Part shown: positions 1-40,072 of the stretch, in pieces | How positions within the stretch are numbered: the stretch's first letter is position 1 | How the letters are laid out: every line of letters starts with the position of its first letter | DNA from: Patescibacteria group bacterium | GTDB taxonomy: Bacteria; Patescibacteriota; Minisyncoccia; Moranbacterales; GWC2-37-73 | DNA length: 40,072 bases | NCBI GenBank assembly: GCA_022709565.1 | Contig: JAKLIO010000005.1 | Coordinates: forward strand, 1-40,072 | Direction: 5' to 3' | Translations under genes and position numbers: made by a program | The notes under the pieces: generated by a model | The model's input: only the letters and a program-made list of their open reading frames with translations | The model's database searches: none | Told to the model about the DNA's origin: nothing

Positions 1-1375
1 ATTTCTCGCCGATTTTCCAGACATCTCCGGCGCCCATGGTAATCAGCACGTCATATTGGCCTGATTTTTCCTTCAAGTATTCCGTTGCTGCTTCAATAGT
101 CGGTATGTATTCCGCCTTATTGCGATTGTAGGTGTTGATTAGCCCAACCAGTTCGTCCGAAGAAACCCCGCCCTGCTGTTCCCGCGCACTGCCATATATA
201 TCAATAACTATTGATTTATCTGCATCATCAAAACTTTGGGCAAATTCGGAAAGCAAAGCCTTGGTGCGGGTAAAAGTGTGCGGATGAAAAACTGTCCAAA
301 TCCGCTTATTTCCAAAAAGCTGTCTGGCTCCCTGCAAAGTCGCTTTTATTTCATCAGGATGGTGGGCATAATCGTCGATCAAAACAGCATTTTGAAACAT
401 ACCTGTTTTTTCAAAACGGCGCGTTGTTCCTTTGAAATTTTGCAGGGCACTTTTTATTTTTTGGAGATCCAGTTGCATTTGGTGGCAAAGAGCAATCACC
501 GAACCGGAATTAAGAATATTGTGCTTGCCTACTAGCGGCGTTTCAAATATTCCCAAACTTTTTTCTTTGCAAAAAACTTCGAACAATTGCGATTCTTGCT
601 GCTTTGTGTCGTTTGCCTCTTGTTTTACTATTTTGTAATCACAATCATCGGAAAAACCATAGGTTAATATTCTGCAATTAGCACTTGTCGAAACCTCCAA
701 GGTGTCGCTGCTGTCTCCCCACACAACCAAAAAACCGGTTTTGGGAATTTTGGAAACAAAGTCCCTGAAAACTTTCTTGTAGCCTGCAAAATCAGGGAAA
801 AAATCCGGATGATCCCAGTCAACGCTGGTCAAAATAGCCGACCACGGATTATAATATTGCAATTTATTTTGATATTCATCAGCTTCAGCCACGAAATATT
901 CACCTTGTCCGGGAAGAGCGCTCCCCTGCCAGGAAATCACCTGACTGCCTACGATTGCACTCGGATCAAGTCCGACTGAAACCAGAGCTTCTGCCAACAT
1001 GGCTGTCGTTGTCGTTTTGCCATGTGTTCCAGAAACAGCAATGCCCAGTTTTTCGCTAAAAAGCATACCTAAAATTTCCGGATAGCTCAAAAGAGGAATG
1101 CCTAATTTTTTTGCTTCGGCAATTTCCACATTATTTTCGGCATTATAAGCTGTGGAATAGATAACCACATCCGCATCCCGCACCACTTGTTTTTTAGCAA
1201 AATTTTCAAAAAAAGGAATTTGGGAACGTTTTAAAATTTCATCCGTATAAAAAACCTCCGGAGTGTCAGAACCGGAAACGTCCACGCCCGAAGCTTTTAG
1301 AATCTGCGCAACTGCTGTTACGCCCGCCCCCTTAATGCCCACGCAGTATGCTTTTTTTATATCCTTTACTTTCAT
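1..1375 (-). CDS. murC: UDP-N-acetylmuramate--L-alanine ligase MurC (partial, C-terminus off window)
   Basis: Reading the minus strand from an ATG at 1375 gives an open frame of 458 codons that runs off the left edge without a stop, so only the last few residues are missing compared with the usual 460-490. MurC is a cytoplasmic ATP-dependent ligase that adds L-alanine to UDP-MurNAc, the first step of the stem peptide. The N-terminus has a Rossmann-like GIKGAGV stretch (about residues 13-19). The Mur ligase P-loop GTHGKTTTT lies at about 116-124, followed by AEADEYQ, and the C-terminal half carries DDYAHHPDEI and FHPHTFTR, both MurC hallmarks. It follows murG by 5 bases, so the two are surely cotranscribed. 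Identification is by motif recognition and is firm; only the extreme C-terminus is unseen. Confidence 0.96.
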   Translation of the reverse strand, partial: MKVKDIKKAYCVGIKGAGVTAVAQILKASGVDVSGSDTPEVFYTDEILKRSQIPFFENFAKKQVVRDADVVIYSTAYNAENNVEIAEAKKLGIPLLSYPEILGMLFSEKLGIAVSGTHGKTTTTAMLAEALVSVGLDPSAIVGSQVISWQGSALPGQGEYFVAEADEYQNKLQYYNPWSAILTSVDWDHPDFFPDFAGYKKVFRDFVSKIPKTGFLVVWGDSSDTLEVSTSANCRILTYGFSDDCDYKIVKQEANDTKQQESQLFEVFCKEKSLGIFETPLVGKHNILNSGSVIALCHQMQLDLQKIKSALQNFKGTTRRFEKTGMFQNAVLIDDYAHHPDEIKATLQGARQLFGNKRIWTVFHPHTFTRTKALLSEFAQSFDDADKSIVIDIYGSAREQQGGVSSDELVGLINTYNRNKAEYIPTIEAATEYLKEKSGQYDVLITMGAGDVWKIGEK

Positions 1376-1380
1376 CTGAT

Positions 1381-2490
1381 TTATGATCTGGCAATTTCCA
1401 CCAGACTGTTGCTGATTATCTCAGGTGCATTGGGATGATAGAATGTTTTTATTTTTTCAACCATTACCCTTCTCAATTCATCATCGTTGAAAATTTTATT
1501 GATATTGTCGATCAACATATGCTCGCCTAAATTTGTTTCTTCTATTACTATTGCCGCACCTATGCGAGCCAAAGCATAAGCATTCATTCTTTGATGATCA
1601 TTGGCACTTTCAGCAATAGGAATAAGTATTGCCGGTTTGCTGTTGGCCGCAATTTCAGTTATGAAAGTGGCGCCCGCCCGGCTAATAACCAAATCACTAA
1701 GCGCAAAAGCATCTCTGAGTTCATTGGCATTCATAAAAGGAGTCGCGAAATAGCCTTCCCGGCCTATTTTAACTCCCATATAGGCAGCTTTGCTTTCTAC
1801 TGTTTCAAAATGACTTTGCCCTGTTTGATGAATAATTTGATAATAAGGGAGCAATTTGGGCAGAATATTTACCATAGCATCATTGATTACTTTAGCTCCC
1901 TGGCTGCCGCCCAAAATTAAAATAGTTTTTTTAGAAGCAGTAAATCCTAATTTTTCTCTCAGCATTTCCGGATCTCCGTCAGTCACTTCAAAACGAATCG
2001 GGTTGCCAACCAGCGCCGTTTTATTTTTTGGAAAATATTCTTCAGCCGAAGGATAAGCCACACCGATACGAGTGGCGAATTTAGACAGAAATTGATTTGC
2101 CAGTCCGGGTGTGCTGTCTGATTCATGAATAAGGATCGGGATGCGATATAAAAAAGCAGCCAAAACAATAGGCACAGCTACATAGCCTCCTTTGGAAAAA
2201 ATAACATCCGGCATAAACAATAAAAGTATCCACAGAGATTGTATGAAGCCTATTGGCGCCTTGAAAAAATCCACAAAATTCATCGGAGAAAAATAGCGCC
2301 GCAATTTTCCGGCCAGTACTGATTTTGCTCGTATGCCAGCCTCGGCCATCATCCGCTTTTCCATTTCTGCGCCGGAACCAATGTACAAAAATTCAGCCTC
2401 GTGACCAAGCTTTGATTTTAATTTGTTAGCTACCGCTATAAGCGGAGTTAGATGTCCTGCTGTTCCTCCTCCTGTTAATAATATACGCAT
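1381..2490 (-). CDS. murG: UDP-GlcNAc:lipid I N-acetylglucosaminyltransferase MurG
   Basis: A 369-residue GT-B fold transferase of normal MurG length. It transfers GlcNAc from UDP-GlcNAc to lipid I on the inner face of the membrane to make lipid II. The N-terminus has a glycine-rich GGGTAGHL (residues 7-14), close to the family GGTGGH. A central hydrophobic segment (about 78-130, including FSKGGYVAVP) is the membrane-association and acceptor region. The C-terminal domain has LGGSQGA (about 195) and an SRAGATFITE plus ESANDHQRMNA stretch, matching the UDP-GlcNAc pocket. It lies between ftsW and murC, the order of the division and cell wall cluster, and is 5 bases from murC. A 184-bp AT-rich repeat region separates it from ftsW. 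Confidence 0.96.
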   Translation of the reverse strand: MRILLTGGGTAGHLTPLIAVANKLKSKLGHEAEFLYIGSGAEMEKRMMAEAGIRAKSVLAGKLRRYFSPMNFVDFFKAPIGFIQSLWILLLFMPDVIFSKGGYVAVPIVLAAFLYRIPILIHESDSTPGLANQFLSKFATRIGVAYPSAEEYFPKNKTALVGNPIRFEVTDGDPEMLREKLGFTASKKTILILGGSQGAKVINDAMVNILPKLLPYYQIIHQTGQSHFETVESKAAYMGVKIGREGYFATPFMNANELRDAFALSDLVISRAGATFITEIAANSKPAILIPIAESANDHQRMNAYALARIGAAIVIEETNLGEHMLIDNINKIFNDDELRRVMVEKIKTFYHPNAPEIISNSLVEIARS

Positions 2491-2674
2491 AAAATTAATA
2501 ATTTCTAATTTTTAATTTCTAATTTTTAAACAATTTACAATAACCAATTTTTAAAATTTAAAACTTTTAGTTATTGATTATTTGAATTTGTGATTTGTCT
2601 GTTTCTTGTTTCTTGGTAATTGGTTATTCTTGTTTAATTATATCAATATTACGCCAAAAAATCCACTTTTCAAG
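2491..2674. repeat. AT-rich micro-repeat tract between murG and ftsW
   Basis: This gap has no gene. It opens with near-tandem units of the type TAATTTCTAATTTTT (2498-2530) and continues with low-complexity words such as TGAATTTGTGATTTG and TTTCTTGTTTCTTGG (2580-2620). The same style of sequence occurs inside trmD (5327-5390) and inside the glycosyltransferase at 10528-10568. I read it as a member of a dispersed short repeat family. It could also simply be AT-rich spacer; no clear promoter was found in it. Confidence 0.55.
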
Positions 2675-3784
2675 CTAATTTCTCGAAATATTTGTATGCT
2701 TGGATATATTCAGCAAAATGCCTATGCCTGACATCAAAAAAACCAATGATGTGCCGCCGTAGCTGACAAACGGAAGCGGAATTCCAGTGAGCGGCACCAA
2801 CGCAATATTGGCGCTGATATTTATAAAAGCTTGAAAAACTATCCACATAGTAATTCCGGCCGCCAATAATTTTCCAAAAACATCCGGCGAATTTTTGGCA
2901 ATCTTTATGCCGCGCATTGCCAACATGACAAAAAGAATAACTAGGGCTGCAGCCCCAATCATTCCCAGTTCTTCTCCAATTATGGCAAAAATTGAATCTC
3001 CGACCGGCTCGGGCAAATAATTGAATTTTTGGCGGCTTTGTCCGAACCCGACTCCAAAAATTCCGCCTGTTCCGACTGCTAACAGAGCTTGATTAATCTG
3101 ATAGCCGATTCCTTGCGGATCAGCCTTGGGATCCAGAAAGGCTAAAATGCGATTGAAGCGATACGGTTCGATTTTTACAAGTATCCAGAGAAAAAACGCT
3201 CCCAAACCTCCGATTGCAAGGATATGCCTGAAACTTGCTCCGGCTACGAAAAAAAGCGCGATAGATGTCAGAACAATGACGCCCAAAGTTCCTGTGTCAG
3301 GCTGTTTCATAATCAGAAAACCCATCAGCCCCATAATTCCCAAAAAGGGCAAAAAACCTTCAAAAAAATCTTTAATCCTGTGTGTTCCCCGGCTTTCAAG
3401 CCAAGCCGCCAGATAAATTATCATAGCAAGTTTTGCCATTTCGGAAGGCTGAAAGGATAAAGGACCGAGCTGTATCCATCGGCTGGCACCGTATATTTTT
3501 GTTCCAATCTCCGGGACAAAAACGAGTACCAAAAAGATTACGGAAACAAAGAAAAAGATAACAGCTATTTTTTTCCAAAAATGGTAGTTTATTTTGGAAC
3601 AGACATAGAGCGCCAGCAAGCCGGGAAGGACTCCGTAAATAAGCTGGCGCTTGAAGAAAAAATACCCATCTGCAAAACGCGTTTGGGAATAAATCACTCC
3701 CGCGCTGGAAATCATGATTAAGCCAAAAACCAGCAGGATCATGACTATGGTAAACAAAATTTTATCTCCATTCTTAAAAGGCAT
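2675..3784 (-). CDS. ftsW: SEDS-family lipid II polymerase FtsW
   Basis: A 369-residue polytopic membrane protein with about ten hydrophobic segments, the normal size for FtsW/RodA. SEDS proteins polymerise glycan strands from lipid II at the outer face of the membrane, paired with a class B PBP. Recognisable motifs are GASRWIQLGPLSFQPSE (about 98-115), the extracytoplasmic stretch PEPVGDSIFAIIGEELG (about 257-273) and GIPLPFVSYGGTS near the C-terminus. It lies directly upstream of murG and murC, which favours FtsW over RodA. No other SEDS gene lies beside the PBP2 and mre genes in this window, so a shared role cannot be excluded. The start is the ATG at 3784, about 80 bases after the next gene's region begins. 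Confidence 0.92.
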   Translation of the reverse strand: MPFKNGDKILFTIVMILLVFGLIMISSAGVIYSQTRFADGYFFFKRQLIYGVLPGLLALYVCSKINYHFWKKIAVIFFFVSVIFLVLVFVPEIGTKIYGASRWIQLGPLSFQPSEMAKLAMIIYLAAWLESRGTHRIKDFFEGFLPFLGIMGLMGFLIMKQPDTGTLGVIVLTSIALFFVAGASFRHILAIGGLGAFFLWILVKIEPYRFNRILAFLDPKADPQGIGYQINQALLAVGTGGIFGVGFGQSRQKFNYLPEPVGDSIFAIIGEELGMIGAAALVILFVMLAMRGIKIAKNSPDVFGKLLAAGITMWIVFQAFINISANIALVPLTGIPLPFVSYGGTSLVFLMSGIGILLNISKHTNISRN

Positions 3785-3828
3785 AATATATTTATAGCTA
3801 TTTCAATTTTGGGGTTTAACTTCTAAAA

Positions 3829-4866
3829 TTATTCTTCTTTCTTTTTATCTTTATCTCTTTCCATGACAAACTTTTTAACTTCTTCGTAACTCATTTGTTT
3901 CGGCCAAAGAAGATCTCCATAAACATTATAAATAGGAAGTAATAATTTTTCCTTATTGTTATATATTTTTTCTTCTATATTACTTATTTCTGCAGCAGTT
4001 TCCTTTTGAGAAATTACTATACCCTTAAATAAGCGCGGTGCTACTCTATAAGACAAAGTAAACCCCCATTCATCCCTAGGAGATGTTTCACCTTTTTCGT
4101 TAATAATGCTATTTACCACATGTTTTACCTCTTCATCATCCAATTCTTTTAATGATAGTGCTTTTTTTCTAAATTCATTAGTTCCTGGCTTTAATTCACC
4201 GAAAATTTTTTTATATGCACTCATTCTTATGTGATTAGGGCTATAATCAACTTTATAGGTATGGTTTTTCTGTGTTTGTTCCCACGAGCCATGATCATTT
4301 ATTTTGCCTTCCAAAATAGAATCTTCTTTAAAATTTTTTAAATCAAAAATTAGATATATATTTTCATTGTTATCACTACGACAATAAAAATTTTCTAACA
4401 TTTGTGGAATTTCTTTTCGAGTATCTTCATGTTTCATCCTGCCTACGATATTAAAAAATACACGACCACCTTTTCCATTTTTTAAATTATTTGTCCAATT
4501 TTTTTTATTAACTTCTTCAGATAAATTTTGAACATTTTTCTGTGTAGAACCAAGTAATCCATCTTTTAAGATGCTTTGGATTATTTTCAAATTACTCTTT
4601 TCTTTATTTCTAAAAATTGAAGTGAAAGCTGTACCATATTGATTTATATCCTGCACTTTTTTCATTATTTTTTCAATCACTTCTGGCAATAATTCTTTTT
4701 CAACTTTTTCTTGCATTTTTTCAGCTTCAATTTCCGCTTCTTCTTTTGGTAAAGCTTCCGCATACACAAAACCTCCATTTTCTGCTGGTTTGAATCTATC
4801 TTTTTGACCTTCTGGCACTTTATTAAAAGAATCGCCCAACTTTGGCTCAAACATTTTTTCTGACAT
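3829..4866 (-). CDS. Hypothetical protein downstream of trmD
   Basis: An acidic and lysine-rich soluble protein of 345 residues from the ATG at 4866. A longer reading from 4914 would overlap the trmD stop and adds a basic, trmD-derived leader, so the shorter start is preferred; it leaves a 10-base gap. There is no signal peptide or membrane helix. Residues about 35-75 are rich in Glu and Lys and probably helical. The middle contains NKEKSNLKIIQSILKDGLLG and the end contains APRLFKGIVISQ and a segment ending in LLWPKQMSYEEV. The arrangement of a short helix plus DGLLG, then a conserved Arg-Leu-Phe-x-Gly strand, recalls ADP-ribosyltransferase-like folds seen in this bacterial group, but I cannot show the catalytic residues. 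The function is unknown. Confidence 0.75.
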   Translation of the reverse strand: MSEKMFEPKLGDSFNKVPEGQKDRFKPAENGGFVYAEALPKEEAEIEAEKMQEKVEKELLPEVIEKIMKKVQDINQYGTAFTSIFRNKEKSNLKIIQSILKDGLLGSTQKNVQNLSEEVNKKNWTNNLKNGKGGRVFFNIVGRMKHEDTRKEIPQMLENFYCRSDNNENIYLIFDLKNFKEDSILEGKINDHGSWEQTQKNHTYKVDYSPNHIRMSAYKKIFGELKPGTNEFRKKALSLKELDDEEVKHVVNSIINEKGETSPRDEWGFTLSYRVAPRLFKGIVISQKETAAEISNIEEKIYNNKEKLLLPIYNVYGDLLWPKQMSYEEVKKFVMERDKDKKKEE

Positions 4867-4876
4867 ATTTTTATAA

Positions 4877-5611
4877 CTATTTATTTTTTGATTTTTTCTT
4901 TCTCCACTTTTCAATTTCTGCGTGGTGGCCGCTCAAAAGTATTTTGGGCACTTTCCAAACATTTCCTCCAGAGACGGATTCGCCTTTGGCGAAAAATTCT
5001 TCTGGTTTTGTATATTGGGCATGTTCCAGATATCCGTCTTCGCTATGCGATTCATAAATTGCGCTTTGATCATTCCCTAACACCCCAGGCAAAAGTCGCG
5101 TGATTGAATCAACAACGACCATAGCCGGAATTTCTCCGCCAGTCAGCACGAAATCACCGATAGAAATTTCTTCGTCCGCAATTTTTTCCGCCACTCGTTC
5201 GTCCACGCCTTCATAGCGCCCGCAGATGAAAATTAATTGATCGTATTTAGAAAGTCTTTTGGCATCCTTTTGCGTATATTTTTTCCCCTTGGCCGAAAAT
5301 AGAATTGTTCGTAATTTTTCCCCTTGTTTTAAATTTTTAATTTTGGATTTTGGATTTGTTTCGGATTTCGATTTTCGAATTTCTGATTTGATCGATGCTA
5401 CGCATCGATAGATTGGTTCAATTTTGAGAACCATTCCTGCTCCGCCGCCATAAGGCGTGTCATCAACGGTTTTGTGTTTGTCGGTTGTATAATCCCGTAA
5501 GTTATGGACATTTATTTCAACGGCTCCGTTTTTCTGCGCGCGTTTAATAATCGACTCGTTAAAATATGATGTGAAAATATCGGGAAAAATTGTTACTATA
5601 TCAAATTTCAT
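4877..5611 (-). CDS. trmD: tRNA (guanine37-N1)-methyltransferase TrmD
   Basis: A 244-residue SPOUT-class methyltransferase that puts a methyl group on N1 of G37 in tRNAs to prevent frameshifting, using S-adenosylmethionine bound in a trefoil knot. The N-terminus [11 protein letters not shown], the [11 protein letters not shown] motif (51-61), [11 protein letters not shown] and [11 protein letters not shown] knot motifs, and the [11 protein letters not shown]-terminal end are all diagnostic. Odd feature: residues about 76-96 (rich in K, S, N, I, P) form an extra loop between VASIKSE and KLRTILFSA. It is encoded by an AT-rich micro-repeat (5327-5390) and inserted in frame at a surface loop between the helix after the GGG motif and the next strand, so the enzyme probably still folds. 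Confidence 0.97.
5327..5390 (-). repeat. Micro-repeat inserted in frame inside trmD
   Basis: The plus strand reads as runs of AATTTTTAATTTTGGATTT, GGATTTGTTTCGGATTTCG and GATTTTCGAATTTCTGATT. These are variants of one 8-12 base unit (A/T-rich ATTTTGGATTT or ATTTCGAATTT). On the coding strand this yields about 21 residues dominated by K, S, N, I and P that have no counterpart in ordinary TrmD. Similar units occur at 2491-2540 and 10528-10568. Confidence 0.7.
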
Positions 5612-5682
5612 ATAGTTTGTATTTCAGCTTAACCATAAGCATTTTACCATACATTTAAAAACAAAAAAAGCCCTTAAATACG

Positions 5683-5710
5683 CAAAACCCCCGCTAAGGC
5701 GAGGGTTTTG
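5683..5710 (-). terminator. Stem-loop after khpA, probable terminator
   Basis: CAAAACCC (5683-5690) pairs with GGGTTTTG (5703-5710), with an inner CGC/GCG pairing around a short loop. It lies 25 bases after the khpA stop, before trmD. On the minus strand a T-rich run (complement of 5662-5668) follows after about 14 bases, so it is a weaker-than-ideal intrinsic terminator or a partial attenuator between khpA and trmD. Confidence 0.55.
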
Positions 5711-5734
5711 TTATATAAAGATTTTGAGAACAAA

Positions 5735-6073
5735 TTATATGTTTCCAAGAACATCATCAATGCTCTTTTTTCCTTCTTCGACTGCTGGTCTAGCTGGTCT
5801 TTCTCCGCGAGTTGAACCTTCCGGTTCGTTAATCTTGAGATTTACGCGCGCATTATTTCTGGCGCCGATAACTCTTAAAATTGTGCGAAGGGCTTTTGCG
5901 GTCTGACCTTCTCGGCCGATTACCATTCCCATATCTGCAGGATTTACATCCAGCGATATAAGAACGCCCATTTCATCAATTTTTCTTTCTACCTTAACAT
6001 CACCAGGGTTGTCGACGAGCGCCTTGACGGCAAACTCCAAAAATTCCTGGTCTGTTGCTCTTTTTTCTGTCAT
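5735..6073 (-). CDS. khpA: KH-domain RNA-binding protein KhpA
   Basis: A 112-residue protein with one KH domain. The GxxG loop is visible as VIGREGQTAKALR (about 57-69), preceded by strands with LVDNPGDVKVE and ISLDVNPADMG. KhpA proteins bind RNA, often as a heterodimer with KhpB/Jag, and in Gram-positives influence cell division and elongation. The usual length is 75-85 residues; here a basic, Pro/Glu-rich tail from about residue 83 extends it, ending in KKSIDDVLGNI. The gene has its own consensus promoter (6162-6190) with a leader of about 80 bases, and trmD follows after a stem-loop. The placement beside trmD matches the common rpsP-khpA-rimM-trmD neighbourhood, although rpsP and rimM are not here. 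Confidence 0.93.
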   Translation of the reverse strand: MTEKRATDQEFLEFAVKALVDNPGDVKVERKIDEMGVLISLDVNPADMGMVIGREGQTAKALRTILRVIGARNNARVNLKINEPEGSTRGERPARPAVEEGKKSIDDVLGNI

Positions 6074-6161
6074 AGTCGTTTACGTTAATTACTGATTAAT
6101 ACCGAGAAAGATGAGATGAAACAGTCGACCAAACCATTTCTCTGCTATCCTTCTACCTATA

Positions 6162-6190
6162 ATTATAGTCTAATTTATCAATTTTGTCAA
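6162..6190 (-). promoter_or_regulatory. Consensus sigma70-type promoter for khpA
   Basis: On the minus strand TTGACA (6185-6190) and TATAAT (6162-6167) are separated by exactly 17 bases, a perfect housekeeping promoter. It points towards khpA, whose ATG is 89 bases from the -10 box. It also separates the khpA-trmD group from the sugar transferase gene that ends at 6228. Confidence 0.85.
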
Positions 6191-6227
6191 ACTAACAATT
6201 TTCGATAAATATAAAATATTTTTATAA

Positions 6228-7643
6228 TTAATTCATCCTTCTCCTGAACAACACCAACACTGTTTTGAGACAGATTTGAATATCCAGCAGCAATGACCAA
6301 TTTTCAATATAGAAAACATCCAGTTTGTATTCGTCTTCAAATTGCAAATCACTGCGTCCGGAAATCTGAGCCATGCCTGTAATTCCCGGCTTTATGGTCA
6401 AAAGACGCCGGTGATATTCATTATATTTTTCGATTTCACGCTTTTGATGCGGACGCGGTCCTACCAAACTCATATCGCCTTGCAAAACATTGAAAAGCTG
6501 CGGCAGTTCGTCAATAGAATATTTTTCAATAAACGCTCCAACTCTTGTTTTGCGGGGATCATTTTTTATTTTATATAATGGCCCTTTTCGTATTGAGTTT
6601 TCAGCAATAAGCTGCTTTTCATATTCTAAAGCTTTTTTGCCTTCCTCCGTATGCGGATCCGTGCAAAGCTCTTTTTTCATATAGCGGAATTTGTAAACGG
6701 GAAATAATTTTCCGTCATCACCCATCCTTTCATTTTTGTATATTATCGGTCCTCCGGTTTCAAGCCAAATCGCCAAGGCCGTCAAAAGCATAATTGGTGA
6801 AAAAATAATCAGCAAAACAAAAGATCCCGTGATATCAAAAATGTGTTTCAATATTTTGCCCCATCCGTCCAGTGGAGTGTGCTTGATTTCAATTATAGGT
6901 TCGCCGTTAAAAATGCTGGCCTCAAATCTAGCTGTCTGCAGAGTTGTCGGCATGAATTTATAGGCAATATTATTAATGGCGCAATAGTCGATCAGCTTCA
7001 TCTGCTCGGAATCGGTCAGGGTCGGATCGCAAATTATTATTTCATCAACACCAGAGGCATCTTTGATTTCACGAATTGCGTGAATACTGGCTGTTTCTAT
7101 GTTTCCCACGATACGATAACCCAGATTGGAATTTTTTCTTATAACTTCTTGTATATTTTTTATTTTTCCGTTATGTCCAATAAGCAAAAGTCGGTGCACG
7201 CCCATGCCCTTATTTTCGAGCAAATATCGCTGGACTCTGTGCAATATATATCTGGCGATTGTCACATACGCGACCGCTAAAATCCAAGCCACTAGAATTA
7301 TAAAGCGCGACGAAAACCATTCGCGCTTTAAAAATATTGCCACGATTATAACAACCAGTCCGATAGATGTTGCAAAAAAAACTTTCAGACTTTCTTTCCA
7401 AAAATTTCGCGTAACTTTCAAGTCATACAGACCTTCTAATGCGTAGGTTAAAATAAAAAAAGGAACCACCATGGAAACAGCGATTAAATAACTTTTTAAA
7501 GGAAAATTATAAAGTTTGGGTTGAAGTGCGATAAATACGGGAAATTCACGAATAACAAAAGCGCTCAGCGCCGCCAACACTATCATAGCAACATCCACTG
7601 GAATTTGAACCGCGCTGAATAATAATTCTGATCGTTTTTTCAT
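6228..7643 (-). CDS. Undecaprenyl-phosphate sugar phosphotransferase (exopolysaccharide initiating enzyme)
   Basis: From the ATG at 7643 this is a 471-residue membrane enzyme of the WbaP/CpsE type (polyprenyl glycosylphosphotransferase). It moves a sugar-1-phosphate from a nucleotide sugar to undecaprenyl phosphate, starting a surface glycan. The N-terminal part has about four membrane helices (roughly residues 10-130). A Rossmann-like CoA-binding-like domain (LLLIGHNGKI) follows, then one more helix and the C-terminal PF02397 catalytic domain. That domain has FPVYKFRYM, DELPQLFNVLQGDMSLVGPRP and KPGITGMAQISGRS. A longer reading starts at 7694, but that would lie inside the 3' strand of RNase P RNA helix P1, so 7643 is chosen. 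Donor specificity cannot be told from sequence. Confidence 0.93.
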   Translation of the reverse strand: MKKRSELLFSAVQIPVDVAMIVLAALSAFVIREFPVFIALQPKLYNFPLKSYLIAVSMVVPFFILTYALEGLYDLKVTRNFWKESLKVFFATSIGLVVIIVAIFLKREWFSSRFIILVAWILAVAYVTIARYILHRVQRYLLENKGMGVHRLLLIGHNGKIKNIQEVIRKNSNLGYRIVGNIETASIHAIREIKDASGVDEIIICDPTLTDSEQMKLIDYCAINNIAYKFMPTTLQTARFEASIFNGEPIIEIKHTPLDGWGKILKHIFDITGSFVLLIIFSPIMLLTALAIWLETGGPIIYKNERMGDDGKLFPVYKFRYMKKELCTDPHTEEGKKALEYEKQLIAENSIRKGPLYKIKNDPRKTRVGAFIEKYSIDELPQLFNVLQGDMSLVGPRPHQKREIEKYNEYHRRLLTIKPGITGMAQISGRSDLQFEDEYKLDVFYIENWSLLLDIQICLKTVLVLFRRRMN

Positions 7644-7681
7644 AAAGTATGACTCAAAAAATCTGCAAAGAATTTTAAGCA

Positions 7682-8043
7682 AAAAATGCATCAAGCCAAC
7701 CTATAAGCCGGATTCTGTTTAAAACAATCATTTATCTTGTTCCGATATTGCTATCGAAATCCAGCGACACTTCTAGTACTTCCTAGGGGAGTACTAGACA
7801 CGGTCTTGCATTCAGGTAAGGATTTAGCCGTTTCATTTCCCTATTACTAGAGAACTATTCCGTCGTAAAACGGAATGCTTAGCCTTGCGACCTTGCGCGT
7901 TTCTGTTCGCACCTCAAGAATTGCTTCTGATGGGAGTTACCCACTACCTTTGTCCCGATAAATCGGGATGGAATGTCCGGACTTTCCTACCCGTCGCTCG
8001 AAAAGCGACAGATCGATTGTTCAGTTGCCTTGATACATTTTTA
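7682..8043 (-). ncRNA. rnpB: RNase P RNA (type A-like)
   Basis: This is the catalytic RNA of RNase P, which trims the 5' leader from pre-tRNAs. On the minus strand I see the conserved GGAAAGTCCGGAC (P4 5' strand), GTGGGTAACTCCCA, GAAACGG, AATGCAAGACC, AGATAAATGATTG and finally ACAGAATCCGGCTTAT (P4 3' strand side), in the right order. The ends pair to form P1: AAAAATGTATCAA (8042-8030) with TTGATGCATTTTT (7694-7682), one G-U pair. A GCAA tetraloop hairpin (CGATAGCAATATCG) fits P18. The hairpin in the P15 position (CTAGTACT with AGTACTAG, about 7772-7797) shows no GGU for pairing with the tRNA CCA end. The 3' T-run of P1 may double as the terminator. Confidence 0.95.
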
Positions 8044-8083
8044 GCTCAAAGAACCCATAAAAACATTATACTATAACCACATT

Positions 8084-8112
8084 ATTATAATAATAGATAG
8101 GCATTTTGTCAA
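8084..8112 (-). promoter_or_regulatory. Consensus promoter for rnpB
   Basis: On the minus strand TTGACA (8107-8112) is followed after 17 bases by TATAAT (8084-8089). A start a few bases downstream would give an RNA with about 35 extra bases before helix P1. A second TATAAT at 8065-8070 lacks a good -35 box but would start the RNA nearer P1. Confidence 0.82.
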
Positions 8113-8219
8113 CTAATACTGCTGGAGCAAACCTTGAGCTATAAACCCAGGGCAATTTACTGACAACTCCCCCTTTTTGACATGTCCAACTACCTTTGGG
8201 CGAGCCTCGCTAAACATTT
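8113..8219. other. Intergenic segment with unexplained structured sequence
   Basis: This 107-bp stretch between the rnpB promoter and the end of the beta-helix gene has no gene and looks less AT-rich than other spacers. It holds TGACAACTCCCCC (8161-8173), a GACATGTC palindrome (8179-8186) and a GCGAG-C-CTCGC hairpin (8200-8210). It may be the end of a mobile element or a terminator region. Nothing here proves either. Confidence 0.3.
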
Positions 8220-9728
8220 TTATTGAACTGTTAATCCACTTGGGCTGGCGGGTGCGACAACATCGCTTGCTCCGACATATTCATAAGCGCCAATATCAAA
8301 GCCCGCTCCTGCTGGTCTCTCTGTTCCAATATAGTCAATATCATATGGCGATGTTAAAGTAAGCCCGGTATTGATAACATGGGCATCATTAGCAGTATCA
8401 GCAGTTATATCGATAGCATAATCACTATTGGCCAAATCAACGAAGGGGTCTGCCCCGTCATCATCAACTTGATTATGCGTTGCAGCAGTATATCCCGTTG
8501 AGTATATGTATGCATTATAATCGTGGACAATTGCGCCTGGCGATAATCCCGAATTCGTCAAACCCAGGTTTGTGCAATTATAAAAAAGATTATTATACAC
8601 GTAGCTTTTGTGCGCATCTACATCAGTTACCGTCTGCACAATCAAAGGTATGCCATCAATATCAATAAAGGTATTATTATGCAATTGCATGCTCCAAATC
8701 ACATCAGTCGTGCCTGACATTGCTGCAATACATCTTGTCATACCCGCATCAGAACCAGTGAATATATTGTTATATATTCGCGTATGATCAGTCTGGCCAG
8801 GATATGTATCATGAACAGCGATACAGAATGTTTCTGAATCTTTGAAGATATTGTCATATATATCAACTTCATCAAGCGTATTAAGGTTCATATTTTGTCC
8901 ATGCGCTGTTGCACTGCTTGTATTGTCTGCAAAATAACCGTGATGAACGCTCGCAGTGCTCCCGCCCATGACACTAATATTTTCTTTAAATCCGTGGGCA
9001 TAAACATACCCTATTTCCACATCATCAAATGAGCCTCCCTGCGTCGTAGCGAAATAAACGCTAAATCCTTCACTGCGACAAGTATAGGGTGTTCCGTCTA
9101 CGCAAGGGATGTCGCCGCTGCCGATGGTTGCAAGATGCAATAATTTAATATTTGTTATTGTTCTGGTTCTCCAGCCTACTCCGCCAACCTCAACAAGATT
9201 AAATCCGCTTTGGTATGGAGATACATTTTCAGCATCGCCGTATGACGGATGTTGCAAAAATTTAAACCCATAAGTCGCCGGATCGCTTCCGCTTCCGACT
9301 ACCCCGTCAATCGTAATATATGACACCCCAATTTTAAAAACGAATATGCGGTTTGTGTCGCTAAAATCATCCGGTTGTTGAAATATGGCCTGGCCATCGC
9401 CATAGGTGTCACTCCACCCAGTCTCCGTGCCATGCGCCGCAACAGTTGCTTTTTTTATGGTAATAACCTTAGTACCGTCATTAGCCGCGTTGGTTGTGTC
9501 AAAAACATACCCTTCATAATTTCCATCAGCGATATAATAGGTTGAACCGCTGTCACCCCTGTCTAATGTTGCCGGCAAGGCTGTGTAGGCATTTGTCCAA
9601 TCCGAACCATTATTGCTTCCTGCTGCATCGGCGCGCACATAATATTCAGCTGCCATTGCATTCCCCCATAGCAAAAATCCGCTAAGGAAAATCACAAAAA
9701 ACATTAGTTTTCTATATGTTTTTTTCAT
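8220..9728 (-). CDS. Secreted parallel beta-helix protein, probably C-terminally truncated
   Basis: A 502-residue exported protein with a clear signal peptide (MKKTYRKLMFFVIFLSGFLL, cleavage near NAMA-AEYYV, residue 26). The mature start, YYVRADAAGSNNGSDW, is the classic opening of right-handed parallel beta-helix proteins (DUF1565/pectate-lyase-like), and repeated N-N-x-F turns such as IYDNIFKD, IYNNIFTG, LHNNTFID and VYNNLFYN follow. It ends GFDIGAYEYVG, the usual last strand, then VAPASPSGLTVQ and a stop. That last stretch is normally the linker into a fibronectin-like domain, so the gene may have lost further domains. It is probably surface or extracellular and may bind or cleave polysaccharide; no catalytic residues can be assigned. 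Confidence 0.88.
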   Translation of the reverse strand: MKKTYRKLMFFVIFLSGFLLWGNAMAAEYYVRADAAGSNNGSDWTNAYTALPATLDRGDSGSTYYIADGNYEGYVFDTTNAANDGTKVITIKKATVAAHGTETGWSDTYGDGQAIFQQPDDFSDTNRIFVFKIGVSYITIDGVVGSGSDPATYGFKFLQHPSYGDAENVSPYQSGFNLVEVGGVGWRTRTITNIKLLHLATIGSGDIPCVDGTPYTCRSEGFSVYFATTQGGSFDDVEIGYVYAHGFKENISVMGGSTASVHHGYFADNTSSATAHGQNMNLNTLDEVDIYDNIFKDSETFCIAVHDTYPGQTDHTRIYNNIFTGSDAGMTRCIAAMSGTTDVIWSMQLHNNTFIDIDGIPLIVQTVTDVDAHKSYVYNNLFYNCTNLGLTNSGLSPGAIVHDYNAYIYSTGYTAATHNQVDDDGADPFVDLANSDYAIDITADTANDAHVINTGLTLTSPYDIDYIGTERPAGAGFDIGAYEYVGASDVVAPASPSGLTVQ

Positions 9729-9741
9729 TTTACAAATATTT

Positions 9742-9942
9742 TTATAATAAACCGCTGTATGCAGAAGTTAGCGTGTTCATGAGCCACGGCAAAAGAATAA
9801 TTAGCGCAATGATTGGCAACACGACTGTCGCAATACTTATAATTAATGTCCATAAAAAATATTTTCTGGTTTTTTCCACTGAAACATAGATTGCGTCGAT
9901 TTTTTTATCCTGCTCCTCGAGTTTTTTTAAAATTTCATCCAT
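9742..9942 (-). CDS. Small coiled-coil and single-TM membrane protein
   Basis: A 66-residue protein starting MDEILKKLEEQDKKIDAIY, a charged heptad-like amphipathic helix, followed by KTRKYF and a long hydrophobic segment (about residues 29-55), then a short tail. It is conserved in style with many short proteins next to glycosyltransferase genes in Patescibacteria, and I believe it is a real gene. It sits 13 bases upstream of the beta-helix gene and 52 bases after the glycosyltransferase, so the three may be cotranscribed. Its function is unknown; a scaffold or partner for a membrane glycosyltransferase is only a guess. Confidence 0.75.
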   Translation of the reverse strand: MDEILKKLEEQDKKIDAIYVSVEKTRKYFLWTLIISIATVVLPIIALIILLPWLMNTLTSAYSGLL

Positions 9943-9994
9943 ATTTTTTGTTTTTACTTTATAAACTTTAAAAACGTTATGAACTTTATAAACC

Positions 9995-11161
9995 TTAAAT
10001 CTTGCTTTTTAAATAAGCATAATACTCTTCATTATTGCTGCTCGGGATTGAATATCTTGCCAGTGCTGTTTGGTGCGCTTTTTCTCCCATATTTTTCCTC
10101 AGGTTTTCATCAACGACAAGCTTCTCTATTTTTTCAAACCATTCTTCTTCTCCATTCGCAACAAAACCATCAGTTCCATCCACAATTGCTTCGCGGAAAG
10201 TTTGGTTAGCCGCCGCAACTGTCGGAACATTAACGATTCCCGCTTCAAAAAATTTCAGCTCCGACTTAGCTTCGCAGAAAGGATTGCCGGTTTCCAATGG
10301 CGCCAAATTGATGTCCACGGCAGCTATGTTTTCGAAATGTTTTTCCCGAGAAACAAAAGGCAACTGTTTGATTCTAGCTGAAAATTTATGCAGTTCGCTT
10401 TCGATGTCTAAAGGTCCGGCTAAAACCAATTCAACATTTTTATATATCTCCATAATGCGTAGTAGCGCTCCGGAAATTGTCGCGAAATCTTTATTATGGC
10501 TCGCCGTACCGGAAAAATAACCAATTTTTATTGAATTTTGAATTTTTAATTTCGAATTTTGAATTTTGTCAGCTATATCAAGATCATTTTTTGAAAGTTT
10601 ATTAGGAACAATGAAAACTTGCTTGCCGCTTTCGCGCATTTTTTCCGCCAGAAATGCGGTTGTGGTTGTGCAGGTCTTCACGTACGGATCAAAAAATATT
10701 TCTGCGCCCAAGCCGTTTTCGTAAAATTTCTTTTCCAAAGCATTGGCGTTTCTAAAAAAGTCTTGATCTTTGATATCTTCTGGATTGAAAACTAAATCGT
10801 CAGTTTCAAAAATGATTTCTTTTCCCTGCGTTTTGATGTTTTCAATCAATTTTGAAACCTTGTTGTTTTTTTGCACCCGATGGAAAATAAATATCTTAAA
10901 CTTATCCGCCAAATCAGAAATCCAAATATTTTCCTGAACAGTAATTGACGAAGAAATTCCGTGTAAACCAAGCTCTTCAGCGATATTTTTGACCCGATAT
11001 CTCCAACTGTCACCCATCACCCCACTGGAAACGAAAAGAACATCCGCCGATTTTGGTTGTTTTACCAAAACAAAAAGCATCCGAAAAACAGATGTTACTC
11101 CGGCAAAAAAACCGTCCCTTTTTATTATAGCCACCATTTTTCCCAGATATCTGCTAAACAT
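9995..11161 (-). CDS. Glycosyltransferase, GT-B fold (group 1 type)
   Basis: A 388-residue cytoplasmic or membrane-associated glycosyltransferase. The C-terminal half has KIGYFSGTASHNKDF (about 212-226), VELVLAGPLD, then INLAPLETGNPFCEAKSELKFFEAG and TVAAANQTFREAIVDGTDGFVA, the pattern of GT4-like enzymes with the E-x7-E-like nucleotide sugar site. The N-terminal half has RYRVKNIAEEL and IFETDDLVF, typical of the family group found in envelope polysaccharide loci. Residues about 200-211 (QNSKLKIQNS) are an extra loop encoded by a micro-repeat at 10528-10568, placed just before the GYFSG strand. Sugar specificity cannot be inferred. Confidence 0.88.
   Translation of the reverse strand: MFSRYLGKMVAIIKRDGFFAGVTSVFRMLFVLVKQPKSADVLFVSSGVMGDSWRYRVKNIAEELGLHGISSSITVQENIWISDLADKFKIFIFHRVQKNNKVSKLIENIKTQGKEIIFETDDLVFNPEDIKDQDFFRNANALEKKFYENGLGAEIFFDPYVKTCTTTTAFLAEKMRESGKQVFIVPNKLSKNDLDIADKIQNSKLKIQNSIKIGYFSGTASHNKDFATISGALLRIMEIYKNVELVLAGPLDIESELHKFSARIKQLPFVSREKHFENIAAVDINLAPLETGNPFCEAKSELKFFEAGIVNVPTVAAANQTFREAIVDGTDGFVANGEEEWFEKIEKLVVDENLRKNMGEKAHQTALARYSIPSSNNEEYYAYLKSKI
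10528..10568 (-). repeat. Micro-repeat inserted in frame inside the glycosyltransferase gene
   Basis: The plus strand shows TTGAATTTTG, AATTTTTAATTTCG and AATTTTGAATTTTG, near-identical 10-14 base units. On the coding strand they produce IQNSKLKIQNS, a short K/N/S/I-rich loop. The same kind of unit is found in trmD (5327-5390) and in the murG-ftsW gap (2491-2540). Confidence 0.7.
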
Positions 11162-11197
11162 ATATTTTCTTCATTATAGCTCAAAATTAGCAAAAAA

Positions 11198-11313
11198 CAA
11201 AGCACAAAATGCTTTGCTATTCTCCTGCTTTTTTGCTATCCGCTTGCTTTGAAGTGTTACTGAAATAGCCTGCCCCGTAGCCGGCTTGCCGTGCTTCTGG
11301 TGTTACTGAACAC
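11198..11313. repeat. Hairpins and short direct repeat between the HAD and glycosyltransferase genes
   Basis: CAAAGCA (11198-11204) pairs with TGCTTTG (11210-11216). The 11-base word GTGTTACTGAA occurs at 11254-11264 and again at 11300-11310. The second copy forms a small hairpin GTGTT-ACTG-AACAC (11300-11313) just after the HAD gene stop, next to a T-rich stretch on the minus strand. They may be termination or mRNA stability signals; this is weak. Confidence 0.4.
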
Positions 11314-11316
11314 TTT

Positions 11317-12012
11317 TTATTTGCCAGGATTAATTTCGTAGAACATATCCTTTCTTTCCACTACAATTTTCCACCCACGTTTTTTAGCTACAATATAGAG
11401 ACTTCTGTTAGGATTAAAGCATACGGGCTTTTCAACCTTTTTAAACATGGGAATGTCAGATTCCGTATCGCCGACAGCAATCGAACCCGCAATAGTCAGG
11501 TTTTCCTTATCAATGGCTCTTTGCAAAACTTTGGCTTTGTCGCTTATCATTTCTTTATACATAATTTTGCCGGTGAAGATGCCTTTCTCATCTATTTCAT
11601 ACATCCGGCCATAAGCCTTATCAAAACCCAGTTCTTTGCAAAAATCATCCACAATTGCTTTAGGTGAATTGGAAATAGCCATTAAGAAATAATTTTTCTT
11701 TTTGAGTTTTTTGACCAAATCACGGGTATATTGATAGGTATGATTCCGCTTAACCGCTATAACCTTTTTAGAAATTTTTAGAAAATCTTTATATTTGGTT
11801 CCCTTAATATTAGCCTCGAAAGCCCTAACCACTCCGTCAATATATTTTTCGTAAGAACCTTTCCTGTCCAGCCAGTTTTGATATTGCTTAGCATAATAAC
11901 TTTTAGCTGACACCTTGAATATGCCCTCAGTAATCAAAGCTTCGGTTATTTCTATGAGCAGGCTGGATCGGAAAATTGTTCCGTCAATGTCAAATATGGC
12001 AACTTTTTTCAT
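11317..12012 (-). CDS. HAD-superfamily phosphatase, subfamily IB (SerB-like)
   Basis: From the ATG at 12012 the product is 231 residues. An upstream start at 12069 would overlap the next gene and only adds a non-conserved leader. The HAD motifs are complete: motif I FDIDGTIF (nucleophile Asp at residue 7, acid Asp at 9), motif II AISNSP, and motif IV GDTESDIPMF. A helical cap (about residues 15-90) with FKVSAKSYYAKQYQNW separates motifs I and II as in subfamily IB. These enzymes hydrolyse small phosphate monoesters, for example phosphoserine, or act on lipid phosphates; the substrate is not identifiable here. The gap to the upstream secreted protein gene is 26 bases, so they probably share an mRNA. 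Confidence 0.88.
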   Translation of the reverse strand: MKKVAIFDIDGTIFRSSLLIEITEALITEGIFKVSAKSYYAKQYQNWLDRKGSYEKYIDGVVRAFEANIKGTKYKDFLKISKKVIAVKRNHTYQYTRDLVKKLKKKNYFLMAISNSPKAIVDDFCKELGFDKAYGRMYEIDEKGIFTGKIMYKEMISDKAKVLQRAIDKENLTIAGSIAVGDTESDIPMFKKVEKPVCFNPNRSLYIVAKKRGWKIVVERKDMFYEINPGK

Positions 12013-12038
12013 ATTACTGTTGATTTGTATAAATTGAA

Positions 12039-12587
12039 TTATTGATCCATGCGTTTCACGGTAACCCATGAGAAGTCGCCACCGCGAAAAGTATCCATTA
12101 TAAAATAATTATTTTCCGCATCCAACTCCTTAAGCTGTATGGGCCGCAATTCTTTTTTTTCATTAATATAATACGGCACCGGCAAAGCATAACGCGAATC
12201 ATATTTTGCCTTTATGTTTATTGAAGCATCGGGGTTTATGAAATTAAAAGTTATATCAGGATAGATATTAATCGTCACAGGAGACCTTGCGCCCGATCTT
12301 GCTTTAAAATCGCTTTTCTTGAAACTCAACTTGACTTCTATCTCCTGCTCTAATGGGGGAAAAGTTGCGATAATTGATTTATCCGCATTTTCTAAAACAC
12401 CGCCCTGGGATCCGATCTTTTTGCTAATAACTTCATCGTATTGAAAATTATTCTGAAAGTCGCTTTCGTCTTCATCAGATTGTGAAGTCTGAATCTCTAC
12501 AGGCGCTAAAGTTTTTTTAGAAAATATCAAATATCCGCATAGAATGACTATGGCAAAAATAATAAATAATAAAAATTTATTTTTCAT
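12039..12587 (-). CDS. Membrane-anchored or secreted hypothetical protein
   Basis: From the ATG at 12587 this is a 182-residue protein with a short cytoplasmic start (MKNK) and one hydrophobic helix (about 5-22), then an acidic linker (DEDESD) and a beta-rich domain. Longer readings to 12713 are rejected because they run through the response regulator terminator (12692-12729) and promoter region. The domain has IGSQGGVLENADKSIIATFPP and a late FRGGDFSWVTVKR. The phrase GGVLENADKSIIATFP resembles domains in extracellular proteins where a polar residue precedes beta-strands (ZU5-like modules), but I would not name a function. An extended -10 promoter lies about 70 bases upstream. Confidence 0.8.
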   Translation of the reverse strand: MKNKFLLFIIFAIVILCGYLIFSKKTLAPVEIQTSQSDEDESDFQNNFQYDEVISKKIGSQGGVLENADKSIIATFPPLEQEIEVKLSFKKSDFKARSGARSPVTINIYPDITFNFINPDASINIKAKYDSRYALPVPYYINEKKELRPIQLKELDAENNYFIMDTFRGGDFSWVTVKRMDQ

Positions 12588-12654
12588 GTTTCTTATTATT
12601 AAACACTGCCGCAAAACAAAACTATTTTTATTGTTATATTTTTTATATGTTTTT

Positions 12655-12660
12655 ATTATA
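12655..12660 (-). promoter_or_regulatory. Extended -10 promoter for the 12039-12587 gene
   Basis: The minus strand reads GTGGTATAAT, a TATAAT box with an upstream TG, 68 bases before the chosen ATG. No strong -35 box is seen, which is normal for extended -10 promoters. Its position supports the start at 12587. Confidence 0.6.
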
Positions 12661-12691
12661 CCACAAAAAACAAAAATCAGCTTCAGGCAAA

Positions 12692-12729
12692 TAAAAACGG
12701 CAAACCTGCTCATTAAAGCAAGCCTGCCG
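12692..12729 (-). terminator. Intrinsic terminator of the response regulator gene
   Basis: On the minus strand CGGCAGGCTTGCT pairs with AGCAGGTTTGCCG across a six-base loop (12698-12729), a 13-bp stem with three G-U pairs. It is followed directly by TTTTTA. It lies 26 bases after the response regulator stop. Confidence 0.85.
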
Positions 12730-12755
12730 CTGATAACATGGAAGAGAAAAAATTA

Positions 12756-13139
12756 CTATAGCGTTTTCTCTATTTCCCCTATTAAATCTGCTAATTCTTT
12801 CCAACCAAAGGGTTTTCTAACAAAACCAATGGGTTTCTCCAACTTGGACTCAGCCGTTTCGTAATTAAAGAAACCGCTGGTAATTATAAACTTTACTTCG
12901 GGATCGATATGCTTTAGACAAAAAAAAGTCTCTACTACCGACGGTACCCCTAATATTGGCATATCTAAAATTACCAGGCCAATTTCTTCTCTTTTTTCTT
13001 TAAAAATAACCAGGGCTTCTGAGATTTTATGCACTACATATGGCTCATAATCTTTTATTTTCAGAAATTCCGCAATTACTTTTGTCACTTCTTCGTTTTC
13101 ATCCACGACTAAGGCCCCTCTTTTTTCGGCTTTATTCAT
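12756..13139 (-). CDS. Orphan response regulator receiver domain (CheY-like)
   Basis: A 127-residue stand-alone receiver domain with no output domain. It carries VVDENEE (acidic pocket, Asp13 and Glu14), LVILDMP with the likely phosphoacceptor Asp59, IITSGF with Thr87/Ser88, and VRKPFG with the conserved Lys109, so it appears phosphorylatable. The usual second acidic residue pair DD is DE here. Such proteins relay a phosphate from a histidine kinase to another protein; no kinase gene is in the window. It has its own consensus promoter (13192-13220), a good Shine-Dalgarno AAAGGAG eight bases before the ATG, and an intrinsic terminator, so it is monocistronic and probably well expressed. Confidence 0.93.
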   Translation of the reverse strand: MNKAEKRGALVVDENEEVTKVIAEFLKIKDYEPYVVHKISEALVIFKEKREEIGLVILDMPILGVPSVVETFFCLKHIDPEVKFIITSGFFNYETAESKLEKPIGFVRKPFGWKELADLIGEIEKTL

Positions 13140-13191
13140 TATTAACTCCTTTCGGCATATTTAAATTTTAATGTTCTCTTATTAACTGGCT

Positions 13192-13220
13192 AGTATAAGC
13201 ACATTTTTCCATTTTGTCAA
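13192..13220 (-). promoter_or_regulatory. Consensus promoter for the response regulator
   Basis: On the minus strand TTGACA (13215-13220) and TATACT (13192-13197) are 17 bases apart. The response regulator ATG is 53 bases from the -10 box, with a strong AAAGGAG ribosome binding site in between. Confidence 0.85.
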
Positions 13221-13292
13221 TACCAACGTGCTGATACTCCATCTAAAAATACTTTCCATTCACAAAAATATTTCTGATATGAAAACAGCCTA

Positions 13293-14702
13293 CTATTGGC
13301 TGTATTCGAACTTTAAGTCGCTTTTGAGTGTCTGATGCTGGGTAAATTCACCGTCGCGCGTCTTTATGTGCACTGTAACCGGCACATCTCCCGCGCCGGA
13401 TTGTTTCTGAATCAGCAGCTTATAATTTTCAGCTTTTATGCTATCAGGCAAAGTATAGACAATTCTGCCATCGACTTCTCTGCCCATAATTACATCAACT
13501 TTGAAGCCAAAATAGGTTTTATTGAATTCTTCGGAAGTCGCCAAACGGCTGACCATTTGACTGGAAACAAATTCCGATCCCTTGGGAACATAAATTCTGA
13601 GGTATGAATGATAGTCGCTGGTTCGCCAGTCGCCATAGGGCGCCGTATTATTATATTTAATATTTAAAGTTACAGTCGGTTTCGGTTGAGTAAAATCAAG
13701 GTCATATTTCATTTGCCGTTTTATGTAATGATCAGTCTTGAGCGCTCCCATGCTTGCATCAATAGCCATCAAATAGTCTCCGCCCCAGCTTTGTGACATA
13801 GACCCATCCCAATAAACGCTGGCAATCTGTTGCTGTAAATTGGCATCTGTAAAATTAACCATTACATTTCGATTCTTGAGTTCGTTGTGAAAAAATTCGG
13901 CAATTTTAGTGATATTACCGACCGTTGCTATTTTTTCCATAATCATCGGAGCCAGTTTTTTGATGATGACTTTCCTATTTTGCGTGTCCAAATCAGGATT
14001 TAGGAGATAAATTTTTTCCACAATTTCTTCCAATTTTCGAGAAGCATTTTCACTATTGAATTCACCGCCATAGCCTGGAACGGTTATCGGCCCGGTCAAA
14101 TTGAAAATATTGTTAAAGACAAGAGAATTAACCGCAATTACTCCGTCAAATTGTTTGGAATCCCTGCCAGACAGACGGAAAAAATATTTGGCTTTTTCAA
14201 CGTTGGTCGGAAAATCGGGAGAAAAATTGCTGTCGCGGAATTTCCATTTTCTGATTTTCATTAATCTATAAAAAGGAAATGGCGGCGTTACTTTAGCTTG
14301 AATTCTTTGATCAAGCAGGTTGGCATCTTCAACATACGTTGAAACAACATTGCCGTTCTTTATTTTTATGATTGCATATTGTCCTAGAAATCCTCCGCCT
14401 GGCCGAAGTTCGTCGGCATTCTGAAGCAGTACTAGAAAACTTTTTTCTATGTCGTCTTTTTTGGTAAGTTCCGAAACTATTGAATTTAAAACTTCCAATT
14501 CCTTTTTGCTGTCCTGGCTTATCGGCAAAAATTTGGCAGCTTTGCTCATAGCACTAAGTGAGACCAGGGCAATATTTTTTTTATTGTTTTTGGCGTACGA
14601 AAAAGCAAAAAAGCCGCCTACCCCCAGAGCGACAATTACTGAAAAGACAATTATTTTTTTTCTAGTTATAAAAACTTTTAAATTAAGCGTGCCATTGTTC
14701 AT
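13293..14702 (-). CDS. DUF4012 domain membrane protein
   Basis: A 469-residue protein with one N-terminal membrane helix (about residues 13-35, KKIIVFSVIVALGVGGFFAF) and a large outside domain. The DUF4012 signature is visible as FLVLLQNADELRPGGGFLGQYAI (about 83-105), followed by FPFYRLMKIRKWKFRDSNFSPDFP. The C-terminal part is beta-rich with NNTAPYGDWRTSDYHSYLRIYVP. DUF4012 proteins are widespread in Patescibacteria and Actinobacteria near polysaccharide and envelope genes, but their biochemical role is not established. The gene is 83 bases downstream of the Clp-like ATPase and probably in the same operon. Confidence 0.9.
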   Translation of the reverse strand: MNNGTLNLKVFITRKKIIVFSVIVALGVGGFFAFSYAKNNKKNIALVSLSAMSKAAKFLPISQDSKKELEVLNSIVSELTKKDDIEKSFLVLLQNADELRPGGGFLGQYAIIKIKNGNVVSTYVEDANLLDQRIQAKVTPPFPFYRLMKIRKWKFRDSNFSPDFPTNVEKAKYFFRLSGRDSKQFDGVIAVNSLVFNNIFNLTGPITVPGYGGEFNSENASRKLEEIVEKIYLLNPDLDTQNRKVIIKKLAPMIMEKIATVGNITKIAEFFHNELKNRNVMVNFTDANLQQQIASVYWDGSMSQSWGGDYLMAIDASMGALKTDHYIKRQMKYDLDFTQPKPTVTLNIKYNNTAPYGDWRTSDYHSYLRIYVPKGSEFVSSQMVSRLATSEEFNKTYFGFKVDVIMGREVDGRIVYTLPDSIKAENYKLLIQKQSGAGDVPVTVHIKTRDGEFTQHQTLKSDLKFEYSQ

Positions 14703-14785
14703 GTTTATCTTTTTGCCTTACTTTTTTATTTTTCACACCCTGATACAATAACAAAAAATCTCTCAGCTGTAAACTGCACGCTAAG

Positions 14786-17281
14786 TTATAAACCGATGAT
14801 CATTTTTCCACCGACGACAACTTCTCCCGAAATTATTTTTTTCGCGACAATTCCTTCAATTGTATCTTCAATATACCTGTTGAGCGATCGCGCTCCGAAA
14901 ACCGGATCATATCCTTTTTGAATCACATCTTCAATGATACTATCATCAAATACGATTTCAATATTTTTTTCTTTCTCAACCCGGCGCGCAAATTTTTGCA
15001 GCTGAAGCCGGACAACACTTATGAGCTCTTGGGCGTTTAGCGGCCTAAAAAAGATAACGCCTTCAAAACGATTCAAAAATTCCGTGCGGAAAATATTATT
15101 TTCAATCGCATAGTTAATGACTGCTTGTTTGATTTCTTCAGCTTCCGCTTTTTCTTCCACCATTTTTTTAATAAGCGGGGCGCCGGCGTTGGAAGTCGCG
15201 ATTATTATCGTGTTGGTGAAATTAACTTTCTCACCGAACGCGTCCGTAACAAATCCCTCGTCTAAAATCTGCAGAAAAATGTCCAATACCTCGGGATAAG
15301 CTTTTTCAATCTCATCCAGAAGAAGCAAAGAGCAGGGGTTGTCCTTGATCTGAGTAACCAATCTTCCAGGCTGATTAAGATGGCTAGAACCCAAAAGTCT
15401 ATCAATAGAACTCGAAGTTTGAAATTCGCTCATATCCAAACGGATCATGCGCGCCTCATCTCCAAAATATGTTTTGGCCAGTGCTTTGGCAGTTTCCGTC
15501 TTACCAACACCTGTCGGCCCTAAGAATAAAAAACTTCCGATTGGTTTTTTGGAATTTCCGATTCCGCTCCTGGCTCTTCGCAAAGCCTCAGAAACGTGAC
15601 TGACGGCTTCTTCCTGCCCAATGATCTGCCGATGCAACATTTCTTCCATATTTAGAAGTTTTTTCCTTTCTGAGCCTTCAATTTGTCCTTGTTGAACTCC
15701 GGTTTTGAGTGTCAAATAATCACCAATTGTCTTTTCCGTGACAAATTGTTCATCGGACTTTTTCTCCCAGAACATAAAAGCGTCCATAGCCAGATCCAGC
15801 GCGCGTTCTGGCAGAGGAAAATCCCAATTATACTTGCCGCTACCGGCAATTATTTCTTTGATTGCCTTGAAAGTGAAAAGGATGCGCTTCTGCTCGTATT
15901 TTTCCAATTGCGCCAGAACAATTCTCATCGCTTCGTCTTCCGATGGTTCCCGCATTTCGACAATTTCAAAATATTTTACGATTTGCTCCTGTTTTTCGAT
16001 CAGCTGATGATATTCTTTTGTTGTGGATGTGGCAATAATTTGGAAAGTCGGAACTTCCAGAAATTCAGCAATCACCGCCGAGATGTCGGGATGAAAAGTA
16101 TTTGCTTCCTTTCCTAAAAACTGTTCCAGATGTTCAATAACTAAAACGACATTACCCGCATAACTGGCCTCAAAGAAAAGAGTGCGCATGAAATCCTCCA
16201 CATCATGTCCTCTGTTCAAGGCTTCCGAAATTGCTCTTCCTAAATCAAGTGAAAGAATCCGAAAATTCTCAAGAGATTTTTCCTCGCCCGTTCGGATCAT
16301 TCTTGCCAGCGAATGGATAAGGGTTTTTTTACCAATGCCGGCATTTCCGACCAACAGGACGCAGTTCTGGTCAGGTCTTTGCAAAATGAGCTTCATGATT
16401 TCATATTCATCTTTGCGTCCAATAAGTTCCGTTTTTGAATATTCGGAAAAATCGTCTGCAGACAAATCTTGGCAATAGTTGTCCAAATTAACCGTGTACG
16501 CATAGCGCCATTGCATGCCTATTGGCTTCTTTTTTCTCAAATTTTCCCAATGCCAAAACCTTTTTGAGTCTTCTTTATTTTGCCAATTTTGAATTTCCCA
16601 ATCTAAAATTTTTCCAAAATCATCGACTGTAAGCCCTCGCGTTTTCAAGAAATCTTCCATAAGCTCAGGATTCGGAAATATTTCTTTAGGAACTCTTTTG
16701 GCATCCAATCCGAGCCGTCCGCAAATCCTTTCAAAAACAGGATGCGCGGGAATTTCATCAAGCCCCATATTAATCACCTGCCTCTTTGTGTCTTTCAAAT
16801 AGCAGCTAATTAAAATACCTGCCCAGAGTAAAAAAAGTCCCCCCGCAAAAGGCAGGCCTGCTAGCCCCTTAAATCTAAAAGCATAAACAAAAATTACTAT
16901 TATAAGTAGCGGAGCGCTGATCCAGATAAAGGTGGCAGCTATGCCAAGAAGCAGAACAACAGCAAATACAATCAGGCCAAAAAGAATGACAAAGATACGA
17001 ACAACACCGCCTATCAGACGAGAAAAAAGATTTTCAAAAATAACTTCTAGAGTTTTGATTGGATGCAAGCCGCGCCAGTTTTTATTGGTGACATCGCGCC
17101 GCCAGGGAGAAAAGAGGGTTTTAAAAAGTTCTAAAATTGAATAATTTCGCCAAACAAAAAAAAGATAATTTTTCCAAATTTCCAAAAGTTCGTGGATACC
17201 GTCATTATAATACCAATAAAAAAAATTAGGCCTTTTTCTTTCAGAACCTGATTCGCCGTTTTTTAAAATTTCTTTATCCAT
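14786..17281 (-). CDS. Membrane-anchored Clp-like AAA+ ATPase
   Basis: An 831-residue ATPase with two AAA+ modules of the ClpA/B/C type. In place of the usual ClpN domain it has about 170 residues with two to three membrane helices (about 90-162) preceded by an aromatic region. Module 1 has a Walker A GNAGIGKKT (about 313-321) but a weak Walker B, VVLVIEHLEQF (about 377-387), instead of the ...DE form. Module 2 is canonical: FLGPTGVGKTETAKAL (about 586), RLDMSEFQ, SLLLLDEIEKAYPEV, TNTIIIATSN, FRTEFLNRFEGVIFF with the Arg finger, and GARSLNRYIED as sensor 2. I do not see a ClpP-docking IGF/LGF loop. It is likely a membrane-tethered unfoldase or remodeller rather than a ClpP partner; the substrate is unknown. 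Confidence 0.9.
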   Translation of the reverse strand: MDKEILKNGESGSERKRPNFFYWYYNDGIHELLEIWKNYLFFVWRNYSILELFKTLFSPWRRDVTNKNWRGLHPIKTLEVIFENLFSRLIGGVVRIFVILFGLIVFAVVLLLGIAATFIWISAPLLIIVIFVYAFRFKGLAGLPFAGGLFLLWAGILISCYLKDTKRQVINMGLDEIPAHPVFERICGRLGLDAKRVPKEIFPNPELMEDFLKTRGLTVDDFGKILDWEIQNWQNKEDSKRFWHWENLRKKKPIGMQWRYAYTVNLDNYCQDLSADDFSEYSKTELIGRKDEYEIMKLILQRPDQNCVLLVGNAGIGKKTLIHSLARMIRTGEEKSLENFRILSLDLGRAISEALNRGHDVEDFMRTLFFEASYAGNVVLVIEHLEQFLGKEANTFHPDISAVIAEFLEVPTFQIIATSTTKEYHQLIEKQEQIVKYFEIVEMREPSEDEAMRIVLAQLEKYEQKRILFTFKAIKEIIAGSGKYNWDFPLPERALDLAMDAFMFWEKKSDEQFVTEKTIGDYLTLKTGVQQGQIEGSERKKLLNMEEMLHRQIIGQEEAVSHVSEALRRARSGIGNSKKPIGSFLFLGPTGVGKTETAKALAKTYFGDEARMIRLDMSEFQTSSSIDRLLGSSHLNQPGRLVTQIKDNPCSLLLLDEIEKAYPEVLDIFLQILDEGFVTDAFGEKVNFTNTIIIATSNAGAPLIKKMVEEKAEAEEIKQAVINYAIENNIFRTEFLNRFEGVIFFRPLNAQELISVVRLQLQKFARRVEKEKNIEIVFDDSIIEDVIQKGYDPVFGARSLNRYIEDTIEGIVAKKIISGEVVVGGKMIIGL

Positions 17282-17332
17282 TGTGTTTGTTTTTATTTCA
17301 GTTTATTCAATTTTACACCACAAAAAACCGCT

Positions 17333-17360
17333 TTGCAAATAAAAAAATGAGAGGTATAAT
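17333..17360 (+). promoter_or_regulatory. Promoter for the plus-strand membrane glycosyltransferase operon
   Basis: TTGCAA (17333-17338) and TATAAT (17355-17360) are separated by 16 bases. RNA would start near 17367, directly before the first arm of the inverted repeat at 17372-17391, leaving a leader of about 130 bases before the ATG at 17500. Confidence 0.75.
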
Positions 17361-17371
17361 GAAAAACATGA

Positions 17372-17501
17372 ATCCAGCAGTAAGATTCGAAAGAAAAGTA
17401 AAATAGGCTGTGCTATTCTAAGGCTGGATATAAAAAGATAAATATTTAAAAACCATAAAATTGCGACTTGAGCAAAGCTCATTCGAATTTTACTGCTGGA
17501 T
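17372..17501 (+). promoter_or_regulatory. Leader inverted repeat overlapping the start codon
   Basis: Arm 1 (17372-17391, ATCCAGCAGTAAGATTCGAA) and arm 2 (17482-17501, the reverse complement except for one position that becomes a G-U pair in RNA) could form a 20-bp helix closing a 90-base loop. The ATG at 17500 starts inside arm 2, so the helix would hide the start codon. The loop holds smaller hairpins (AATAG with CTATT, and GAGC with GCTC). Confidence 0.6.
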
Positions 17502-19290
17502 GAATAACAATCTTTCCCGTGCTGATTATCAGGTTTTTTTTCTTAAATCCCTGTTTTGGCTGATCCTGACAGGAATCGGTTTTTTGCTTGCACTTCTGGG
17601 CTTTTTCTATGCGGAAGCCGTTTGGGTCATAGCTATAATTATCGGTCTTTGGATTTTTTATAGCAACCTAAAAAATGAAATTTCCTTTCCTTTGTCATGG
17701 GAGATGCTAATAGTTTGCAGCCTTATTATTATAATGGCGATTGTTTTTTCGTTTAATTCAACGCCGACTGTTTTTTCCGGACGGGATCAAGGTTCTATCA
17801 GCGAAGCCGCTATTCAACTAGCTCAAAATCACACATTTGAATTTTCGACTCCAGTTTCCCAAGAATTTTTTAATATATATGGAAAAGGACGCGCTCTTAA
17901 TTTTCCTGGGTTCTATTATACCGCGGAGGGAAACTTAATAACTCAGTTCCCTCTTGCCTATGTGGTTTGGCTGGCTCTTTTTTATGCAATCTTTGGACTC
18001 ACCGGTTTTGCGGTTGCTAACGCAATCCTGTTATCCATTTTTCTTATATCATTCTACCTGCTTACCCGCCTGTTTCTCAAAACGCTTTCAGCTTTGCCGA
18101 CGATGCTGTTTGCCATTACTTCCTTTGCTTTTATGTGGTTTACCAAATATACTCTCAGTGAAAACATGGCTATCGCGCTTCTTTGGCTCTCCATTCTAGC
18201 CTTGATGGTTTTTTTAAAAAATTTCCAAAAATTGAATTTCGCAGTTTTTCTGGCTTCTGCTTTTTTGCTCGCGCTGACCCGCATTGAGGGTCTAGCTTTT
18301 TTGGCAGTTTCAATCATAATAATTTTTTCCAGCGCGGAGGCTAGGCAATATCTCAAGGAAAAACCGATGCTCAGATTTTTTCTGCCGGCTGGTATTTTTT
18401 TGGCCGTCTTTATCGCCAACGCCATCAAGGATCTTAATTTTTACCGCGAACTGGCAAAAGCGTTGCTGTCGGGATTAGACATTATACCCAAGGCGCAGCT
18501 TCTTGGATTCACGGGCGATTTACCGCTACCCGCTTTTTATTTTGAAAAAATATTCGGAATTTATGGAATGATTGGATTTTTTGTTGTCGGAGCTGTTTCT
18601 GTTGCTTATCTGCTTTTTAGAAAGGAGTTCTACAAACTTATTCCATTTTTTATTATTCTGCCGACATTTATCTATTTTTTTGATTCACATATCAGCAACG
18701 ACCATCCATGGATGCTCAGACGATTCATGTTTTCAATTCTTCCAGCTGCAATTTTTTATTCCGGATTGCTGATTGGCCGACAATTTGAAGAAAAATCACA
18801 AAAAATACGATTGGCTATTTGCGGATTTTTTATTATCCTGCTGATAGGAGGAAACTTGCCGGCTTTTTCCAAATACTTGTTTTTTTCCGAAAATAAACAG
18901 CTTTTGGAACAGGTTCAAACTTTAAGCAAAAATTTTTCTAAAAATGATCTTGTGCTAATTGACAGAGAAACAACCGGCGATGGATGGTCGATGATCAGCG
19001 GTCCGATGAATTCAATTTTTCACAAAAATTCCGTCTATTTTTTAAATACTTCCGATCTGATGGGATTGAATTTGCAAAAATTTGATAATATATATTTGAT
19101 CACCCCAGATCATCAACTGCCTAATTACCAAAAAAGTATAATTGGAAGTCGTCTAACATTTTTCAAAGATTATTCTTTTAAATTTTCGAAGCTGGACAGT
19201 CTGCAAGATGACTCCTTGGAAATAACAACTTCCCTGCCGGGCATAAAAGAATACGAAATAAAAGGCAAGATATTAAAAGTGACTAAATAA
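17500..19290 (+). CDS. Polytopic GT-C type membrane glycosyltransferase
   Basis: From the ATG at 17500 the product is 596 residues with about eleven or twelve hydrophobic helices over the first 460, then a soluble C-terminal part. A TTG 13 codons upstream would also be possible. GT-C enzymes take a sugar from a polyprenyl-phosphate donor on the outer face of the membrane and put it on lipids, glycans or proteins. The first large outside loop holds SGRDQGSISEAAIQLAQN (about residues 94-111), with an Asp after an Arg in the position of the GT-C catalytic aspartate. TEGNLITQ-like and NHPWMLRR-like loop segments also fit. It is the first gene of a three-gene operon. The specific sugar and acceptor are unknown. 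Confidence 0.82.
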   Translation: MNNNLSRADYQVFFLKSLFWLILTGIGFLLALLGFFYAEAVWVIAIIIGLWIFYSNLKNEISFPLSWEMLIVCSLIIIMAIVFSFNSTPTVFSGRDQGSISEAAIQLAQNHTFEFSTPVSQEFFNIYGKGRALNFPGFYYTAEGNLITQFPLAYVVWLALFYAIFGLTGFAVANAILLSIFLISFYLLTRLFLKTLSALPTMLFAITSFAFMWFTKYTLSENMAIALLWLSILALMVFLKNFQKLNFAVFLASAFLLALTRIEGLAFLAVSIIIIFSSAEARQYLKEKPMLRFFLPAGIFLAVFIANAIKDLNFYRELAKALLSGLDIIPKAQLLGFTGDLPLPAFYFEKIFGIYGMIGFFVVGAVSVAYLLFRKEFYKLIPFFIILPTFIYFFDSHISNDHPWMLRRFMFSILPAAIFYSGLLIGRQFEEKSQKIRLAICGFFIILLIGGNLPAFSKYLFFSENKQLLEQVQTLSKNFSKNDLVLIDRETTGDGWSMISGPMNSIFHKNSVYFLNTSDLMGLNLQKFDNIYLITPDHQLPNYQKSIIGSRLTFFKDYSFKFSKLDSLQDDSLEITTSLPGIKEYEIKGKILKVTK

Positions 19291-19296
19291 CAAAAT

Positions 19297-20643
19297 ATGT
19301 TTGATCTGACAAGTGAAATAAAATTGGATCAAAAAATGCAAAAAAAATATAACATTGCGCGAGGTTTTTTATATGCCGCTTTTTTTATAGTTGCTCTTTT
19401 TATTGCAGACCGCGTCCTTTTTCCTTCTGTTTCTCTTATTTTTTCTTTTGATAATGCGAACTCACTCAAAAATACTATCAACCCGCCCTATGTTGCTTCC
19501 GCACCGGAAAATCCGGCCAAAAATCCGATTTCAGCCAAAGATAAATTTGTTTTCTATTCAACCGCTTTCGGCAATTTTTCCGATGTCTTATTAACATTCA
19601 CAACTAAGGATAACTCTGCAGATATTAAAGATTCTTCTGTGTATCTTCGCAAATCATATCAGGCATTTCTCTATCCACTCGGCGAACCTGTTGGTTTTAA
19701 GGATGGAACATTACTAACAACTGAAAATGGAAAATATTATTTAGTTTCCGATGGCGTCTTAAGAAAATTTGAAAGCATTGAAATACTGCTCAGTCTTGGC
19801 TATCCCAGAGAATCTTTTCTTAAGATCCAACAGGCAGATCTGCAATATAATAAGCCTGGCGCTGATATAATTGATAAAAATGGCTATCCTGATGACACAT
19901 TGTTCGCCGTAGAAGATACGTATTATAAATTAAAAGAGGGACAGCTTTTCCCCTTTATTAGTGCACAAGCTTTCCTGTCGCAATTTGATGCGAATCAGGC
20001 CATAATTAAAGACAAGGATTTTCTTTCTCACTACGCGCTTTCAGAAAAATTGCTCGGATTTGCCGACGGAACATTAGTTTCATATGATATTTCCGTCTAC
20101 ATTCTCAGCGAGGATAAGAGCTATCCTATAAACAGTGCGAATACATTTGTTCGCATGGGTTTCGAATGGAAAGATGTTATTCCTATTGATTCAGAAGAAC
20201 TGAGTTTATACGAAAAACAGAAAATTTTTACGCTTAATCAAGTACACCCGGATGGCACCATTTTTTTCGATGAGACAGCACAAAAATATTTTATTATTAA
20301 AGATAACCAGAAACTTCCTATCGGAACCCAGACTATTGCTCAATCGTATTCTAAAAAAAATCCGATTAAGGCCAACTTGCAAGAAAACGAAAATGACGCG
20401 ATTCATTGCCAGCTTAAAAAATCCCGGATAAACAGCCATAAATATTTTTGCGAAATGCCTCTTGATTCCGTAGCTAATTTCTTTGGCAACGACTACGAAG
20501 TCAACACTCGCTTCGCGAATGAAGCTGAAATAAAAAACATAAATACAACACTTTCCACTCCTGTAAATTGGAAAAATTTAATGCTGTCTCTGTCGACAAT
20601 TAAAAATAATATACAAAATAATTATATAACTCCGCCACAATAA
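19297..20643 (+). CDS. Membrane-anchored protein with short beta repeats
   Basis: A 448-residue protein with one N-terminal helix (about 22-45) and a large outside region. The outside part contains at least three or four repeats of the form G-T-L-h, about 10 residues, Y-h-h, about 10 residues, P-I/F-x-S-A, then F or L, G-F/Y. Examples are KDGTLLTTENGKYYLVSDGVLRKF, PDDTLFAVEDTYYKLKEG, ADGTLVSYDISVYILSEDK and PDGTIFFDETAQKYFIIKDN. Such repeats occur in many surface proteins of Patescibacteria and probably form a beta-propeller-like or solenoid domain. It starts 6 bases after the glycosyltransferase stop and overlaps the next start, so it is likely a partner of that membrane enzyme. Confidence 0.82.
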   Translation: MFDLTSEIKLDQKMQKKYNIARGFLYAAFFIVALFIADRVLFPSVSLIFSFDNANSLKNTINPPYVASAPENPAKNPISAKDKFVFYSTAFGNFSDVLLTFTTKDNSADIKDSSVYLRKSYQAFLYPLGEPVGFKDGTLLTTENGKYYLVSDGVLRKFESIEILLSLGYPRESFLKIQQADLQYNKPGADIIDKNGYPDDTLFAVEDTYYKLKEGQLFPFISAQAFLSQFDANQAIIKDKDFLSHYALSEKLLGFADGTLVSYDISVYILSEDKSYPINSANTFVRMGFEWKDVIPIDSEELSLYEKQKIFTLNQVHPDGTIFFDETAQKYFIIKDNQKLPIGTQTIAQSYSKKNPIKANLQENENDAIHCQLKKSRINSHKYFCEMPLDSVANFFGNDYEVNTRFANEAEIKNINTTLSTPVNWKNLMLSLSTIKNNIQNNYITPPQ

Positions 20644-21047
20644 TGTTCAATATAAACTTACCGCACATACACAAGGACACATTTATTATTGCCTACAAGC
20701 TTCTGCATGATGCGCTTTTTCTTTTGCTTATTTCTTTTGTTGCCATGTTAATAGCCGAAGGATTGTTGCCGGGAATTATTTCATCCCATATCAGCTTGCT
20801 GAAGATTGCGCTGGCAATTTTTCTAGTTCTGGGATTTTCAATTTTTGTTGGAAAAAATATAAACATTACTTACAGCCAGCAGGCAGTCAAAAAAAACAGG
20901 CTATTGCCCGCTTTGATATTTTTGGCTTTTTTGCTTATCGGCAATTCCCTGCTCAAGTTTGCTTTTTGGGAAAATATTATTATAACTTTAGTAATTTTAT
21001 TTTTATTTTTTCTGTTTTATCAAGCAATCTTCGAAAACGAAAAGTGA
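20643..21047 (+). CDS. Small integral membrane protein of the glycosyltransferase operon
   Basis: A 134-residue protein with four hydrophobic segments (about 17-40, 45-62, 79-96 and 101-125) and a short N-terminal LPHIHKD stretch. It begins with ATG sharing one base with the TAA stop of the preceding gene (TAATG), so translation is coupled. I recognise no family. The tight coupling suggests it belongs to the same complex as the two genes before it. Eight bases separate its stop from that of the convergent GT4 gene. Confidence 0.78.
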   Translation: MFNINLPHIHKDTFIIAYKLLHDALFLLLISFVAMLIAEGLLPGIISSHISLLKIALAIFLVLGFSIFVGKNINITYSQQAVKKNRLLPALIFLAFLLIGNSLLKFAFWENIIITLVILFLFFLFYQAIFENEK

Positions 21048-21054
21048 AAAACTG

Positions 21055-22182
21055 CTACTTCAATAAATAATCCAGCGTTTCCTGGGCACATTTTTCCCAG
21101 GAAAATTTTTTGATATGTTCAAAACTTTTTTGAATCAATTCTTTTTCAAGTGCTTCATTTTCAATGATTTTATTTATACAATCCGCTAAACCGTTGAAAT
21201 CTTCTGTTTTAAAATATAATGCAGCCTCTCCCCCAACTTCAATAAGACTGGAATTTTTAGCGCAAATAACCGGCGTTCCCGAAGCCATGGATTCCAGGAT
21301 TGGTATACCGAAACCTTCATACAAGGAAGGATAAACAAATATTTTGGCATTTTGATAAAATATTGCCACTTTTTCAAATTCAAGAGAACCGGTTATAATA
21401 ATATCTTTTCCAAACGGACTTGCGGCAATTTTTTTGAGTGTTGCCTCCGCTTTCCACGCTGGTGCTCCGGCGATGACCAATTTCAGGTCTGTCCGCCAGC
21501 TGGCTGATTCTCTCTTTATCTTTGCAAAAGCTTCAATTAAAACTTCCAGGTTTTTTCGCGGTTGAATAGCGCCGACATATAAAAGATAGTTTTTAGTTGA
21601 TAGCTGATAGTTCTTAAGCAATTTATCAGATTCTTCGGCCGAATATTTTTTCTGAAAAATTTCAGCATCAAATCCGTGATGGATGATGGTGATTTTTTCT
21701 TCCGAAATTTCCGGATAAAATTTCAAAATATCATTTTTGGTTGATTGTGAAATAGCAATAATCTTGTCAGCTTTTTTGATTGCCATGTCACTCAATTTGT
21801 TTAGCTTCAATAAATCTTTTTTTGTGAAATAATCAGGAAATATTTTGAAAGCCAGATCATGGATTGTTACCACAACTTTGAGATTTTTTCTATGCAATAT
21901 TGGCAAGTTATGAACCGGCATCCACAACACCTCCGGCCTATCACGCCAGATTTTAAAGGCAAACGCGGTCTGCGTCCAAAGCAAAGGAAAAGAAGACTTT
22001 TTGACCGAATAATTCGCAAATACTGGGGGTTTGAGCTGAGGATTGAAATCGTTTTGGTGATATATCAGAAAAGAATCCTGAGAATCAATTTTACCGAAAT
22101 TTTTAAGCATGTTGAAAAGATACACTCTGGTGCCATCAATACGATTATGATCAAGATCAGCCGCGTGGATTGCAATACGCAT
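21055..22182 (-). CDS. Glycosyltransferase family 4
   Basis: A 375-residue GT4 enzyme of normal length. The C-terminal nucleotide-sugar domain has LLYVGAIQPRKNLEVLIEAF, LVIAGAPAWK, and the signature YPSLYEGFGIPILESMASGTPVIC with the two catalytic glutamates (E-x7-E). The N-terminal half has IHDLAFKIFPDYF and KKADKIIAISQSTKNDI, typical of mannosyl- and glucosyl-transferases. Its stop is 8 bases from the convergent plus-strand operon, and its 3' end carries that operon's terminator (21078-21111). It probably adds a sugar in surface polysaccharide synthesis; donor and linkage cannot be read. Confidence 0.94.
   Translation of the reverse strand: MRIAIHAADLDHNRIDGTRVYLFNMLKNFGKIDSQDSFLIYHQNDFNPQLKPPVFANYSVKKSSFPLLWTQTAFAFKIWRDRPEVLWMPVHNLPILHRKNLKVVVTIHDLAFKIFPDYFTKKDLLKLNKLSDMAIKKADKIIAISQSTKNDILKFYPEISEEKITIIHHGFDAEIFQKKYSAEESDKLLKNYQLSTKNYLLYVGAIQPRKNLEVLIEAFAKIKRESASWRTDLKLVIAGAPAWKAEATLKKIAASPFGKDIIITGSLEFEKVAIFYQNAKIFVYPSLYEGFGIPILESMASGTPVICAKNSSLIEVGGEAALYFKTEDFNGLADCINKIIENEALEKELIQKSFEHIKKFSWEKCAQETLDYLLK
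21078..21111 (+). terminator. Intrinsic terminator of the plus-strand operon, inside the 3' end of the GT4 gene
   Basis: TTTCCTGGG (21078-21086) pairs perfectly with CCCAGGAAA (21096-21104) over a nine-base loop, followed by ATTTTTT. The stem lies 31 bases after the stop of the small membrane protein gene and within the last codons of the opposing GT4 gene. Confidence 0.7.
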
Positions 22183-22492
22183 AAATGCCTTGTTTATACT
22201 TATGCTTCATACTAGCAACTTTCAGCAATATTTTCAATCATAAAATGATGAAATAAATTTTTTGAAAAAACGTAGCATTATATGCAGCCCACATAATCCA
22301 AAAAAATGTGGGCAAAAGCAAGACAAAAATGAGTTCTTTTTAAGAACAAATTTTTGTCTTATTGAAGCAAAAAATTTTAGATAATATGGTTAATTTTGGA
22401 TAACGTCTGCGATAATATCCGGACAACATCCAAAAAAACAACGGGATAACATTTGTTTGTTATCCCGTCTATAAATATTCAAATAAACTTAG
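22183..22492. other. Intergenic region with a cluster of hairpins
   Basis: No gene is seen. There are three clear inverted repeats. The first is CCCACAT (22288-22294) with ATGTGGG (22306-22312). The second is AAGACAAAAAT with ATTTTTGTCTT enclosing GTTCT/AGAAC (22320-22360). The third is the terminator at 22441-22468. A minus-strand TATAAT (22277-22282) lies 95 bases before the GT4 start and may be its -10 box, but its -35 is poor. The first two hairpins are unexplained. Confidence 0.5.
22432..22468 (-). terminator. Intrinsic terminator of the pseudouridine synthase gene
   Basis: ACGGGATAAC (22441-22450) and GTTATCCCGT (22459-22468) form a perfect 10-bp stem with an eight-base loop. On the minus strand a TTGTTTTTTT run follows directly. 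The stop of the gene is at 22493, 24 bases before the stem. Confidence 0.88.
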
Positions 22493-23224
22493 CTAGAGCC
22501 CCAAACTTTTTAAAAATATGGCTAGTTCTTCATTTTCAATCTTTTTCTGCTGACCTACTCCGAGATTGCCTAATTTTATGTTCATAATCCTGACTCGCTG
22601 TAAGTCGTTCACTGCCCAGCCCAGATTGGCGCACATGCGCCGGATTTGATGCTTCTTGCCTTCAGTTAGAATTATGTTAAAAGTTTGTTCATTTTTTTTC
22701 TTAACAATGCATGGCTTGGTCTTGAAATCTTCCAACTGCACGCCGCGCGCCATGATTTTCAAAAAAATATTCGTAATCGGTTTGTTGACTTTCACTATAT
22801 ACTCTTTTTCATGATCATATTCGGGACTGAGCAGCCTGTCAGTAATGCGGCCGTCGTTGGAAAGAATTATTAGGCCATGTGAATTTTTGTCCAATCTGCC
22901 AACCGGAAAAACATCGTCCGCCAGATAGGTGACTTGCTTGATGCTTTTTTGCCCATCCTTGGGGGTGTGTGTTACAACTCCCTTAGCTTTATTATATGCG
23001 AAATAGACATATTTTTTGGCCGCTCCCTGCACTTTCATATTGACCGTAACCACGTCTTTTTCATTGACTTTGTCCCCCAGTTTAGCTTTTTTGCCATTGA
23101 TTGTGACAACTCCTTTAGCAATAAGCTCATCCGCTTCTCGCCGGCTGCTATATTTATGCAAGGCTAAATAGCGGTTAATCCGCATTGGATAGCTGATTTC
23201 ATTTTTTGTCGTTGTTTTTTCCAT
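22493..23224 (-). CDS. RsuA/RluB-family pseudouridine synthase
   Basis: A 243-residue enzyme from the ATG at 23224; the family-typical start MRINRYLALH at 23185 is an alternative. A reading from 23254 is wrong because its first residues come from the T-arm of tRNA-Gln. It has an N-terminal S4 RNA-binding domain (MRINRYLALHKYSSRREADELIAKG... TINGKKAKLGDKV) and a catalytic domain with FPVGRLDKNSHGLIILSNDG, the Asp in GRLDK being the nucleophile, and EGKKHQIRRMCANLGW. It converts specific uridines in rRNA to pseudouridine. RsuA (16S) and RluB (23S) cannot be separated with confidence. An intrinsic terminator follows. Confidence 0.94.
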   Translation of the reverse strand: MEKTTTKNEISYPMRINRYLALHKYSSRREADELIAKGVVTINGKKAKLGDKVNEKDVVTVNMKVQGAAKKYVYFAYNKAKGVVTHTPKDGQKSIKQVTYLADDVFPVGRLDKNSHGLIILSNDGRITDRLLSPEYDHEKEYIVKVNKPITNIFLKIMARGVQLEDFKTKPCIVKKKNEQTFNIILTEGKKHQIRRMCANLGWAVNDLQRVRIMNIKLGNLGVGQQKKIENEELAIFLKSLGL

Positions 23225-23225
23225 G

Positions 23226-23297
23226 TTGGGGAGGAGGGATTCGAACCCCCGCATGCTGGGACCAGAACCCAGTGCCTTACCGCTTGGCTACTCCCCA
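23226..23297 (-). tRNA. tRNA-Gln (anticodon CTG)
   Basis: The minus strand folds as a cloverleaf: acceptor TGGGGAG with CTCCCCA, D-arm with AGCCAAGCGGTAAGGC, anticodon arm CTGGG-TTCTGGT-CCCAG (anticodon CTG, reading CAG codons), and T-arm GGGGG-TTCGAAT-CCC. The first pair is U1-A72, typical of tRNA-Gln. The discriminator A is at 23226, and the next bases are CATGG, so the CCA end is not encoded and must be added. The ATG of the pseudouridine synthase gene begins one base later. Confidence 0.96.
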
Positions 23298-23357
23298 ATA
23301 TACAAAATAAAGCATAACAAAAATATGAGAAAAAATCAAGGCTAAAGTCAGCCAAAA

Positions 23358-23840
23358 CTAGCCCAGAATTTCGTACATTGCGATGCCGGCGGCCACAGAA
23401 ACATTAAGCGATTCTTTTTGTCCGCGCATGGGAATCGAAACCACCGCGTCGCATTTTTGCAAAATATCTACAGGCACGCCCTCAACTTCATTGCCCAAAA
23501 TTAGCGCCATCGGAAATTTTGTTTTGTATTTTTTTATATCCGTAGCTCCATCATTTTTTTCCAAAGCCACAATACTTATTTTTTCTTCTTTTAATTTTTC
23601 TAAAAGTTTTTTAAGGTCTTTGCAATTTTCCCAAGGAATACTTTTTTCCGCGCCCAAAGCTGTTTTTTCAATCATTTTGTCCGCTTGAGTTTTGTAAGAT
23701 TTGTTCTCATCTGGTGGAATTGGAGTATAACCGGAAATATAAATTTTGCTGACCCCTGCCCCATCGGCTGTGCGAAAAATAGCGCCCACATTATAGGCGC
23801 TGCGGATATCGTGCAAAATTAAAAAAAGTTCTTTTTTCAT
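23358..23840 (-). CDS. TrmH/SpoU-family RNA 2'-O-methyltransferase
   Basis: A 160-residue SPOUT methyltransferase without an N-terminal substrate-binding domain. The three SpoU motifs are visible: motif 1 DIRSAYNVGAIFRTADG (about 11-27), motif 2 LILGNEVEGVP (about 113-123) and motif 3 VVSIPMRGQKESLNVSVAAGIAMYE at the end. It uses S-adenosylmethionine to methylate a 2'-hydroxyl in tRNA or rRNA. The target nucleotide is not clear. Its ATG overlaps the stop of a 42-residue ORF (TAATG), suggesting translational coupling, and tRNA-Gln follows about 60 bases later. Confidence 0.93.
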   Translation of the reverse strand: MKKELFLILHDIRSAYNVGAIFRTADGAGVSKIYISGYTPIPPDENKSYKTQADKMIEKTALGAEKSIPWENCKDLKKLLEKLKEEKISIVALEKNDGATDIKKYKTKFPMALILGNEVEGVPVDILQKCDAVVSIPMRGQKESLNVSVAAGIAMYEILG

Positions 23841-23968
23841 TATTTCTCTGTCTTTTTGGCTTTTTTTATTATAATTTCTTTCAGCTTAAACACGCTCTTG
23901 CCGGAAACCAGCATTTTTGTTTTCTTTTTTATTTCCCGCTTTTCCGCTTTTATTTTTGGTTTTTTCAT
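23840..23968 (-). CDS. Tiny lysine-rich ORF coupled to the SpoU methyltransferase
   Basis: This 42-codon ORF begins with ATG at 23968, six bases after the ABC exporter stop, and ends with TAA overlapping the methyltransferase ATG. It reads MKKPKIKAEKREIKKKTK, then a middle MLVSGKSVFKLKEIII, then a basic end. About 17 of 42 residues are lysine. The hydrophobic centre and basic ends suggest a small RNA-associated protein, possibly an L- or S-type extra ribosomal component, but I recognise no family. The exact packing between two genes is the main evidence that it is real; it could still be only a coupling leader. Confidence 0.55.
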   Translation of the reverse strand: MKKPKIKAEKREIKKKTKMLVSGKSVFKLKEIIIKKAKKTEK

Positions 23969-23974
23969 ATTAAA

Positions 23975-25708
23975 TTAAACGCTTATCTTCTGCAATTCGC
24001 TAAGCTTCTGATAGACTCCCCCGTGCCTTATGAGTTCTTCATGATCCCCTGATTCAATTATTGTTCCATTCTCAATAACCAAGATTAAATTAGCTTTGCG
24101 AATAGTGCTAAGACGATGCGCAATGACAAAAGTCGTGCGATTTTTCATCACCTCTTGAAGCGCTTCCTGCACATATTTTTCCGACTCGCTATCCAAAGCG
24201 CTGGTAGCTTCATCCAAGATTAAAATTTTTGGATTGCGCAAAATCGCCCGCGCAATAGCCAAGCGCTGTTTTTGGCCTGTTGAAAGCTTCACGCCTTTTT
24301 CACCGACAATTTGTTCGTATTTTTTCGGAAATTTTTCAATAAATTCATGGCAATGCGCCAGTTTGGAAGCCTGGAGAATTTCCTCTTCACTCGCGCTGAT
24401 CCGCGAATAAGCAATGTTGTTTTTGATCGTATCATTAAAGAGATCGACTTCTTGCGGCACAATAGCAATTTGATCCCGCAAACTTTTCAGTTTTATTTTT
24501 TTAATATTTACTCCATCGAGAAAAATACTACCCTTCTGCGGAATATTGTAGCGTGAAATCAAGTCCATCAAAGTTGACTTGCCTTCCCCGCTTCTGCCAA
24601 CAATAGCCACCATTTGACCAGCAGCAGCTTTGAAAGAAATATCTTTTAAAACAGCTTCTTTTTCATAAGAAAAAGAAATATTTTTAAATTCAACGTTGCC
24701 GGAGACATTTTCAATATTTTTGGCATTCGGATCATCATATTTTTCCGGGATTTCATCGAATATTTTTTCTGAACGGTTGATGGTGACAATCCCTTCCTGC
24801 AGCTGTTTGTAATTGCCGCCCAGCATATTCATTGCCGCCGAAACCGCATTAATATAGGCCAAAAGAATGACAAACTGTCCAATTGTCACCATTTTAACGC
24901 TTACAAAATAAATTCCGGCTCCAAACAGCATCAAAAAGCTGATTGTAAAAATAAAGCTTTGCCAAAAACTCAATTTCATCCATAGCTCAACTTGCCGGCT
25001 GTTAAGAAAAAATCCGCGACGAAAATTTTCCACATTGCGTTTGTTTTCTAAATCTTCGGTTGAATTCGATTTTAAACTGATGATGTTCTCCGTACGATCG
25101 AATATATCACCATAGGCTTTTTCAAAAACTTTATTTATTTTTCTTTGACAATGAACAATAGGCTCAGTTTTTTTAATAGTCATCCAAACATAAACAGATA
25201 TAAACAAAAGGTAGATTACCGCCAATTGCCAGCTGATCCAGAGAATTATCACAAAGGCTAAAAAGGAAGAAAGAATATTTGGAAATATTTGAAATAATCC
25301 ACTATCGATTATGTTATACATATATCCGTCAGCCCTGGAAAAGCGCTGAATAATTTCTCCAATTTTTTGTTGTTTGTGGAATGATAATGGCAGACGGACA
25401 AGATGTTCAATTGATTTCGTCATAATATCATTAGAAGCCCGACAAGCAATATTATTAGCTTTTCTGATTCTTATCCGCATAAACCAGTTGCTTAAAAGTT
25501 CCATGCATGCCCAAAGAAAAAGCAGAATGAAAACCATTGTTTCAAAAAATTTTCCCTGAGTCACGATATCGACTATCTTGCCATAAATTAACGGCAATAT
25601 AAGATAGGCTGCGTTTTCCAAAATGACAAAAACAACTGCAATTTTCACAGTTTTTTTGTAGGGACGGAGATATTTGAATAATGATGATAAATCTTTTCGG
25701 TTAATCAT
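23975..25708 (-). CDS. ABC exporter, fused membrane and ATPase domains (MsbA-like)
   Basis: A 577-residue half-transporter. Residues about 1-320 contain six hydrophobic helices of the type I exporter fold, and residues about 340-577 the ATPase. The ATPase shows Walker A VGRSGEGKST, a Q-loop VPQEVDLF, the signature LSTGQKQRLAIARA, Walker B ILILDEATSALDSE and the switch histidine in IAHRLST. The signature uses ST instead of SG, still functional in many exporters. It works as a dimer, pushing lipids, peptides or drugs out of the cell using ATP. The neighbouring radical SAM enzyme and SpoU gene do not define the substrate. Confidence 0.95.
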   Translation of the reverse strand: MINRKDLSSLFKYLRPYKKTVKIAVVFVILENAAYLILPLIYGKIVDIVTQGKFFETMVFILLFLWACMELLSNWFMRIRIRKANNIACRASNDIMTKSIEHLVRLPLSFHKQQKIGEIIQRFSRADGYMYNIIDSGLFQIFPNILSSFLAFVIILWISWQLAVIYLLFISVYVWMTIKKTEPIVHCQRKINKVFEKAYGDIFDRTENIISLKSNSTEDLENKRNVENFRRGFFLNSRQVELWMKLSFWQSFIFTISFLMLFGAGIYFVSVKMVTIGQFVILLAYINAVSAAMNMLGGNYKQLQEGIVTINRSEKIFDEIPEKYDDPNAKNIENVSGNVEFKNISFSYEKEAVLKDISFKAAAGQMVAIVGRSGEGKSTLMDLISRYNIPQKGSIFLDGVNIKKIKLKSLRDQIAIVPQEVDLFNDTIKNNIAYSRISASEEEILQASKLAHCHEFIEKFPKKYEQIVGEKGVKLSTGQKQRLAIARAILRNPKILILDEATSALDSESEKYVQEALQEVMKNRTTFVIAHRLSTIRKANLILVIENGTIIESGDHEELIRHGGVYQKLSELQKISV

Positions 25709-25832
25709 ATTTTAATTATAGCAGATTTGAAAAATTTTTACATCAAAAAATTACGTAATAAATTACTTGCCTACCGTTATAACAATATTCCTAGATTTAA
25801 AAAAACGCTAGAACCTGACCTGTTTGGCAATC

Positions 25833-26870
25833 TTAATTAAACCCGATAATTTCCGGAATTGTTTTGGAAAAATTACACCCGATAATGCGGCAACTCTTGG
25901 AACATTTTTTGATATTTTGACGTTCTTTTTGCGCTTTTCCCCCGGAAAGAATTTTTTCTAAATTTTCTTGGGCTACATTGCCAATTATCGCGCCTTTGTA
26001 GCATAGCGCTAGCTTCCCATTCGGATAGACAACCAGGCTGCGTTGGCCGGCAAAACAACGGCGCTTAAGAGCACTTGTTTGATCAAGATAATATTGTTTG
26101 ATCGCAGAAAGGCTTGCCTGGGAATTTTTTATTTTTTGTGTTTTATTTTTGCCAAGCCAAGAAAATAATTCTTCAATCGATTTTCTATCCGGCCATAAAT
26201 TTTCAATTGTTGCGATTTTGTCTTGACCGCTTGCCGGTTCTGTTCCTATCGGTTCATCCAGCGACTGCAAAACAACCGAAACTTTGCCGTATTCCGGACG
26301 ATTGTAATAATTTATAATGTTTGGAATATCTGAAATATTTTTTGCCGTAATCAGCACGCCAATATCGACTCGCAGGCCTTGTTTTTGCAGCAAATCAATC
26401 GCTTCTTTCGCTTTTTGGGCCGAACCAGGCACGCCGCGCAGATCATCATGCCTTGCTTCGTCCAAGCTATAGAGAGAAATTTTCACGAAATCAATGCCGG
26501 CTTCTTTCAAATTAGAAATTGTTTTTTCATCAAGCATGGAGCCATTGGAATTTATTCCGACATTTTTGAAAAACTTTTTTAGGTGTTTGATCATAAAGCA
26601 CACTAAGTCTTTGCGTATTAGCGGCTCGCCTCCACTAATTTCTATTGATGTTTCTTTAGATAGACAAGATTGAAGATCTCGGGAAATTTTTTCCCATTCT
26701 GCCTGGGTTAATTCCGGATAATTTTCCATTCTCCACACAGTGCAGGCTCTGCATTTGAAATTGCATTTATACGTGACAACCAGGCTTGCGATTTCCGGAG
26801 AAACTAGATAGCTGCCTGCCATATAACTGGCTTCCTGCAATATTCTTTTTTTAATTTTATTTTTGATCAT
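25833..26870 (-). CDS. Radical SAM/SPASM enzyme
   Basis: A 345-residue protein. The radical SAM cluster motif CNFKCRAC (CxxxCxxC, Cys36, Cys40 and Cys43) binds a 4Fe-4S cluster and S-adenosylmethionine, followed by ISGGEPLIRKDL and strands of a TIM barrel (SNGS, KISLYSL, DIGVLIT). The C-terminal SPASM-like part has CFAGQRSLVVYPNGKLALCYKG and CSKSCRIIGC, which would hold auxiliary clusters. Such proteins modify peptides, sugars or cofactors, or act in PQQ/mycofactocin-like or heme-like chemistry. No precursor peptide gene is evident beside it. It follows the PBP2 gene by 48 bases and precedes the ABC exporter by 124 bases. Confidence 0.9.
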   Translation of the reverse strand: MIKNKIKKRILQEASYMAGSYLVSPEIASLVVTYKCNFKCRACTVWRMENYPELTQAEWEKISRDLQSCLSKETSIEISGGEPLIRKDLVCFMIKHLKKFFKNVGINSNGSMLDEKTISNLKEAGIDFVKISLYSLDEARHDDLRGVPGSAQKAKEAIDLLQKQGLRVDIGVLITAKNISDIPNIINYYNRPEYGKVSVVLQSLDEPIGTEPASGQDKIATIENLWPDRKSIEELFSWLGKNKTQKIKNSQASLSAIKQYYLDQTSALKRRCFAGQRSLVVYPNGKLALCYKGAIIGNVAQENLEKILSGGKAQKERQNIKKCSKSCRIIGCNFSKTIPEIIGFN

Positions 26871-26918
26871 AATTAAATTTGTATATTCCCCAAAAACTAT
26901 GAAACTAGAAGCTGCCGG

Positions 26919-28793
26919 CTACCTGTTAAAATACCATTCGTAAACTTCTTTGGTCACCGGCAAAGCGCTTGAATGGCCTTCCCCGCCGCCTTCAACCAAA
27001 ACCAGCATAGCTATTTGCGGATTATTATAAGGCGCAAAAGAAGAGAACCAGCCATGCGTTTGATCACCCGTTCCAAATTGGGCTGTGCCTGTTTTGCCGG
27101 CAACTTCGATTGGCATGTCTTTAAGCGGTTGAGCAGTTCCGTCTGTGATAACCTTGCGCATTCCTTCCCTGACAACAGAAAGAACGTCGTTAGAAACAAA
27201 ACCTGAACGAATAGTCTGAGATCGGACCGGCAAAATTGTTCCATCACTTTTTTTTATTTGAGAAACGATATGCGGTTTGAAAAGCGTTCCTCCATTGGCA
27301 ATGGCCGCGGTATAATTGGCAATTTGCAGCGGAGTGGCGGTTATATATCCCTGTCCGATTGCGGCATGATAACTGTTGCCAATGGACCATTTTTCTTTGA
27401 ATTTTTCCAATTTCCATTGCTCATCGGGAATGAGACCGTCTGCTTCACCATTTATATCAATTCCCGTCATTTCACCAAAGCCGTATAGATTGTACCATTT
27501 TTTCATTCTGTTCATGCCAAGTCCCTGAATATTTCCATAGCCGCCGCCAATAGTATAAAAGAATATATCATTGCTTTCCGCTATAGCCGTGCGGACATCG
27601 CTCGGACCATGGGCTTTCCAATCGCCGAAAGAATAACTGCCGATATAAAGTCGGCCGCCTAAACCGCTTATGATTGTTGATGGAGTTATGGTGCCCTCAG
27701 ACAAAGCTGCTGTTGCAATTGCCGGTTTTATCGTTGATCCGGGAGGATATTCTCCGGAAATAGCACGATTAAAAAGAGGGAGATTAGAATCATTAATTAA
27801 TTTAGAATAATCCGCATTGGATATTTTTTGCGCAAATAAATTGTTATCGTAGCTGGGAATGCTTACCAGCGCCAGCACTTCTCCATTTTGCGGATTTATC
27901 GCCACGGCTGCCGCCGTTTTTGTCTGCGTTTTTAGCAAAATGTCATTAAGACTATCGTATATTTTCTTTTGCAAAGCACCGTCTATGCTAAGAACGAGAT
28001 CATTGCCTGCTTTCGGATTAATAATTCCCACCTCGCGTTTAATGTTTCCCACTGAATCAACTTCAATTTGTATTGCGCCGTGCACGCCCCGCAGATATTG
28101 TTCATATGATTTTTCGATGCCCTCTTTTCCGATATAATCAGTCAGCAAATAGCCTTTATTTTTTCCCAGCTCTTCTTTGGTTATTTTGCCTTCATAACCG
28201 AGAATGTGCGAAAATATCGGGCCATCCGGATAAGAACGAATAGCTGTTTTTTCAATGCTAATCCCCGGTATATTATTGCTTTTTTCGAGTAATATTAAAG
28301 ATTCGTCTTGAGAAATGTTTTCTTTAAGCAACACCGAATTCAGAGAATTGGAGTTGCTTTTTTCGAGCTTATCTTGCACTTCCTCTTCGTTCATTTTTAA
28401 AACCGTCGCAATTTCTTTGGAAAGTTCTTTTACTTTTTTTTCATCTTTTGGCAGATACGCCGGCACGATAACCGCGTCCATACTCGGCACGTTGTTGACC
28501 AAAACTGCTCCGCCCCGATCAAGAATCCTGCCACGGGCGGCATTGATGACGACCGAACGAATGCTGTTGCCTTTGGAAATATCCCGATAGTAGGCACCTT
28601 TAATAACGGTCAGAAAAAAAACTCTGCCGGCCAGAATGAGCATGGAAATTATTATTGCCCACCACAAAACATCAAACCATTTTTTCTTTAAGGGCTTTTC
28701 CATTCTGGCAGCTTCTTTCTCGGTTGCCATAATGACATAATCTTCAATTTCCATTCCGGAAAATTTTTTGATATTGCGCCTAAAATTGAACAT
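26919..28793 (-). CDS. mrdA: Penicillin-binding protein 2, elongasome transpeptidase
   Basis: A 624-residue class B PBP. It has one N-terminal membrane helix (about 39-62), a PBP dimerisation/pedestal domain with NAARGRILDRGG (about 84-95), and a transpeptidase domain. The active-site serine lies in STIK (about Ser353), the second motif is SND (about 407-409, the S-x-D form usual in PBP2), and the third is KTG in AGKTGTAQF (about 570). It crosslinks stem peptides of new peptidoglycan during elongation, working with a SEDS polymerase. It is the last gene of mreB-mreC-mreD-mrdA. The usual rodA partner is not beside it; a radical SAM gene follows instead. Confidence 0.95.
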   Translation of the reverse strand: MFNFRRNIKKFSGMEIEDYVIMATEKEAARMEKPLKKKWFDVLWWAIIISMLILAGRVFFLTVIKGAYYRDISKGNSIRSVVINAARGRILDRGGAVLVNNVPSMDAVIVPAYLPKDEKKVKELSKEIATVLKMNEEEVQDKLEKSNSNSLNSVLLKENISQDESLILLEKSNNIPGISIEKTAIRSYPDGPIFSHILGYEGKITKEELGKNKGYLLTDYIGKEGIEKSYEQYLRGVHGAIQIEVDSVGNIKREVGIINPKAGNDLVLSIDGALQKKIYDSLNDILLKTQTKTAAAVAINPQNGEVLALVSIPSYDNNLFAQKISNADYSKLINDSNLPLFNRAISGEYPPGSTIKPAIATAALSEGTITPSTIISGLGGRLYIGSYSFGDWKAHGPSDVRTAIAESNDIFFYTIGGGYGNIQGLGMNRMKKWYNLYGFGEMTGIDINGEADGLIPDEQWKLEKFKEKWSIGNSYHAAIGQGYITATPLQIANYTAAIANGGTLFKPHIVSQIKKSDGTILPVRSQTIRSGFVSNDVLSVVREGMRKVITDGTAQPLKDMPIEVAGKTGTAQFGTGDQTHGWFSSFAPYNNPQIAMLVLVEGGGEGHSSALPVTKEVYEWYFNR

Positions 28794-28835
28794 GCGTTTA
28801 AAAAATGAGTTTAGGATTTCAAATTGGCATTTTTC

Positions 28836-29351
28836 CTAGGTTTCTATCTTAAAAAATTTCTTTATCTTTTTGAGCAAAGCAAACCAGCCAAAAAACAAAA
28901 ATTCATTACAAATTATTTTAAGTGCTACCGACCCTGGATCTCCGAATTTTTTCCAATATTCATGCAGTGTTTGCATTTCCCGGGCTGAAACCAGTGCAAT
29001 AATAATTTCTGAAAAAACAGTAGCAGCAATTACAAAAATAAAAAATAAGACCAGTCCAAACCCTTTTAAATCCAAGGATAAGCGCCGGGAAAAGAAACTT
29101 ACAAAATAGATAACTACCAAAAAAATCAGTACGTGTTCCCCTACTGGTGAATACGCAGCCAAATCATAAAATATTCCGGCAACAATCGCCCAGGCAATAA
29201 AATTATTAAATCCATCAATCACGGCCCAAGCCAGAACAATCATCAAGACTGCATCGCCCAAAGCAGGTCCGCTCAAAAACACCGGCAGCACGCTGGTTTG
29301 CAGGATAACAGCAAATAGCAAAACTAACGCATAGACAATTTTCTTTTTCAT
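28836..29351 (-). CDS. mreD: Rod shape-determining protein MreD
   Basis: A 171-residue integral membrane protein with about five hydrophobic helices, the usual MreD size. The N-terminus KKKIVYALVLLFAVILQTSVLP and the loop FNNFIAWAIVAGIFYDLAAYSPVGEH are typical, with a conserved D-L-x-x-x-x-P-x-G pattern. It links the MreB cytoskeleton and MreC to the wall synthases. Its assignment rests on topology and position, 8 bases downstream of mreC and 42 bases before PBP2. Confidence 0.9.
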   Translation of the reverse strand: MKKKIVYALVLLFAVILQTSVLPVFLSGPALGDAVLMIVLAWAVIDGFNNFIAWAIVAGIFYDLAAYSPVGEHVLIFLVVIYFVSFFSRRLSLDLKGFGLVLFFIFVIAATVFSEIIIALVSAREMQTLHEYWKKFGDPGSVALKIICNEFLFFGWFALLKKIKKFFKIET

Positions 29352-29359
29352 ATTCCACC

Positions 29360-30169
29360 CTATTTAATGCTTTTTATCACAAAAACCATCTGAAGTTTTG
29401 AAGTCTGAATAGGAGCTGTCAGCACGCCCTGTTGAAAAAGAGAATCATCTGATCGATGAATTTCCTGAATCGTTCCAATGAAAAGTCCTCTTGGGATTTC
29501 ACCGCCAACACCCGAAGTCACCACATTATCGCCGACATTAATTGAATCGGCTTGCAAAACCATATCTAAAATTATTCCCAATCCATATTCACCTTTTGCA
29601 ATTCCCTTCACATTATTTTCTATTGTCGCAACATTTATAATGCTTTTTGGATTAGTCAGTAGCATAACTTTTGAGCTTTTCGCGTTAACTTCCTGCACCC
29701 TTCCGATAAGAACGCTTTTTGAAATAATAACCGGCATATTTGGAGCTACGCCATCATCTTTTCCTTTGTCAATTTCAATCCAATTGCCTGTTCCATTCGG
29801 ATCCTGACTCACTAAAAAAGCCGGGATTAAATTATATTTATCCCGCGGAAGAACTCCCAACTGCTCACGAAGATTGGCATTTTCATTTTTCATGTCCGAG
29901 CACATCACATTTTCAGAAAGCAGTGCCTGATTGTTTTTTCGGAGATCTTCGTTCTCACGTTTAAGCTGGCCTATTTCACTAATAAATTCTTTCGTTCCGT
30001 TGATTCCCACCGAGATTGAATAAAAAAACTTTTGAAAAGGCACTAGGGCAGAAAAAAATATCGATCTCGTCGGATTAAAAATTCCTGCTGGATTTAAAAA
30101 AATAAGCCCGGAAAACATGGCTGCAATTATAATTACTTTAAATAATTTTGTTGAAGTAAATCTTTGCAT
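29360..30169 (-). CDS. mreC: Cell shape-determining protein MreC
   Basis: A 269-residue bitopic protein with a single N-terminal membrane helix (about 10-28), a coiled-coil (about 62-95, IGQLKRENEDLRKNNQALLSEN) and a beta-rich C-terminal domain. That domain has YNLIPAFLVSQDPNGTGNWIEIDKG, GIAKGEYGLGIILDMV and VVTSGVGGEIPRGLFIG, the familiar MreC sequence. It scaffolds PBP2 and MreD outside the membrane. It lies 8 bases upstream of mreD and about 170 bases downstream of mreB, the gap being filled by an AT-rich palindrome-like element. Confidence 0.96.
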   Translation of the reverse strand: MQRFTSTKLFKVIIIAAMFSGLIFLNPAGIFNPTRSIFFSALVPFQKFFYSISVGINGTKEFISEIGQLKRENEDLRKNNQALLSENVMCSDMKNENANLREQLGVLPRDKYNLIPAFLVSQDPNGTGNWIEIDKGKDDGVAPNMPVIISKSVLIGRVQEVNAKSSKVMLLTNPKSIINVATIENNVKGIAKGEYGLGIILDMVLQADSINVGDNVVTSGVGGEIPRGLFIGTIQEIHRSDDSLFQQGVLTAPIQTSKLQMVFVIKSIK

Positions 30170-30245
30170 CCTAATATTTCTTATTTCTTATAATTTATAA
30201 AAAATGTCATTCAGTAATCAAATCCGATATATTCAATATTTTTTC

Positions 30246-30340
30246 CCACAAATCTGCAAATCTGCTATAAATATGCAAATACAAATAACTGAAACAAATA
30301 TGAATATTTGTAAATTTGTAGTCAATTTGTATATTCGTGG
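30246..30340. repeat. 95-bp AT-rich palindrome-like element between mreB and mreC
   Basis: It begins CCACAAATCTGCAAAT and ends ATTTGTATATTCGTGG; the two halves are imperfect reverse complements for about 36 bases, and an inner CAAATAT-GA-ATATTTG makes a smaller perfect hairpin (about 30295-30310). The word AAAT-N2-GCAAAT or its complement recurs several times. It ends one base before the mreB stop codon complement (30342). It would fold as one long hairpin in the mreB-mreC mRNA. Confidence 0.6.
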
Positions 30341-30341
30341 T

Positions 30342-31427
30342 TTATCTAAAGGCTTTTTCGCGCTGGTCTTCAACCATAACATCTTTGAGCGTTTCCATAT
30401 CTTCAAGCACTATTCCTACACCGCGCACTACCGCTGTCAAAGGATCTTCCATCATGCGCACCGGCATTTCCGTTTGATTGGCCACCAACTTATCCAGTCC
30501 GCGAATCAAGCCTCCGCCACCAGCTAAAATTATGCCTCTTTGCATAATATCAGAAAGAAGTTCCGGCGGTGTTTCCTCAATAACTGTTTTTATATTATTC
30601 ACAATGATGCGAATTGAGCGTGAAATCGCTTCTCTGATTTGTTCATCATTAACGATAACTTCCTTAGGAAGACCGCTAACCAAATCTCTGCCGCGTACAG
30701 AAATTTTTAGTTGCTCTTTAAGCGTATAAGCACTGCCAACCGCAATTTTTATATCTTCCGCTGTCTTTTCTCCCACTAAAAGATTGAACTCATCGCGGCA
30801 ATATCTGACAATATCTTCATTCATTTCATCGCCAGCCACCCGCAAACTTCTGGCACTAACCACGCCACCCAGAGAAATAACTGCGATTTCTGATGTTCCT
30901 CCGCCGATATCCACAACCATATTACCTTTAGCGTCTGTTACGGGAAGACGAGCGCCGATTGCGGCCGCCATTGGTTCTTCAATCAAAAATGCTTCGCGCG
31001 CGCCGGCATTCATGGCAGCATCAAGTACGGCTTTTTTTTCAACTTCCGTAATGCACGATGGAATTCCAATTAGAATGCGCGGGCGAGGCGCTAAAGAAAA
31101 GGAATCCTTGTTAACCTTATCGATAAAATATTTTAACATCTGAGTCGTCACTTCGAAATCACTAATCACGCCATCCACCAGTGGACGCGTCGCTATAATA
31201 TGCCCAGGAGTTTTGCCGACCATTCTTTTGGCTTCCCGCCCAATGGCTAAAACTTGTCCAGTGCGTTTGTTGATGGCAACAACAGAAGGTTCATTGATGA
31301 CAATGCCCTTGCCTTTGACATAAACCAGTGTGTTGGCTGTCCCCAAATCAATGCCAATATCCCTCGACATATTGCCGAGAAATTTTCCGAAAAACCGTTG
31401 AAAGATATTTTTAACTTTTTCCCCCAT
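30342..31427 (-). CDS. mreB: Rod shape-determining actin-like protein MreB
   Basis: A 361-residue MreB from the ATG at 31427. A TTG at 31457 and an ATG at 31370 are alternatives; the last gives the standard MSRDIGIDLGTANTLVYV start. It is an ATP-binding actin homologue that directs elongation. Phosphate 1 motif DIGIDLGTAN, IGIPSCITEVEKKAV, connect and phosphate 2 DIGGGTSEIAVIS, and GIILAGGGGLIRGLD are all present. The N-terminal 19 residues (KNIFQRFFGKFLG) before the canonical start form an amphipathic helix that could anchor it to membrane. The leader has a promoter (31614-31642) and a stable hairpin. Confidence 0.97.
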   Translation of the reverse strand: MGEKVKNIFQRFFGKFLGNMSRDIGIDLGTANTLVYVKGKGIVINEPSVVAINKRTGQVLAIGREAKRMVGKTPGHIIATRPLVDGVISDFEVTTQMLKYFIDKVNKDSFSLAPRPRILIGIPSCITEVEKKAVLDAAMNAGAREAFLIEEPMAAAIGARLPVTDAKGNMVVDIGGGTSEIAVISLGGVVSARSLRVAGDEMNEDIVRYCRDEFNLLVGEKTAEDIKIAVGSAYTLKEQLKISVRGRDLVSGLPKEVIVNDEQIREAISRSIRIIVNNIKTVIEETPPELLSDIMQRGIILAGGGGLIRGLDKLVANQTEMPVRMMEDPLTAVVRGVGIVLEDMETLKDVMVEDQREKAFR

Positions 31428-31548
31428 TATAGTTATTTGAAATAAATCCTGCACCAAAAAATTATTTTAACCCTCCTATTGGTATTAACTTTGCAATATA
31501 TGTTAATTCAATAAAATTGAGTTTATAAATTTGGTGCCTGGACAAGCA

Positions 31549-31582
31549 CAAAAAGACATCCTGAGAGGATTTTCGCTTTTTG
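31549..31582 (-). other. Hairpin in the mreB leader
   Basis: CAAAAAG (31549-31555) pairs with CTTTTTG (31576-31582), and inside ATCCT (31558-31562) pairs with AGGAT (31566-31570). It lies in the mreB untranslated leader, downstream of the promoter, and is about 120 bases before the ATG at 31427. It may stabilise or control the mRNA. Confidence 0.45.
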
Positions 31583-31613
31583 CCTGTTGTATGTTTATAT
31601 TTAACCTCTCTTT

Positions 31614-31642
31614 ATAGTACTTAAAATAAGCCCAAATGTCAA
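31614..31642 (-). promoter_or_regulatory. Promoter for the mreB operon
   Basis: On the minus strand TTGACA (31637-31642) is followed after 17 bases by TACTAT (31614-31619). It drives mreB-mreC-mreD-PBP2 with a leader of about 180 bases. It is back to back with the promoter at 31678. Confidence 0.75.
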
Positions 31643-31677
31643 AAAAGAAAGCCTTAAGCTTTGACTTTGAAAGTATA

Positions 31678-31706
31678 TTGACATTGGATTAAAAATATGC
31701 TTTACT
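31678..31706 (+). promoter_or_regulatory. Promoter for the small SH3-like gene
   Basis: TTGACA (31678-31683) and TTTACT (31701-31706) are 17 bases apart. A six-base hairpin TATTGT with ACAATA (31722-31739) lies between it and the strong ribosome binding site AAAGGAGG (31747-31754). Confidence 0.65.
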
Positions 31707-31759
31707 GTACTGTCTAGTTAATATTGTAAACTAACAATACAAACGTAAAGGAGGAGCTG

Positions 31760-31969
31760 ATGAATCATTTTTATAAACTTGGGCAAATATGTGTTTTCAC
31801 CAACAAGGGAACTTCTGGTATTGCTAAACATAACGGCAAGAAATGCGAGATTACTCGGTTGAAACCCAAAGAGGAATGGTCTCGTCGTGATGAGCCGGAA
31901 TATGTTATTGAGTTTTTCGATGGAGGTGGATTTGGTGTTAGAGAATGTGAACTTAAACCTGACGTGTAA
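31760..31969 (+). CDS. Small SH3-like hypothetical protein
   Basis: A 69-residue soluble protein with an excellent Shine-Dalgarno (AAAGGAGG, five bases before the ATG), its own promoter and its own terminator, on the opposite strand to its neighbours. The sequence has strand-like segments GQICVF, GTSGIAKHNGKKCEITRL, EYVIEFFDGGGFGV and ECELKP. This G-x-x-V..., G-K..., Y-x-I-x-F-x-D-G..., E-x-E-L pattern is that of small SH3-like barrel proteins. The fold is inferred only from this pattern; no function is known. The isolated, well-expressed arrangement is unusual for this region. Confidence 0.82.
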   Translation: MNHFYKLGQICVFTNKGTSGIAKHNGKKCEITRLKPKEEWSRRDEPEYVIEFFDGGGFGVRECELKPDV

Positions 31970-31989
31970 ACAGAACAGTGAAACTGTTC

Positions 31990-32028
31990 CCCGCTATGTC
32001 AAAAAATGACCTCTGGCGGGATTTTTTT
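31990..32028 (+). terminator. Intrinsic terminator of the small SH3-like gene
   Basis: CCCGC (31990-31994) pairs with GCGGG (32016-32020), with an inner GTCA/TGAC pair, followed by ATTTTTTT. A second hairpin, GAACAG with CTGTTC (31973-31989), precedes it directly after the stop codon. Confidence 0.82.
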
Positions 32029-32065
32029 ATTTAAAAAAATGGAGCAAGCAAATTAAAATATATTT

Positions 32066-33091
32066 TTACAATCCGTATTTTTGCTTGTTTAGATTGTGCT
32101 CTTCAAAAGTTTTGGAATAAACCGTGTTTTTGGGGTCATTGGGATCGGTTAGAAAATAGAGATAGTCGGTTGTTTCCGGATAAAGCGCGGCTTGGATAGT
32201 TGCCAGACCTGGATTAGAAACCGGCCCCGGCGGCAGGCCTTTGTACTTATAAGTGTTGTACGGCGATTCAATTTGCGTATCCTCCAAAGAATATTGCTTC
32301 TTATTTTCGCCGAGCGCATAAGCCAAGGTAGCACATGACTGCAAGGCTAAACCAATCTTTATTCTTTTCCAAAAAATTCCGGAAACGATTTTGAAATCTT
32401 CAGGCGTCGTCACTTCTCTTTCCAGCAGGCTGGCCATTGTCAAAATTTCAAAAACCGATTTTTTTTGATTTTCTATTTCAGCTCGCATTCCCTCCGATAT
32501 TTTAAGTTCCGTATTGTTGAGAATTTTTTTCAAGATGCCTTCCGGCGTCGCGTCTTTGGAAAATTTGTATGTGTCCGGAAAAAGATAGCCTTCCAGTGTT
32601 GCTTTGGCTGGTTTTTTGGTTAAAATCGGAAAAAAATCTAAAATACTTTGCGGCGGATCATTCACAATTTTAAGAAAAGATTCTCCGTCAAAACCTTTAG
32701 CGGTCAGTCTTTCGGCCATCTGTTTGGCTGTCCAACCCTCGGGAAAAGTCACGGTAACATAGCCTGGCAGAATATTTTCCTGATCAGTCAAAAATCTAAC
32801 TATTTCCGGAATGGTCATATTGCCGTTTATTTCATATTTGCCCGGTAAAAAACCTTTCGCCGAATCATTTTTCCACACATACAAGTAGAAATAAAATTTG
32901 CCGGAAATCAAATCTTCCTTTTTCAAATTGCTCCCAATTTCCGTGCTACCTTCACCTTTGATTACTTCAAAATTTTTATTCTCGCGATAATTGCCATGAG
33001 AAAAATAAATTTGATTGTAAACATAAAAAAAACCTCCGGCAATTACAACCAAAAAAATGATAGCAATACTGATTTTTCTTCTCATAGTCAT
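32066..33091 (-). CDS. mltG: Endolytic murein transglycosylase MltG
   Basis: A 341-residue protein with an N-terminal membrane helix (about 6-26), a LysM-like region (FEVIKGEGSTEIGSNLKKEDLI) and the YceG catalytic domain. It cleaves nascent glycan strands and sets their length. The catalytic Glu lies in MASLLEREV (about residue 220), and LQSCATLAYALG, ESPYNTYKYKGLPPGPVSNPGLAT and TDYLYFLTDP are the expected signatures. In many MltG the first of these reads LQSDPT; here Cys-Ala replaces Asp-Pro, a known sort of variation. It is the first gene of a block including pcm. Confidence 0.95.
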   Translation of the reverse strand: MTMRRKISIAIIFLVVIAGGFFYVYNQIYFSHGNYRENKNFEVIKGEGSTEIGSNLKKEDLISGKFYFYLYVWKNDSAKGFLPGKYEINGNMTIPEIVRFLTDQENILPGYVTVTFPEGWTAKQMAERLTAKGFDGESFLKIVNDPPQSILDFFPILTKKPAKATLEGYLFPDTYKFSKDATPEGILKKILNNTELKISEGMRAEIENQKKSVFEILTMASLLEREVTTPEDFKIVSGIFWKRIKIGLALQSCATLAYALGENKKQYSLEDTQIESPYNTYKYKGLPPGPVSNPGLATIQAALYPETTDYLYFLTDPNDPKNTVYSKTFEEHNLNKQKYGL

Positions 33092-33166
33092 ATGATAATA
33101 AAATAAAAAAATTTACCCGCTAAGCAGTGCAATAAAAAAACAAATATATGCAAAAACTTAAAAAAA

Positions 33167-33787
33167 TTAATCTTTTTTTAAAAAAGGTACAAATGCGAAT
33201 CCGGAGAATTTTTCTATATATAAATCGTCTTCGCCTCTTTTTTCAACATACCAAATACTATTTCTGACAGGAATTACCATTTTTCCTCCTAAAACTAGCT
33301 GCTGCTTGAGGGCTGGTGGAATCTCATCGACTGAAGCGCTGACAAGAATTCTGTCATAAGGAGCGTTGATTGCAAAACCATTTTCCGCAGAACCATGATG
33401 GAACTCAGCAATTCCTTTTTTGGTAAAACCAAACTTGTTGGCATTTTTTTCTCCAATCTTGCAAAGTTCTTTCACTATTTCCATGGCTGTTACCTTGCCT
33501 TTTTCTCCAACAATATGAGACAGGAGCGCTGTTGTCCAACCCGAACCGCTCCCGATATCCAAAATATTTTGACCTATTTTTGGATCTAAAAGTTCCAGCA
33601 TAAAAGCGACAGTTAGCGGTTGTGAAATGGTCTGACCATAGCCTATTGGCAAAGCGATATCTGCCTCAGCTTGCGCTGCTAAATCCTCGGGAACAAACTC
33701 AATTCTGTGCACCTTAGAAAAAGCTTCGATAATAATATCGCTGCGCAAGTATCCTTTTGCTATCAAATCCTTTATAAGGCGACCCAT
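33167..33787 (-). CDS. pcm: Protein-L-isoaspartate O-methyltransferase-like enzyme
   Basis: A 206-residue Rossmann methyltransferase of normal size. It repairs isoaspartate in aged proteins by methylating it. The Pcm signature is present: RIEFVPEDL, ALPIGYGQTISQPLTVAFMLELL, then motif I ILDIGSGSGWTTALL, and VTAMEIVKELCKIGEKN. The C-terminal half holds YDRILVSASVDEIPPALKQQL and GGKMVIPV. The gene lies 65 bases after yjbQ, with an AGCTTTTAG/CTAAAAGCT inverted repeat in the gap, and 76 bases before mltG. Confidence 0.93.
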   Translation of the reverse strand: MGRLIKDLIAKGYLRSDIIIEAFSKVHRIEFVPEDLAAQAEADIALPIGYGQTISQPLTVAFMLELLDPKIGQNILDIGSGSGWTTALLSHIVGEKGKVTAMEIVKELCKIGEKNANKFGFTKKGIAEFHHGSAENGFAINAPYDRILVSASVDEIPPALKQQLVLGGKMVIPVRNSIWYVEKRGEDDLYIEKFSGFAFVPFLKKD

Positions 33788-33852
33788 AGAAAAAGCTTTT
33801 AGATAATTACCTTTGCTAGCTTTTTATAAACCTAAAAGCTATAAGCTGTTAG

Positions 33853-34302
33853 TTAGATTCCCAACACATTAACCGTAACATCGCGTTCGCGAGCTCCGTC
33901 CAGCTCTACTGCGAAAATACTCTGCTTCGGTCCAAGCATCAATTTTCCTTTTTCAATCGGAACAAACTGACTGACCCCGATCAGCAAAGACTTGCAATGA
34001 GAGTGTCCATTGCTTCTGCCATCTGATTTGGAGGCCCTGCGAAGTTCAAATAAATCATGAGAATATCTGTCATCTGTCGGCGCAAATTTGTAAAGTACGC
34101 GCATAAAGTCTTGAAGCAGCATAGTTTCATTGTGATTGATAACAACGCCCATGGTCGTATGTGGTGCAAAAATAACCGCATTTCCTTCGCGCACACCGGA
34201 ATCATCAACAATTTTTTGAACCCTATCTGTTATGTCAAAAAATTCTATTTGATTCTTGCTTTCTAAATCTATTTTTTGTTTGTGTGTTTTTATGCTTAGC
34301 AT
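33853..34302 (-). CDS. YjbQ-family protein (UPF0047)
   Basis: A 149-residue protein of the YjbQ fold. It has APHTTMGVVINHNE (about 46-59), HSHCKSLLIGVSQFVPIEKGKLMLGPKQSIFAVELDGARERDVTVNVLG. His and Glu residues in the first motif and the HxH around 101 form the presumed metal/phosphate site. Family members show thiamine phosphate synthase activity in vitro, but the physiological role is unsettled. The usual GxWQ motif reads GPKQ here. It stands between trxB and pcm. Confidence 0.9.
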   Translation of the reverse strand: MLSIKTHKQKIDLESKNQIEFFDITDRVQKIVDDSGVREGNAVIFAPHTTMGVVINHNETMLLQDFMRVLYKFAPTDDRYSHDLFELRRASKSDGRSNGHSHCKSLLIGVSQFVPIEKGKLMLGPKQSIFAVELDGARERDVTVNVLGI

Positions 34303-34446
34303 AATATTTTAAACATGGAGCGTAAGGCATGAATTTATTGCCCCGTTGCGCAGCATGTTATTTTTAATACACCGGACAAATACTTTTTAATACATAGATC
34401 CGATGCGTTTGTCATTATTTTACCACAATTAGGATTTTTTACCAAA
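34303..34446. other. Intergenic gap between trxB and yjbQ
   Basis: A 144-bp gap with no gene. The near-direct repeat CTTTTTAATACA (34384-34395) resembles ATTTTTAATACA (34360-34371). I see no confident promoter or terminator. Confidence 0.4.
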
Positions 34447-35367
34447 CTATTTTTTATCCATTTTTATTGTCTTATAAACACTACTGGCCGCAATAGCGCC
34501 TTCAGCGGCTGCCGTAACAATTTGACGCAGCTTGTTGGAAGCGGTTGTAATGTCGCCAGCCGCATAAACCCCTTCGATATTAGTACTTTGATCGGGTTTG
34601 ACGATTATAAATTCGTGTTCGTCGGTTTCCACGCCCAAATCTTTAGCGATCACCGCTCCCGGAGTTGAACCGATTTCAATAAAGATGCCCTGGACTTTCA
34701 ATTCTTTTTTTTGTCTGTCCTGAGTTTCATACGCAATGCCTTCGATTTTACTTTCTCCAATAATCTCAAGGATATTTTCAAAAGATTCCAGCGTAATTTT
34801 GCCATTTTCAAGCATGCGCTCTTCCCAGACCGGTTCAAAAATCTTAGTGCCATTCTTATACAAAAGCTGGACTGAATTGGCAAATTCCGCCAAATGCAAA
34901 GCTGCCGTAGCAGCGCTGTCGCCGCCACCGATAATAACAACGTCTTTTTTCTTGAAAAACATGGCATCGCAAGTTGCGCAATAGGATATACCCTTGCCGA
35001 TAAACTCGTCTTCTTTCGGCAGATTCATTTTTCTCGGCTTCATCCCTAAGGCAAAAATAATAGTTTTTGCTTCAAAAACTTTTTCATCATCCGTCACAAT
35101 TCTAAATCCACCTTCAAGCTTTTCAATGTCATCCACGCCGATATTTATTATTTCGCCGCCTAATTTTTCCACTTGTTTTCTGAAATTTTCAGTAAGCTGC
35201 ATGCCAGTGATTGATTCTTCTCCCGGCCAATTTTCAATCCGAGAAGCTTTCATAATCTGACCGCCCACTTCTTCTCCGATGATAAGATGCTTCAGTTTAT
35301 AGCGCGACGCATAAATCGAAGCCGCCAACCCTGCCGGTCCCGCGCCGATGATAATAAGATCGTACAT
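34447..35367 (-). CDS. trxB: Thioredoxin reductase TrxB
   Basis: A 306-residue flavoprotein. It reduces thioredoxin with NADPH. The FAD site IIGAGPAGLAASIYASRY (about 6-23), the redox motif SYCATCDAMFF with the CATC disulfide (about Cys131 and Cys134), the NADPH site VIIGGGDSAATAALHL and the C-terminal GVYAAGDITT are all present. It sits 56 bases downstream of thioredoxin, so both halves of the reductive system are together. Confidence 0.97.
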   Translation of the reverse strand: MYDLIIIGAGPAGLAASIYASRYKLKHLIIGEEVGGQIMKASRIENWPGEESITGMQLTENFRKQVEKLGGEIINIGVDDIEKLEGGFRIVTDDEKVFEAKTIIFALGMKPRKMNLPKEDEFIGKGISYCATCDAMFFKKKDVVIIGGGDSAATAALHLAEFANSVQLLYKNGTKIFEPVWEERMLENGKITLESFENILEIIGESKIEGIAYETQDRQKKELKVQGIFIEIGSTPGAVIAKDLGVETDEHEFIIVKPDQSTNIEGVYAAGDITTASNKLRQIVTAAAEGAIAASSVYKTIKMDKK

Positions 35368-35423
35368 ATATCTTTTTGTTACTTAACTAGTTACTGAACA
35401 AAGTTTTACCAGCAGCCAATACT

Positions 35424-35741
35424 TTAAATTAATTCTTCAATAGCTTTTTTGAGCACATCCTTGTTTTGCGCTCCGGTAAATTCTTTGGCTATTTTTCCGG
35501 CTTTGAAAATTTTGATTGCCGGAAGCGACATTATAGAAAGTTTCGAAGCGATATCCTCATTTTTATCGACATTGCATTTCCCAACTTGCACTTTATCCCC
35601 CATTTCATTTTCCAACTCGTCGATAATCGAGCCCACCATTTGGCAGGCGCCACACCAAGGAGCCCAAAAATCAACCACCACAATTCCTTCGTTTTTTAAA
35701 ACTTCTTGATCAAAATTTTGATCAGTTAATTCCGTTAACAT
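35424..35741 (-). CDS. trxA: Thioredoxin
   Basis: From the ATG at 35741 this is a 105-residue thioredoxin of standard length. Readings to 35888 are rejected because the extra 49 residues lie inside uppS. The active site is WCGAC (in VDFWAPWCGACQ), an uncommon but known variant of WCGPC. The cis-proline motif is LPAIKIF. It reduces protein disulfides in the cytoplasm and is recycled by the trxB product next to it. The gap to uppS is 26 bases. Confidence 0.96.
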   Translation of the reverse strand: MLTELTDQNFDQEVLKNEGIVVVDFWAPWCGACQMVGSIIDELENEMGDKVQVGKCNVDKNEDIASKLSIMSLPAIKIFKAGKIAKEFTGAQNKDVLKKAIEELI

Positions 35742-35767
35742 AATTTTTGAAATTAAAAATTTATTTT

Positions 35768-36475
35768 TTATTCCCCAAGTCTTCTGCCTCTTTGGGAAAA
35801 ATCCTCGATGGCGGCTTCGAATTCGGCCGCTCCAAAATCCGGATAATATTTCTCGGAGAAATACAGCTGAACATTGGCCGTGTCCCACATCATAAAACCG
35901 GCGCTAAGATGCGGTTCGCCACCGGTGCGAATCATGAAATCAACTTCCGGCAGATTGCGTGTCATAAGATTTTCTTTGATTGTTTCTTTGGAAATTGCTT
36001 CAGAAGGAATTCCCTTTTTTATAATTTCCTTAATCGCACTCTCCATTTCATCATCACCGCTGTAAGCTAGAAAAATATTCAGCACGTTTTCAGAATAATT
36101 TTTTGTCGCTTCAATGCAGTCATACAAAACTTTCTTTAACGCTTCAGGGAGTTGTTCTTCCCATTTGCCGATAAAGTTTATTTTTACTTGGTATTCATGA
36201 ATATCGCTGCTGCCGAGCAATCGGGTAAGATATTCTTCATATACTTTTAAAAGTTGGCGGCTTTCTTCTAGCGGTCTTTTTTTGAGATTATCAAGAGAAG
36301 ATCCCCATACTGAAAAACATTTTATGCCTAACTCCAAGGCTTTGCGCAAAAGTTGTTCCGTGTTTTCCGCTCCAGCTGAATGACCTTCCCAAGGAGAAAG
36401 TCCGCGCTGCTTTGCCCAGCGGCGATTGCCGTCCGGAATGATCGCCACATGATTTGGTATTATATTATTCTCCAT
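35768..36475 (-). CDS. uppS: Undecaprenyl (isoprenyl) diphosphate synthase UppS
   Basis: A 235-residue cis-prenyltransferase, making the C55 lipid carrier for wall and glycan synthesis. The P-loop reads IIPDGNRRWAKQRG, where the Asp is catalytic. Typical bacterial enzymes have MDGNGRWA; here it has the PDGNRRWA form. The DFMIRTGGEPHLSAGF motif similarly has RTGGE rather than RTSGE. It also has LYFSEKYYPDFG near the end. These forms resemble archaeal and actinobacterial short-chain or decaprenyl types. It overlaps no gene and lies between polyprenyl synthase and trxA. Confidence 0.93.
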   Translation of the reverse strand: MENNIIPNHVAIIPDGNRRWAKQRGLSPWEGHSAGAENTEQLLRKALELGIKCFSVWGSSLDNLKKRPLEESRQLLKVYEEYLTRLLGSSDIHEYQVKINFIGKWEEQLPEALKKVLYDCIEATKNYSENVLNIFLAYSGDDEMESAIKEIIKKGIPSEAISKETIKENLMTRNLPEVDFMIRTGGEPHLSAGFMMWDTANVQLYFSEKYYPDFGAAEFEAAIEDFSQRGRRLGE

Positions 36476-36582
36476 ATTTTAAATACAATTATTGTTAGAA
36501 TTATTCCAGAAGTTGCGCCCTTTGATTGTAGCATAAAAAACCCGCAATTTTCAATGGAAAGATTATAAAAATCAATAAACTT

Positions 36583-37653
36583 TTATATTTCTCTGTTTTC
36601 TAAATATTCAGCTAATTTAATAAAAAAGTTTTTTGCATTCGGCAAAATGATTGCTCGTTCCATTTCTCTTTTTCCCTTTTTCAGATATTTTGTTGACATA
36701 TTTTTGGAATATTCAAGCGCTCCAGTTGATCTGATAATATCCTGAAATTTTTTAATTTCTTTGTTTGTCAGGTTCTTTTTTCCCAAAATTGAATTCAATT
36801 GTATTTTTTGTTCAGAAGATGATAATTCGCGGGCTTTTACGACTGCAATCGACTGCTTGCCCTCGGAAATATCCGATGCTGTCGATTTGCCAATTTTATT
36901 CTCATTGCCGAAAACTCCTAAAATGTCATCCTGGATCTGAAATGCTATCCCTATTGGCATTGCATAATTGCTGAGCGAATTAAGCATTTTTTGACTATCA
37001 CAACCGGCAAAAATAGCACCCAGATGCAACGGACCTTCGATCGAATAACGTGCGGTTTTATTTCCATACATAGCGAAGACATCTTTTTCAGCAACATTTT
37101 TTTTGTATGTAATTTCAATATCCTGTCCTTGCCCGATAACTGTTGTTAAAATAATTGATTGGAGATGATTCATCGCTCTAACTGTAATTTCATCATCAAA
37201 TCCGGCCTGGGTAATTATTTTTATAGCCAGTGCATAGATAAAATCTCCCACCACAATAGCCATGGATTCTCCATAGTGCATCGCATCTTTTGAAAAAGGT
37301 CCCTTCGCTTTTTTAGCTGCAAAAAACTTATGTAATGTTGTTTGCCTATGCCGCAGATTTCCGCGATCGATAATGTCATCATGCACTAAACAAAAAAGAT
37401 GCGCTAACTCAATGGCAGCTGCAATTTTCAAAATCTTCTTTTTTTCTTTTCCCCCCAAGCCAAAATAGGCCTGACACAAAAGGGCTCCTCTCATTCTTTT
37501 TCCTCCAGCCAGAGCTATTTTTTTTGTCTGGACTAGCGCCTTAGCCATCAAATCATCTTTTTTTTGCGCGTCTTTAATAGCAATTTTAAGTTGAAATTCT
37601 AATTCCTTGTCTATTTTCTTTTTAAAACCTGCCAAAGTTTCTTTAAAATCCAT
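36583..37653 (-). CDS. Trans-polyprenyl diphosphate synthase
   Basis: A 356-residue all-helical prenyl synthase. It condenses isopentenyl diphosphate with an allylic primer to make a trans-prenyl diphosphate. The first aspartate motif is HDDIIDRGNLRHRQTT (DDxxD, about 93-97) and the second is FQIQDDILGVFG, with GKSTASDISEGKQ after it. The length is slightly above the usual 320. Product length cannot be read from the residues before the first motif with certainty; LAHLFCLVHDD suggests a medium to long chain. It has its own promoter (37682-37710) and may supply the primer to UppS. Confidence 0.94.
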   Translation of the reverse strand: MDFKETLAGFKKKIDKELEFQLKIAIKDAQKKDDLMAKALVQTKKIALAGGKRMRGALLCQAYFGLGGKEKKKILKIAAAIELAHLFCLVHDDIIDRGNLRHRQTTLHKFFAAKKAKGPFSKDAMHYGESMAIVVGDFIYALAIKIITQAGFDDEITVRAMNHLQSIILTTVIGQGQDIEITYKKNVAEKDVFAMYGNKTARYSIEGPLHLGAIFAGCDSQKMLNSLSNYAMPIGIAFQIQDDILGVFGNENKIGKSTASDISEGKQSIAVVKARELSSSEQKIQLNSILGKKNLTNKEIKKFQDIIRSTGALEYSKNMSTKYLKKGKREMERAIILPNAKNFFIKLAEYLENREI

Positions 37654-37681
37654 AGAATTTGTTTTATGCTTAGCTTCCCCT

Positions 37682-37710
37682 ATTATTTCAGTTATTAAAA
37701 ATCAAGTCAA
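37682..37710 (-). promoter_or_regulatory. Promoter for the polyprenyl synthase gene
   Basis: On the minus strand TTGACT (37705-37710) and AATAAT (37682-37687) are 17 bases apart, with the ATG 29 bases from the -10 box. A second TTGACT at 37751-37756 is part of a local AAGTCAATAAA repeat. Confidence 0.65.
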
Positions 37711-37773
37711 TAAATAAAACAAGGTTTAAATCTTGCTACATAATGTTTCAAGTCAATAAAAAATTAGAATCGG

Positions 37774-37797
37774 GCGGAAGGTTGGGCAGCCTTCCGC
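37774..37797 (-). terminator. Stem-loop after the small 61-residue gene
   Basis: GCGGAAGG (37774-37781) pairs with CCTTCCGC (37790-37797) over an eight-base loop. On the minus strand a TTTTTT run follows ten bases later, so it is a plausible though imperfect intrinsic terminator between this gene and the polyprenyl synthase promoter. Confidence 0.6.
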
Positions 37798-37812
37798 AAT
37801 TTGTTTTGCGTT

Positions 37813-37998
37813 TTAGATAAAAACAGTTCTGTGCGCAGCAGCCAAAGATTTGGCACGCGCTATACGATATGCCTCAGCTTCAGGAAGATATTCCTTCATC
37901 CATCTAAAAGTAAACGCCTTCATATCCAAATTTTTTAAACCTTTTTCAAGAATTTTTAAGGCCCTTTTTTGTTCGTCTGTCATCGGTGGTTTTGGCAT
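37813..37998 (-). CDS. Small helical hypothetical protein
   Basis: A 61-residue protein with a strong Shine-Dalgarno (GGAAGGAG, nine bases before the ATG). It reads MPKPPMTDEQKRALKILEKG and continues with KNLDMKAFTFRWMKEY and EAYRIARAKSLAAAHR, all amphipathic helices rich in Lys and Arg. There is no membrane helix or signal peptide. I recognise no family. The stem-loop after it and the tRNA-Glu gene before it suggest a short transcript holding only these two. The ribosome binding site is the main reason to trust it. Confidence 0.72.
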   Translation of the reverse strand: MPKPPMTDEQKRALKILEKGLKNLDMKAFTFRWMKEYLPEAEAYRIARAKSLAAAHRTVFI

Positions 37999-38069
37999 AA
38001 ATTTTCTCCTTCCTTATTTTATTTGCCCAATTCTAATTTTTTATTCTGAATTTTAAAGGGACAAAGTCT

Positions 38070-38147
38070 TGGTACCGCGTATGGGATTCGAACCCATGAT
38101 TTCCAGGATGAGAACCTGGCGTCCTAACCGGGCTAGACGAACGCGGC
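38070..38147 (-). tRNA. tRNA-Glu (anticodon CTC)
   Basis: The minus strand folds as a tRNA: acceptor GCCGCGT with ACGCGGT, D-arm TCTAGCCCGGTTAGGA, anticodon arm CCAGG-TTCTCAT-CCTGG (anticodon CTC, reading GAG) and T-arm ATGGG-TTCGAAT-CCCAT. The discriminator A is at 38073 and CCA is encoded at 38070-38072, unlike tRNA-Gln in this window. The body without CCA is 38073-38147. Confidence 0.96.
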
Positions 38148-38183
38148 ATTTGCACAAAATTTACAATATCAAAGTTATTCTGT

Positions 38184-39482
38184 TCAATCAAGCGGGACAA
38201 AAGGTTTCCTTTTCCATTCTTTGTTTTGCCGGCAAAGAATTTTTTCGGCTTGAGACTTGTCAGCCACGATTTCTTCGACTATTTTTTCCATCCGCATGCC
38301 CTGAGAGCCTTTGACCAGAATCAGATCATCTTCTTGAATAATTTCAGCAATTTTTTTCGCCGCTTCCAACGGACTTTCAAAATACCAAATATTGGATTTG
38401 GAAAATCCCATTTCCCGGAGCTGTTTGATGGCATATTGCATGCGTTTTCCAACAGCCACAAACAAATTAACTTTGGCAGAAAATATTTTTTTGCCAACTT
38501 CCCTGTGGCCTGATTCGGTTTGCTCCCCAAGTTCCAACATATCACCCAGCACCGCGATTTTTCTCCGCGCTTCCAGTTGTTCCAGCACGTTCAGCGCGGC
38601 TAGCGTTGAAATCGGAGATGCATTGTATGTATCGTCGATTATATAGCTGCCCATGGCGCCATCAATAAGATTTAATCGCCCGATAGGCGCTCTTAAAAAC
38701 TCAAGCGCTTTGGCAATATCCACAATATTCATTTTGAAAAAAATTCCCACGCTTATTCCTGCCAAGGCGGCGTAGACATAATGAGTGGCTAGCAAATTTC
38801 TCAGGCGTATAGGAATATTTTTGCCTTCATAATTCAGTTTAAAACTGATGCCATCAGGTTGTCCATCCTGATAGTTATACAGCAAATTCGACGCGTTAAT
38901 CAACGCATTTTTATCTTGTCCATAAGTCAGAACCTGCGCTTTCGTATGTAAACTCATTTGGGAAGTCAGCTCATCATCCGCGTTTAAGATGGCCAATCCG
39001 TCCGGCGGCAGAGACTCAACCAATATTCTTTTTTCCTTGGCAATATTTTCAACCGTTTTAAAAAATTCGATATGGCTTATTGAAACATTAATAATCACAC
39101 CGACATCCGGCTTGATAAAAGACATGAAATATTTCATATCTCCCGGACGATCAACGCCAAGCTCAAAAATCAGAATCTCAGGATATTTAGGAAAGATAAG
39201 AGTGAAAAACCATTTTAAAATTACCCACATCCATTTAAAAATGTTTTTGTTCCCGCTTTCCGCGCCAATGATTGTCAGTGGAATTCCGATTTCATTATTA
39301 TAATTTTTAAGATTCTGGCGCACTTTATATTTTGAAGAAAGCACAGTAAAAATAGCCTCTCTGGCGGAAGTTTTTCCAACAGAACCTGTAACGGCCACTA
39401 TTTTCGGTTTATGCCGTTTGAGAACGGCAACCGCCATAAAACGCAGCACTTTTTCTAAAAATATTATTTTTTTCGATTTCAT
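38184..39482 (-). CDS. murF: UDP-MurNAc-tripeptide--D-Ala-D-Ala ligase MurF
   Basis: A 432-residue Mur ligase adding the D-Ala-D-Ala dipeptide to UDP-MurNAc-tripeptide. It has the ATP loop VTGSVGKTSARE (about 31-42), RQNLKNYNNEIGIPLT, and NVSISHIEFF, which align with the MurF central domain. The C-terminal domain has IDDTYNASPISTLAALNVL and GDMLELGEQTESGHREVG, and VKGSQGMRMEKIVEEI at the end; these are MurF rather than MurE signatures. The N-terminal uridine-binding domain is short, starting with a hydrophobic LEKVLRFMAVAVL, which is common in this lineage. It lies between an FtsI-type PBP and tRNA-Glu. Confidence 0.95.
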   Translation of the reverse strand: MKSKKIIFLEKVLRFMAVAVLKRHKPKIVAVTGSVGKTSAREAIFTVLSSKYKVRQNLKNYNNEIGIPLTIIGAESGNKNIFKWMWVILKWFFTLIFPKYPEILIFELGVDRPGDMKYFMSFIKPDVGVIINVSISHIEFFKTVENIAKEKRILVESLPPDGLAILNADDELTSQMSLHTKAQVLTYGQDKNALINASNLLYNYQDGQPDGISFKLNYEGKNIPIRLRNLLATHYVYAALAGISVGIFFKMNIVDIAKALEFLRAPIGRLNLIDGAMGSYIIDDTYNASPISTLAALNVLEQLEARRKIAVLGDMLELGEQTESGHREVGKKIFSAKVNLFVAVGKRMQYAIKQLREMGFSKSNIWYFESPLEAAKKIAEIIQEDDLILVKGSQGMRMEKIVEEIVADKSQAEKILCRQNKEWKRKPFVPLD

Positions 39483-39743
39483 AAACCTAAAAAATTACCC
39501 GGCCTCGCGTCGACAGGTAGTCTCCACGAGTCGAGGCAGGCGAATCAGTTACTAATATGCTAATGAGAGTTTTGCATGTTTATTTTTTCACGGAACTCTT
39601 CGCAGGCGCTAGCAAAATGTAAAATTAATTAATAATCTTCTAGATTGCCGTTTCAATAGGTTGCAGAAAAATTCACAGCGCCGAGTAGTGAAGTGAAAAA
39701 ATAAACATGCAAAACTCAAGAAACCAAATTGTAAATTAAAACA
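39483..39743. other. Intergenic region between ftsI and murF with large inverted repeat
   Basis: No gene is seen. It holds a 25-bp perfect inverted repeat described separately (39567-39717) and a GCCTCG/CGAGGC pair (39503-39537) with several mismatches around it. There is no obvious promoter for murF. Confidence 0.5.
39567..39717. repeat. 25-bp perfect inverted repeat enclosing 101 bp (MITE-like)
   Basis: GAGTTTTGCATGTTTA and nine further bases (39567-39591) is matched exactly in reverse complement at 39693-39717. The interior is about 101 bp and has a partial inner pairing around GGCGCT and AGCGCC (39603-39608 and 39677-39682). The total of about 151 bp and terminal repeats resemble a miniature mobile element. 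No clear target-site duplication is seen. Confidence 0.65.
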
Positions 39744-40072
39744 TTAATCCTCTGATGTTATTACTTTTTCCCCGTCTTTTTTCTTTTTATCCGATTTGTT
39801 ATCCGTGTCTTTTTTATCATTGGAAACAGGGGCTGTTTGGACAGCAGGTTGTCCTGGCGGCCACATAGCAGGAGCCATTTTAGCCAAAGGACTGGATGAA
39901 AAATCCTCTGTCGGTTGAACTTTATAATATTCTAGCAGAAATTTCATGATTTGTCCGAAAGTCGGAGCCGCTGAAGATTCTGCCCATTGCAGACCCTTCG
40001 GATTGACTATTTTAACTAAAACAACAAATCGCGGATCATTTATGGGGGCATAGCCCGCAAAGGAACCAATAT
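39744..40072 (-). CDS. ftsI: FtsI-type penicillin-binding protein (partial, C-terminus only)
   Basis: An open frame on the minus strand enters at the right edge and ends at 39744, 108 codons visible. The first part reads GSFAGYAPINDPRFVVLVKI, then NPKGLQWAESSAAPTFGQI and MKFLLEYYKVQPTED. The aaFaGyaP-x-dPr-V-V-hV pattern followed by AAP-F-x-x-I is the end of a class B PBP transpeptidase domain. It crosslinks septal wall. After that comes a low-complexity, Lys/Asp/Pro-rich tail of about 50 residues (DKKDTDNKSDKKKKDGEK), usual for cytoplasmic or flexible ends in this lineage. The ATG at 39947 is internal, not the start. FtsI rather than PBP2 is inferred from its place next to murF. Confidence 0.85.
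   Translation of the reverse strand, partial: IGSFAGYAPINDPRFVVLVKIVNPKGLQWAESSAAPTFGQIMKFLLEYYKVQPTEDFSSSPLAKMAPAMWPPGQPAVQTAPVSNDKKDTDNKSDKKKKDGEKVITSED

Follow-up and report, generated by a model that had tools for sequence, protein, structure and literature searches.

The ftsI-murF intergenic region

The DNA analysed here is a stretch of 40,072 nucleotides (the window) from a Patescibacteria group bacterium, probably one of the Moranbacteria. Close to its right-hand end, the 3′ end of an ftsI/PBP2 gene is followed by murF, with both genes on the minus strand and a gap of 261 bp between them. The ftsI end amounts to 108 amino acids and by itself matches no Pfam family; its homologue in the related genome RA.bin9 is a protein of 653 amino acids with PF00905. 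Similar murF genes were found at six loci in relatives (RA.bin9, Moraniibacteriota or Moranbacteria MAGs and others), and that of RA.bin9 (G003, locus L029) is the closest of the six, at 74% amino acid identity. The gap contains a palindromic element, referred to below as the A type, and a separate P-type repeat, arranged as follows.

38184..39482, minus strand: murF (MurF-type Mur ligase; PF08245, PF02875), the downstream gene
39498..39541, plus strand: degenerate GC-rich palindromic repeat (P type), separate from the A element and 24 bp away from it; related to 17 places in the own genome
39566..39719, plus strand: full palindromic repeat element (A type), matching CM R1 over positions 1-154 (161.1 bits, E 5e-33; the element is one of the seven R1 training sequences, so this match holds by construction)
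39567..39591, plus strand: left arm, 25 nt, complementary to the right arm at 25/25 positions
39592..39604, plus strand: internal loop, left side (GGAACTCTTCGCA), partly invariant in alignment A3 of nine full copies
39605..39610, plus strand: inner helix, left strand GGCGCT, from pairing and alignment A3
39677..39682, plus strand: inner helix, right strand AGCGCC, from pairing and alignment A3
39683..39692, plus strand: internal loop, right side (GAGTAGTGAA), partly invariant in alignment A3
39693..39717, plus strand: right arm, 25 nt, complementary to the left arm at 25/25 positions
39744..40070, minus strand: 3′ end of ftsI/PBP2, the upstream gene, 66% identical to the C-terminus of the RA.bin9 PF00905 protein

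The earlier note on this DNA had described perfect 25-bp terminal inverted repeats with an inner GGCGCT/AGCGCC pairing that carries the fold inward, and we confirmed both the coordinates and the match. When up to three mismatches were allowed, the two arms were the sole copies of this sequence within the 40-kb window, and none occurred in 100 dinucleotide shuffles. Predicted folding energies of the 151-nt strand are -50.7 kcal/mol for RNA and -32.9 for DNA (z -7.5 in each case), values that none of 200 shuffles equalled. The plus orientation of the A element is fixed by its asymmetric core and is antisense to ftsI and murF. Elsewhere on the minus strand, the window carries tRNA-Glu (38073-38147), tRNA-Gln (23226-23297) and the bacterial RNase P RNA (7688-8032).

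Copies in the same genome and in relatives

The window element is not single. Searching the own assembly (742 kb in 61 contigs, 67.6% complete) by blastn with the element and its flanks gave core-spanning stretches on contigs C1, C6 and C11, at identities of 80%, 77% and 70%, and two further matches that are partial; the paralogues first came from this search, before CM R1 was built from an alignment of seven copies. With CM R1, the own genome yields eight full copies of 152-156 bp, six of which are training sequences and two new. None of the eight lies inside a gene, and the seven besides the window element adjoin other, unrelated genes, scattered singly rather than in an array.

At the family level, CM R1 matched in 10 of 18 genomes at E <= 0.1, several of these matches being weak and made through other palindromes. 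More stringent searches recovered at least 39 distinct elements at the order level, in 11 of the 128 genomes and from two families (E <= 1e-4), and matches in at least 3 of 383 genomes of a class sample (E <= 1e-5), the counts being lower bounds as weak matches may drop out under the stricter filters. Every count includes a match in G122 (contig C15) that looks like an ordinary hairpin, has a core unlike that of the others and is possibly a false positive. RA.bin9 holds one full A copy, on contig C4 and its sole R1 match, together with one right-half copy. The span between inner ends is 145-153 bp in 29 of 32 elements (135 in G122; the other two rows were misregistered by the script), and arm length ranges from 21 to 29 bp across 33 A elements. 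Certain copies occupy the same locus in related species, which indicates that part of the copies are old and fixed.

Palindromes of other types are present in many copies in genera g5 and g8, mostly of 90-136 bp with a few longer. The B type, with the core ...GCACG...CTGTCGC...GGCCAAAAAG, occurs many times per genome in genus g5 (L074, L079, L103, L133, L146 and others; G010 C13:7813-7926), and blastn matches to it, partial and arm-only ones included, number 32 in G004, 25 in G010, 22 in G016, 18 in G012 and 11 in G007. In some B types, an outer CATACGCAATATATGGTT-like inverted repeat is visible by eye. The sister types of G004, G010, G012 and G016 have a conserved core set in self-paired, differing arms; between L074 and L079, for example, the cores are 98% identical and the arms quite different yet paired. 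A C type with the core TTTTTTTGCGGCTTCCGTATGAG has the same habit of core and arms (L065, L083, L115, L117 1497-1592, L118, L120) and is represented by one copy in the window's genome (C1:181144).

Orthologous sites without the element

In RA.bin9, just 8 bp separate the ftsI stop from the murF start, and no element is present between them. A single RA.bin9 contig (378 kb) was compared. It carries the genes on both sides of three of the own genome's eight loci, and the element is missing from all three; the two gaps besides ftsI-murF were judged by eye from sequence because their MAFFT alignments were poor. At the second locus, AAATTT followed by the element and AAATAAAAAAAC fits by eye onto the uninterrupted AATTTCATAAACAAAAAAAAC of RA.bin9. 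Empty orthologous sites are therefore found at 3/3 testable loci out of the own-genome total of eight. Gain in the window lineage is the simpler reading of these sites, although they do not polarise it by themselves. The outcome that the earlier note had named as arguing against mobility, a single copy conserved in place in all relatives, is thus not what was found.

A B-type element (L079, in G004) is likewise absent from G010, where the corresponding site has 13 bp instead, between flanks of 88-90% identity. We considered whether arms are acquired from a hairpin pre-existing at the target and found no support for the idea, as neither arm is present at this empty site or in the 8-bp gap of RA.bin9.

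The same comparison bears on the proposal of the earlier note that the palindrome is a cis-acting attenuator or terminator controlling murF. Its strong fold and its position between two genes on one strand would suit such a role, but the RA.bin9 ftsI-murF gap without an element and the association of the other seven copies with other genes disfavour a murF-specific device. In addition, the genomes of L030, L033 and L034, where murF follows an FtsI-like end by eye, are without a CM R1 match at E <= 0.01. A scan of 39300-39900 for terminator-like sites (a GC-rich hairpin plus a T run, with loops of 3-8 only) found 0 against 0.6 expected. At L031 and L032, a different gene lies upstream of murF. 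We consider an attenuator very improbable.

Element ends and the search for a transposase

As regards target-site duplication, TA dinucleotides flank both ends of 9 of the 32 elements and one end of 13 (background 0.06); the ten elements with TA at neither end include G000:C11 and G105:C25, whose ends were misregistered by the script. The window copy has TG/AG instead of TA and agrees with the end consensus at 9/15 positions at each end. Some relatives have a common end, GGACTTACGCATTTG, together with the flanking TA. When the terminal-repeat pattern AGGACTTACGCATTTGA was searched with one mismatch allowed, 25 of 128 genomes matched and the reversed control gave 0 matches; among the 128 genomes scanned, the window's own genome and RA.bin9 had no match. 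The evidence from ends and TA therefore comes from relatives.

Looking for a transposase with matching ends, as the earlier note had advised, produced none: in a non-exhaustive scan of 48 loci of about 1.6-3.2 kb, end pairs were 79-221 bp apart with no transposase between them, and three wider pairings (1322, 1327 and 1498 bp) each consisted of two separate elements joined. For some MITEs, no partner is known. Y1 transposases (PF01797), the REP/RAYT type, were rejected as a partner because their presence does not track that of the elements; RA.bin9 has a copy and 0 PF01797 matches, and the own genome has one. This single Y1 transposase domain (L265, G000:C23:5-349) lies at a contig end. Eight stretches of viral contigs with the terminal repeat were also set aside, as by eye they resemble chance matches in phage genes, L241 excepted. 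A literature text search for the terminal-repeat string returned nothing related, as judged by title.

The element is thus short, has terminal inverted repeats, carries no transposase gene, is present in multiple dispersed copies and is missing from orthologous sites in a relative. We conclude that it is probably one member of a dispersed set of MITE-like, non-autonomous palindromes, ~153 bp long and present in part of this patescibacterial order. Among the ideas put forward in the earlier note, a non-autonomous miniature element is the one best supported, by the dispersed copies, the empty orthologous sites, and the shared ends and TA of some relatives.

Conservation of the core and pairing of the arms

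In alignment A3, the positions invariant among the nine full copies lie in the core (GnAnCTnnnCGnAGGCG ... CGCCGAGnAGnGnA), which consists of a short GC helix with an asymmetric internal loop, and the outer stem varies. In integron attC sites, the conserved boxes are located in the outermost arms. An attC-like recombination site, which the earlier note had raised as an integron-like hairpin, would be similar in size and in its imperfect hairpin; here, however, the outermost arms are the variable part, no conserved outer boxes are found, and the copies are single and scattered with no cassette array, so that we give this interpretation practically no weight.

Pairing is nonetheless kept in the variable stem. 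In the RNAalifold structure, 97.1% of 310 cells are paired, compared with 87.2% in shuffles, and two-sided changes affect 19 of 35 pairs and 41 cells, compared with 9.8 pairs and 13.9 cells in shuffles, of which 0/500 were as high; related sequences can beat shuffles, and such comparisons are biased towards a structure taken from the very sequences under test. The number of pair types (31 versus 29.7) is a covariation measure on which the elements were not above shuffles. The pairing pattern was destroyed when the partner was slid along. Non-Watson-Crick arm positions within the nine copies number 14 of 198, whereas re-pairing arms between copies gave 74 on average and never fewer than 29 in 10,000 re-pairings, counts that are inflated by the imperfect arm register between copies. 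One copy (C1:36k) is clearly worse paired, at 5/22 positions.

The exactness of the arms had been taken in the earlier note to point to recent insertion or strong selection. We rejected recent insertion as a conclusion from exactness: core-spanning paralogues are at most 80% identical to the window copy, arms remain paired across the other, diverged copies, and, since near-identical copies are absent, there is no sign of recent movement. As to selection, the changes in the three younger orthologous pairs of A type (90-91% identical) are one-sided in 13 cases and two-sided in none. Eight of the 13 leave a standard or G.T pair in each species, and these observations favour gradual change over whole-arm copying. 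Selection on a folded strand could keep the pairing, as could replication that copies one arm onto the other, and the young pairs lean to selection.

Arm copying (quasi-palindrome correction), in which the fold itself is not under selection, would account for arms that are far more alike within one copy than between copies. It could also explain an orthologous B-type pair (G012/G010, 66% identical) in which four arm pairs have changed in place on both sides and four on one side, but it fits less easily with the one-sided changes of the younger pairs. We regard it as a possible but less favoured explanation, and one compatible with a mobile element.

The MITE-like element may also be read more specifically as a mobile hairpin, the inner core of which is the conserved unit and each copy of which carries its own near-perfect outer stem, so that the inherited trait would be self-complementarity and not sequence. 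We advance this reading tentatively and think it on balance doubtful; under it, either the mobilising machinery would read a folded single strand, or strand switching would rebuild the arms at each move.

Orientation and strand

Flanking ORFs, called mechanically by length, place 25 of 33 elements (32 full, one half) between co-directional ORFs, with 19 of these elements opposite to their neighbours and 6 in the same direction; 3 others lie between divergent ORFs, 2 between convergent ORFs, and 3 lack a flank. Collapsing the three orthologous pairs leaves 17 opposite and 5 same. The bias may reflect an insertion preference. None of the 33 is spanned by an ORF of 60 amino acids or more. Among B types, the orientation of which is arbitrary, 19 of 27 co-directional cases are same and 8 opposite.

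On the element's own strand, non-Watson-Crick arm positions are G.T rather than A.C by 40 to 16 over the 33 A elements. For B types, the ratio is 13:63 over 48 elements (of 82 core hits), with one common C.A mismatch dominating. We do not rely on a strand argument from these numbers, as the strand on which the model was trained biases the A types.

A many-copy family of structured non-coding RNAs, or of DNA strands that the cell uses in folded form, kept for its function and dispersed only secondarily, would account for the two-sided changes, the invariance of the core helix and part of the loop, the near-constant size, the G.T excess and the orientation opposite to co-directional neighbours. 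Several observations count against it. The G.T-richer strand is mostly not the one transcribed with the genes, and training on that strand favours G.T; we saw no common gene context, and empty sites exist. There is no promoter-like site within 39300-39900. The window element has no Rfam match at the gathering score, and the A elements in L040 and L063 have none up to E 5. Such a family therefore seems rather unlikely to us. B-type elements in L074 and L079 have weak Rfam matches, to microRNA and Phe-leader models, far below gathering.

The neighbouring P-type repeat

The blastn search that retrieved the A copies also drew in the P type, a GC-rich palindrome of 42-45 bp. The window's P copy, with two mismatches at 39499-39518, is one of 21 pattern matches in the own genome. 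Of ten strict matches in 21 sources, nine lie inside longer ORFs, to which they add ~14-15 residues (e.g. PASTRGNDRSSTRGG); P-type loci are L016, L019, L021, L022, L024, L025, L026, L027 and L028. Eight host proteins match Pfam, as RecJ, topoisomerase I, Fpg, TatD, LytR-CpsA-Psr, a radical SAM protein, a glycosyltransferase and a SIS/GATase protein of the GlmS type. Where the P insert sits, the RecJ homologue in RA.bin9, at 68% identity, shows a gap of 15 residues; on the RA.bin9 contig, 3 of 9 hosts have a hit, one of them just 29% identical. The P half-palindrome occurs in 40 of 128 genomes, with 21 matches in the own genome, a maximum of 47 in one genome and 8 control matches overall. In its in-frame insertion into genes, the P type resembles the Rickettsia palindromic elements, and this side result may be more surprising than the A element itself.

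Discussion

REP sequences and REPINs, with their RAYT (Y1) transposases, are dispersed extragenic hairpins, and the A element is like them in this respect; it is longer and has terminal repeats, and Y1 genes do not track its copies. Judged by anatomy, the closest counterpart appears to be the Correia/NEMIS element of Neisseria, for which forms of 155 and 107 bp, terminal repeats of 24 bp and TA at the termini are reported (PMC2229807). The ~155-bp form and the A element are both intergenic and end in long inverted repeats (of 24 and 25 bp, respectively), and either would form a long hairpin if transcribed, a likeness of anatomy alone. TA marks the termini in Neisseria, and those of part of the relatives here. 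Unlike in the Neisseria elements, the conserved part here is the core, with arms that diverge between copies of one genome through compensating changes, and the phylum is different.

The ERIC/IRU repeats of enterobacteria are reported to be 127 bp long with 7-bp terminal repeats, and their orientation relative to the gene to matter (PMC2229807); by description, they share with the A element the character of short intergenic palindromic repeats and differ in these dimensions. Rickettsia palindromic elements (RPE) are palindromes of 105-146 bp with long stem-loops (PMC2229807), to which the A element is similar in form; they differ from it in entering genes, given that no ORF of 60 amino acids or more spans any of the 33 A elements.

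The copies would have been spread in trans by a TA-targeting transposase able to recognise their ends, as is held for Correia elements, and the autonomous partner would have been lost or have escaped notice. With a 261-bp gap between co-directional genes, ftsI and murF may be co-transcribed, which would place a long hairpin in their mRNA. RNase III cleavage of the transcript is reported for Correia elements (PMC10969869, PMC2229807), and the ftsI-murF hairpin may similarly be cut by RNase III or alter the stability of the mRNA, effects that have been reported for Correia and ERIC sequences. Any such effect would be a by-product of the element and not a dedicated murF switch.

Among the matches listed in our literature search, the titles and opening parts of abstracts contained no description of miniature repeats in candidate-phyla bacteria or this group. 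Candidate-phyla bacteria are regarded as streamlined. In these genomes, exactly matching arms should not be taken to mark a young element, and palindromes of near-constant size with compensated arms offer a natural data set on whether small bacterial repeats are shaped by their fold, by mobility or by replication errors.
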